Below, piece by piece: positions 1 through 41,397 of a stretch of DNA of 41,397 nucleotides. The stretch is from Pseudomonadota bacterium (GTDB lineage: Bacteria; Pseudomonadota; Gammaproteobacteria; Xanthomonadales; Xanthomonadaceae), in NCBI GenBank assembly GCA_030528565.1, contig JAUMYP010000017.1, positions 1-41,397 on the forward strand. Reading direction: 5' to 3'. Within the stretch, counting starts at the first letter, position 1, and each line of letters begins with the position of its first letter. Position numbers and translations under genes: made by a program. Under the pieces are notes generated by a model. The model had not been told where the DNA came from, searched no databases, and saw only the letters and a program-made list of their open reading frames with translations.

Positions 1-30
1 GGTTTCGCCGGTGACGGGTTTGAGAGACAT
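1..30 (-). CDS. Possible 5' end of a gene running off the left edge
   Basis: An ATG on the minus strand opens a frame reading MSLKPVTGET to the window edge. It lies downstream of purC on the same strand. Only ten codons are visible and no clear ribosome binding site precedes it, so neither the family nor the reality of the gene can be judged. Confidence 0.25.
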   Translation of the reverse strand, partial: MSLKPVTGET

Positions 31-410
31 GGGTAATTACGGGCTGTGACAGGGGGCGTTATTGTAAATGCGTCATCAGCACTGCGCTGGGTGGAGCGCG
101 GAGGAGCCCAAGGGGGCTCATGCAATGAATGAGGCTGGATTTTATCCAGTGCTTTGCAGGGGGTTATGCCTAGTGGAACGATGGTTGTGGCGTTTGCTGC
201 ATTGGTATCAATGTCGGCAAATCGGGTGGCTCTGATGCCGGAGCAGCCGCACAGAAATTGCAGGCAAAAGTGACCCGCTGCTGGAAAATCTGCAAGTAGT
301 TGCTCTCCGTGTGGCCAAGCCCAGTGCAATCTCTGTCGTAGGCATTCAGTAATGCGTGGCGGTCGTTTGCGTGGTGGAGCGGGATGAAAAAGAGATGTGG
401 CGGCAGGGGG
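31..410. other. Gene-poor stretch downstream of purC
   Basis: No recognisable gene is seen. Two small perfect inverted repeats are present: GAGCCC/GGGCTC at 104-119 and CTGGAT/ATCCAG at 135-149, the second with a 3-base loop; neither has a convincing T-run. A minus-strand open frame covers 170-454 and overlaps the purC 3' end out of frame. Its translation matches no family I know and it lacks a credible start, so it is not called as a gene. Confidence 0.5.
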
Positions 411-1307
411 TCAATCCAGGGCGATGCCGGCCAGCTTTTCCAGCGCCTCGGCATAGCGGGCGCGGGTGCGTTCGATGACTTCGGCAGGCAGCCTGGGGCC
501 GGGCGGGGTTTTGTCCCAGGTCAGTGTTTCCAGGTAGTCGCGCACGATTTGCTTGTCATAGCTCGGCGGGCTGCTGCCGGGGCGATAGTCCTCGGCTGGC
601 CAGTAGCGGCTGGAGTCGGGGGTCAGCATTTCGTCCATGATGTAGAGCTTGCCGTCTTCATCGGTGCCGAATTCGAACTTGGTATCGGCCAGGATGATGC
701 CGCGCTGGGCGGCGTAGTCGCGGGCAAAGCGGTAGATTTCCAGCGTGGCATCGCGTACCGCTTCAGCCATTTCCCGGCCGACCAGATTCACCGCAGCGGC
801 AAAGTCGATGTTTTCATCATGGTCGCCCACGGCGGCCTTGGTGGACGGGGTGAAGATGGGTTCTGCCAGCTGCTCGGCCTGTTGCAGCCCGGCGGGCAGG
901 GGGATGCCGCTGATTTGGCCGCTGGCCTGGTAGTCCTTCCAGCCGCTGCCGATGATGTAGCCGCGGGCGATGCACTCCACCGGCACCGGCTTGAGTTTCT
1001 TGGTGACCACTGCGCGGCGCGCGTACAGCGCCGGGTCAACACCGGCAGGCAGTACGCTGGCGACCGTATCGCCAGTCAGATGGTTGGCGATGATGTGCCG
1101 GGTCTTGTCGAACCAGAAATTGCTGATTTGCGTCAGCATCTCGCCCTTGCCGGGAATCGGGTCGGGCAGCACCACATCGAAGGCGGACAGCCGGTCGGTG
1201 GCTACCAGCAGCAGGCGGCCATCTTGCAGGTCAAAAACATCGCGCACCTTGCCGCGGTGCATGAGCTTGAGGCCGGGCAGGTCAGATTGGGTCAATGTGG
1301 TGGGCAT
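411..1307 (-). CDS. purC: Phosphoribosylaminoimidazole-succinocarboxamide synthase (SAICAR synthetase)
   Basis: This cytoplasmic enzyme joins aspartate to CAIR with ATP in purine biosynthesis (EC 6.3.2.6). The 298-residue protein carries the N-terminal family signature [11 protein letters not shown], followed by [18 protein letters not shown] and the later block [13 protein letters not shown], all typical of SAICAR synthetases; about 300 residues is the usual length of this longer subtype. Two ATGs compete six bases apart. The second, at 1307, is chosen because AAGGAG lies six bases before it, while the first ATG (1313) directly abuts that motif. The gene is divergent from the J-protein/rpe group, with about 57 bases between starts. 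Confidence 0.96.
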
Positions 1308-1364
1308 GGGCATCTCCTTGGCAGGCTGGCAATTTTAATGGGTGCGACAGGTAAAATTCCCGGC

Positions 1365-1694
1365 ATGAAACGCTGGTACGGAAAAATTCTGGGCGCTTGT
1401 CTGGGCATGCTGCTGATGCGGGTCAATCCGCTGTTTGGCGCATTGCTGGGCCTGCTGCTGGGACATGCCTTCGATGCCGACTGGTTTGTGCGTGCCTCGC
1501 CTTATCGCGTGCTGGGCGTCAGCGCCGATGCCAGTGATGCCGAGGTCGAGCAGGCCTGGCGGCGGCTGATTTCCCAGTACCACCCGGACAAATACGTCAA
1601 TGCCGCCCCCGAATTGCGGGCACGCGCCGAGCGTGCTGCCCGCGATATCAATACCGCCTACGAAAAAATCCAGAAACTTCGGAAAAAATCCTGA
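1365..1694 (+). CDS. Short membrane-anchored J-domain protein, DjlA-like without the TerB domain
   Basis: The 109-residue protein has an N-terminal hydrophobic stretch at about residues 5-36, ending in [12 protein letters not shown], which resembles the N-terminal membrane anchor of DjlA. It passes directly into a J domain (about 45-109) with the HPD tripeptide at 73-75 (QYHPDKY). J domains stimulate the ATPase of DnaK-type Hsp70. Full-length DjlA (about 270 residues) has a TerB-like domain between anchor and J domain; here that domain is absent. The stop codon overlaps the rpe start (TGATG), so the two are probably co-translated. A longer open frame extends upstream across purC, but ATG 1365 is the first start that yields the anchor. 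Confidence 0.85.
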
Positions 1695-2368
1695 TGAGCC
1701 GTCAAAGCACTGTCATTGCCCCGTCCATCCTTTCTGCCGATTTCGCCCGTCTGGGCGAAGAAGTCCGCAACGTGCTCGAGGCCGGCGCCGACTGGGTGCA
1801 TTTCGATGTGATGGATAACCACTATGTGCCGAACCTCACCATCGGCCCGCTGGTCTGCGAGGCGCTGCGCAAGTACGGCATCACTGCCCCCATCGACGTG
1901 CATCTGATGGTGGAGCCGGTGGATGCCATCATCCCGATGTTCGCCAAGGCTGGCGCCACGCATATCAGCTTTCACCCGGAAGCCAGCCGCCATGTACATC
2001 GCAGCATCCAGCTCATCAAATCGCTGGGCTGCCAGGCCGGGCTGGTGCTGAACCCGGCCACCCCGGTGGAGGTGCTGGACTATGTGCTGGACGAGCTGGA
2101 CTATGTGCTGCTGATGTCGGTCAATCCCGGCTTTGGCGGGCAGGCGTTCATTCCATCCACGCTGGACAAGCTGCGCCGGGTACGTGAGCGCATTGATGCT
2201 TCGGGACGCGCCATCCGCCTGGAAATCGACGGTGGCGTCAAGCCTGACAATATCGCCGAAATCGCCGCCGCAGGCGCCGATACTTTCGTGGCAGGCTCGG
2301 CCATCTTTGGCCAGCCCGACTACCAGGCCATCATCAGCCGGATGAAGGCGGCGGTGGCTGCGGTGTGA
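1694..2368 (+). CDS. rpe: Ribulose-phosphate 3-epimerase
   Basis: This enzyme interconverts ribulose 5-phosphate and xylulose 5-phosphate in the pentose phosphate pathway (EC 5.1.3.1). The 224-residue TIM barrel shows the family blocks in order: [13 protein letters not shown] at the N-terminus, [34 protein letters not shown] and LEIDGGV, covering the metal-binding His/Asp residues and the phosphate-binding loop. Length and start are standard. Its ATG overlaps the stop of the J-protein gene. In Xanthomonadaceae rpe lies just upstream of trp genes, which helps to interpret what follows here. Confidence 0.96.
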
Positions 2369-2421
2369 TGGTTTTATCAGGACTCATGCTCTTGGTATCG
2401 GTGATGTGAATATGCCGCTGA

Positions 2422-2490
2422 TGGGACGAAACCATGAGCAAAGGCCGCGCGTTGTTCCGCGCCGTGGCAGAAGCTGCCAGGGGGCTGTGA
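2422..2490 (+). pseudogene. trpE: Remnant of the 3' end of trpE (anthranilate synthase component I)
   Basis: Twenty-two codons end in [18 protein letters not shown] and a TGA, preceded by Trp-Asp-Glu-Thr. This closely resembles the C-terminal helix of TrpE proteins (pattern W-x-E-T-x-x-K-x-R-A-x-x-R-A). The TGA is one base from the trpG GTG, the usual trpE-trpG spacing, and the AGGGGG that can serve as trpG ribosome binding site lies inside the remnant. An in-frame TGA at 2419-2421 closes the frame upstream, and no other TrpE sequence is visible between here and rpe. The rest of the gene, normally about 490 codons, is missing. The identification rests on a short match plus position. Confidence 0.7.
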
Positions 2491-2491
2491 C

Positions 2492-3070
2492 GTGATTTTG
2501 ATGATAGACAACTACGACAGCTTTACCTTCAACCTGGTGCAATACCTGCAAACCCTGGGTGCCGAGGTGCGAGTAGAGCGCAATGACGCGATGAGCGTGG
2601 CTGAAATCGAGCGCCTTGCGCCTGAAAAAATCGTGATTTCGCCAGGGCCTGGCACTCCGGACGAGGCTGGCGTGTCGATGCAGCTCATCCGGAAGCTGGG
2701 CAGCCATGTGCCGATACTGGGCGTATGCCTTGGGCATCAGGCCATCGGTCAGGTGTATGGCGGTCATGTCATTCGCGCCGGGCGCATCATGCACGGCAAG
2801 ACTTCCGCCATCCATCATCAGGGCAAGGGCGTGTTTTCCGGGCTGCCCGATGGCTACGAGGCCACCCGCTATCACTCGCTGGTGGTGGACAAGACCCGGC
2901 TGCCGGACTGTCTTGAAATCACCGCCTGGACAGAAAACCCGGATGGCTCGATGGAAGAAATCATGGGGCTGCGTCACCGCGAATATCCGGTGGAAGGCGT
3001 GCAGTTCCATCCCGAATCCATCCTGACCCAGCACGGCCATGCGCTGCTGCGCAATTTTCTGGAGTGCTGA
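2492..3070 (+). CDS. trpG: Glutamine amidotransferase, anthranilate synthase component II / PabA
   Basis: This class I glutamine amidotransferase supplies ammonia to TrpE (anthranilate) or PabB (aminodeoxychorismate for folate). The 192-residue protein is complete: [16 protein letters not shown] at the N-terminus, the oxyanion block [11 protein letters not shown], the nucleophile Cys79 in GVCLGHQ, and the His173/Glu175 pair in QFHPESIL. The GTG start at 2492 has AGGGGG eight bases upstream; an internal ATG at 2501 is possible. It is flanked by fragments of trpE and trpD, so its usual partner is gone from this site. An intact reading frame suggests selection, perhaps as PabA. It could be read from the J-protein/rpe transcript. 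Confidence 0.95.
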
Positions 3071-3072
3071 AC

Positions 3073-3216
3073 ATGCCGGTTACGCCACACCAAGCCCTGC
3101 AACGCAGCAGCGAGCACTGTGGAATATTTTTTGAAGCAACATCGGATTTGATGCGGGACACCATGTCTGTCCAGGATTTCGGTACAGCACGGGCTGCGAT
3201 ATTCTCGGCGGCATGA
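3073..3216 (+). pseudogene. trpD: Remnant of the 5' end of trpD (anthranilate phosphoribosyltransferase)
   Basis: A 47-codon frame begins two bases after the trpG stop. Its first residues, MPVTPHQALQRSSEH, followed by IFFEATSDLMRDTMS, resemble the N-terminus of xanthomonad TrpD (recalled as MPITPQQALQR..EHREIF...LMR..M). The similarity stops after about 32 residues; the remaining codons do not look like TrpD and run into a stop that overlaps the HAD gene start. TrpD proteins are normally about 340 residues, so more than 90% is missing, and no trpC is seen before the HAD gene. An alternative reading as a small unrelated peptide is less likely given the position after trpG. Confidence 0.68.
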
Positions 3217-3929
3217 TGAGCAATACAGCACAGGCCAGCGGTGAGCTGGCGGTCTTTGATTTTGACCACACTTTGTACGATGGCGATTCCTTTACCGATT
3301 TTCTGAAGTGGCGGATTGTGCGCAGCCCCTGGCGGGTATTGCTGGCGCTGCTGGTTGCGCCGCTGGCCGCGCCGATGATTGCCTTTTTGCCCACCCGCCG
3401 CCGCGGCATTTCCGCTTTTGTCTGGGTGGCGACGTTGGGGCTGCATCGCCGTCGTGACCTGAATGACCTGATTGCGGCCTATGTGCGCTGCAACCAGGAT
3501 GAAATCCGCAAGAAACTGCTGCCCATCGCGCTGCAAGTATTCCATCAGCATCGCCAGGCCGGTCACACCGTGATTGTCGCCACCGGCGCGCCGCCCGCGC
3601 TGGCGCGCGCCATTCTGGCTTTTGTCGCCCATCAAGATGTGCCAGTGATTGGTACCGAGGTCGGCCCCAAGTTCGGGGCGGTGGGTGCGCTGCGGCACTG
3701 CCATCATGAGATGAAGGTCAGGATGATACGCGAGGCCGGTTTTACCCAGCCCATCGCCTATGCCTATAGCGATAGCAGCGCCGACCTGCCACTGCTGGTG
3801 GCTGCGCAAAAGCCGGTGGTGGTCAACCCCAAAGCCGCGGCGGTGGCAATATTCCGCAAAAAACTGCCGCCCGCCACGCCGGTGCTCAACTGGGGCTGCC
3901 CGGGACGGGCGGGCGAGCCGGTGGGCTGA
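3213..3929 (+). CDS. HAD-superfamily phosphatase (HAD-IB, SerB/PgpC-like)
   Basis: The 238-residue protein has HAD motif I, FDFDHTLYDGDSF (nucleophile Asp16, acid/base Asp18), motif II in VIVATGAPPAL, a conserved Lys (EMKVRMI), and motif III/IV in YAYSDSSADLPLL. This arrangement is that of HAD-IB phosphatases such as SerB and phosphatidylglycerophosphatase C. A hydrophobic segment at about residues 35-60 (VLLALLVAPLAAPMIAFL) lies in the cap region and suggests membrane contact, which favours a lipid-phosphate substrate, though the substrate is not determined. The start overlaps the stop of the trpD remnant. It converges on the GNAT gene, with both stop codons sitting in one palindrome. Confidence 0.85.
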   Translation: MMSNTAQASGELAVFDFDHTLYDGDSFTDFLKWRIVRSPWRVLLALLVAPLAAPMIAFLPTRRRGISAFVWVATLGLHRRRDLNDLIAAYVRCNQDEIRKKLLPIALQVFHQHRQAGHTVIVATGAPPALARAILAFVAHQDVPVIGTEVGPKFGAVGALRHCHHEMKVRMIREAGFTQPIAYAYSDSSADLPLLVAAQKPVVVNPKAAAVAIFRKKLPPATPVLNWGCPGRAGEPVG

Positions 3930-3950
3930 GCGCCTTTGAGCAGGCGCTCA
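3927..3950. terminator. Hairpin between convergent HAD and GNAT genes
   Basis: TGAGCGCCT at 3927-3935 and AGGCGCTCA at 3942-3950 form a perfect 9-bp stem with a 6-base loop. The outer three bases of each arm are the TGA stop codons of the two converging genes. No T-run follows on either strand, so strength as an intrinsic terminator is uncertain. Confidence 0.5.
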
Positions 3951-4397
3951 GGCGCCCAGATATTTGACAAAGCGCAGGGTGCCGTCGCTATAGCCACAGG
4001 CGCGGTAAAACGCCTGCGCGTCCACGCGCTGCGAACCACTGGTGATTTCAAGGCGGGCAGCGCCGCCGACCCGGGCGCGGCGTTCGGCTTCGCGCAGCAG
4101 CTGCCGCCCCAGCCCTTTGCCTTGCGCTTCCGGGGTGACCACCATCGCGGTAATCCGGCAGGTGGTGGTGCCAAGCGGCAGGTAGTACATGAAGTCCAGC
4201 GCAATCAGGCCACAGGTCACCCCCTCGTGGCGCGCCAGAACCAGCGCCTGGCGGTCATTGGCGATGATGCTGTGGATGCGCTCGCTGGCATCCTCGCGGT
4301 CGCAGGGGTAGCCCAGCTCGGAAAGCAGCAGGGCAACATCGTCCGCGTCCATCAAGGTGGCGCAGCGCAAATCGACATTTTCCATTTCACCCTGCAT
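3948..4397 (-). CDS. GNAT-family N-acetyltransferase
   Basis: The 149-residue protein has the GNAT fold signature: an N-terminal strand (VDLRCATLMDADDVALLL), the central strand ITAMVVTPEAQGKGLGRQLL containing the acetyl-CoA pyrophosphate-binding motif (Q-x-x-G-x-G/A), and a C-terminal block with FYRACGY. It transfers an acetyl group to an amine; the acceptor is not predictable. The gene starts eleven bases after the clp stop on the same strand and is probably co-transcribed with clp. Confidence 0.88.
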   Translation of the reverse strand: MQGEMENVDLRCATLMDADDVALLLSELGYPCDREDASERIHSIIANDRQALVLARHEGVTCGLIALDFMYYLPLGTTTCRITAMVVTPEAQGKGLGRQLLREAERRARVGGAARLEITSGSQRVDAQAFYRACGYSDGTLRFVKYLGA

Positions 4398-4408
4398 GGG
4401 GTCTGTCC

Positions 4409-5110
4409 TCAGTTTTGTTGCCGGTAGATGACAATGGTTTTGCCGCGGGCATGCAGTTTGCCGTCGGTCTGCAATTTTTTCAGCACCCGTCCGGCCATCT
4501 CCCGCGAGCAGCCGACAAGGCGCGCCAGCTCCTGGCGTGATACCCGGATTTGCACGCCGTCGGGGTGGCTCATGGCATCGGGTTCTTCGGCCAGGTCATT
4601 CAATGTGCGGCTGATACGGTCGCTGACATCCAGGAACGCCAGACGGCTGGCCTTGCGGCTGGTGTCGCGCAAGCGGCGACTGAGCTGGTTGCCGATGCCA
4701 TACAAAAGCCTGGGCGCATCGGCAGCCAGGGCGCCAGTCAAAAGCTGCATGAATTCCCGATAGCCGATTTCGGCCATTTCGCAAGGGCTGCGGGTGCGCA
4801 GTATCACCTCGCGCTGCTGCGACTCGATGAACAACCCCATTTCGCCAATGAACTCGCCCGGGCCGAAATAGCCCAGAATCAGCTCGCGGCCATCGTCTTC
4901 TTCCACCAGGACGCTGACCGAGCCTTCAATCAGGTAGTACATGGTGTTGGCAGGGTCGCCAGGACGGAAAATATAGGTACGCGAGGGATAGCGCCGCTGT
5001 TGGGCGTGCGACAGGAATCGCTCAATGGTTGCGCCATCAGGCGCCAATGGGCTGTCTATGCGGCGCAGCGCGGTCTGGAGAGTAGGGGGAATCGTCATGA
5101 CCATGCCCAT
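4409..5110 (-). CDS. clp: Crp/Fnr-family transcription regulator, Clp-type
   Basis: The protein, about 233 residues, has a cyclic-nucleotide-binding beta-roll (about 30-125, with GEFIGEMGLF around residue 90), a long dimer helix (RRLRDTSRKASRLAFLDVSDRI) and a C-terminal winged helix-turn-helix (191-213, SRQELARLVGCSREMAGRVL). It matches what I recall of Xanthomonas Clp closely over its whole length; Clp is a global regulator of virulence and exoenzyme genes there and its DNA binding is inhibited by cyclic di-GMP. The open frame begins at a TTG at 5119; ATGs at 5110, 5104 and 5098 are all possible, none with a good ribosome binding site. A palindrome abuts the start. Confidence 0.93.
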   Translation of the reverse strand: MGMVMTIPPTLQTALRRIDSPLAPDGATIERFLSHAQQRRYPSRTYIFRPGDPANTMYYLIEGSVSVLVEEDDGRELILGYFGPGEFIGEMGLFIESQQREVILRTRSPCEMAEIGYREFMQLLTGALAADAPRLLYGIGNQLSRRLRDTSRKASRLAFLDVSDRISRTLNDLAEEPDAMSHPDGVQIRVSRQELARLVGCSREMAGRVLKKLQTDGKLHARGKTIVIYRQQN

Positions 5111-5112
5111 GA

Positions 5113-5126
5113 TTGCCAAATGGCAA
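5113..5126. promoter_or_regulatory. Palindrome immediately upstream of clp
   Basis: TTGCCAAATGGCAA is a 6-2-6 perfect inverted repeat lying directly before the clp ATG at 5110, in the 152-base divergent region between clp and speD. Its position suits an operator, possibly for feedback control of clp. It does not match the Crp consensus TGTGA-N6-TCACA, so the protein that binds it, if any, is unknown. Confidence 0.35.
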
Positions 5127-5262
5127 GATTAGTGGAGAGTGAGGGGCAGGGCAAATCTGATGGGCATCTATCGCCAGGGCAGATACACCTGAATTGTCCC
5201 CATGCAATAGCAGATGCCCCATAATGGTGGTTTGCAATCCTTACGTTCATGGAGTTCCGCCT

Positions 5263-6054
5263 GTGGTCAAGCCGCTGCCGCGTCTCAAGCTGCAAGGTTT
5301 CAACAACCTCACCAAATCGCTGTCGTTCAACATCTACGATGTTTGCTATGCCGCATCGGAAGAAGAGCGCCGTCGCTATATTGAATACATCGACGAGCAG
5401 TACGATGCTGACCGCCTGACCCAGATTCTGACTGATGTGGCCGAAATCATCGGCGCCAATATCCTCAATATCGCCCGTCAGGACTACGAGCCGCAGGGCG
5501 CGTCGGTCACCATTCTGATTTCCGAGGAGCCGGTCATCGACAAGGCCGATGCCAAGGGGGTGATTTCCGATGCGGTGGTCGCGCATCTGGACAAGTCGCA
5601 CATCACCGTGCACACCTACCCCGAAACCCATCCGGACAACGGCATTGCCACCTTCCGCGCCGATATCGACGTGTCCACCTGCGGGGTGATTTCACCGCTG
5701 AAGGCGCTGAACTACCTGATTGAGTCGCTGGAGTCGGACATCGTGGTGATGGACTACCGCGTGCGTGGCTTTACCCGCGATGTAAAGGGCAAAAAGCACT
5801 ACATCGACCACAAAATCAACTCTATCCAGGACTATCTGCACAAGAGCATCAAGTCCCGCTACGAAATGCTGGACGTGAACGTGTATCAGGAGAACCTGTT
5901 TCATACCAAGATGCACCTGAAAGAGTTCGACCTGGACAACTACCTGTTCGAGGAAAAGGCGCGCAACCTGTCCTTCAAGGAGCGCATGAAGATTGAGGCG
6001 CGTCTCAAGCGCGAGATTGAGGAGCTGTATCAGGGGCGCAATCTGGCCGACTGA
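5263..6054 (+). CDS. speD: S-adenosylmethionine decarboxylase proenzyme
   Basis: SpeD decarboxylates S-adenosylmethionine to give the aminopropyl donor for spermidine synthesis (EC 4.1.1.50). The protein is made as a proenzyme that cleaves itself to create a pyruvoyl cofactor. Here the cleavage site is Lys111-Ser112 in [13 protein letters not shown], and the blocks [20 protein letters not shown] and [14 protein letters not shown] are the E. coli-type family signature. From the GTG at 5263 the protein is 263 residues, close to the 264 of E. coli, and GGAG lies eight bases upstream. Earlier in-frame starts (5194) would add an unconserved tail. The gene is divergent from clp, as in Xanthomonas. 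Confidence 0.96.
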
Positions 6055-6055
6055 T

Positions 6056-6099
6056 GGCAAAACTTGCGTTTTGCCCGGAGGCGGGTATAATCCCGCCTC
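6056..6099 (+). promoter_or_regulatory. Promoter of rplM-rpsI with two adjacent hairpins
   Basis: TTGCGT at 6064-6069 and a perfect TATAAT at 6086-6091 are spaced by 16 bases. Two perfect 8-bp inverted repeats cover the site: GGCAAAAC/GTTTTGCC (6056-6075) overlaps the -35, and GAGGCGGG/CCCGCCTC (6078-6099) places the TATAAT exactly in its loop. The first could act as a weak end signal for speD. Confidence 0.7.
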
Positions 6100-6188
6100 T
6101 TTGCTGTACCCAACCCACAACGCGATGGCAAAGTTCCGTGCCGTTTGGCGCGCAATCAGCCCGACTATTTCCACAAAGTTGAGTTTTT

Positions 6189-6617
6189 ATGAAAACTTTT
6201 ACCGCCAAGAACGAGACCGTCCAGCGTGACTGGTACGTGGTCGATGCCGAAGGCAAGACCCTCGGCCGTCTCGCCGCAGAACTGGCTTACCGCCTGCGCG
6301 GCAAGCACAAGCCGGTTTACACCCCGCATGTTGACACCGGCGATTACATGGTCGTCATCAATGCCGAGAAAATCGCCGTCACCGGCAAAAAGCTCTCGGA
6401 CAAGAAATATCACCGCTTCACCGGCTATATCGGCAACCTCAAGACCGAAACCCTGGCCGAGGCGCTGGCGCGTCACCCCGAGCGCGTGATTGAAATCGCC
6501 GTCAAGGGCATGCTGCCGAAGAACCCGCTCGGCCGCGCCATGTACAAGAAGCTCAAGGTCTATGCTGGCCCCGAGCATCCGCACGCTGCCCAGCAGCCGC
6601 AGGTTCTGGATATCTAA
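6189..6617 (+). CDS. rplM: 50S ribosomal protein L13
   Basis: This 142-residue protein is an early-assembling component of the large ribosomal subunit. The family blocks are plain: [21 protein letters not shown] at the N-terminus, [29 protein letters not shown], and the signature [23 protein letters not shown] near the C-terminus. Length matches E. coli L13 (142). It lies twelve bases upstream of rpsI in the usual rplM-rpsI pair, transcribed from the promoter at about 6064-6091. The leader before the ATG is close to 95 bases, long enough for the feedback control by L13 known in E. coli. Confidence 0.98.
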
Positions 6618-6629
6618 GGTCTGACGATA

Positions 6630-7022
6630 ATGGCACTTCAACAGAATTACGGCACTGGCCGTCGCAAGTCTTCCACCGCCCGCGTGTTCCTGCGCAAGGG
6701 TTCGGGCAATATCACCATCAATGGCCGTCCGCTGGACGAATTCTTTGGCCGTGAAACCGCGCGCATGATTGTGCGCCAGCCGCTGGAACTGACCCAGTCG
6801 CTGGACAAGTTCGACGTGGTGGCAACCGCCACTGGCGGCGGCACCACTGGTCAGGCCGGTGCGGTGCGCCTGGGTATTGCCCGCGCATTGGTGGAATACG
6901 ACGAAACCCTGAAGGCCGAGCTGCGCAAGGCCGGTTTCATGACCCGCGATGCCCGCGAAGTGGAGCGCAAGAAGGTCGGCCTGCACAAGGCACGTCGCGC
7001 CACCCAGTTCTCCAAGCGTTAA
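6630..7022 (+). CDS. rpsI: 30S ribosomal protein S9
   Basis: This 130-residue protein belongs to the small-subunit head; its C-terminal tail reaches the P-site tRNA. Family features are [15 protein letters not shown] at the N-terminus, [23 protein letters not shown] in the middle, and the basic tail ending in [17 protein letters not shown], with the conserved terminal Ser-Lys-Arg. Length equals E. coli S9. It is the second gene of the rplM operon. No simple intrinsic terminator follows; instead a series of hairpins begins 62 bases downstream. Confidence 0.98.
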
Positions 7023-7069
7023 TCGCAGCGCCCGCTGGCAGTGTTGTGGCAGCTTGCATGAAGTATCTT

Positions 7070-7223
7070 AAGGAAGGTCTGAACAACGCCATCCTGGCGT
7101 TGCCAGCCCACGCCAAGTCCGGCACATGTCCGGACTTGGCTTACACGAATCAATCACGAGCATGATTGATTCGTGACGGGTCTCCATGACCCGTGAGGAG
7201 CCTCTGACTATTCAGAGGCTCCC
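7070..7223. repeat. Array of five perfect hairpins, possible miniature element
   Basis: Five consecutive perfect stem-loops fill this stretch: CAACGCCA/TGGCGTTG (7084-7102), an 11-bp stem (7112-7140), a 13-bp stem (7144-7175), ACGGGTC/GACCCGT (7176-7194) and an 11-bp stem (7197-7222). The outer ends are loosely inverted copies: GGAAGGTCTGAA at the left and, on the other strand, GGGAGCCTCTGAA at the right. No coding frame is evident. This looks like a repetitive palindromic or MITE-like unit, but a second copy is not visible in this window. It may also terminate the rplM-rpsI transcript. Confidence 0.6.
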
Positions 7224-7285
7224 CAAGTACACACGGCGCTGCCACGCCTTGCCAGCAAACACTGCTCTATAGCTGGGCAAACACT

Positions 7286-7313
7286 TTTGTTTGCAACGCA
7301 AAAGCAGTACAAT
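7286..7313 (+). promoter_or_regulatory. Likely promoter of tRNA-Gln
   Basis: TACAAT at 7308-7313 lies twelve bases before the mature tRNA 5' end, and TTTGTT at 7286-7291 is a fair -35 box at 16-base spacing. A small inverted repeat (CTTTTG/CAAAAG) covers the spacer. Confidence 0.5.
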
Positions 7314-7324
7314 CCACAGCCTCT

Positions 7325-7399
7325 AGCCCCGTCGCCAAGCGGTAAGGCACCTGACTCTGACTCAGGCATTCGGTGGTTCGAATCCATCCGGGGCTGCCA
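7325..7399 (+). tRNA. tRNA-Gln (anticodon CUG)
   Basis: A full cloverleaf is visible. The acceptor arms AGCCCCG (7325-7331) and CGGGGCT (7389-7395) pair fully. The anticodon stem CCTGA/TCAGG encloses a 7-base loop CTCTGAC with anticodon CTG, which reads the glutamine codon CAG. The T-loop is TTCGAAT. CCA is encoded at 7397-7399. The body closely resembles E. coli glutamine tRNA (TCGCCAAGCGGTAAGGCACC). Confidence 0.96.
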
Positions 7400-7434
7400 A
7401 ATCCGAATACTCGTCCCGTGCGAGAACTCCGGTC

Positions 7435-7463
7435 AAAAAGCCCGCCTTCCGGTGGGCTTTTTT
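7435..7463 (+). terminator. Intrinsic terminator after tRNA-Gln
   Basis: GCCCGCC (7440-7446) pairs with GGTGGGC (7451-7457), with one G-T pair and a 4-base loop, followed by six T and preceded by five A on the other side. Confidence 0.9.
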
Positions 7464-7491
7464 CGTTGCCTTGCAGGAGTTTCCCGTAGCG

Positions 7492-8235
7492 ATGTTCCAG
7501 CCGCCGTTTTCAACGCCCGCCTCATTGATGGCTGATATCCGTGCGCAGGGCTATGCGCTGCTGGCGCCGCAGGATGTGGCAAGTCTGGCGGGGGTGACGG
7601 CAGCGCAATTAGAGGCGCTGCAACCTGCCTGGGAGGATTTGCCGCCGGATGAATATCTGCGCGATGGCGGCCGTTATCGCTCGCGCCGTCATGCCAGCTA
7701 TCACTATCAGGCGGGTGTGCTGCAAGATGTGCCGCACCGCGCCCACTGGCAGTCGCTCGAATACAACGCCCTGCATGGCGGCATGCAACGCTGGTTTGCG
7801 CCGGTAACGGACAGCACACGCTGCTTGCCAGCCTGGGAAAAGCTGATTGTCGGTGTTGGCAAGATTTGCGATGAAATCGCAGGCACAAGGCGCTGGTCGG
7901 TGGAGGCGCACCAGTTCCGCATTGATACCGGCGATGGCATTGGCCGTCCCACACCTGAGGGCGCACACCGCGATGGCGTGGATTTTGTCGCGGTCTTCTT
8001 GCTGGCAAGACAGGCCATCAAGGGCGGTGAAACCCGCGTATTCGAGGCCGATGGCCCGGCGGGGCGGCGTTTTACCCTGGAATCCCCCTGGAGCCTGCTG
8101 CTGATGGATGATGCCCGGGTGATTCATGAGTCCACTCCGATTCAGCCGGAACAGCCGGGGGTGCTGGGTTACCGCGATACCCTGGTGCTGACCTATCGCG
8201 CCGGTGGCTTTCAGGATGAAGTCCCTGCCGCTTGA
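7492..8235 (+). CDS. Fe(II)/2-oxoglutarate-dependent oxygenase family protein
   Basis: The 247-residue protein carries a candidate facial triad of non-haem iron oxygenases: His159 and Asp161 in GAHRDGVDFVAVF, and His212 in ARVIHES; Arg228 or Arg236 (YRDTLVLTYR) could bind 2-oxoglutarate. The block layout resembles the 2OG-Fe_Oxy_2 family, which includes amino-acid hydroxylases such as isoleucine dioxygenases. The substrate is unknown. ATG 7492 is chosen over a TTG at 7471, since AGGAG lies between them. It is 44 bases upstream of the fumarylacetoacetase-like gene and may share its transcript, which hints at a link to amino-acid metabolism. Confidence 0.78.
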   Translation: MFQPPFSTPASLMADIRAQGYALLAPQDVASLAGVTAAQLEALQPAWEDLPPDEYLRDGGRYRSRRHASYHYQAGVLQDVPHRAHWQSLEYNALHGGMQRWFAPVTDSTRCLPAWEKLIVGVGKICDEIAGTRRWSVEAHQFRIDTGDGIGRPTPEGAHRDGVDFVAVFLLARQAIKGGETRVFEADGPAGRRFTLESPWSLLLMDDARVIHESTPIQPEQPGVLGYRDTLVLTYRAGGFQDEVPAA

Positions 8236-8279
8236 GTGGCCGGGCATTACAATGTATCCAACTCATTTCTGGAGCTTGC

Positions 8280-9269
8280 ATGAAACTTGGTTCTCTCAAA
8301 GAAGGTGGCCGCGACGGTACCCTGATTGTCGTTTCCCGTGACCTGGCGCGCGCCGTGCGTGCCACCGGCATCGCTGCTACCTTGCAGGCTGCACTGGAGG
8401 ACTGGAGCAATACCGCGCCGCGCCTGAATGCGCTGTACCAGTCCTTGAACGCAGGCACGGCAGAAGGCGCGTTCGATATCGACATGAAGGCGCTGGCCGC
8501 GCCCCTGCCGCGCGCTTACGAGTTTGTTGATGGCAGCGCCTATCTGCCGCATGTGGAGCGTGTACGCCGTGCCCGTGGCGCGGAAGTGCCGGAAAGTTTC
8601 TATGTGGACCCGCTGATGTATCAGGCGGTCAGTGCCGGCTTCTACGGCCCGCGCGATGCGGTAAAAGTGGTCAGCGAAGACTACGGCATTGACCTTGAAG
8701 CCGAAATCGTCGTCATCACCGATGATGTGCCGATGGCCGTCACAGCGGAGCAGGCCGCCGCCCATATCCAGCTGATTGGCCTGGTCAACGATGTCTCGCT
8801 GCGCAACCTGATTCCGCCGGAGCTGGCCAAGGGCTTTGGCTTTCTGCAATCCAAGCCGCGCTCGGCGCTCTCGCCGGTATTCGTTACCCCGGACGAGCTG
8901 GGCGATGCCTGGCAGGACTGCAAGGTGCATCTGCCGCTGCTCACCCATATCAACGGCAAATGGTTTGGTGCGCCGGAGGCCGGCGTGGACATGCAGTTCA
9001 ACTTCGCGCAACTGGTGGCGCATGCGGCCAAGACCCGGCCGCTGTCGGCAGGCACCATTGTCGGCTCCGGCACCATCGCCAATGAGGACACCGCCAAGGG
9101 CGCTTCCTGCTTTGCCGAGCAACGCACCGTGGAAACCCTGCGCGATGGCAAGCCGTCCACGCCGTTCATGTCGTTTGGCGATGTGGTGCGTATTGAAATG
9201 AAAGACCGCGATGGCCGTGATATTTTCGGCGCCATCGAGCAAGTCATCGAGCGCCAAAGCGCGCCGTAA
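8280..9269 (+). CDS. Fumarylacetoacetate hydrolase family protein (probable fumarylacetoacetase)
   Basis: The 329-residue protein belongs to the FAH superfamily: the metal-binding acidic block YGIDLEAEIVVITDDVPM, the stretch LIGLVNDVSLRNL, GFLQSKPRSALSPVFVTP, and GTIVGSGTIANEDTAKGASC with the conserved Gly-Ser-Gly-Thr turn. Probable reaction: hydrolysis of fumarylacetoacetate to fumarate and acetoacetate, the last step of tyrosine breakdown. ATG 8280 follows TGGAG at good spacing; an earlier frame start at 8232 overlaps the previous gene and is unlikely. The adjacent maiA gene makes the tyrosine assignment strong, although this subgroup also contains other acylpyruvate-type hydrolases. Confidence 0.87.
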   Translation: MKLGSLKEGGRDGTLIVVSRDLARAVRATGIAATLQAALEDWSNTAPRLNALYQSLNAGTAEGAFDIDMKALAAPLPRAYEFVDGSAYLPHVERVRRARGAEVPESFYVDPLMYQAVSAGFYGPRDAVKVVSEDYGIDLEAEIVVITDDVPMAVTAEQAAAHIQLIGLVNDVSLRNLIPPELAKGFGFLQSKPRSALSPVFVTPDELGDAWQDCKVHLPLLTHINGKWFGAPEAGVDMQFNFAQLVAHAAKTRPLSAGTIVGSGTIANEDTAKGASCFAEQRTVETLRDGKPSTPFMSFGDVVRIEMKDRDGRDIFGAIEQVIERQSAP

Positions 9270-9323
9270 TCACGCACGATGCAGGCACCCGGTGGGCGCC
9301 TGCTTGCTTTGAGAGCCAACCCC

Positions 9324-9977
9324 ATGTCCGAGCTGGTTTTGTATTCCTATTGGCGCTCCAGCGCCGCCTACCGCGTGCGCATTGGCCTGAACCTGAAGTC
9401 ACTGCCGTACACGCAAAAGCATGTGCACTTGCTGCGTGATGGCGGTGAGCAGCGCACTGCCGCCTATCGTGCACTGAATCCGCAAGCCCTGGTGCCGACC
9501 TTGCAGCATGGGAATGTGGTGCTGAGCCAATCGCTGGCGATTCTGGAATACCTTGACGATATCCACCCCGAGCCTGCCCTGCTGCCAAAGGATGCCGCAG
9601 GCCGTGCCCGCGTACGCGCATTGGCGCAACTGGTGGCCTGCGATATTCACCCGCTCAACAATCTGCGCGTGGGGCAGTATCTGAAAGCCGAATACGCACT
9701 GGCGCAGACGGCGGTGGAAGACTGGATGCGCCACTGGATGCACGAAGGCTTTACCGCGATGCAAACCGCACTGGCACAAAGCCCGGCAACAGGCGCGTTC
9801 TGCCATGGCGATACACCGACGCTGGCCGATATCTGCCTGATTCCACAGCTTTACAACGCACACCGCTTTGGCCTGGATATGGCGGCATATCCCACGCTCA
9901 GCGCGATTGAGAACCGCTGCCTTGCCCTGCCAGCCTTCGCTGCTGCCCGGCCAGAAAACCAGCCGGATGCAGCATGA
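9324..9977 (+). CDS. maiA: Maleylacetoacetate isomerase (zeta-class glutathione transferase)
   Basis: This glutathione-dependent enzyme converts maleylacetoacetate to fumarylacetoacetate (EC 5.2.1.2). The 217-residue protein has the zeta-class glutathione-binding motif near the N-terminus, YWRSSAAYRVRIGLNLK (family consensus SSCS/AxRVRIAL), then NPQALVPTLQHG and LSQSLAILEYLDD, which bind glutathione, and the C-terminal helical block GDTPTLADICLIPQLYNAHRFG. The usual cysteine in the first motif is replaced by Ala, which occurs in bacterial members. It follows the hydrolase gene by 54 bases, giving the two last steps of homogentisate breakdown in reverse order. Confidence 0.92.
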   Translation: MSELVLYSYWRSSAAYRVRIGLNLKSLPYTQKHVHLLRDGGEQRTAAYRALNPQALVPTLQHGNVVLSQSLAILEYLDDIHPEPALLPKDAAGRARVRALAQLVACDIHPLNNLRVGQYLKAEYALAQTAVEDWMRHWMHEGFTAMQTALAQSPATGAFCHGDTPTLADICLIPQLYNAHRFGLDMAAYPTLSAIENRCLALPAFAAARPENQPDAA

Positions 9978-9980
9978 AAG

Positions 9981-10004
9981 AACGCCCCGAAGATACGGGG
10001 CGTT
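9981..10004. terminator. Bidirectional hairpin between maiA and pilU
   Basis: AACGCCCCG (9981-9989) and CGGGGCGTT (9996-10004) form a perfect 9-bp stem with a 6-base loop between two convergent genes. T-runs are short on both sides. Confidence 0.6.
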
Positions 10005-10013
10005 ATGGGGCAA

Positions 10014-11279
10014 TTAGCCGTTGAAGTTGTTATCGTTAAACCCCTGTGTGATGCCAGGGATTGAGGTGTTGAAGGCCTCCATCAATGCTGGATTTTCCGA
10101 TGGATCGGGCAATGCATTGAACTGAAATGAGCCGGACTTTGGAGGACGCTGAGCGGCAGTAGGAGCAGGCGTGGCTGCCGGGATGAATATATCGGCGTAA
10201 GGGTCATGTTCTGCCTGGCTGCCCTCTGATAGGCGGAATTTCAGCTCCAGCCCATCGCGGGAGTCGGCAGCATTCAATGCCTCCTCCATCTCGATTTTGC
10301 CCTGTTTGTAAAGATTGAATAGTGCCTGGTCAAAGGTCTGCATTTGCTCGCTCAGTGACTCTTCCATTGCTTGCTTGATTTTATGTGCTTCGCCGCGGCG
10401 CATCAGGTCGCGCACGAACGGGGTGTTGATGAGTACCTCCACGGCGGGCAGGCGTTTGCCATCCTTGCCCTTCACCAGGCGCTGCGAAATTACCGCATGC
10501 AGGTTCAGTGATAGGTTCATCAATACGTTTTTATGTGCCGATTCCGGGAAGAAATTCAGGATGCGCTCCAGCGCCTGGTCGGCATTGTTGGAGTGCAGCG
10601 TGGCAAGACACAAATGGCCGGTTTCAGAGAAGGCGATAGCCGCTTCCATCGTGGCGGCATCCAGGATTTCACCGATCAGGATCACGTCCGGCGCCTCACG
10701 CATGGCGTTTTTCAGTGCGCTATGAAAGCTCTGCGTATCAATGCCGACTTCGCGCTGGTTGACCAGTGAACGCTTGTGGCGGTGCAGGAATTCGATTGGA
10801 TCCTCGATAGTGAGGATATGCCCGGACATGGTGCTGTTGCGGTAATCAATCATCGAGGCCAGCGTGGTGGACTTGCCCGAACCGGTCGAACCCACCACCA
10901 GTACCAGACCGCGCGGCTTGGTGATGATGTCGCGCAGCACTGGCGGCAATTGCAGCTCGTCAATACTGGGGATTTCCGTACGAATGGCGCGGATTACCAT
11001 GCCGACTTCACCACGTTGCTGAAATACATTGATACGGAAGCGTCCGGCATCCGGAATGAACACAGCCATGTTCATTTCCATGTCGTGTTCGAAGGCCTTA
11101 ATTTGGTCTTTATCCATCATCGAATAGGCGATGCGCTTGACAAGACCGGGGGGCAGGTTGGTGGTGCCAAGCGGATGCAGCCTGCCTTCCACTTTGATAT
11201 GGATGGGGGCGCCGGTGGAAAGAAACATGTCCGAGCCATGTTTCTCGACCATGAGTTTGAGAAAGGGGGTTATGTCCAT
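10014..11279 (-). CDS. pilU: Type IV pilus ATPase PilU
   Basis: This hexameric ATPase belongs to the PilT family and assists pilus retraction. The 421-residue protein has the PAS-like N-terminal domain (1-100), Walker A GSTGSGKST (130-138), the Asp box around TIEDPIEFLH, Walker B with catalytic Glu in VILIGE (199-204), and the His box ETGHLCLATLHSNNADQALERI. The last block is PilU-like rather than PilT-like. The family GE-x-R-D motif reads GEILD, with Leu for Arg. A Pro/Ala-rich C-terminal tail of about 60 residues makes it longer than the usual 375-385. pilT, its normal neighbour, is not beside it. Confidence 0.93.
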   Translation of the reverse strand: MDITPFLKLMVEKHGSDMFLSTGAPIHIKVEGRLHPLGTTNLPPGLVKRIAYSMMDKDQIKAFEHDMEMNMAVFIPDAGRFRINVFQQRGEVGMVIRAIRTEIPSIDELQLPPVLRDIITKPRGLVLVVGSTGSGKSTTLASMIDYRNSTMSGHILTIEDPIEFLHRHKRSLVNQREVGIDTQSFHSALKNAMREAPDVILIGEILDAATMEAAIAFSETGHLCLATLHSNNADQALERILNFFPESAHKNVLMNLSLNLHAVISQRLVKGKDGKRLPAVEVLINTPFVRDLMRRGEAHKIKQAMEESLSEQMQTFDQALFNLYKQGKIEMEEALNAADSRDGLELKFRLSEGSQAEHDPYADIFIPAATPAPTAAQRPPKSGSFQFNALPDPSENPALMEAFNTSIPGITQGFNDNNFNG

Positions 11280-11335
11280 AATTGCCTCAAAGCAGCAGAT
11301 GACTGAACGATAACATTTTGTTTGGGAGAGGCAAT

Positions 11336-11364
11336 AAAAAACGGCACCGGTTGCCCAATGCCGT
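11336..11364 (-). terminator. Intrinsic terminator of the DUF481 gene
   Basis: On the minus strand ACGGCA and TGCCGT (11359-11364 and 11341-11346 in plus coordinates) form a stem followed by a run of six T. It lies 28 bases after the DUF481 stop and separates it from pilU. Confidence 0.8.
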
Positions 11365-11391
11365 TTTGTGTCCTGTGGGAGGGGGGCTTAA

Positions 11392-12114
11392 TTAGAAGCC
11401 GTACACCACATTGACCGTGGTCAGAGTGTCGGTTTTCTTCACGCCCGGCAGCACATTTGTGTTGTGGCGAGTTTCCAGACCAGCCTTCAGTGCCAGCGCG
11501 TCGGTCATCTTCACTTGTACGCCCAGATCGTTGCGCAGCAGGGTGTTGTCGCCGTTGCCTTCCACCAGCAGGTCGTCATAGACAGCCACGTTTTCATTGA
11601 ACTGGTGCTTGAACTTCATGCCGGCACGGGCAATGGCACCGTTTTCATGGATACGCTGGTCTTGCAGTTTGCTCCAGCGGTAACCGGCACCGATTTCAAA
11701 GGTCAGTTGCGTGGTTTCAGTATCCAGGGCATGGAAGCCGTAGCTGATTGCAGCTACGCTCTGGTATTCGTAGCTGGCATAGTGATCGCGTTCGGTACGG
11801 ATGCCACCAACGATATAGCTGCGCGGGCTGAGGTTGCGGGCAGCACTCAGCAGGCCTTCATAGCGGTAGGCGGTTTCAGTCCCTTTGCTTTTTCCGTTCA
11901 GGAAGGCAGCGCCGGCAGCATAGGCCCAGTCGCCTTGGGTACGGGTAGCGGCAAGCTTGCCCACCAGGGTGCGGCTGTCGGTATTGCCTTTGGCGATGGC
12001 AAGCCCCAATTCGCCAGTGCCACTCCAGTGGTCGTCAGCGTTATTGGCGGCAGTGGCGATGACCGGGGTGCCGAGCAGCGAGGCAATAGCCAGGGCAATG
12101 ACACGATTTTTCAT
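11392..12114 (-). CDS. DUF481 outer-membrane beta-barrel protein
   Basis: The 240-residue protein starts with a clear signal peptide (MKNRVIALAIASLLGTPVIATAA). The mature part is rich in alternating aromatic and polar strands such as WSGTGELGLAIAKGNTDSRTLVG and TLTTVNVVYGF. The GNTD segment and terminal aromatic residue are typical of DUF481 (E. coli YdiY-like) outer-membrane proteins. The function of the family is poorly known; a salt- or acid-responsive barrel is one suggestion. It is divergent from the WYL regulator gene, with a palindrome-rich region of about 170 bases between. Confidence 0.85.
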   Translation of the reverse strand: MKNRVIALAIASLLGTPVIATAANNADDHWSGTGELGLAIAKGNTDSRTLVGKLAATRTQGDWAYAAGAAFLNGKSKGTETAYRYEGLLSAARNLSPRSYIVGGIRTERDHYASYEYQSVAAISYGFHALDTETTQLTFEIGAGYRWSKLQDQRIHENGAIARAGMKFKHQFNENVAVYDDLLVEGNGDNTLLRNDLGVQVKMTDALALKAGLETRHNTNVLPGVKKTDTLTTVNVVYGF

Positions 12115-12185
12115 GGGATTCCTTCTTTCTTTTTGGGAGTGGAAGCGGGTCTGGCCGCGTGGGCAGGGAATGGTGCTTGCATAAA

Positions 12186-12259
12186 GCTGAATGCGCGATT
12201 AGTAAATAAATTGTTATTCATCTGTCATGCATTCAGCCTGTTTTGTGACGCATGCCACA
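12186..12259. promoter_or_regulatory. DUF481-WYL divergent control region: long inverted repeat and Crp/Clp-type site
   Basis: GCTGAATGC (12186-12194) and GCATTCAGC (12229-12237) are perfect 9-base inverted arms flanking a 34-base A/T-rich core that probably holds the DUF481 promoter. Next to it TGTGACGCATGCCACA (12244-12259) matches the Crp consensus TGTGA-N6-TCACA at nine of ten fixed bases. Clp, which shares the Crp recognition sequence, is encoded in this window. Confidence 0.55.
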
Positions 12260-12287
12260 GCTTTGTAGAGGGCGCATAATTGCGTGC

Positions 12288-13280
12288 ATGGAACGCTATG
12301 AACGTATTACGGTGTTGCACCGCCTGCTGAAAAGCGCGCGCACGGCAGTACCCATGTCAAGACTCATGCACGAGTTGAATTGCTCGCGCTCCACGGTGTA
12401 TCGCTTGATTGCCTTTCTGCGCGATGCATTGATGGCACCGGTCGTAGGAGATTCAGAAACGGGCTTCAGTTATGACCCGCAAGAGTCCGAGCGTTTTGAG
12501 CTGCCGGGGGTATGGCTGAGTTCCAGCGAATTGCATGCCTTGCTGGCAGCACAGCAATTGCTGGCGCGTGCTGGTAATGGCGTACTTTCCGAAGCGATGG
12601 CGCCGTTGCAACAGCGCATCGAAGCGTTGCTGGATGAGCAAAGGGGAGGCAAGCCATGGCCGCTGGAGCGGGTGCGCGTGATTCAGCATCGTATTCGCAA
12701 ACTGGACGAGTTGACTTTCCGGGCGGTGGCAACGGCAGTGTTGGAGCGCAGGCAGCTGCGCTTTGAGTATCGTGCGCGCACAACAGATCAAGACACGCGG
12801 CGTTGGGTATCGCCACAGCGCATCACGCACTATCGCGACAATTGGTATCTGGATGCTTGGGATCATGAGCGTGATGCGCTGCGTAGCTTTTCGGTGGATC
12901 GTGTCCAGAAAGCACAATTACTGGCTGAAACTGCGCTTGATGTGGCTGATGAGCAATTGAACAACCACCTTGCGAGCAGTTACGGCATTTTTGCCGGGGA
13001 AGCGAAAAACTGGGCGACTATCGTGTTCAGTGCCCGTGCTGCACGCTGGGTGGCTGATGAGCGTTGGCATTCCAAACAGCAAGGGCGGTTTTTGCCCGAT
13101 GGTCGCTATGAGCTGAAACTGCCTTATAGCAATGGCCGTGAGTTGCTGATGGATGTGCTGCATTATGGTGCCGATGCGGTGATTACCGCGCCGGTTTCAT
13201 TGCGGGAACAGGCGCGTTTGCTGCTGGGGCTGGCGCGTGCGAATTATGACGACCCGGAAAAGGATGTGGCCGGGACTTGA
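12288..13280 (+). CDS. WYL-domain transcription regulator (HTH + WYL)
   Basis: The 330-residue protein has an N-terminal helix-turn-helix of the HTH_11 type (about 5-60, VPMSRLMHELNCSRSTVYRLIAFLRDAL), a central WYL domain (about 145-225) with the defining motif in DNWYLDAWDHERDALRSFSVDRV, and a C-terminal WCX-like extension (YSNGRELLMDVLHYGADAVITAP). WYL proteins sense nucleic acid or nucleotide ligands and often control DNA-damage or defence genes; no such system is adjacent. ATG 12288 gives the conserved MERYERITVLHRLL start. The neighbour it faces is a DUF481 porin-like gene. Confidence 0.9.
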   Translation: MERYERITVLHRLLKSARTAVPMSRLMHELNCSRSTVYRLIAFLRDALMAPVVGDSETGFSYDPQESERFELPGVWLSSSELHALLAAQQLLARAGNGVLSEAMAPLQQRIEALLDEQRGGKPWPLERVRVIQHRIRKLDELTFRAVATAVLERRQLRFEYRARTTDQDTRRWVSPQRITHYRDNWYLDAWDHERDALRSFSVDRVQKAQLLAETALDVADEQLNNHLASSYGIFAGEAKNWATIVFSARAARWVADERWHSKQQGRFLPDGRYELKLPYSNGRELLMDVLHYGADAVITAPVSLREQARLLLGLARANYDDPEKDVAGT

Positions 13281-13313
13281 GTCACGGGCAGAGTGAGCTG
13301 GAAAATAAGCCGA

Positions 13314-13342
13314 TTGACAGTGAGTGAATGTTCATTCACTAT
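13314..13342 (+). promoter_or_regulatory. Promoter and TetR-type operator of the efflux operon
   Basis: A perfect -35 TTGACA (13314-13319) and a -10 CACTAT (13337-13342) are 17 bases apart. Laid over the spacer and -10 is the palindrome AGTGAATGTTCATTCACT (13323-13340), with 8-base arms and a 2-base centre. Such a position would let a bound TetR dimer block RNA polymerase. The TetR gene at the end of the operon is the natural candidate. Confidence 0.75.
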
Positions 13343-13359
13343 TTTCCACCCTTTATGAC

Positions 13360-13388
13360 GGGCACGCCGCTGGCGTGCCCATTCTTTT
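13360..13388 (+). terminator. Terminator-like hairpin in the leader of the efflux operon
   Basis: GGGCACGCC (13360-13368) and GGCGTGCCC (13372-13380) form a perfect 9-bp stem with a 3-base loop, followed by ATTCTTTT. It lies between the promoter and the adaptor gene ATG, so it could end transcripts early, or protect or fold the leader. It could also be a terminator for the WYL gene upstream. Confidence 0.55.
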
Positions 13389-13409
13389 CATTTGACGAGC
13401 AAGCAAGCC

Positions 13410-14606
13410 ATGGCTTCCAGAACCCTGCGGACAACCGCGCTGTCTACGTTGATTGCCTCTTCTCTTTTCCTTGCCGCCTGTGGCAAGGCGCCTGAGCAGC
13501 AGAACGCTGCGCCGCCGCCGATGCCGGTCACGGTGGTGACCTTGAAGGCCGAAAACGTGGCCTTGACCCGCGAGCTGGGCGGGCGCGCCAATGCCTCGCA
13601 GGTGGCGGAAGTGCGGCCGCAGGTGAGTGGCATCGTTGAGCGGCTGGGGTTTGTCGAGGGCGGCGAGGTGCGCGCCGGGCAGTTGCTGTATCAAATCGAC
13701 CAGACCGCTTTCCGTGCGGCTGCTGACAGTGCCCGTGCCAGTCTGGTGCGCGCCGAGGCCGGGCTTGCTGTGGCGCGGCAAAATGCTGCGCGTTCGGCGG
13801 AGCTGGTAAAGATTGATGCCATCAGCCGGCAGGAGGATGACAGCACCCAGGCGGTGTTGCGGCAGGCCGAGGCGGATGTCAATGCCGCCCGCGCCGCATT
13901 GCGTAATGCCGAGGTGCCGCTGGGCTTCAGCCGTGTGACGGCGCCCATCAGTGGCCGCATCAGCCATTCGGCGGTGACCCGTGGTGCGCTGGTGACAGCG
14001 GCGCAGGGCACGGCGCTTGCCACTATCCAGCAGCTTGACCCGATGTATGTGGATGTGACGCAATCAAGCAGCGAGTTGTTGCAGTTGCGCCGGGAAATCG
14101 AAGATGGCCAGTCGCAGGCCAGTGGCAGTGTGCCGGTGGATATCCTGCTGGAAGACGGCAGTGTGTTTCCGCATACCGGGCAGTTGCGCTTTGCCGAAGC
14201 CACGGTCAATCCGGCCACCGGCAGTGTGTTGCTGCGCGTGGTGGTGCCAAACCCCGAACAATTGCTGCTGCCGGGCATGTATGTCAGGGCACGGCTCACC
14301 AATGCCCAGCGCCAGGGGGCGTTGCTGGCACCTCAGCAGGGCATCAGCCGTGATGCCAAGGGCAATGCCACGGCGCTGGTGGTGAATGCTGAAAACAAGG
14401 TCGAGCCGCGTCAGGTAGTGGTCAGCCGCGCCATCGGCGACAAGTGGCTGGTGGAATCGGGTCTGGCCGCCGGTGACAAGCTGATTGTGGCCGGGTTCCA
14501 GAAGATTGCTCCGGGCGCCGCAGTGCTGCCGCAGGAGGCAGGCATGCAGCCGCCTGCAGCGGCGACTGCTGCGGACAAACCGGCTGCCCAGGCTGCGGCC
14601 AAGTAA
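13410..14606 (+). CDS. RND efflux periplasmic adaptor lipoprotein (MexA/AcrA family)
   Basis: The adaptor links the inner-membrane pump to the outer-membrane channel. The 398-residue precursor has a lipoprotein signal with lipobox LAAC (Cys24). Lipoyl half-motifs follow (EVRPQVSGIVERLGFVEGGEVRAGQLLYQID and PLGFSRVTAPISGRISHSAVTRGALV) around an alpha-hairpin (about 95-160), then the beta-barrel and membrane-proximal blocks with MYVRARL. An Ala/Pro-rich tail ends the protein. ATG 13410 is chosen; the frame is open upstream to a TTG at 13392, but that would add a stretch before the signal peptide. First gene of a four-gene operon. Confidence 0.94.
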   Translation: MASRTLRTTALSTLIASSLFLAACGKAPEQQNAAPPPMPVTVVTLKAENVALTRELGGRANASQVAEVRPQVSGIVERLGFVEGGEVRAGQLLYQIDQTAFRAAADSARASLVRAEAGLAVARQNAARSAELVKIDAISRQEDDSTQAVLRQAEADVNAARAALRNAEVPLGFSRVTAPISGRISHSAVTRGALVTAAQGTALATIQQLDPMYVDVTQSSSELLQLRREIEDGQSQASGSVPVDILLEDGSVFPHTGQLRFAEATVNPATGSVLLRVVVPNPEQLLLPGMYVRARLTNAQRQGALLAPQQGISRDAKGNATALVVNAENKVEPRQVVVSRAIGDKWLVESGLAAGDKLIVAGFQKIAPGAAVLPQEAGMQPPAAATAADKPAAQAAAK

Positions 14607-14621
14607 GCGGGAGGCGCGCAG

Positions 14622-17600
14622 ATGGCACGTTTTTTCATTGACCGGCCGATTTTTGCCTGGGTGATTGCCATCATCCTGATGCTGGCCGGCAGCATGGCGA
14701 TTCGCCAGCTTCCCATCGAGCAATACCCGGATATCGCGCCGCCGCAAGTCTCGGTGAGTGCGGTGTATCCCGGCGCTTCGGCCAAGGTGGTGGAAGATGC
14801 CGTCACCCAGGTGCTGGAGCAGGGCATCCGTGGCGTGGACGGGCTGCTGTACATGACCTCCAGCAGTTCAGCCAATGGTGCGGCCAGCATCAATCTCACC
14901 TTTGCCAGCGGCACCGACCCGGATATCGCCCAGGTGCAGGTGCAGAACAAATTGCAGGCGGTCACGCCGCTGTTGCCGCAGGAAGTGCAGCAGCAGGGGG
15001 TGAGCGTGGGCAAGGGACGCAGCGGCTTTCTGATGGTGATTGGCTTCATCTCCGAAGACGGCAGCATGAGCAATGACGAGATTGGTGATTACATCTCCAG
15101 TCACGTGGTTGACCGTATCGCCCGCCTGCCGGGGGTGGGCGGCACCCAGCAGTTCGGCACCCAGTATGCGATGCGTATCTGGCTCGACCCCGGCAAGCTC
15201 GATACCTATGGCCTGACCGTAGCGGATGTCACGGCAGCGGTGCGTGCGCAAAATGCCCAGGTCGCACTGGGGCAGCTCGGTGCGGCGCCAGCAGTGCCGG
15301 GGCAGCAGCTCAATGCCACCATCACCGCACAGTCGCGGCTCAGTACCCCGGAGGAGTTCCGCGCCATCATCCTGCGCAGTGGCATGGATGGCTCGCGCCT
15401 GACCCTGGGCGATGTGGCGCGGGTGGAAATGGGCGCGCAAAGCTATGACAGCATCAGCCGTTACAACGGCCAGCCGGCCAGCGGCATGGCGGTGAACCTC
15501 GCCACCGGCGCCAATGCGCTGGATACCGTGGATGCGGTGCGTGCCGAGCTTGCCAGGATGGAGGCCAGCTTTCCGGCGGGGCTGAAATGGGAAGTGCCGT
15601 TTGATTCCTCGCCGTTTGTGCGGGTGTCGATTGAAGGGGTGGTGCATACCCTGCTTGAAGCCGTGGTGCTGGTATTTGCGGTGATGTACCTGTTCATGGG
15701 CAACTTCCGCGCCACGCTGATTTCCACCATCGCCGTGCCGGTGGTGCTGCTCGGCACCATGGCGGTGCTGTATGCGCTGGGCTTCACCATCAATATGCTG
15801 ACCATGTTTGCGATGGTGCTGGCCATTGGCCTGCTGGTGGACGATGCCATCGTGGTGGTGGAAAACGTCGAACGGCTGATGCGTGAGGAGGGGCTTTCCC
15901 CCAAGGAGGCGGCGAAAAAGTCGATGTCGCAGATTACCGGCGCGCTGGTCGGCATCGGCGTGGTGCTCTCGGCGGTATTCGTGCCGATGGCCTTCATGGG
16001 CGGCTCTACCGGCACCATCTATCTGCAATTTACCGCCACCATCGTCACCGCCATGGCGTTTTCGGTGCTGGTGGCGATGGTGCTGACCCCGGCGCTGTGC
16101 GCCACCATGCTCAAGCCCATCCGGCAGGGTGAGGCACACCATCATGGCAATGGCCCGCTGGGGCGCTTCCTGGGCTGGTTTGACCGCCTGTTCAACAAGG
16201 GCAGCGAAAAATACCAGCGCGGCGTGGCCGGGATGCTGAAGCGCCCGTGGCGTTTCATGCTGGTATTTGCAGTCATCAGCACCCTGGGCGGCTGGTTGTT
16301 TCTGCGCCTGCCTACCAGCTTCCTGCCCGAGGAAGACCAGGGCATGGTGATGGTGCTGGCACAGGCGCCGGTGGGCTCTACCCAGGAACGCACGCTTGAG
16401 TCCATCCAGCAGCTGGAGCAGTACTTTCTTGAAAAAGAAAAAGACCATGTGCTGTCGGTATTCACCGTCACCGGCTTCAGCTTTGCTGGTCAGGGGCAGA
16501 ACATGGGCATGGGTTTTGTGCGCCTGAAGGACTGGAGTGAGCGCACGGCCGAGGCCGCCAAGGTGCCTGCCATCGTCGGCCGCGCCTGGCCGGGGCTTAG
16601 TCAAATCCGCGATGCCTTCATGATTCCGATTGCCCCGCCCGCCATCATGGGGCTGGGCACCGGCTCGGGCTTTTCGTTCTATCTCACCGACAACGGCGGG
16701 CTGGGGCATGAAGGGCTGCTGGCCGCGCGCAACCAGTTGCTGGGCATGGCCGCTGCCAAGGAGCAAGGCTATATCGGCAGCCTGCGCCCGAACGGCATGG
16801 AAGACGCGCCGCAGTTGCGCGTGGTGGTGGACAACGAAAAGGCGCAGGCTTTGGGGCTGTCGATTGCCACCATCAACAGCACCCTGGCCACCGCCTGGGG
16901 CGGCAGTTATATCGACGACTTCATCGACCGTGGCCGGGTCAAGCGCGTGTATGTGCAGGCCGATGCCCCGTTCCGCATGACGCCGGATGACTTCCTGCGC
17001 TGGTCGGTACGCAATAACGCCGGGCAGATGGTGCCATTCTCGGCATTCGCCAGCTCACACTGGGAATTTGGCTCGCCCAGCCTGCAACGCTACAACGGCG
17101 CCGGAGCGATGGCGCTGGAAGGCACGGCCAAGCCGGGCGTGAGCTCCGGCGAGGCGATGACCGAGGTCGAGCGCCTGGTCGCGCAATTGCCCGAAGGTAT
17201 CGGGCTGGAATGGACGGCGGCTTCTTATCAGGAACGCGAAGCAGGCGGCCAAATCGTGCTGCTGTACTCGCTGTCGCTCCTGATTGTGTTCCTGTGCCTG
17301 GCGGCGCTGTATGAAAGCTGGTCGGTGCCGACTGCGGTGCTGCTGGTGGTGCCGCTGGGGGTGCTGGGTGCGGCGTTGTTTACCGGCCTGCGCGGACTCG
17401 ACCGCGATGTCTATTTCCAGGTGGGGCTGCTCACCACCGTGGGGCTGACCAGCAAAAACGCCGTACTGATTATCGAGTTTGCCAAACGCTACTACGAGCA
17501 GGGCACCGCGCTGGTCGCCGCCATCATGATGGCAGTGCGTGACCGCCTGCGGCCCATCGTCATGACCTCGCTGGCGTTCGGCTTTGGCGTGCTGCCGCTG

Positions 17601-17783
17601 GCACTGGCCAGTGGCGCTGGCTCGGCGGCGCAGCGCGCCATTGGCACCGGTGTGCTGGGCGGCATGATTGTCGGCACCCTGCTCGGCATTTTCTTTATCC
17701 CGCTGTTCTATCTGGTGGTGGTGCGGCTGTTTGCCCGCAATAAAAAACCGGCCGCCGACCAAGGAGATATTTCCCATGTTTAA
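14622..17783 (+). CDS. RND multidrug efflux pump, HAE1 family (AcrB/MexB-like)
   Basis: This proton-driven inner-membrane trimer exports drugs and other hydrophobic compounds. The 1053-residue protein has the standard two-repeat RND layout: [18 protein letters not shown] as first membrane helix, [11 protein letters not shown], the helix-4 proton relay pair Asp-Asp in [16 protein letters not shown], the Lys in [13 protein letters not shown] of helix 10, and [20 protein letters not shown] in helix 11. These correspond to Asp407/408, Lys940 and Arg971 of AcrB. It starts 15 bases after the adaptor gene behind GGGAGG, and its end overlaps the outer-membrane factor gene by eight bases. Substrate range cannot be read from sequence. 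Confidence 0.96.
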
Positions 17784-19167
17784 GCCTCATGGCCTGACAC
17801 TGGCGCTTATGGCCGCGCTTGCCAGCGCAGGCTGCGCCACCCTGGTACCGGCCACCTCGGTCGCTGAAACCGGCATCCCGGCGCAATGGCAGGGCATCGA
17901 AGGTGGGCAGACCGGCGATGCCAGCGCACTGGACTGGCGTGCGGTATTGCAGGATGCGCGCCTTGAGCGCGTGGTCGGGCAAGCCCTTGCCCATAACCGT
18001 GACTTGCGCATCGCCGTGCTGAATGTCGAGCGCGCCCGCGCCCAGTACCGCATCAGCCGCGCCGAGCGCCTGCCTTCAGTGGGCGGCAATCTTGAGCAGA
18101 CCCGTACCGGCGGCGATACGCCAGTGACCGAAAGCTACAGCGCATCGCTGGGGCTTGCCAGCTTTGAGCTGGATTTGTTTGGCCGGATACGCAATTTGAG
18201 CCAGGCAGCCGTGCAGCAGTTTTTTGCCCAGCAAGAAAACCGCCGCGCTGCACAGCTCAGTCTGGTAGCCGAAGTCAGCCGCGCCTGGCTAACCCTGGCG
18301 GCTGACCAAAGCCTGCACGCCATTGCCGAGGACACCTTGCGTGCCTATCAGGAAACCCTGCGCCTGACCGAGCGTCGCCATGAACTGGGCGCAGTCAGCG
18401 GTCTGGAACTGGCGCAGATGCGTGCGCAGGTGGAAACCGCCCGGGGCGATGTGGCGCGCTATGCCGCCCAGGTACAGCTGGACCGCAATGCCCTGGAGCT
18501 GCTGGCAGGCACCGCACTGGCCGCCGCCGACCTGCCGCAGCGGCTTGGCGATGATGAAATCGCACTCAGCCCCCTGCCTGCCGGACTGGCTTCAGAAGTA
18601 CTGCTGAGCCGCCCCGACATCCGCGCAGCCGAACACGCCCTGCTGGCGGCCAACGCCCATATCGGTGCCGCGCGTGCGGCGTTTTTCCCGTCCATCCGCC
18701 TGACCGGCAGCGCGGGCACGGCCAGCAATGAGTTCTCCGGCCTGTTTGATGCCGGCACCCGCTTTTGGCGCTTCATGCCGCAAATCAATCTCCCCATTTT
18801 TCAGGGCGGCGCACTGCGCGCCAACTTGAAAGTGGCCAAGGCCAACCGCGATATGGCGCTGGCCAGTTACGAAAAGGCCATCCAGACCGGCTTCCGTGAA
18901 GTGGCCGATGCTCTGGTGCAGGAGCAAGCCCTGAACGCGCGCCGCGCCGCGGCAGAAAACCTGCTGCAAGCCGCCCGCCAGGCCGAGCAGCTTTCCACGG
19001 CGCGGCGTGATGCAGGGCGCGACAGCTACCTCACCCTGCTCGATGCGCAGCGTACCCGCTATGCCGCCGAGCAGGCAGCCATCACCGTCCGCCTTGCCCA
19101 GCAAGCCAATCGCATCACCCTGTACCAGGTGCTGGGCGGCGGCGTGGAGACAGACAGCCACCCATGA
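17776..19167 (+). CDS. RND efflux outer-membrane factor lipoprotein (OprM/NodT family)
   Basis: The channel protein of the tripartite pump. The 463-residue precursor has a lipoprotein signal ending LASAGC (Cys20), the N-terminal block of OprM-type proteins ([22 protein letters not shown]), two outer-membrane efflux repeats with long coiled helices, [32 protein letters not shown] as the family hallmark, and [15 protein letters not shown]. The ATG at 17776 follows AAGGAGAT and overlaps the pump gene end. An upstream frame start (17668) would put 36 residues before the signal peptide and is rejected. Confidence 0.95.
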
Positions 19168-19796
19168 ACAGGCCCAGCCAGACTGCCCGCAACCGCCGGG
19201 CAGCACATAGCCAGGCACAGCGCCAACGCATCCTCGATGCCGCCCGGCAATGCTTTGCCGAGCGCGGCTTCCATGCCGCCAGCATGGCGCAAATCGCCGA
19301 AACCGCCGATATCAGTGCCGGCCTCATCTACCGCTATTTCAACAGCAAGTCCGAGCTGATTCACGGCATCGTCGAGGCGCAGATGCAGGCCCTGGCCGCA
19401 GATATCGAGGCGCGCCAGCAAGACACCCGGCCACCTGTGCCATGCGTGATGGAAATTCTCGGCCAGTCCTGCCATCCGGCCGGGTGCGATGGTGATATGC
19501 CGCTGGCACCGACGCTGATGCTGGAAATCACCGCCGAGTCACGCCGTGACCCCTTGATTGCCGAAGTGCTGGCCCGCTTCAACCGGCAGATTGATGCGGC
19601 GATTGCCCAGTGGCTGAGCCGCCCGCAAGCTGAAGGCGGCTTTGCCGTACCAGCGGCCAAAATCGCCGCCCGCAGCCTCGCCCTGCGCGCCCTGATGGAC
19701 GGCCTGAAACAACGGCTGGTACGCGAACCGGACATGGATATGGCCACCATCGAGGCCATGCTGCAAGACCTGCTGCCGCGCCTGATGGGCGATTGA
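19164..19796 (+). CDS. TetR/AcrR-family repressor, probable regulator of the efflux operon
   Basis: The 210-residue protein has the TetR DNA-binding domain at about 18-65 (RILDAARQCFAERGFHAASMAQIAETADISAGLIYRYFNSKSELI); the rest is a helical ligand-binding domain of the AcrR_6-like type. Its ATG overlaps the stop of the outer-membrane factor gene (ATGA), so it is translated from the efflux operon message. This makes a simple feedback circuit if it binds the palindrome at 13323-13340: induction of the pump also makes more repressor. The more usual arrangement in acrR or ttgR loci is a divergent regulator gene. Ligand unknown. Confidence 0.92.
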   Translation: MNRPSQTARNRRAAHSQAQRQRILDAARQCFAERGFHAASMAQIAETADISAGLIYRYFNSKSELIHGIVEAQMQALAADIEARQQDTRPPVPCVMEILGQSCHPAGCDGDMPLAPTLMLEITAESRRDPLIAEVLARFNRQIDAAIAQWLSRPQAEGGFAVPAAKIAARSLALRALMDGLKQRLVREPDMDMATIEAMLQDLLPRLMGD

Positions 19797-19810
19797 GCGC
19801 ACACACCGGC

Positions 19811-20278
19811 TTATCCCGCCGCGCCCATAAACCCCGTCTGCCGCCAGGCCTCGAACACCACCACGGCAACGGCATTGGAAAGATTCAGGCTGCGGTTGTC
19901 CGGACGCATCGGCAGCCGCAGGCGTTGTGCAGCCGGGATGGCGTCCAGTACTGCCTGTGGCAGCCCGGCGGTTTCACTGCCAAACAGGAAGGCATCGCCG
20001 GGCTGGTAGTCCATCTGGTCATGGCGCACCGTGCCGCGGGTGGAAAGTGCGAACACCCGTCCGGGCGCCACTGCTGCCAGCGCGTCGGCCAAGGTTTCAT
20101 GCAGGCAGAGCGTGGCGTATTCGTGATAGTCCAGCCCGGCGCGACGCAGTTGCTTGTCATCCAGTGAAAACCCCAGGGGCTTGACCAGATGCAGCTGGCA
20201 GCCGGTATTGGCGGCAAGGCGAATCACATTGCCGGTATTGGGCGGGATTTCCGGCTGGTGCAGGATGATGTGGAACAC
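19811..20278 (-). CDS. trmL: tRNA (cytidine/uridine-34-2'-O)-methyltransferase TrmL
   Basis: TrmL methylates the ribose of the wobble base in leucine tRNAs. The 155-residue SPOUT protein is short, as usual for TrmL, with no separate RNA-binding domain. Visible blocks are IILHQPEIPPNTGNVIRLAANTGCQLHLVKPLGF at the N-terminus, FLFGSETAGLP, and LRLPMRPDNRSLNLSNAVAVVVFEAWRQ, which form the trefoil knot and bind S-adenosylmethionine. The start is a GTG eight bases after the upstream SDR stop, so the two are probably co-transcribed. Confidence 0.95.
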   Translation of the reverse strand: MFHIILHQPEIPPNTGNVIRLAANTGCQLHLVKPLGFSLDDKQLRRAGLDYHEYATLCLHETLADALAAVAPGRVFALSTRGTVRHDQMDYQPGDAFLFGSETAGLPQAVLDAIPAAQRLRLPMRPDNRSLNLSNAVAVVVFEAWRQTGFMGAAG

Positions 20279-20286
20279 GCCGCTGT

Positions 20287-20958
20287 TTACCAGGGCAGCG
20301 GGCTGCCATTGGCGTGCCAGAAGCTGCCGGTATTGGCAAGGCTCAGCGCATCCACACGCGCGGCCAGACCTTCTGCGGCTTGTTCGGGGCTGACATCGCC
20401 CTGGCCGCCGACCATTTCGGTGGCTACAAGTCCCGGATGCAGCAGGCAGACGGCGATGCCGCGCGGTGCCAAGTCCACTGCCAGCGACTTGCCCACGGCA
20501 TTCACCGCCGCCTTGGAGGCGCGATAGCCGTAATACCCTCCGGAGCCGTTGTCGGCTACCGAACCCATGCGGCTGGTGATGATGGCGAGCTTGCTGCCTT
20601 CGCCCAGTTGCCCAAGTACGGCGTGGGCGGTCAGCAGCGGCCCCAGGGTATTGACTTCAAACTGCTGGCGGATGGCATCCAGTGCGGCATCATCCAGTCC
20701 GTTCAGTGTTTGGTTGCTGAAAATCCCGGCATTGAGAATCACCGTATCCAGCCGCACCCCGGCCAGCACTTCCGGCAGGCGGGCGATGCTGGTGGCATCG
20801 CGCATGTCGGTGCCGTCGATGATTTGGGCGCCGCTGGCCTCCAGCGCCGGGCTGCTGCTACGGCAGACGGCATATACCGTATCGCCGCGTTCACGATACA
20901 GCCGGGTCAGTGCAAGGCCGATGCCGCGATTGGCGCCGGTGATGAGGATATTGGCCAT
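20287..20958 (-). CDS. Short-chain dehydrogenase/reductase
   Basis: The 223-residue protein is a classical SDR: the Rossmann dinucleotide motif TGANRGIG near the N-terminus, LNAGIF after strand four, and the catalytic triad as Ser in ITSRMGS, then Tyr and Lys in YYGYRASKAA. It resembles the C-factor-like SDR group. Substrate and direction are unknown; NADPH preference is suggested by the Arg after the glycine motif. It lies upstream of trmL on the same strand, with GGAG ahead of the ATG. Confidence 0.88.
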   Translation of the reverse strand: MANILITGANRGIGLALTRLYRERGDTVYAVCRSSSPALEASGAQIIDGTDMRDATSIARLPEVLAGVRLDTVILNAGIFSNQTLNGLDDAALDAIRQQFEVNTLGPLLTAHAVLGQLGEGSKLAIITSRMGSVADNGSGGYYGYRASKAAVNAVGKSLAVDLAPRGIAVCLLHPGLVATEMVGGQGDVSPEQAAEGLAARVDALSLANTGSFWHANGSPLPW

Positions 20959-21125
20959 GACAGGCTCCAGTGGAAGGGCTGCCTATGTTGGCGCAGAAGC
21001 GGGCAAGGTCAAGTGTGCAGGAATATGCAGATACGTGCCTGCCATGCTGCTCATGACTTCCGGCCCGTGCAGGGGGCAGGGGCAGGGCTTAACATTAACC
21101 GTTCCCAAACCACAGGATGCTCAAC

Positions 21126-23978
21126 ATGATGTTCAAGTCTGCTCCACGCATGGCCACATTGGCACTCGCGCTTGCCACTGCCCTGGGCGGCAGTTTTATG
21201 CCTGCGCCTGCACAGGCGGCCAAGCCGGCGACGCAGGTAAATCTGCCCTATGAAACCTTCACCCTGCCCAATGGCCTGCGCGTGGTGGTGCATACCGACC
21301 GCAAGGCGCCGATTGTGGCGGTGAATGTCTGGTATCACGTCGGCAGCAAGGACGAGCCGGCCGGGCGTACCGGCTTTGCGCATCTGTTCGAGCATCTGAT
21401 GTTCAACGGCTCGGAAAACCACCGTGACGAATACTTCGGGCCGTTCGAGCAGGTGGGGGCCACCGACATGAACGGCACCACCAACAGCGACCGCACCAAT
21501 TACTTCCAGAATGTGCCGACCACCGCGCTGGACATGGCGCTGTGGATGGAATCCGACCGCATGGGGCATATGTTGGGCGCGATTGACCAGAAAACCCTGG
21601 ACGAGCAGCGCGGCGTGGTGCAGAACGAGAAGCGTCAGGGCGAGAACCGTCCCTATGGGCAGTTCTATGGAGCCATGCTGCGCAAGATGTATCCCAAGGG
21701 GCATCCGTATCACCACACCGTCATCGGCTCGATGAACGACCTCAATGCCGCCACCCTGGAGGATGTGAAAAACTGGTTCCGTGCCTGGTATGGCCCGAAC
21801 AACGCCGTGCTGGTGCTGGCCGGGGATATTGATGTTGCCACTGCCAGGGAAAAAGTCGCCAGATACTTCGGCCATATTCCCGCCGGCCCGACCCTGGCGC
21901 AGCCGGCAGTGAATGTGCCGCAGATGGCGGCCAGCGGCCGTACCGAAATGCAGGACAAGGTGCCGCAGACGCTGCTGGCGCGGGTCTGGCATGTGCCGCA
22001 GAACACCAGCAATGAAAGCGATGTGCTCGACCTTTTCAGTGAAGTGCTGGGGGGCAGTAGCACCTCGCGGCTGGATCGCCGTCTGGTGTATCAGGAACAA
22101 CTGGTGGACAGCATCAGCACCAGCAATATGAGCAGCCAGCTGGCGGGGCTGTTCATGATTCAGGCGATGGTCAAGCCCGGCGTGGATATCGCCAAAGTGG
22201 AAGCGGCGATTGATGAGGAGCTGCAAAAGCTGCTGCGCGAAGGCCCTACGGCCGAAGAACTGGCGCGCGCCAAGACCGACCATAATGCGGCGCTGGTGCG
22301 CGGCATGGAGCGCATCGGTGGCTTTGGCGGCAAGGCCGATATTCTGGCCTCCTGCACCATCTACACCGGCAAGCCCAGCTGTCTGGATGAGAGCCAGCGC
22401 ATCATTGCTGCAGCAACACCGGCCAGCGTGCGGCAGAGCGCACAGCGTTGGCTGGCCGCCCCCAGCCATACTTTCGTCATCGCACCGGGCGAGCGCGCTG
22501 AATTGACGGAAGATCTCAGCGTGCAGCCGGCTCCGTTCAATCTGCCCGCGCCCGAGCGCAAATACCGCACCACCGCAACACAGGTCGATCGCAGCCAGGG
22601 CGTGCCGCAGGTAAATGATTTCCCTGCACTGAAGTTCCCGGCATTGCAGCGCGCCACGCTTGCCAATGGCAGCACCGTGGTGCTGGCCGAGCGCCATGAC
22701 ATCCCGGTGGTGCAGATGAGCTACCAGTTCCACGGCGGCTATGCGTCCGATGCCGGTGGCAAGCTGGGTCGCGCCAGCTTCGCCATGGGCATGCTGGACG
22801 AGGGCGCGGGCGAACTGGACTCGCTGGCCTTCAAGGCGCGGGCTGAATCGCTGGGCGCACAACTGGGCGCCAGTGCCAGCCTGGATGGCAGCAGTGCTTC
22901 ACTCTCGGCCCTGAAGTCGAACCTGGATGCTTCGCTGGCGCTGTATGCCGACATGCTGCGCCGCCCGGCCTTCAATGTGGCCGACATCGAGCGCGTACGC
23001 GCGCAGTGGCTGGCCAGAATCGCACAGGAAAAAGCCAATCCCGGCAGTGTGGCGCAGCGCGTGCTGCCGCCGCTGCTGTACGGCGAGGGTCACCCGTATG
23101 CCATCCCGTTCACCGGCAGCGGCACGGAAGATGCCATCAAGGCCTTGAGCCGCGATGACCTGTTGGCCTATCAGCAAACCTGGCTGCGCCCGGAAGCGGC
23201 CACCCTGCTGGTGGTCGGCGATACCACGCTTGAAGAAATCGTGCCGCTTTTGAACAAGCACCTGGGTGACTGGAAGGGCGAAGGCGCCGTGGCACAGCCG
23301 GTGGCCTTGCCGCAGGTGGCCGCGCCAAAACAGGCACGGGTGTACCTGATTGACCAGCCCGGTGCCATTCAGGCCAACATCATGGTCGGCAAACTGGTGC
23401 CTGCCAGCACCGATGCTGGCGCCACCCGCCTTGAAATGAGCAATGACATCATCGGCGGCACCTTCACCTCGCGGCTCAACATGAACCTGCGTGAAGACAA
23501 GCACTGGTCGTATGGTGCCCGTACCTTCCTGGTCAGCGCCCTCGGCCAGCGCCCGTGGCTGACCAGCGCCCCGGTGCAGATTGACAAGACCGCCGAGTCA
23601 CTGGCCGAAATCCGGCGCGAGTTTGCCGAATACGCCAGCGGCAAGGCGCCGGCGCGTCAGGAAGAAGTCACCAAGGTGGTGAATAACGAACTGCGCAGCC
23701 AGCCCGGCGCCTACGAAACCGGCAGGGCAGTGATGGGCACCATCAACGGCATCGTCCGCTATGGCCGCCCGGACAACTGGGTGGCGCTGCGCAATGCCGA
23801 GGTCGGCGCCTTCAGCGTGGCCGATGCCAACACCGCCGCCGCCAGCTTCAACCCGGACAATCTGGTCTGGGTGGTGGTCGGCGACCTGGGCAAGATTGAA
23901 GCCCCGGTGCGCGCCCTGAACCTTGGCGAAGTCACCATTCTTGATGCCGACGGCAAGCCGGTGGCGGCGAAGCAATAA
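21126..23978 (+). CDS. M16-family zinc metallopeptidase, two-repeat periplasmic form
   Basis: The protein, about 950 residues, begins with a signal peptide (LALALATALGGSFMPAPAQA). The N-terminal half has the inverted zinc motif His-x-x-Glu-His at 86-90 (HLFEH) and the downstream acidic block EQRGVVQNEKRQ. The C-terminal half repeats the fold without the motif (RASFAMGMLDEGAGELDSL), as in pitrilysin-type and PqqL-like enzymes. It probably degrades peptides in the periplasm. Starts at 21117, 21126 or 21129 are all possible; 21126 is preferred because AGGA lies eight bases before it. It is a single-gene unit ended by a strong terminator. Confidence 0.93.
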   Translation: MMFKSAPRMATLALALATALGGSFMPAPAQAAKPATQVNLPYETFTLPNGLRVVVHTDRKAPIVAVNVWYHVGSKDEPAGRTGFAHLFEHLMFNGSENHRDEYFGPFEQVGATDMNGTTNSDRTNYFQNVPTTALDMALWMESDRMGHMLGAIDQKTLDEQRGVVQNEKRQGENRPYGQFYGAMLRKMYPKGHPYHHTVIGSMNDLNAATLEDVKNWFRAWYGPNNAVLVLAGDIDVATAREKVARYFGHIPAGPTLAQPAVNVPQMAASGRTEMQDKVPQTLLARVWHVPQNTSNESDVLDLFSEVLGGSSTSRLDRRLVYQEQLVDSISTSNMSSQLAGLFMIQAMVKPGVDIAKVEAAIDEELQKLLREGPTAEELARAKTDHNAALVRGMERIGGFGGKADILASCTIYTGKPSCLDESQRIIAAATPASVRQSAQRWLAAPSHTFVIAPGERAELTEDLSVQPAPFNLPAPERKYRTTATQVDRSQGVPQVNDFPALKFPALQRATLANGSTVVLAERHDIPVVQMSYQFHGGYASDAGGKLGRASFAMGMLDEGAGELDSLAFKARAESLGAQLGASASLDGSSASLSALKSNLDASLALYADMLRRPAFNVADIERVRAQWLARIAQEKANPGSVAQRVLPPLLYGEGHPYAIPFTGSGTEDAIKALSRDDLLAYQQTWLRPEAATLLVVGDTTLEEIVPLLNKHLGDWKGEGAVAQPVALPQVAAPKQARVYLIDQPGAIQANIMVGKLVPASTDAGATRLEMSNDIIGGTFTSRLNMNLREDKHWSYGARTFLVSALGQRPWLTSAPVQIDKTAESLAEIRREFAEYASGKAPARQEEVTKVVNNELRSQPGAYETGRAVMGTINGIVRYGRPDNWVALRNAEVGAFSVADANTAAASFNPDNLVWVVVGDLGKIEAPVRALNLGEVTILDADGKPVAAKQ

Positions 23979-23996
23979 ACCGCTGCCTGTATCGGA

Positions 23997-24028
23997 AACG
24001 GGGGAGCTTGGCTCCCCCGTTTTGTTTT
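23997..24028 (+). terminator. Intrinsic terminator of the M16 peptidase gene
   Basis: AACGGGGGAGC and GCTCCCCCGTT form a perfect stem with a TTG loop, followed by TTGTTTT. It faces the fadE 3' end about 190 bases away; the stretch from 24029 to 24217 holds no gene I can recognise. Confidence 0.92.
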
Positions 24029-24217
24029 GCCTGATGAAAGTCTGCAGCAGGCAGAGGCCGGATTTTACCGGGATTCTCTGGCGCGGATTTTAAGTATCTG
24101 GATGATGGTGCGAATGGCAGCACTGCAAGCTGCATGGTCAGACAAGCAGCTTGCACAATGCCAGGTGGAGCAGGGCAGTCACAAAGCCATGCGGCTCCGG
24201 TAGCAGGAGGACGGCGG

Positions 24218-26671
24218 TCATGGTGTCTGGCGTGTGGTAAAGCTGGCTGAGCGCAGTTCTTCGGGGTCGAAGTCATCCACCATGATGGTATCGAGCGTGA
24301 GCTGGCGCAGCTGGTAGAGCTGGCGAGCTTCATCCAGGGTAATCCAGCCTTCGTTCACGCCTTCTTCAAGCTGGTCTTCAAACTCCAGAGCCTCAATATC
24401 ACTGTTTTTCAGTGCCTTCATGAACTTGCGTTCGATAGGCTCGGCAGCCACAAAGTCCGGCAGATAGCTGACGATGCGCCCGGCCGGGTTGTTTTCGCCG
24501 GGGGTGGTGAATACGCCTTGGGCCAGGCGCTCGCGGGCATCGCCGGGGTTCATCAGGATGCTGGCAACCTTGTGACCCAGGCGGTCGGAAGGCGCCTGGG
24601 CGCGGCGACCCCAGGGGAAGATAATCGGCCATAGCAGCCAGGCCACCGGACGCACCGGGAAGTTGCGCAGCGCGGTGGACAGTGCGGTTTCAATCTTGTT
24701 GACCGCATCATGCACCGCCCAGGCCAGCAGCGGCTGGTCGGTTTCCGGGTAGCCTGCATCCTGATGGCGCTTCAGCATGCTGCTGACGATATACAGTTGG
24801 CTGAGCACATCGCCCAGCCGACCGGACAGCGACTCCTTGAACTTCAGCTTGCCGCCCAGGAGCAGCATCGACACATCGGCCATCAGGGCGAGGTTGGCCG
24901 AATAGCGGTTGAGCTTGCGGAAATAGCGCCGGGTATAGGCATCGCCGGGGGCGGTGCCGATGCGGGCGCCGGTCAGGCCAAACCACCAGCTGCGCACGGC
25001 ATTGGAGATGGCATAGCCGATATGCCCGAACAGTGCGCTATCGAAGGCATCCAGTCGCCCGGCGGGGTCTTGCAATTGCACCGCGCGCATTTCCTTCATC
25101 ACCCAGGGATGGCAGAGGATGGCACCCTGACCAAAAATCATCAGCGAACGGGTCATGATGTTGGCGCCTTCCACGGTGATGGCAATCGGTGAGGCCTGCC
25201 AGGCGCGACCGGCAAAATTGCGTGGCCCGAGAATAATGCCCTTGCCGCCGACGATATCCATCACATCCTTGGCGACAATCCGCCCCATTTCGGTGCAGTG
25301 GTATTTGGAGATGGTGGAGGGTACCGCCGGGTTTTCGCCACGCGCCACGGCAGCGGCGGTGGCCTCGGACAAGGCGCTGATGGCGAACGCATGACCGCCG
25401 ATGCGGGCGAGGGCTTCTTCCACGCCTTCAAAGCGGCCAATGGACAGGCCGAACTGCTTGCGGATGCGCGCATAACTGCCGACGGTGACCGCACCCATCT
25501 TGGTGCCGCCGCTGGCAGTGGAAGGCAGGGTGATGGAGCGACCAATCGACAGGCATTCCATCAGCATGCGCCAGCCTTGTCCGGCGTAGTCTTCGCCGCC
25601 AATCAACTGCGATAGCGGCACGAATACATCGCGCCCCTTGATGGGGCCGTTCTGGAACGGTGAATTCAGCGGGAAGTGGCGGCGGCCAATTTCCAGCCCC
25701 GGGGTATCGCGCGGCACCAGTGCCAGCGAGATGCCGATGTCCTTGACATCGCCCAACAGGCCATCCGGGTCATACATGCGGAAGGCCACGCCAATCAGCG
25801 TCGCTACCGGCGCCAGGGTGATATAGCGTTTGTTGAGGGTCAGGCGGATGCCCACCACTTTGGCGCCGTTCCAGTTGCCTTCGCAGACGATGCCGTAATC
25901 GGGAATGGAGGTCGCATCCGAACCTGCAAACGGGCCGGTCAGGGCGAAGCAGGGCACTTCACGGCCATCGGCCAGACGCGGCAGGTAATAGCGTTTTTGC
26001 GCCTCGGTGCCGTAGTGCATCAAAAGCTCGGCAGGCCCCAGCGAATTGGGCACGCCCACCGTGGAGCTGACCACCGAGCTGATGGAGGCCAGTTTTTGAA
26101 TCACCTTGTGGTTCATCAGCGCAGAAAAGCCCAGGCCGCCGTATTCCCTGGGGATGTTGAGGCCGAAGAACTTGTTGCGCTTGATGTAGTCCCAAAGCTC
26201 GGGCGGCAGGTCGGCGCGCACATGGTCGATTTCCCAGTTATTGACCATCTGGCAGAGCGTCTCGGTGGGGCCGTCGAGAAAGGCTTGTTCTTCTGCGGTC
26301 AGCTCGGGCTTGGGCTGTGCCAGCAGTGCCTGCCAGTCGGGCATGCCGGAAAACAGCTCACCCTCGAATCCGACGGTGCCTGATTCCAGTGCGGTGCGCT
26401 CGGTATCGGAAAGCGGCGGCAGGATGCGGGTATAGAACTTCAGAAGTGGCGAAGTCACCATTGCCTTGCGCAGCGGCGCAATCAGCAGCGGCACTGCCAC
26501 CAGTGCGGTCAGGAGGCTGGCGATAAGCGTGGCCAGCGGGTGCGCCCCCAGCAGCCAGCAGGCCACCAGGGCCGTGGCAGTCAGTGCCGCCCATACCGCC
26601 AGACGCCAGCGGTGATAGGCCGACAGGGCGGCGGCAAGCAGAATCACGAGAAAGGGGATGGCGATGCTCAT
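24218..26671 (-). CDS. fadE: Acyl-CoA dehydrogenase FadE
   Basis: FadE carries out the first, FAD-dependent oxidation step of fatty-acid beta-oxidation. The 817-residue protein is the long membrane-associated type (E. coli FadE is 814). It has hydrophobic N-terminal segments (IPFLVILLAAALSAYHRW and the next about 40 residues), then the dehydrogenase domains with FGLNIPREYGGLGFS, CFALTGPFAGSDATSIPDYG and GITVEGANIMTRSL-type blocks (here IAITVEGANIMTRSLMIFGQG), and a C-terminal DUF1974 region. ATG 26671 is preceded by GGAG; a GTG at 26686 is less likely. It is divergent from a TetR gene that may repress it. Confidence 0.95.
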   Translation of the reverse strand: MSIAIPFLVILLAAALSAYHRWRLAVWAALTATALVACWLLGAHPLATLIASLLTALVAVPLLIAPLRKAMVTSPLLKFYTRILPPLSDTERTALESGTVGFEGELFSGMPDWQALLAQPKPELTAEEQAFLDGPTETLCQMVNNWEIDHVRADLPPELWDYIKRNKFFGLNIPREYGGLGFSALMNHKVIQKLASISSVVSSTVGVPNSLGPAELLMHYGTEAQKRYYLPRLADGREVPCFALTGPFAGSDATSIPDYGIVCEGNWNGAKVVGIRLTLNKRYITLAPVATLIGVAFRMYDPDGLLGDVKDIGISLALVPRDTPGLEIGRRHFPLNSPFQNGPIKGRDVFVPLSQLIGGEDYAGQGWRMLMECLSIGRSITLPSTASGGTKMGAVTVGSYARIRKQFGLSIGRFEGVEEALARIGGHAFAISALSEATAAAVARGENPAVPSTISKYHCTEMGRIVAKDVMDIVGGKGIILGPRNFAGRAWQASPIAITVEGANIMTRSLMIFGQGAILCHPWVMKEMRAVQLQDPAGRLDAFDSALFGHIGYAISNAVRSWWFGLTGARIGTAPGDAYTRRYFRKLNRYSANLALMADVSMLLLGGKLKFKESLSGRLGDVLSQLYIVSSMLKRHQDAGYPETDQPLLAWAVHDAVNKIETALSTALRNFPVRPVAWLLWPIIFPWGRRAQAPSDRLGHKVASILMNPGDARERLAQGVFTTPGENNPAGRIVSYLPDFVAAEPIERKFMKALKNSDIEALEFEDQLEEGVNEGWITLDEARQLYQLRQLTLDTIMVDDFDPEELRSASFTTRQTP

Positions 26672-26734
26672 GGGGCACTCCGGCACGGGCAGTTATCAGC
26701 GAATGGAAACGCGGCTGCAAATCAGGACTGCGCT

Positions 26735-26754
26735 TCCATACGCGAAGGTATGGA
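26735..26754. promoter_or_regulatory. Palindrome between fadE and tetR
   Basis: TCCATAC (26735-26741) and GTATGGA (26748-26754) are perfect 7-base arms with a 6-base spacer in the divergent region. The size and position suit an operator for the adjacent TetR protein; this is inference. Confidence 0.45.
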
Positions 26755-26845
26755 TGACTTGGGGGGCTGTCAAGCTGCACTGCGGTAATGAAAACCAGAC
26801 CCGGGTCACGCAGTTTGCGACCCCTGCGTATGGTTTAATTGAAAC

Positions 26846-27436
26846 ATGAATGAAACATCGCCAAAAGCCGAGCGCAATGGTCGCCTGAGTGCCGATGACT
26901 GGGCCACTGCCGCATTGGAGCAAATTGCCGAGCAAGGTGTGTCTGCGGTGGCGGTTGAGCCGCTTGCCCGTCGCCTGGGCGTGACCAAGGGCAGCTTCTA
27001 CTGGCACTTCCCTTCCCGTGATGCGCTGCTGCAAGCGGCGCTGGAACGCTGGGAAACCCATGAGCAGGCAGTCGTGTTTGCCCCGTTGGAGGCGCTGGAC
27101 AACCCCGCCGAGCGCCTGGGGGCGCTATTCAGGCTGGTGGCCAACGAAGTGCAGTCGCATGTGATTTACAGCGAGCTGCTGAAGTCGCTGGACAACCCCG
27201 CCGTGCAGCCGGTGATGAACCGGGTTTCCAAGCGCCGCATGGATTATTTGACCGCGGCTTTCCGCCAGGCGGGTCTGGATACCGTGGCTGCCCAGCATCG
27301 CGCCCGGCTTGCCTATGCGGCCTATGTCGGCTTTTTGCAGCTCAACCTGCAACTTGGTCAGCGCGATATGCAGCGCGAAGAATTCGACGACTATGTCGCC
27401 CATATGATGGCCACGCTGATTCCGCAGCATGCCTGA
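26846..27436 (+). CDS. TetR-family regulator, probably of fatty-acid breakdown
   Basis: The 196-residue protein has a TetR DNA-binding domain at about 15-60 (WATAALEQIAEQGVSAVAVEPLARRLGVTKGSFYWHFPSRDALL) and a helical C-terminal ligand domain ending AAYVGFLQLNLQLGQRD. It is divergent from fadE, the arrangement found for repressors that respond to acyl-CoA. Twenty-eight bases separate it from pckG, so read-through into pckG is possible. That would couple fatty-acid breakdown and gluconeogenesis, which are needed together; this coupling is inferred from layout only. Confidence 0.88.
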   Translation: MNETSPKAERNGRLSADDWATAALEQIAEQGVSAVAVEPLARRLGVTKGSFYWHFPSRDALLQAALERWETHEQAVVFAPLEALDNPAERLGALFRLVANEVQSHVIYSELLKSLDNPAVQPVMNRVSKRRMDYLTAAFRQAGLDTVAAQHRARLAYAAYVGFLQLNLQLGQRDMQREEFDDYVAHMMATLIPQHA

Positions 27437-27464
27437 TTTTCCACCCAACCCGGAGTGCCACGTC

Positions 27465-29216
27465 ATGACCAGCCAACTGCCCGCCCTGAACCAGTGGGTT
27501 GCAGAAATCGCCCAGCTCACCCAGCCCGACCATATCCACTGGTGCGATGGCTCGGATGCCGAAAATACCCAACTCATCGAGCAGATGCTGGCCGATGGCA
27601 CTTTGCTGAAACTCAATGAAAGCACGCACCCGGAAAGTTATCTGCATCGCTCGCACCCGGACGATGTGGCGCGCGTGGAGCATCTGACCTTTGTCTGCAC
27701 CCGTGAGCGCGACGATGCCGGCCCCAATAACCACTGGATGGCGCCGGATGAGGCGCGCGCCAAGATGCGTGCGCTGTTTGCCGGTTGCATGAAGGGTCGC
27801 ACCCTGTATGTGGTGCCGTACTGCATGGGGCCGATTGATTCGCCGCTGTCGCGCTGCGGGGTGGAAATCACCGACTCGCCGTATGTGGTGGCGAACATGC
27901 GCATCATGACCCGCATGGGCCAGGCCGCACTGGCGCGCATCGAGCGCGAAGGCCAGTTCGTCAAGGGGCTGCACTCCACCGGAGACTTGAATCCGGAGCG
28001 TCGCTTCATCATGCACTTTCCCGAATCCCTCGAAATCCAGTCGTTTGGCTCCGGCTACGGCGGCAATGCGCTTCTGGGCAAGAAGTGCCACGCACTGCGC
28101 ATCGCCAGCCATCAGGCGCGCAGCGAAGGCTGGCTGGCCGAGCATATGCTGATTCTGGGCATCGAAAACCCGCAGGGCGAGAAGCACTACATCGCTGCCG
28201 CCTTCCCCAGCGCCTGCGGCAAGACCAATCTGGCCATGCTGATTCCGCCCGAAGGCTATGTGCGCGAGGGCTGGAAAATCACCACCATCGGCGATGACAT
28301 CTGCTGGATGCGCCCGGGCAAGGATGGCCGCCTGTATGCCATCAACCCCGAGGCGGGTTTCTTTGGCGTGGCGCCGGGCACCTCGGCCAAGTCCAACCCC
28401 AATGCCCTGGCTTCCATCCAGCGCAATACCATCTTCACCAATGTGGCAGTGACTGACGACAACCAGCCGTGGTGGGAGGGGCTGGATGCGCGCGTGCCGG
28501 TCACCGACTGGAAGGGCAACCCGTTCAAGCCGGAAGAAGGCAAGCCTGCCGCGCATCCCAATTCACGCTTTACCGTCAGCGCCAAACAATGCCCCAGCTA
28601 CTCGCCGGAAGCCGAAGCGCCGCAAGGCGTGCCGATTTCCGCCATTGTCTTTGGCGGTCGCCGCGCCTCACTGGTGCCGCTGGTGTTCGAAGCCCGCGAC
28701 TGGACGCATGGCGTGCTGATTGGCGCGGCAATGGGCTCGGAAACCACCGCAGCGGCCACCGGCGCGGTGGGCGTGATGCGCCGCGACCCGATGGCGATGA
28801 AACCGTTCTGCGGCTACAACTTTGCCGATTACTTCACTCACTGGCTGTCGTTCGACAAGGCCGGTGCCAAATTGCCGAAAATCTTCCACGTCAACTGGTT
28901 CCGCAAGGGTGATGGCGGCGACTTCCTGTGGCCGGGCTTTGGCGACAATATGCGCGTGCTGGAGTGGATGCTAAAGCGCGTGGCTGGCAGTGTGGGCAGC
29001 CAGGAAACCCCGATTGGCCACCTGCCCAATCCCGCCGACATCAACCTCGACGGCCTTGAGTTGGGTGATGAGGCCATGCAGAAACTGTTCGACTACGACC
29101 GCCAGGGCTGGGCGGCGGAATTCGCCAGCATCGGCGAATACCTTGAAGAATACGGCCCACGCATGCCCGAGGCACTGAAGGCCGAACAGCAGCGTATCCA
29201 TGAAGCCTTGAGTTAA
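27465..29216 (+). CDS. pckG: Phosphoenolpyruvate carboxykinase (GTP)
   Basis: PckG converts oxaloacetate and GTP to phosphoenolpyruvate (EC 4.1.1.32), the entry step to gluconeogenesis. The 583-residue protein has the GTP-type signature [13 protein letters not shown] (P-loop with the reactive Cys), the substrate blocks [30 protein letters not shown] and [20 protein letters not shown], and [13 protein letters not shown] near the C-terminus. GTP-type enzymes are less common in gammaproteobacteria than ATP-type ones but are known in Xanthomonas. ATG 27465 follows GGAG; the open frame extends upstream to 27429 over the tetR end. Confidence 0.96.
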
Positions 29217-29236
29217 GTTTCGATAGGTGTTGAGAA

Positions 29237-29263
29237 AAACGGCCTGCCAATGGCAGGCCGTTT
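29237..29263. terminator. Terminator between pckG and the glutaredoxin fusion gene
   Basis: AAACGGCCTGCC (29237-29248) and GGCAGGCCGTTT (29252-29263) form a perfect 12-bp stem with a 3-base loop. A-rich and T-rich ends on the two sides allow it to act for both convergent genes. Confidence 0.85.
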
Positions 29264-29283
29264 GCTGTTGGAGGCATCAAGCA

Positions 29284-30207
29284 TCAATAACGCGGAATCT
29301 CCGGGTTGATGCCAGCCCAGGCATCAATGCCGCCTTCGATGTTGTAGACATCGCTAAAGCCCAGGCGCCGGTAGTGTTCGGCGGCCTGGCGGCTGCGTCC
29401 ACCGTGGTGGCAGAGGAAGGCAATCGGCGTGGATTTGTCCAGTGCCTCAATCGCTGCCTGACCATCATCGAAATGCAAATACGCCACCGGCACCGCCGCC
29501 AGGGCGCGTTCGGCGCGCGGGCGCACGTCAATCAGGGTCAGCCTGCCTGCGGCGATGCGTTCGGCCGCTTCTTGCACGGAAATATCCCGTACCGGCTTGG
29601 GGGCATTCGGGTTTTCAATCACCAGACCCTTGCCGCGTGCGTCATCGGCAAAATCCAGTTTCAGGCCATCGGCGCGGCGGGCATCATTCAGCGGAAACTG
29701 CAGCGGTATGCCGTCCACGGTAACGGCTATCGCATGCGGATTGGGCTGCACCAGATGCAGGCGGGTGCGGAACTGGCGGTCAATGGCAATCTCCACCACC
29801 ATCTCGCCACCGGCATCGGCAATGGCGTGTTTCAGCATGGCCTGCGCCGCCGGGGTAATGGTGATGGCAGGCGGGGTGCGGTCAGGATCGGGCAGGCCAA
29901 GCGCCGCTTGCAGCTCGCCGCTGGCAGCCATCTGGGTGATGATGTCGCTGCCGCCGACCAGCTCGCCGTCAATATAAAGCTGCGGGATGGTTGGCCAGTC
30001 GCCATAAAGTTTGATGCCCTCGCGGATTTCCGGGTCGGCCAGGACATCGACATGGGCAAACTCGACCTCCAAATCACGCAGGGTGCCGGAGGCTTGCGCG
30101 GAAAAGCCGCATTGCGGGGCGGCAGGCTCGCCCTTCATGAACAGTACGACGCGCTGGGTGGCAAGAATATCGCTGATGCGCTGGCGCAAGGCGGGATCAA
30201 GAGGCAT
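29284..30207 (-). CDS. Three-domain protein: CGFS glutaredoxin, A-type carrier-like domain, rhodanese
   Basis: The 307-residue protein joins a monothiol glutaredoxin (1-105, CGFS at 33-36, with the WPTIPQLYIDGELVGGSD glutathione site), a middle domain (about 113-203), and a rhodanese (about 205-307) with active Cys266 in FLCHHGGRSRQ. The middle domain (ITITPAAQAMLKHAI, ending GLVIENPNAP) resembles A-type Fe-S carriers such as IscA, but lacks all three cluster-binding cysteines. CGFS glutaredoxins pass Fe-S clusters; the rhodanese could deliver or remove sulfur. The start at 30207 (MPLDPALRQRI) fits the family; the longer frame is spurious. Third gene after alaA and an esterase gene. Confidence 0.9.
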   Translation of the reverse strand: MPLDPALRQRISDILATQRVVLFMKGEPAAPQCGFSAQASGTLRDLEVEFAHVDVLADPEIREGIKLYGDWPTIPQLYIDGELVGGSDIITQMAASGELQAALGLPDPDRTPPAITITPAAQAMLKHAIADAGGEMVVEIAIDRQFRTRLHLVQPNPHAIAVTVDGIPLQFPLNDARRADGLKLDFADDARGKGLVIENPNAPKPVRDISVQEAAERIAAGRLTLIDVRPRAERALAAVPVAYLHFDDGQAAIEALDKSTPIAFLCHHGGRSRQAAEHYRRLGFSDVYNIEGGIDAWAGINPEIPRY

Positions 30208-30236
30208 GGAATGCTCCAAGTAAGTGAGAAATGGGG

Positions 30237-30851
30237 TTATGCGGGCTTTAAAATCTGCCGCGCGAAGGGCAGCGCCTGTGCCGTCCACTGCCGGTATTGC
30301 GCGGCGGAAGGGTGCAGGCCATCTGCGACCAGTGCGCTTTCGTTGCTGCCGCAAGTGCGGCTGATGCGGGTGACATCCACCAGTGCGACTTGCTGGGCGG
30401 CACAGACCGTGCGGATATGTGCATTGAAACTGTCGATTTCATGTGCCACCTGGGCAGCATCACGGCCTTCGCGCTGCGCATAGGGGGTCATGCCCCAGTC
30501 GGGAATGCTCAGTACCAGCACGCCTTGCGCACCGCGTTTGGCAAGCAGTATGGCGCGATGCAGCAGTGCATCGAAGCCGGTGGCGAACTCCGCAACCGGG
30601 CGCTGGCGGTATTGGTCATTGACGCCGATGAGCAGCGTGACCAGGTCGTATTGACCGTCCGCCAGCCGGGCTTCATCCATTGCGTGCGCCAGCTCATCGG
30701 TGGTCCAGCCGGTGCGGGCGATGATGCGCGGCTCAACTTCAAGGCCATCTGCGAGCAGTGCGGCGGCCAGTTGCATGGGCCAGCGTTCGGCCTCATTCAC
30801 GCCTTCGCCGATGGTATAGCTGTCACCGAGTGCGAGATAGGAAAGTGTCAT
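30237..30851 (-). CDS. SGNH/GDSL-family hydrolase
   Basis: The 204-residue protein has the SGNH blocks in order: block I GDSYTIGEG with nucleophile Ser11, the Gly of block II in ARTGWTTDEL, block III GVNDQYRQ with the Asn, and block V DGLHPSAAQY with the Asp and His. It is an esterase or lipase-like hydrolase; with no signal peptide it is probably cytoplasmic. ATG 30851 has GGAG at good spacing; an earlier frame start at 30878 overlaps the upstream alaA end. It lies 20 bases after alaA and 29 before the glutaredoxin fusion gene. Confidence 0.9.
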   Translation of the reverse strand: MTLSYLALGDSYTIGEGVNEAERWPMQLAAALLADGLEVEPRIIARTGWTTDELAHAMDEARLADGQYDLVTLLIGVNDQYRQRPVAEFATGFDALLHRAILLAKRGAQGVLVLSIPDWGMTPYAQREGRDAAQVAHEIDSFNAHIRTVCAAQQVALVDVTRISRTCGSNESALVADGLHPSAAQYRQWTAQALPFARQILKPA

Positions 30852-30871
30852 GGCAGTCTCCGCAAGCGTAA

Positions 30872-32089
30872 TCAGCAATAGCCTGCCAGCAGCCGGTCGA
30901 TGCGCGCAAATACCTCGCGCAGCAGCTTGGCTTCGGGCAGCAGGGTGACCCGGAAGTGGTCGCGATACGGCACATTGAAGCTGGAGCCGGGCACGATCAG
31001 CACGTCCTCTTGCTCCAGCAGGTCGAGCGCGAAGCGGTGGTCGTCAAAGTGCTCGGCTGCCTTGCCGACCACGCGCGGAAAGCCGTACAGCGCGCCTTGC
31101 GGTATGACCAGTTGCAGATGCGGGCTGGCCTGGCAGCACTCAATCAGGGCGCGGCGGGTTTCGTGCAGCCGCCCGCCGGGCGAGGTTAGCGCGCTGATGG
31201 TATCGCCGCCATGCAGCGCGGCGTGGATGGCAAATTGCCCCGGCACATTCGCGCATAGCCGCAGCGCGCTCAGCAAATCCAGCGCGTGTTGGTAGGGCAT
31301 GACCTGCGCCGCCTCGCCGGAGAGCACTGCCCAGCCCACGCGCCAGCCGCAGGCGCGATGCACTTTGGACAGCCCGCCAAACGACAGGCAGGGCAGATCG
31401 CCAGCCAGGGGCGCCAGCGGCTCGAAGCGGGCATCGTCATACAGGATGTGGTCGTAGATTTCATCGGCCATCAGCAGCAAACGGTATTTGCGGGCGATGG
31501 CGATGATGCGTTCCAGCAATTCGCGCGGGTAGCTGGCGCCGGTCGGATTGTTGGGGTTGATCAGTACCAGCGCGCGGGTACGGCTGGAGATGAGTTTCTC
31601 GATTTCCGCAGGGTCGGGCAGGAAATCGTTTTCCGGCCGGCACGGGTAATACACCGGACGGCCATCATTGAGGATGGTGGCCGCCGACCATAGCGGATAG
31701 TCGGGCGAGGGCAGCAGCACCTCGTCACCGGGATTGAGCAGCGCCCGCAGCGCGATGTCAATCAGCTCGCTGACCCCGTTGCCGATGAAAACCCGCGAGG
31801 CTTCAGCATCGGGGGTGCCGCGCTGGCGGTGAAACAGCGCAATCGCCTCGCGCGCTTCAGGCAAGCCTTGCTGATGGGTATAGGGGTCGGTGTCGTGGAT
31901 ATGGTCGGCAATCGCCCGTTGCAGATGCGCCGGTGCGCGGAAGCCGAATGCACCGGGATTGCCGATATTGAGCTTGATTTGCTCTCGTCCCTGCGCGGCC
32001 AGTTCATGTGCACGACGCGCCAGTTCGCCACGGATTTCATAGCGGACTTCGGCAAGACGGTGGCGGGTGGCAAGTGCGGGCGTACTCAT
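30872..32089 (-). CDS. alaA: Pyridoxal-phosphate aminotransferase, AlaA-type (alanine transaminase)
   Basis: Fold-type I aminotransferase, 405 residues, equal in length to E. coli AlaA. Matching blocks are KLNIGNPGAFGFRAP, IGNGVSELIDIALRALLNPGDEVLLPSPDYPLW, INPNNPTGASYP, ADEIYDHILYDDA, the cofactor Lys in FGGLSKVHRACGWRVGW, and RLCANVPGQFAIHAAL. The likely reaction is glutamate plus pyruvate to alanine plus 2-oxoglutarate. The frame remains open far upstream on this strand, but ATG 32089 gives the conserved N-terminus; the rest lies antisense to two peptidase genes and is not coding. First gene of a three-gene minus-strand group. Confidence 0.92.
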   Translation of the reverse strand: MSTPALATRHRLAEVRYEIRGELARRAHELAAQGREQIKLNIGNPGAFGFRAPAHLQRAIADHIHDTDPYTHQQGLPEAREAIALFHRQRGTPDAEASRVFIGNGVSELIDIALRALLNPGDEVLLPSPDYPLWSAATILNDGRPVYYPCRPENDFLPDPAEIEKLISSRTRALVLINPNNPTGASYPRELLERIIAIARKYRLLLMADEIYDHILYDDARFEPLAPLAGDLPCLSFGGLSKVHRACGWRVGWAVLSGEAAQVMPYQHALDLLSALRLCANVPGQFAIHAALHGGDTISALTSPGGRLHETRRALIECCQASPHLQLVIPQGALYGFPRVVGKAAEHFDDHRFALDLLEQEDVLIVPGSSFNVPYRDHFRVTLLPEAKLLREVFARIDRLLAGYC

Positions 32090-32230
32090 GCGGGGGCTCA
32101 GGGCAAACAAAGCCGCAAGCGTATCGGAATCATGCGTGGCTTGGAAATGCGCCCATGACTTTCGGGCCGGGATTGTTGCCGGTGGCTGTGGTAGTTTGAC
32201 CGGCTGCAATCCCCTCATCGGAGTGAATTC

Positions 32231-34360
32231 ATGAAAGTCCTGCCGCTGTCTGCCGCTGTGGCTGCCGTGCTCGCCATGGCGGCCCTGCCGCCTGCCACTG
32301 CCCAATCTGCCAAGGAGTCCGCCATGTCCGCCCCCGCCCCTGCTGATGCCCATCAATGGCTGGAGGATGTGGAAGGCGAGAAGCAGTTGGCCTGGGTGCG
32401 TGAGCGCAATGCCGTATCCAACAAGGCGTTGGCCGATAATGCCGGGTTCCGCCAGCTCGAAGCCGAGCTGCTCGCCATTCTGAATTCCGATGCCAAGATT
32501 CCCGGCGTCTACAAGATGGGCGATTACTACTACAACTTCTGGCAGGACAAGCAGCACGAGCGCGGCATCTGGCGGCGTACCACGCTGGCCGAGTACCGCA
32601 AGCCCAATCCGCAATGGGAAACCGTGCTCGACCTGGATGCGCTGAACAAGGCCGAGGGCGAAAACTGGGTCTGGCATGGCGCCCAATGCCTGCGCCCGGC
32701 CTATACCCGCTGCCTGGTGGCGCTCTCGCGCGGCGGTGCGGATGCGGATGTGACGCGCGAATTTGACCTCGCCAGCAAGACCTTTGTTGAAGGCGGCTTC
32801 TTCCGTCCCGAGGCCAAGGGTTCGCTGGGCTGGATTGATGAGAACACTGTCTTTGTGCAGACCGATTTTGGCCCCGGCACGACCACGGACTCCGGCTATC
32901 CGCGGCAGACCAAAATCTGGAAGCGCGGCACGCCGCTGGCAAGCGCCGAATTGGTGTTTGAAGGCAAGCCGACCGATATGTATATCTCCGCCTTCCACGA
33001 TGACACGCCCGGCTATGAGCGTGATTTCGTCAGCAATACCGTGGCCTTCTACAACAACGAGCTGTACCTGCGCGGCCAGGATGGCAGTCTCACCAAGGTG
33101 GATGTACCGAACTCGGTGGAAAAGGGCGTGCACCGTGAGTGGCTGACGCTGGAGCCGCGGCAGGATTGGACGGTCGGCGGCAAGACCTACAAGGCCGGCA
33201 GCTATCTGGTGGCCAATTTCAACGACTGGATGGCGGGCAAGCGTGAGCTGACGGTGCTGTTTGAGCCAAGCGACAACAGCTCGCTGGCAAGCGCGGCGTG
33301 GACGCGCAACCATCTGGTGCTGAACGTGCTGGAAGATGTGAAGAACACGCTGACCGTGCTCACGCCGACGGCCAATGGCTGGCAACGCTCGGCCTTTGTC
33401 GGTGCGCCGGAAATCGGTACGGTCAATGTCGGCGCGGTGGACAGCGACGAATCCGACGCGCTGTGGATGACCGCTTCGGGCTATACCACGCCGACCACGC
33501 TGTATCTGGCGGAAATCGGCAAGCAGCCGGAAGCCCTGAAAACCATGCCGCGCTTCTTCAATGCCGAGGATTTGCAGGTTGAGCAGCACTTTGCTGCCAG
33601 CAAGGACGGTACCCGCGTGCCGTACTTCATGGTGCACAAGAAAGGCATGAAGCTTGATGGCAGCAACCCGACCCTGCTGTATGGCTATGGCGGCTTTGAA
33701 ATCTCGCTCACCCCCGGTTATTCCGGCACCATCGGCAAGGGCTGGCTGGAGAAGGGCGGCGTGTACGTGGTCGCCAATATCCGCGGTGGCGGTGAATACG
33801 GGCCGCGCTGGCATCAGGCCGCACTCAAGCAGAACCGCCACAAGGCGTATGAAGATTTCGCCGCCGTGGCGCAGGATTTGGTTGCCCGCAATATCACCCG
33901 CCCGGCGCATCTGGGCGTACAGGGCGGCAGCAATGGCGGCCTTTTGACCGGCAATATGCTGACCCAGTACCCGGAGCTGTTTGGCGCGGTGGTGATTCAG
34001 GTGCCGCTGCTGGACATGCGCCGCTACAACCAGTTGCTCGCCGGTGCTTCGTGGATGGCCGAATACGGCAATCCCGACAAGCCGGAGGAATGGGCGTATA
34101 TCCAGAAATTCTCGCCCTATCACCTGTTTGATGCGTCCAGGAACTATCCGCCGGTGCTGATTACCACCTCGACCCGCGATGACCGCGTGCATCCGGGGCA
34201 TGCCCGCAAGATGGCGGCGCTGATGGAGAGCGCCAACAAGAATGTGCTGTATTACGAAAACATCGAAGGCGGCCATGGTGGCGCGGCCAATAATGCGCAA
34301 CGCGCGCATATGACCGCGCTGGTGTATGCCTTCCTGTGGAATGCTCTCAGCAAAAAATAA
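32231..34360 (+). CDS. Exported prolyl oligopeptidase-family serine peptidase (S9A)
   Basis: The 709-residue protein has a signal peptide (about 1-25, ending ATAQ), an N-terminal beta-propeller domain (about 90-430), and a C-terminal alpha/beta-hydrolase domain. The catalytic Ser567 is in GVQGGSNGGLL, the Asp is in TRDDRVHPGH (650-651) and His682 is in EGGHGGAAN, the S9 order. VANIRGGGEYGPRWH is the family block before the nucleophile. It cuts short peptides after proline or a related residue in the periplasm or outside. It is divergent from alaA. The second S9 gene follows after a hairpin. Confidence 0.95.
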   Translation: MKVLPLSAAVAAVLAMAALPPATAQSAKESAMSAPAPADAHQWLEDVEGEKQLAWVRERNAVSNKALADNAGFRQLEAELLAILNSDAKIPGVYKMGDYYYNFWQDKQHERGIWRRTTLAEYRKPNPQWETVLDLDALNKAEGENWVWHGAQCLRPAYTRCLVALSRGGADADVTREFDLASKTFVEGGFFRPEAKGSLGWIDENTVFVQTDFGPGTTTDSGYPRQTKIWKRGTPLASAELVFEGKPTDMYISAFHDDTPGYERDFVSNTVAFYNNELYLRGQDGSLTKVDVPNSVEKGVHREWLTLEPRQDWTVGGKTYKAGSYLVANFNDWMAGKRELTVLFEPSDNSSLASAAWTRNHLVLNVLEDVKNTLTVLTPTANGWQRSAFVGAPEIGTVNVGAVDSDESDALWMTASGYTTPTTLYLAEIGKQPEALKTMPRFFNAEDLQVEQHFAASKDGTRVPYFMVHKKGMKLDGSNPTLLYGYGGFEISLTPGYSGTIGKGWLEKGGVYVVANIRGGGEYGPRWHQAALKQNRHKAYEDFAAVAQDLVARNITRPAHLGVQGGSNGGLLTGNMLTQYPELFGAVVIQVPLLDMRRYNQLLAGASWMAEYGNPDKPEEWAYIQKFSPYHLFDASRNYPPVLITTSTRDDRVHPGHARKMAALMESANKNVLYYENIEGGHGGAANNAQRAHMTALVYAFLWNALSKK

Positions 34361-34368
34361 ACCGGCGT

Positions 34369-34400
34369 GCGCCCCGTGACGTTTGCGGGGCGCTTGCCTT
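34369..34400 (+). terminator. Hairpin between the two S9 peptidase genes
   Basis: GCGCCCCG (34369-34376) and CGGGGCGC (34386-34393) form a perfect 8-bp stem with a 9-base loop, followed by TTGCCTTTT. It may end or reduce transcription between the two genes; the second gene's ribosome binding site (AAGGAAAA) begins a few bases later. Confidence 0.6.
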
Positions 34401-34417
34401 TTGCCAAGGAAAACCCC

Positions 34418-36583
34418 ATGAAAATGAACCCGTTTGCCGTAGCTCTTGCACTTGCCATGACTGTGACCACCAGCCACGCCGCCGACCTGCCCACCCCGCC
34501 CGATGTGGCCAAGAAGCCGTATACGGTGAAAGCCCCGCATGGCGCCGAGCGTCAGGACGAGTATTACTGGCTGCGCGATGACAAGCGCGAAAACCCGGAA
34601 ATGCTGGCCTATCTCAATGCTGAAAATGCCTATGCCGACCAGCTGCTGAAAGCATTGAAGCCGGTTGAAGATGCGCTGTATCAGGAAATCGTCGCCCGCA
34701 TCAAGCAGGACGATGCCTCGGTGCCGTACCGCGACAAGGGTTGGTGGTATTACAGCCGTTTTGCCACCGGCCAGGACTATCCCATCCATGCCCGCCGCAA
34801 GGATGGCGCAGGCATCAATGCCCAGACCATCCAGGCGGCCAATGCCCGTGGCGATTTTGCCGGTGAAGTGGTGCTGCTGGATGTCAATAAGCTGGCCGAA
34901 GGCCATGATTATTACGCCGCCTATCCGGTCAGCATCAGTCAGGATGGTCGCCTGATGGTGTGGGCCTTCGATACCAATGGCCGTCGCCAGTACACCCTGC
35001 GGGTGAGCAATCTTGAAACCGGCGAGCTGCTGCCCGATGTCATCACCGGCACCAGCGCCGATGCCGAATGGGTCGATGACGGGCGCAGCTTCCTGTATGT
35101 GGAAAACGACCCCGAAACCCTGCTCACCAAGCGCGTCAAGCGCCATGTGCTCGGCACCGACAGCGCCCGCGATACGCTGGTGTATGAAGAAAAAGACGAC
35201 AGCTTCTACATGGGGCTGGGGCGCACCCGCGATGACAAATACCTGACCATCGGCGTGTCCAGCACGGTATCGGATGAAACCCGTTACGCCCCGGCCAATG
35301 ACCCGTCGCAGTTCACCGTGCTTGCCGCGCGCGAGCGCGATGTGGAATACAGCGCCGACCATTTCAATGGCCGCTGGCTGATTCGTACCAATGCCGGTGG
35401 CGCGCAGAACTTCAAGATTGTCACCGCCGCCAGCGACAGCCGCAGCCGCGCCGACTGGAAAGACCTGGTGGCGCACGAGCCGGCCGTGTTTGTGGAAGGC
35501 TTTGAAGTGTTCAATGACTTCATGGCCGTGGCCGAACGCTCCGAAGGGCTGGAGCGTATCCGCGTGCTGAAAAATGACGGCAGCAGCGATTACGTCAAGG
35601 CCGATGAAAGCGCCTATTCGATGGGGCTTTCGGTCAATTCCGAGGCCGATAGCGACTGGCTGCGCTATAGCTATACCTCGCTGACCACCCCGGCCATTAC
35701 TTATGAAGTCAACCTCAAGACCGGCGAGCGCCGCCAGCTCAAGCAGCAGCCGGTGCCGGGCTATGACGCCTCGCGCTATACCACCGAGCGCGTCTGGGTA
35801 CCGGCGCGCGATGGCAAGACCCGTATCCCGGTGAGCCTGGTGTACCGCAAGGACTTCAAGCGCGATGGCAGCGCAGCGATGCTGCAATACGCCTATGGCA
35901 GCTATGGCTCCTCGATGGACCCGGGCTTCTCGTCCACCATCGTCAGCCTGCTTGACCGCGGCATGGTGTATGCCCTGGCGCATATCCGCGGCGGCCAGGA
36001 AATGGGGCGGCAGTGGTATGAGGACGGCAAGATGTTCAACAAGAAGAACACCTTCACCGACTTCATCGACGTCACCCGCTATCTGGTGGCAAATGGCTAT
36101 GCCAGCAAAGACCGGGTGGCGGCCTATGGCGGCAGCGCCGGTGGCCTGTTGATGGGCGCCATCAGCAATATGGCACCCCAGGACTACCGCGTGATTCTCT
36201 CGCAGGTGCCGTTCGTGGATGTGGTGACCACCATGCTCGATGCCTCGATTCCGCTTACCACCAACGAATACGACGAATGGGGCAACCCGGAAAAGAGCCG
36301 CGAGAGCTACGACTACATGCTGAGCTACTCGCCATATGACAATCTGGAAAAGAAAGCCTACCCGGCGATGTTTGTCGGCACCGGCCTTTGGGATTCGCAA
36401 GTGCAGTACTGGGAACCGGCCAAATACGTCGCCCGCCTGCGCGATGTGAATACCTCCAGCCACCCGGTGGTATTCCGCACCAATATGGAAGCTGGCCACG
36501 GCGGCAAATCCGGCCGCTTCCGCCGCTACCGCGAACAGGCGGAAATGTACGCCTTCATGCTCGACCAGCTGGGTGTGAAATAA
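34418..36583 (+). CDS. Exported oligopeptidase B-like serine peptidase (S9A)
   Basis: The 721-residue protein starts with a signal peptide (MKMNPFAVALALAMTVTTSHA), then the oligopeptidase B N-terminus (RQDEYYWLRDDKRENPEMLAYLNAENAYAD), a beta-propeller, and a hydrolase domain with AHIRGGQEMGRQWYEDG, Ser573 in GGSAGGLLMG, and His in EAGHGGKSGR. The NEYDEWGNPEKSRESYDYMLSYSPYDN block is typical of PtrB. PtrB cuts after Lys and Arg; E. coli PtrB is cytoplasmic, so export is notable here. ATG 34418 follows AAGGA. Together with the previous gene it makes a peptide-degrading pair. Confidence 0.94.
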   Translation: MKMNPFAVALALAMTVTTSHAADLPTPPDVAKKPYTVKAPHGAERQDEYYWLRDDKRENPEMLAYLNAENAYADQLLKALKPVEDALYQEIVARIKQDDASVPYRDKGWWYYSRFATGQDYPIHARRKDGAGINAQTIQAANARGDFAGEVVLLDVNKLAEGHDYYAAYPVSISQDGRLMVWAFDTNGRRQYTLRVSNLETGELLPDVITGTSADAEWVDDGRSFLYVENDPETLLTKRVKRHVLGTDSARDTLVYEEKDDSFYMGLGRTRDDKYLTIGVSSTVSDETRYAPANDPSQFTVLAARERDVEYSADHFNGRWLIRTNAGGAQNFKIVTAASDSRSRADWKDLVAHEPAVFVEGFEVFNDFMAVAERSEGLERIRVLKNDGSSDYVKADESAYSMGLSVNSEADSDWLRYSYTSLTTPAITYEVNLKTGERRQLKQQPVPGYDASRYTTERVWVPARDGKTRIPVSLVYRKDFKRDGSAAMLQYAYGSYGSSMDPGFSSTIVSLLDRGMVYALAHIRGGQEMGRQWYEDGKMFNKKNTFTDFIDVTRYLVANGYASKDRVAAYGGSAGGLLMGAISNMAPQDYRVILSQVPFVDVVTTMLDASIPLTTNEYDEWGNPEKSRESYDYMLSYSPYDNLEKKAYPAMFVGTGLWDSQVQYWEPAKYVARLRDVNTSSHPVVFRTNMEAGHGGKSGRFRRYREQAEMYAFMLDQLGVK

Positions 36584-36600
36584 ACGCCTCACCACAAAAG

Positions 36601-36625
36601 CGCCGGGTACATCCCGGCGTTTTTT
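36601..36625 (+). terminator. Intrinsic terminator after the oligopeptidase B-like gene
   Basis: CGCCGGG and CCCGGCG form a perfect stem with a TACAT loop, followed by six T. Confidence 0.93.
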
Positions 36626-36748
36626 GTGCATCAGGACAGCCGCAGCCTGCTACAGCCTTGCCCGCATATCGCCCTTGGGTGGCAAGGTGCTGGCCGGGGA
36701 TGGCGCAGGTATCACCCCGAGCAAGGCGGCTTTGAGTACCATCTGCAT

Positions 36749-36910
36749 ATGAAAAATATTCTTCGCCTTGTCCCTTTCGCCCTGCTTCTTGCCCTGACTG
36801 CCTGTGGCAACAAAGGCCCGTTGACCCTGCCGCAAAAGCCGGTGCCGGTTGAGCTGCCAGCCGAGCCAGCGCCGGATACGGCTGAAAGCAAGGGTGAGGG
36901 CGGCGGTTAA
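36749..36910 (+). CDS. lptM: Small lipoprotein LptM (YifL-like)
   Basis: The 53-residue precursor has a lipoprotein signal with lipobox LTAC (Cys19) followed directly by GNKGPLTLPQKP; the Cys-Gly-x-Lys-Gly-Pro-Leu pattern is the mark of LptM, formerly YifL. LptM assists maturation of the LptD/LptE lipopolysaccharide translocon in the outer membrane. The gene ends three bases before dapF, the same place as in E. coli, which supports the call. The mature tail is short and rich in Pro and Glu. Confidence 0.9.
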   Translation: MKNILRLVPFALLLALTACGNKGPLTLPQKPVPVELPAEPAPDTAESKGEGGG

Positions 36911-36913
36911 GCC

Positions 36914-37768
36914 ATGCAGGCTTTTTGCAAAATGCACGGCGCGGGCAATGATTTTGTCGTGCTGGATTTGCGCGCCGGTCAAGCCGAACCCGGTGCCGCG
37001 TTTTGCCGCATGCTGGCCGACCGGCAGCGTGGTGTGGGCTGTGACCAGATTCTGACCATCGAGCCGCCGACATCGCCCAAGGCCGATGTGCGCTATCGCA
37101 TCTGGAATGCCGATGGCAGCCTGGCCGGGCAGTGCGGCAATGGCGCGCGCTGTGTGGCCGCGTGGTATGCACGGCAAACCGGCACGGCGGCTGCGCAATT
37201 GCTGCTGGAATCCCCTGCCGGTCTGCATCGGGCAGAGCGTATGGGCGATGACCAATGGCGTATCGACATGGGGACTCCGCGTTTTGCGCCTGCCGATATT
37301 CCGCTGCGGGGCTTTGCAGAAGCCGCGCATGAATATGCGCTTGAAATTGGTGGCGCAAGTTTCCGCATTGGCGCCGCCTCAATGGGCAACCCGCATGCCC
37401 TGCTGGAAGTCACCGGGCTTGCCGGTCTGGATATTGCACCCGCCGCCCGCGCCTTGCAGGCTAGCGATTACTTTCCGGACTCGGTCAATGTCGGTTTTGC
37501 CGAAGTTTTAAGCCCCACGCATATCGCCCTGCGGGTTTACGAGCGCGGTGCCGGAGAAACTCTGGCCTGCGGCAGTGGTGCCTGCGCGGCGGCGGCCATC
37601 CTGATGCAGCGCGGGCGTATTGCGCGCCGCGTGCAGGTGGATTTGCCCGGTGGCCTGTTGCATATCGAGTGGCCGGATGCCGCTGCCGGGATTCTGATGC
37701 AGGGGCCGGCCACATTTGTTTATCAGGGTGTCACCGATGCCCGTTTTATGGAGTCTGTTGCTGCATGA
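36914..37768 (+). CDS. dapF: Diaminopimelate epimerase
   Basis: DapF converts LL- to meso-diaminopimelate for lysine and peptidoglycan (EC 5.1.1.7). The 284-residue protein has the N-terminal KMHGAGNDFVVLD block and two active-site cysteines, Cys74 in GQCGNGARC and Cys219 in LACGSGACA, placed as the base pair of this cofactor-free racemase family. RVYERGAGETLACGSG is the family signature. The start is three bases after lptM and the stop overlaps the DUF484 start (ATGA). Confidence 0.97.
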   Translation: MQAFCKMHGAGNDFVVLDLRAGQAEPGAAFCRMLADRQRGVGCDQILTIEPPTSPKADVRYRIWNADGSLAGQCGNGARCVAAWYARQTGTAAAQLLLESPAGLHRAERMGDDQWRIDMGTPRFAPADIPLRGFAEAAHEYALEIGGASFRIGAASMGNPHALLEVTGLAGLDIAPAARALQASDYFPDSVNVGFAEVLSPTHIALRVYERGAGETLACGSGACAAAAILMQRGRIARRVQVDLPGGLLHIEWPDAAAGILMQGPATFVYQGVTDARFMESVAA

Positions 37769-38445
37769 GTCACCAAGAAGAAAAGTCCGGCGGTCATGAA
37801 GTCGCCGCCTGGTTGCGCCGCCATCCTGATTTTCTGCGCCAGTTTCCTGACCTTGCCATGATTCTGACCGTGCCGCGGCAAAATGGCGGTACGGCCTCGC
37901 TGGCCAGTTACCAGCTGGATGTGCTGCGCGATAAAAACCGCGAGCTGAACCGCCGCCTGCATGAGCTGTTTGCCAATGCCCAGGAAAACGAGCGCCTGGC
38001 AGTGCGCAGCCATCAGCTCACCCTGGCATTGATGGCGCAGCGCAGCGCAGCCGATACCGTGCAGGCGATGGCGGCCAGTCTCAGCGAGGATTTTCACGGC
38101 GATTTGGTGCGGCTGGTATTGTTCAGCCCGGTTGAGGGCTTGCAGGAAAACACATGGCTGCGCTATCTGCCGGAAGCCGACGCGGCGCTGCAACCATTCC
38201 GCGATGTGCTGGCCAGCGGCGAGCCGCTGTGCGGGCGGCTGAACCCGGACAAAAACACATTGCTGTATGCCGCTGAAGCGGCCGAGGTGCAGTCCAGCGC
38301 CCTGCTGGCCTTGCCGGGGATTGGCCTGATTGCCGTCGGCAGCCGTGACCCCAACCGCTTCTTCCCCGGCATGGGCACACTGTTCTTGCGGATGATGGGT
38401 GAAGCCTTTGCGGCGGCGCTGGGCAGATGGCCGGCAGCGGCATAA
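37765..38445 (+). CDS. DUF484-family protein
   Basis: The 226-residue protein has the DUF484 start VAAWLRRHPDFLRQFPDLA and a GAF-like C-terminal half (SSALLALPGIGLIAVGSRDPNRFFPGMGTLFL). A predicted coiled segment lies between (LRDKNRELNRRLHELFANAQENERL). Members (E. coli YigA) are almost always found between dapF and xerC, as here; their function is not known. The start overlaps the dapF stop by four bases. Confidence 0.92.
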   Translation: MSHQEEKSGGHEVAAWLRRHPDFLRQFPDLAMILTVPRQNGGTASLASYQLDVLRDKNRELNRRLHELFANAQENERLAVRSHQLTLALMAQRSAADTVQAMAASLSEDFHGDLVRLVLFSPVEGLQENTWLRYLPEADAALQPFRDVLASGEPLCGRLNPDKNTLLYAAEAAEVQSSALLALPGIGLIAVGSRDPNRFFPGMGTLFLRMMGEAFAAALGRWPAAA

Positions 38446-38463
38446 GGGTTTGCAGGCCAGGCC

Positions 38464-39354
38464 ATGAATATCGCCAGCTTCCTTGCGCATCTGGAAGTCG
38501 AACGGCGCATGTCGGTACATACGCTGGATGCCTATCGCCATGACCTGGCGGCCTTGCAGCAGTGGTGCGAGCAGCAATCCATCAGCGATGTGGCGGCGCT
38601 GGATGGCGAGCACATCCGCGCCTTTATCGCCCACCAGCATCGTCACGGGCTTTCTGCCAGAAGCGTGCAGAGAAGGCTCTCGGCCTGCCGCAGCTTTTTT
38701 GCATGGATGCTGAAAAACGGCCATCTGCCGCGTAATCCGGCGGCGGGCATCCGCGCTCCCAGGGCGGCACGCAAACTGCCGCAGGTGCTGGATGTGGACG
38801 AGGCGATGAAGCTGGTGGAAGTGCCACAGGATGCGCCGCTGGGCACGCGCGACCGGGCAATGCTGGAGCTGTTTTATTCCTCCGGCCTGCGGCTTTCAGA
38901 ACTATGCGCGCTGCGCTGGCGCGACCTGGATTTTGCCCAGGGTCTGGTGCAGGTGCTGGGCAAGGGCAGCCGCCAGCGCATCGTCCCGGTTGGCTCCCAT
39001 GCCTGCAAGGCCTTGCAGCAATGGCAGGCCGAATCGCAAGGCGCGCCGGATAGTCCGGTTTTTCCGGGGCGCAATGCTGGCAAGCCCATCAGCCAGCGTG
39101 CAGTGCAGCTACGCATGAAACAACTGGCGCCGCGTCAGGGGATTTACAAGCGCGTGCATCCGCATTTGCTGCGGCACAGCTTTGCCACGCATGTGCTGGA
39201 GTCCTCCGGCGACCTGCGTGGCGTGCAGGAGCTGCTGGGACATGCGGATATCGCCGCCACCCAGATTTATACCCATCTGGACTTCCAGCACCTGTCCAGG
39301 ATTTATGACGACGCGCATCCGCGCGCGCACCGCAAGAAACCAGATACTGAGTGA
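38464..39354 (+). CDS. xerC: Site-specific tyrosine recombinase XerC
   Basis: With XerD, XerC resolves chromosome dimers at dif. The 296-residue protein has an N-terminal SAM-like core-binding domain (1-90) and the catalytic domain with Arg143 (GLRLSELCALRW), Lys167 (LGKGSRQR), His234 and Arg237 (HPHLLRHSFATHVL), His260 (LLGHADIAATQ) and Tyr269 (IYTHLD), the full active-site set. The dapF-DUF484-xerC order, not a phage context, separates it from integrases. It begins 18 bases after DUF484. Confidence 0.96.
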   Translation: MNIASFLAHLEVERRMSVHTLDAYRHDLAALQQWCEQQSISDVAALDGEHIRAFIAHQHRHGLSARSVQRRLSACRSFFAWMLKNGHLPRNPAAGIRAPRAARKLPQVLDVDEAMKLVEVPQDAPLGTRDRAMLELFYSSGLRLSELCALRWRDLDFAQGLVQVLGKGSRQRIVPVGSHACKALQQWQAESQGAPDSPVFPGRNAGKPISQRAVQLRMKQLAPRQGIYKRVHPHLLRHSFATHVLESSGDLRGVQELLGHADIAATQIYTHLDFQHLSRIYDDAHPRAHRKKPDTE

Positions 39355-39355
39355 A

Positions 39356-39592
39356 TCAGTCGCGGAAGTAAGCCTCCACCGTACCCCTGAGCTTGAGGGT
39401 CATCGGCTGGCCGCGCCGGTCCAGTGCACGGCCAGCGGCCACGCGAATCCAGCCTTCGCTGATGCAGTATTCCTCGACATTGTTGCGCTCCTCGCCGTTG
39501 AAACGGATGCCAATGCCGCGCTCCAGCAGGGACGAATCGTAAAACTTGCTGCGCGGGTCGTTGCTGAGACGGTCGGGTAGGGTGTCGGACAT
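39356..39592 (-). CDS. DUF3297-family small protein
   Basis: The 78-residue protein (SDTLPDRLSNDPRSKFYD, then RGIGIRFNGEERNNVEEYCISEGWIRV, and LRGTVEAYF near the end) matches the DUF3297 family, glutathione peroxidase-labelled in some databases without clear reason; function unknown. It converges with xerC: one base separates the two stop codons. No signal peptide or membrane segment. Confidence 0.88.
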   Translation of the reverse strand: MSDTLPDRLSNDPRSKFYDSSLLERGIGIRFNGEERNNVEEYCISEGWIRVAAGRALDRRGQPMTLKLRGTVEAYFRD

Positions 39593-39720
39593 GGCGTTCA
39601 GATTCAGTAGTCAAACCGCATGACAGGATACGGCGCGCGGCCTTGGCCGACAAATCCGTTTTCGCCGTATCATCCGCATCAACTGCCTGGCAGGATGCCT
39701 GTTCACTGGAGAGGAACTCG

Positions 39721-40863
39721 ATGTTTTCATCCATCCGTATTTTCAGCGTGGCACTGGCGGCGCTGCTGGCCTTGCCGCAGCTTCCGGCGGCTGCACAAAC
39801 CCCGGTTCCGATGCAGCCAGTGCCGCCGCCATCGCTGCCGCCCGAACCGGCGCCAGAACCCGAGCCGCTGCCGCCCGAAGACACCGTGGTGCCCGAGCCT
39901 GAGGCGCAGGTGCTCTCCCAGGACGAGGTGCCGCTGCCCGAACGTGATGCGCAATCGCTGCAACAGGCCGAGCCGCCACTGCCACCGCCAGTGCCGATGG
40001 CCGCAGACATCCGCAATGAGCGCGAAGGCTTTATCGGCCTGCTGCGGGCGCAGGTATTGATGGATAGAGCCTGGGTATCGCCCGGCGAAATCGATGGCCG
40101 CAGCGGCACCAATACCGTGCGCGCCATCGGCGGCTTCCAGCGGCTTGCCGGGTTGCCGGTAAGCGGGCGGCTGGATGAAGACACCTGGGCGGCGCTGGAA
40201 AAATATGGCCCGGCCTTGCAGCACTATGTGCTGACCGAACAGGATGTGAAAGGCCCGTTCCGCCCGATTCCGGGCAGCATGTACGGCAAGGCCAAACTCC
40301 CGGCGCTGTCCTATAACAACGTGCTGGAAGCCCTGGGCGAGAAGTTCCACATCCGCCCCGCCGCCCTGCAAGCATTGAACCCCGGTGTGGACATGAGCCG
40401 CGCGGGCGCGCAAATCATCGTGCCGAATGTGCTGGATATTCCGGAACTGCCGCAGGCTACCCGGATTGTGGTGTCGGATGCGGCCAAACTGCTGATGCTC
40501 ATCAACCATGAGGGCAAGGTCTATGCCCAGTTCCCGGTCAGCACCGGCAGCGAGCGCGACCCGCTGCCCATCGGCCAGTGGGAACTGCGCAGCGTGGCGC
40601 GCAACCCGCATTACAACTACAACCCGGCGCTGTTCAAAGGCGCCGCCCCCGGCCCGCGTGCCACCCTGCCGCCCGGCCCCAACAGCCCGGTCGGGGTGAT
40701 GTGGATGGGGCTGTCCAAGCCGCACTACGGCATTCACGGCACCCCCGAACCCGGTAACATCAGCAAGAGCCACTCCAATGGCTGCATCCGCATGACCAAC
40801 TGGTCGGTACTGCAAGTGTCCAGCGCCGTTTCACAAGGCACCCCGGTGACGCTGATTCCGTGA
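39721..40863 (+). CDS. L,D-transpeptidase (YkuD) with peptidoglycan-binding domain
   Basis: The 380-residue precursor has a signal peptide (about 1-25, ending AAAQ), a Pro/Glu-rich linker (about 28-95), a peptidoglycan-binding-like domain (about 105-160, GRSGTNTVRAIGGFQRLAGLPVSGRLDEDTW), a region like a LysM segment (195-240), and a YkuD domain at the end with His339 in YGIHG and catalytic Cys355 in SNGCIRM. Such enzymes make 3-3 crosslinks or attach proteins to peptidoglycan in the periplasm. ATG 39721 follows GGAGAGGAA. The frame is open upstream to 39643, but that lacks a signal at its start. Confidence 0.94.
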   Translation: MFSSIRIFSVALAALLALPQLPAAAQTPVPMQPVPPPSLPPEPAPEPEPLPPEDTVVPEPEAQVLSQDEVPLPERDAQSLQQAEPPLPPPVPMAADIRNEREGFIGLLRAQVLMDRAWVSPGEIDGRSGTNTVRAIGGFQRLAGLPVSGRLDEDTWAALEKYGPALQHYVLTEQDVKGPFRPIPGSMYGKAKLPALSYNNVLEALGEKFHIRPAALQALNPGVDMSRAGAQIIVPNVLDIPELPQATRIVVSDAAKLLMLINHEGKVYAQFPVSTGSERDPLPIGQWELRSVARNPHYNYNPALFKGAAPGPRATLPPGPNSPVGVMWMGLSKPHYGIHGTPEPGNISKSHSNGCIRMTNWSVLQVSSAVSQGTPVTLIP

Positions 40864-41021
40864 CTTTAGTGTAGCAAGCTGCACATCGTAGATACGGTTG
40901 CAGCCCGTTCACCACTTCGGAAAGCCACTGGACAGCACCTGCCACTGGCAGCCGGTACGTTGCAGATGCAACACCACACAGAACACTTCATACCGTCTAC
41001 CTGATGGGGGAGGTTACGAGG
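40864..41021. other. Non-coding stretch before transposase remnant
   Basis: No gene recognised. It may hold the decayed 5' part of the insertion sequence that follows, but no terminal inverted repeat could be found. Confidence 0.4.
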
Positions 41022-41260
41022 CTTTGTACTACACCGATGAATGACAGCGTATGCCCCATTCAAGCTACGAGGTGAGCATGTCATGATTCGCAAGGCAAAG
41101 GCTGCCCTGTCGGGCATGAGCACATCAATGGCATTGAAGGTTCGGAGTTATGCCAAGAACTGGCTATACCCTTTACCGCAGGGTACCCGACGCAAATAAC
41201 TTTACCTTTACTTGGCTGGAGTTTGCTATCGCTTTAACTACCGAGGGCAAGACTTCAAGC
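41022..41260 (+). pseudogene. Decayed IS1595-family transposase (ISXO2-like domain), 3' part
   Basis: Reading across frames gives the conserved C-terminal half of ISXO2-like transposases: LYYTDE, then PFKLRGEHVMIRKAKA, HEHINGIEG, SYAKNWLYP, and LYLAGVCYRFNYRGQDFKPL. At least three frame changes (near 41043, 41117 and 41139) and two in-frame stops interrupt it. A one-base loss in the expected GFWSYAKNW is evident. The N-terminal half, which should carry the helix-turn-helix and first catalytic Asp, is not seen. The element is inactive; family call rests on recalled consensus. Confidence 0.75.
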
Positions 41261-41336
41261 CCTTGCAGCCATGCCTTTCAAGGTCTTTGCTCTGTCCCCT
41301 TAAGCTCCACCAATTCCACACATCTCACGTTATTGA

Positions 41337-41397
41337 CAGGAGCCCATCATCTGGCAAGCCATCATTGAACGATTCGAGCAGCAGGCCCCTGGCGCGG
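41337..41397 (+). CDS. Possible 5' end of an IS4-type transposase running off the right edge
   Basis: After an in-frame TGA the frame reads QEPIIWQAIIERFEQQAPGA to the window edge. The pattern IWQAI-x-RF-x-Q-x-(A/S)P resembles the start of IS4-like transposases. No ATG, GTG or TTG opens the frame, so the copy may be 5'-truncated or decayed. Only about twenty codons are available, so the call is weak. Confidence 0.3.

Follow-up and report, generated by a model that had tools for sequence, protein, structure and literature searches.

A whole trpG among the remnants of a tryptophan operon in a Xanthomonadaceae genome

Why does trpG remain whole where the genes on both of its sides have been reduced to fragments? 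The locus that raises this question lies in the window, by which we mean the whole stretch of 41,397 nucleotides analyzed here, corresponding to contig C45 of a draft genome of 2.25 Mb (G000; 71 contigs; stated completeness 99.98%). We favor, with a probability of about 0.88, the reading that the locus represents the ruins of trpEGDC in a lineage devoid of the tryptophan pathway, where trpG was spared because PabB needs it. According to this reading, TrpG would be the only glutamine amidotransferase for both anthranilate synthase (TrpE) and aminodeoxychorismate synthase (PabB). Tryptophan from outside would have freed trpE, trpD and trpC for deletion, together with trpF, trpB and trpA of another locus. 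The gene trpG could not be deleted because PabB would still need it to make p-aminobenzoate for folate, and it would now be a pabA in function. We infer the pairing of TrpG with PabB, the order of the loss events and the outside source of tryptophan, whereas the remnants, the deletions, the absences and the constraint on trpG were observed.

Two deletions, one on either side of trpG

The order rpe-yegS-trpE-trpG-trpD-trpC-HAD-clp-speD is shared by three sister species of the same genus (G005, G012 and G009), as seen by blastn collinearity and gene by gene for G005, and their TrpG is 92-96% identical to that of the window. A preliminary description of the locus had placed rpe, trpE, trpG, trpD, trpC and clp near one another in relatives, which is what these three genomes exhibit. 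The complete order in G005 is purC(-), a dnaJ-like gene, rpe, yegS, trpE, trpG, trpD, trpC, a HAD-IB hydrolase gene, a GNAT gene(-), clp(-) and speD. Its yegS encodes the lipid kinase YegS (NF009602, 369.9 bits, cut-off 284) and its trpE is recognized by TIGR00564 (551.4 bits, cut-off 517.7), whereas trpD, trpC and trpG were named from Pfam or NCBIfam matches at the locus, and purC, dnaJ, rpe, GNAT, clp and speD bear the names that we presume from the appearance of the sequences. In a tree of four neighboring proteins, G000 is the sister of G005 and G012 (support of 0.958 for the latter pair and of 0.996 for all three).

When compared to G005 by blastn, the first 8 kb of the window form four collinear blocks separated by three breaks, two of which are located at trp genes: 2372|2421, where 2449 bp of G005 face 48 bp in the window, and 3165|3187, where 1714 bp face 21 bp. 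Both trp breaks recur at identical positions in the comparison to G012, whereas that to G009 places them at 2370|2421 on the left and 3155|3192 on the right. Two deletions flanking trpG, as the preliminary description proposed, are thus borne out by the breaks, the remnants being located where the relatives have intact genes, and the left deletion also took yegS.

The left flank is formed by rpe, presumably encoding ribulose-phosphate 3-epimerase (1694..2368, + strand, stop TGA at 2366-2368), an open reading frame collinear with that of the relatives and 97% identical in amino acids to G005. The first junction follows (2373..2420, +), where 48 bp replace the 2449 bp of G005 that comprise all of yegS and all of trpE but its end. 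This 48-bp filler does not match the missing G005 segment significantly (42 of 300 shuffles score as high). Homology to the relatives restarts at 2421 with a trpE remnant (2421..2490, +) consisting of the last 22 codons or so and the stop, identified by blastn and by alignment to relatives. It matches G010 over 75 bp (84%, E 2.6e-16, extending 5 bp into trpG) and G008 over 70 bp (86%, E 2.6e-16), and its last 21 codons, closed by a stop at 2488-2490, present two residue differences from the TrpE of G005. The piece before trpG, which had been likened to the TrpE C-terminus, is therefore just that. Chance matches were also considered as an origin of the remnants and were ruled out by the blastn E-values and the collinearity.

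As read from the sequence, the trpE remnant harbors AGGGGG (2479..2484, +), a likely ribosome binding site of trpG, which falls in a segment of 33 bp spanning the trpG start (GCTGCC...GATGAT) and found unchanged in G005 and G012. The remnant does not change visibly faster than intact trpE (2.0-2.5 versus 0-2.5 nonsynonymous differences, over 21 codons only). Such slow change fits, without proving, a role as the ribosome binding site of trpG; the earlier proposal that the remnant was kept for this site, which has the motif itself and the lack of faster amino-acid change in its favor, is plausible but weakly supported.

On the right side, the first 31 codons of trpD remain in a decayed state (3073..3165, +), as identified by blastn and alignment. 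They read MPVTPHQALQRSSEHCGIFFEATSDLMRDTM, aligned to the TrpD N-terminus of a relative, and their DNA is 77% identical to G009 over 105 bp (E 1.7e-12, blastn), the first 16 bp of which are the end of trpG. In frame with this piece comes a trpC remnant (3166..3216, +) formed by the last 16 codons and a stop TGA at 3214-3216. Positions 3166-3213 read SVQDFGTARAAIFSAA, which lines up with the 16 C-terminal residues of the G005 TrpC, RADDPGQALAAIFSAP. The stop overlaps the ATG of the HAD-IB family hydrolase gene on the right flank (3213..3929, +; TIGR01488, 50.5 bits, cut-off 45), as trpC does in G005. Taken alone, the 21 bp at 3166-3186 that replace 1714 bp of G005 do not significantly resemble the DNA that was deleted (100 of 300 shuffles reach their score). 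Their assignment to trpC thus follows from reading frame and position only, and trpC homology is firm from 3187 on (blastn). The second deletion thus took the middle of trpD-trpC and left 31 trpD codons fused in frame with the 16 final codons of trpC. Both short fragments of the preliminary description do resemble TrpE and TrpD, and its claim of remnants stands. It had also described about 32 TrpD-like residues followed by a loss of the match; the TrpD part was correct (31 codons), but the frame does not lose its match, as it runs into the end of trpC. Likewise, the statement that no trpC follows is true of the whole gene but missed this third remnant.

The trpD-trpC remnant (3073-3216) is an in-frame fusion of 47 codons, a join that is expected in frame in 1 of 3 cases by chance. 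As its stop still overlaps the HAD start, translational coupling from trpG to the HAD gene could be kept. The third break in the comparison to G005 (7026|7279) lies outside the trp finding: the window presents 252 bp (7027-7278) just before a tRNA-Gln (7325-7399), and the corresponding gap between matching blocks is about 43 bp in G005 and nearly nil in G012.

A constrained gene beside a decaying one

Between the remnants, trpG (or pabA) encodes a glutamine amidotransferase of 192 residues (2492..3070, +) in a reading frame without stop or frameshift, as whole as first described. The protein is recognized by TIGR00566 (269.1 bits, cut-off 121.05), which covers residues 1-191 of 192, and retains Cys79, His173 and Glu175, which we take to be the catalytic triad, in the motifs GVCLGHQ and QFHPES. 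In a database scan, the best 80 of 585 relatives were at most 81% identical to it, the best ones being found in Xanthomonadaceae.

The trpD remnant presents a pN/pS of 0.41-0.68, versus 0.02-0.06 between relatives, and intact trpD exhibits only one or two nonsynonymous differences among the three relatives over these 31 codons. Compared to G005, trpG accumulated 13.2 nonsynonymous differences over 437.3 sites and the trpD remnant 14.5 over 74.0 sites (Fisher p 2.4e-6); the same contrast yields p 1.5e-5 against G012 and 1.6e-4 against G009, all p-values being based on rounded counts with sites treated as independent. Since the two sequences are two bases apart, a regional difference in mutation rate is an unlikely cause. 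Purifying selection thus acts on trpG next to a decaying trpD remnant.

These figures bear on the proposal that trpG is a functionless late survivor that merely has not been deleted so far. The losses are confined to the G000 lineage among the sampled sisters and the remnants are still recognizable, so that the decay is not ancient. Moreover, the pairwise dN/dS of trpG reaches 0.092-0.121 for pairs with G000, somewhat above the 0.047-0.088 found among relatives, which suggests that constraint may be slightly relaxed in G000. Nevertheless, a functionless survivor is hardly compatible with a remnant two bases away that is so much richer in nonsynonymous differences than a trpG free of stops and frameshifts, nor with the retention of a lone trpG in two other genomes of the genus (see below), and we consider it very improbable.

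In the TrpG tree, G000 groups with G005 (0.805), in contrast to the four-protein tree. Synonymous distance among the sisters also varies strongly from gene to gene, the dS between G005 and G012 being 0.012 in rpe and 0.358 in trpG (window 1694-3067 versus L170-L172). These discrepancies point to possible recombination among the sisters and make any dating of the losses tentative.

Absence of the tryptophan pathway and the probable partner left to TrpG

Family searches were performed in G000 and 40 relatives, i.e., 41 genomes, and all 14 control genomes gave a match for each family (for trpB, 13 of them exceeded the cut-off). The trpD family (PF00591) was found in 40 of the 41 genomes, only G000 being without a match; trpC (PF00218) in 38, with no match in G000, G010 (83% complete) and G023 (72%); trpA (PF00290) in 39, with none in G000 and G029; trpF (PF00697) in 38, with none in G000, G023 and G029; and trpB (TIGR00263) in 40, over the cut-off in 38, with none in G000. 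All five families (trpD, C, F, B and A) are thus unmatched in G000 and in no other of the 41 genomes. Similarly, the chorismate-binding domain (PF00425) occurs once in G000 and twice in all 16 relatives of the same genus (outside the genus, once each in G020 and G039, and in three rows, two of them partial, in G029), and no TrpE is found among the chorismate-binding matches of G000.

A second eroded trp locus was identified on another contig of G000 (C58, L216, about 5700-7400), which matches on both sides a 13-kb stretch around trpF-trpB-trpA in G012. It retains two trpF pieces of 92 bp and 181 bp (88% and 86% identical to G012), whose coding part is interrupted by at least one stop, and a 3' piece of trpA, matched by blastn in all three relatives and by tblastn at E 1.4e-4. 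No trpB piece was found at this locus, the best tblastn hit of TrpB having an E of 1.3. The remnants at both places indicate that both trp loci were eroded by several separate deletions. Beside the second locus, the stretch 4358-7312 of G012 (L199), between a glmM-like gene and trpA, holds genes that resemble, by their appearance, those of a lipoprotein signal peptidase, a metal-transport protein and a MerR-type regulator; it has no match in the genome of the window except one of 45 bp elsewhere.

As the assembly is a draft of 71 contigs, trpE, trpD and trpC might be present in the cell and misassembled or lost with missing contigs. However, both eroded loci are internal to their contigs, the five other trp genes are unmatched by their families, TrpE is absent, the stated completeness is nearly total and the remnants bear substitutions that the three closest relatives lack. 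We thus judge an assembly artefact to be extremely improbable; with six separate absences and remnants at two contig-internal loci, a trp gene hidden in a gap of the draft is very unlikely. Tryptophan auxotrophy of G000 is strongly predicted from the gene content. The preliminary description suspected such a need for tryptophan and noted that full trpE, trpD and trpC genes elsewhere would remove it: none were found in the draft genome, where the trp genes other than trpG are unmatched save for remnants and pabB is intact.

The sole chorismate-binding gene of G000 encodes a PabB of 464 residues (NF006563, 626.3 bits, cut-off 514), adjoined by a PabC of 271 residues (TIGR03461, 203.7 bits, cut-off 176.85). 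This PabB falls just short of another PabB model (TIGR01824, 399 bits, cut-off 408.55), and its closest solved relative is the aminodeoxychorismate synthase 4grh (525.9 bits), presumably the enzyme of Stenotrophomonas maltophilia, which also presents PIAGT rather than PIKGT. The possibility that this enzyme is a TrpE, in view of its PIAGT motif, was rejected: it exceeds the NF006563 cut-off, is below every TrpE cut-off (25 of 26 models listed) and adjoins pabC. PabB of the PIAGT type reportedly uses two ammonia per product; if so, an amidotransferase would be more, not less, important to it.

Four genes of G000 contain a GATase domain, those of TrpG, GuaA, CarA and PyrG; a second PabA was sought among them and rejected, the other three being the latter enzymes. 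At least one TrpG-type match above 150 bits is present in 40 of the 41 genomes (exactly one in 38, two in G002 and G011, none in G023). Each of G005, G012 and G009 has a single one facing both TrpE and a second chorismate-binding gene, whose neighbors are shared with the PabB of G000. Given a sole TrpG/PabA-type amidotransferase and an intact pabB-pabC, TrpG most likely now serves only PabB. Such a partnership, put forward in the preliminary description as something TrpG could do, is well supported by the gene content, together with the constraint on trpG and the decay of the trpD remnant. As the pairing is deduced from sequence, TrpG might instead have been retained for another partner, e.g., an unrecognized chorismate enzyme, but the single chorismate-binding enzyme that PF00425 finds in the genome is PabB, which leaves only a very slight chance for this explanation.

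A TrpG common to both pathways is a known principle, of which the G000 locus is a clean new case. In Bacillus subtilis, an amphibolic trpG reportedly lies in the folate operon, one glutamine amidotransferase serving both anthranilate and aminodeoxychorismate synthases, as is proposed for TrpG here; however, tryptophan synthesis is reportedly intact in that species, whereas the trpG of G000 lies in the ruins of a trp operon, with only the folate role possible. In Acinetobacter baumannii, trpG is likewise named for both pathways, being annotated as "para-aminobenzoate/anthranilate synthase glutamine amidotransferase component," but the tables of that source display no trp-gene decay (PMC12604733). 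Piecewise loss of the trp pathway is described for the insect symbiont Karelsulcia-DH, where trpG is truncated along with trpE, trpD, trpA and trpB and thus decays with the rest, whereas in G000 trpG alone is whole (PMC12016543). A Sargasso Sea paper states that trpG and pabA are indistinguishable without an adjacent trp or pab gene (PMC2395257). No publication on this locus was found in the literature searched, which covered few subscription journals. The locus represents a natural experiment on a two-pathway gene, six other trp genes and yegS being gone while the shared subunit is still selected; intact sister species allow comparison and the same genus provides a second lone-trpG case. It is also a warning for annotation pipelines, as the "trpG" of G000 is no evidence of tryptophan synthesis.

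Lone trpG and a divergent trp cluster within the genus

A lone trpG of 192 codons is also found between rpe and the HAD gene in G002 (L180, about 8808-9374) and G011 (L181, about 8486-9052), where yegS, trpE, trpD and trpC are absent from the surrounding 18 kb (tblastn, E 1e-6). Between these two genes, the uncorrected nonsynonymous/synonymous ratio is 0.14 over 186 codons, with synonymous sites near saturation. G002 and G011 group apart from the G000 group in the four-protein tree, and the other members of the G000 group keep the native operon, so that their case is a separate event from that in G000. Their native TrpG has a support of 0.161 above it in the TrpG tree, so that vertical descent is suggested by the rpe-HAD position, not by the tree.

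Both genomes hold elsewhere a divergent trp cluster, whose TrpG is 48% identical to that of the window (G002). This trpEGDCFBA cluster, present in part of the genus (e.g., G006, L183, about 1877-8311), shows 34-38% identity in TrpE, TrpD and TrpC and a different arrangement; its trpF was named by appearance and from weak PF00697 matches there in G002, G004, G014 and G015. The low identity and the arrangement suggest that the operon was probably acquired by transfer. A search of plasmid records did not reveal its source, as each of the 130 records matched reached less than 60% identity to the TrpB of G006 at its best place.

In G004, G006, G007, G014 and G015, the interval from rpe to the HAD gene gave no tblastn hit to trpE, G, D or C and instead contains about 3 kb of other DNA (in G006, presumably a response regulator and a sensor kinase, by their appearance); G001, without an rpe match, is outside this comparison. 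These five genomes and G001 each yield a single TrpG-type match above 150 bits, that of the divergent operon, so that the native trpG is replaceable when another one is present.

It is conceivable, although we regard it as rather unlikely, that the genus repeatedly loses and sometimes regains tryptophan synthesis. Native trpEDC would decay while folate synthesis holds trpG, and a divergent trpEGDCFBA would arrive by transfer in some lineages; the native trpG would then be lost where the new TrpG serves PabB and would stay where it does not (G002 and G011). The window would represent an intermediate of this cycle of loss and regain, the shared subunit deciding which genes may go.

In G003 (L176, 8534-15263), about 6.7 kb separate trpD from trpC, which are close together in the other compared relatives that hold both natively.
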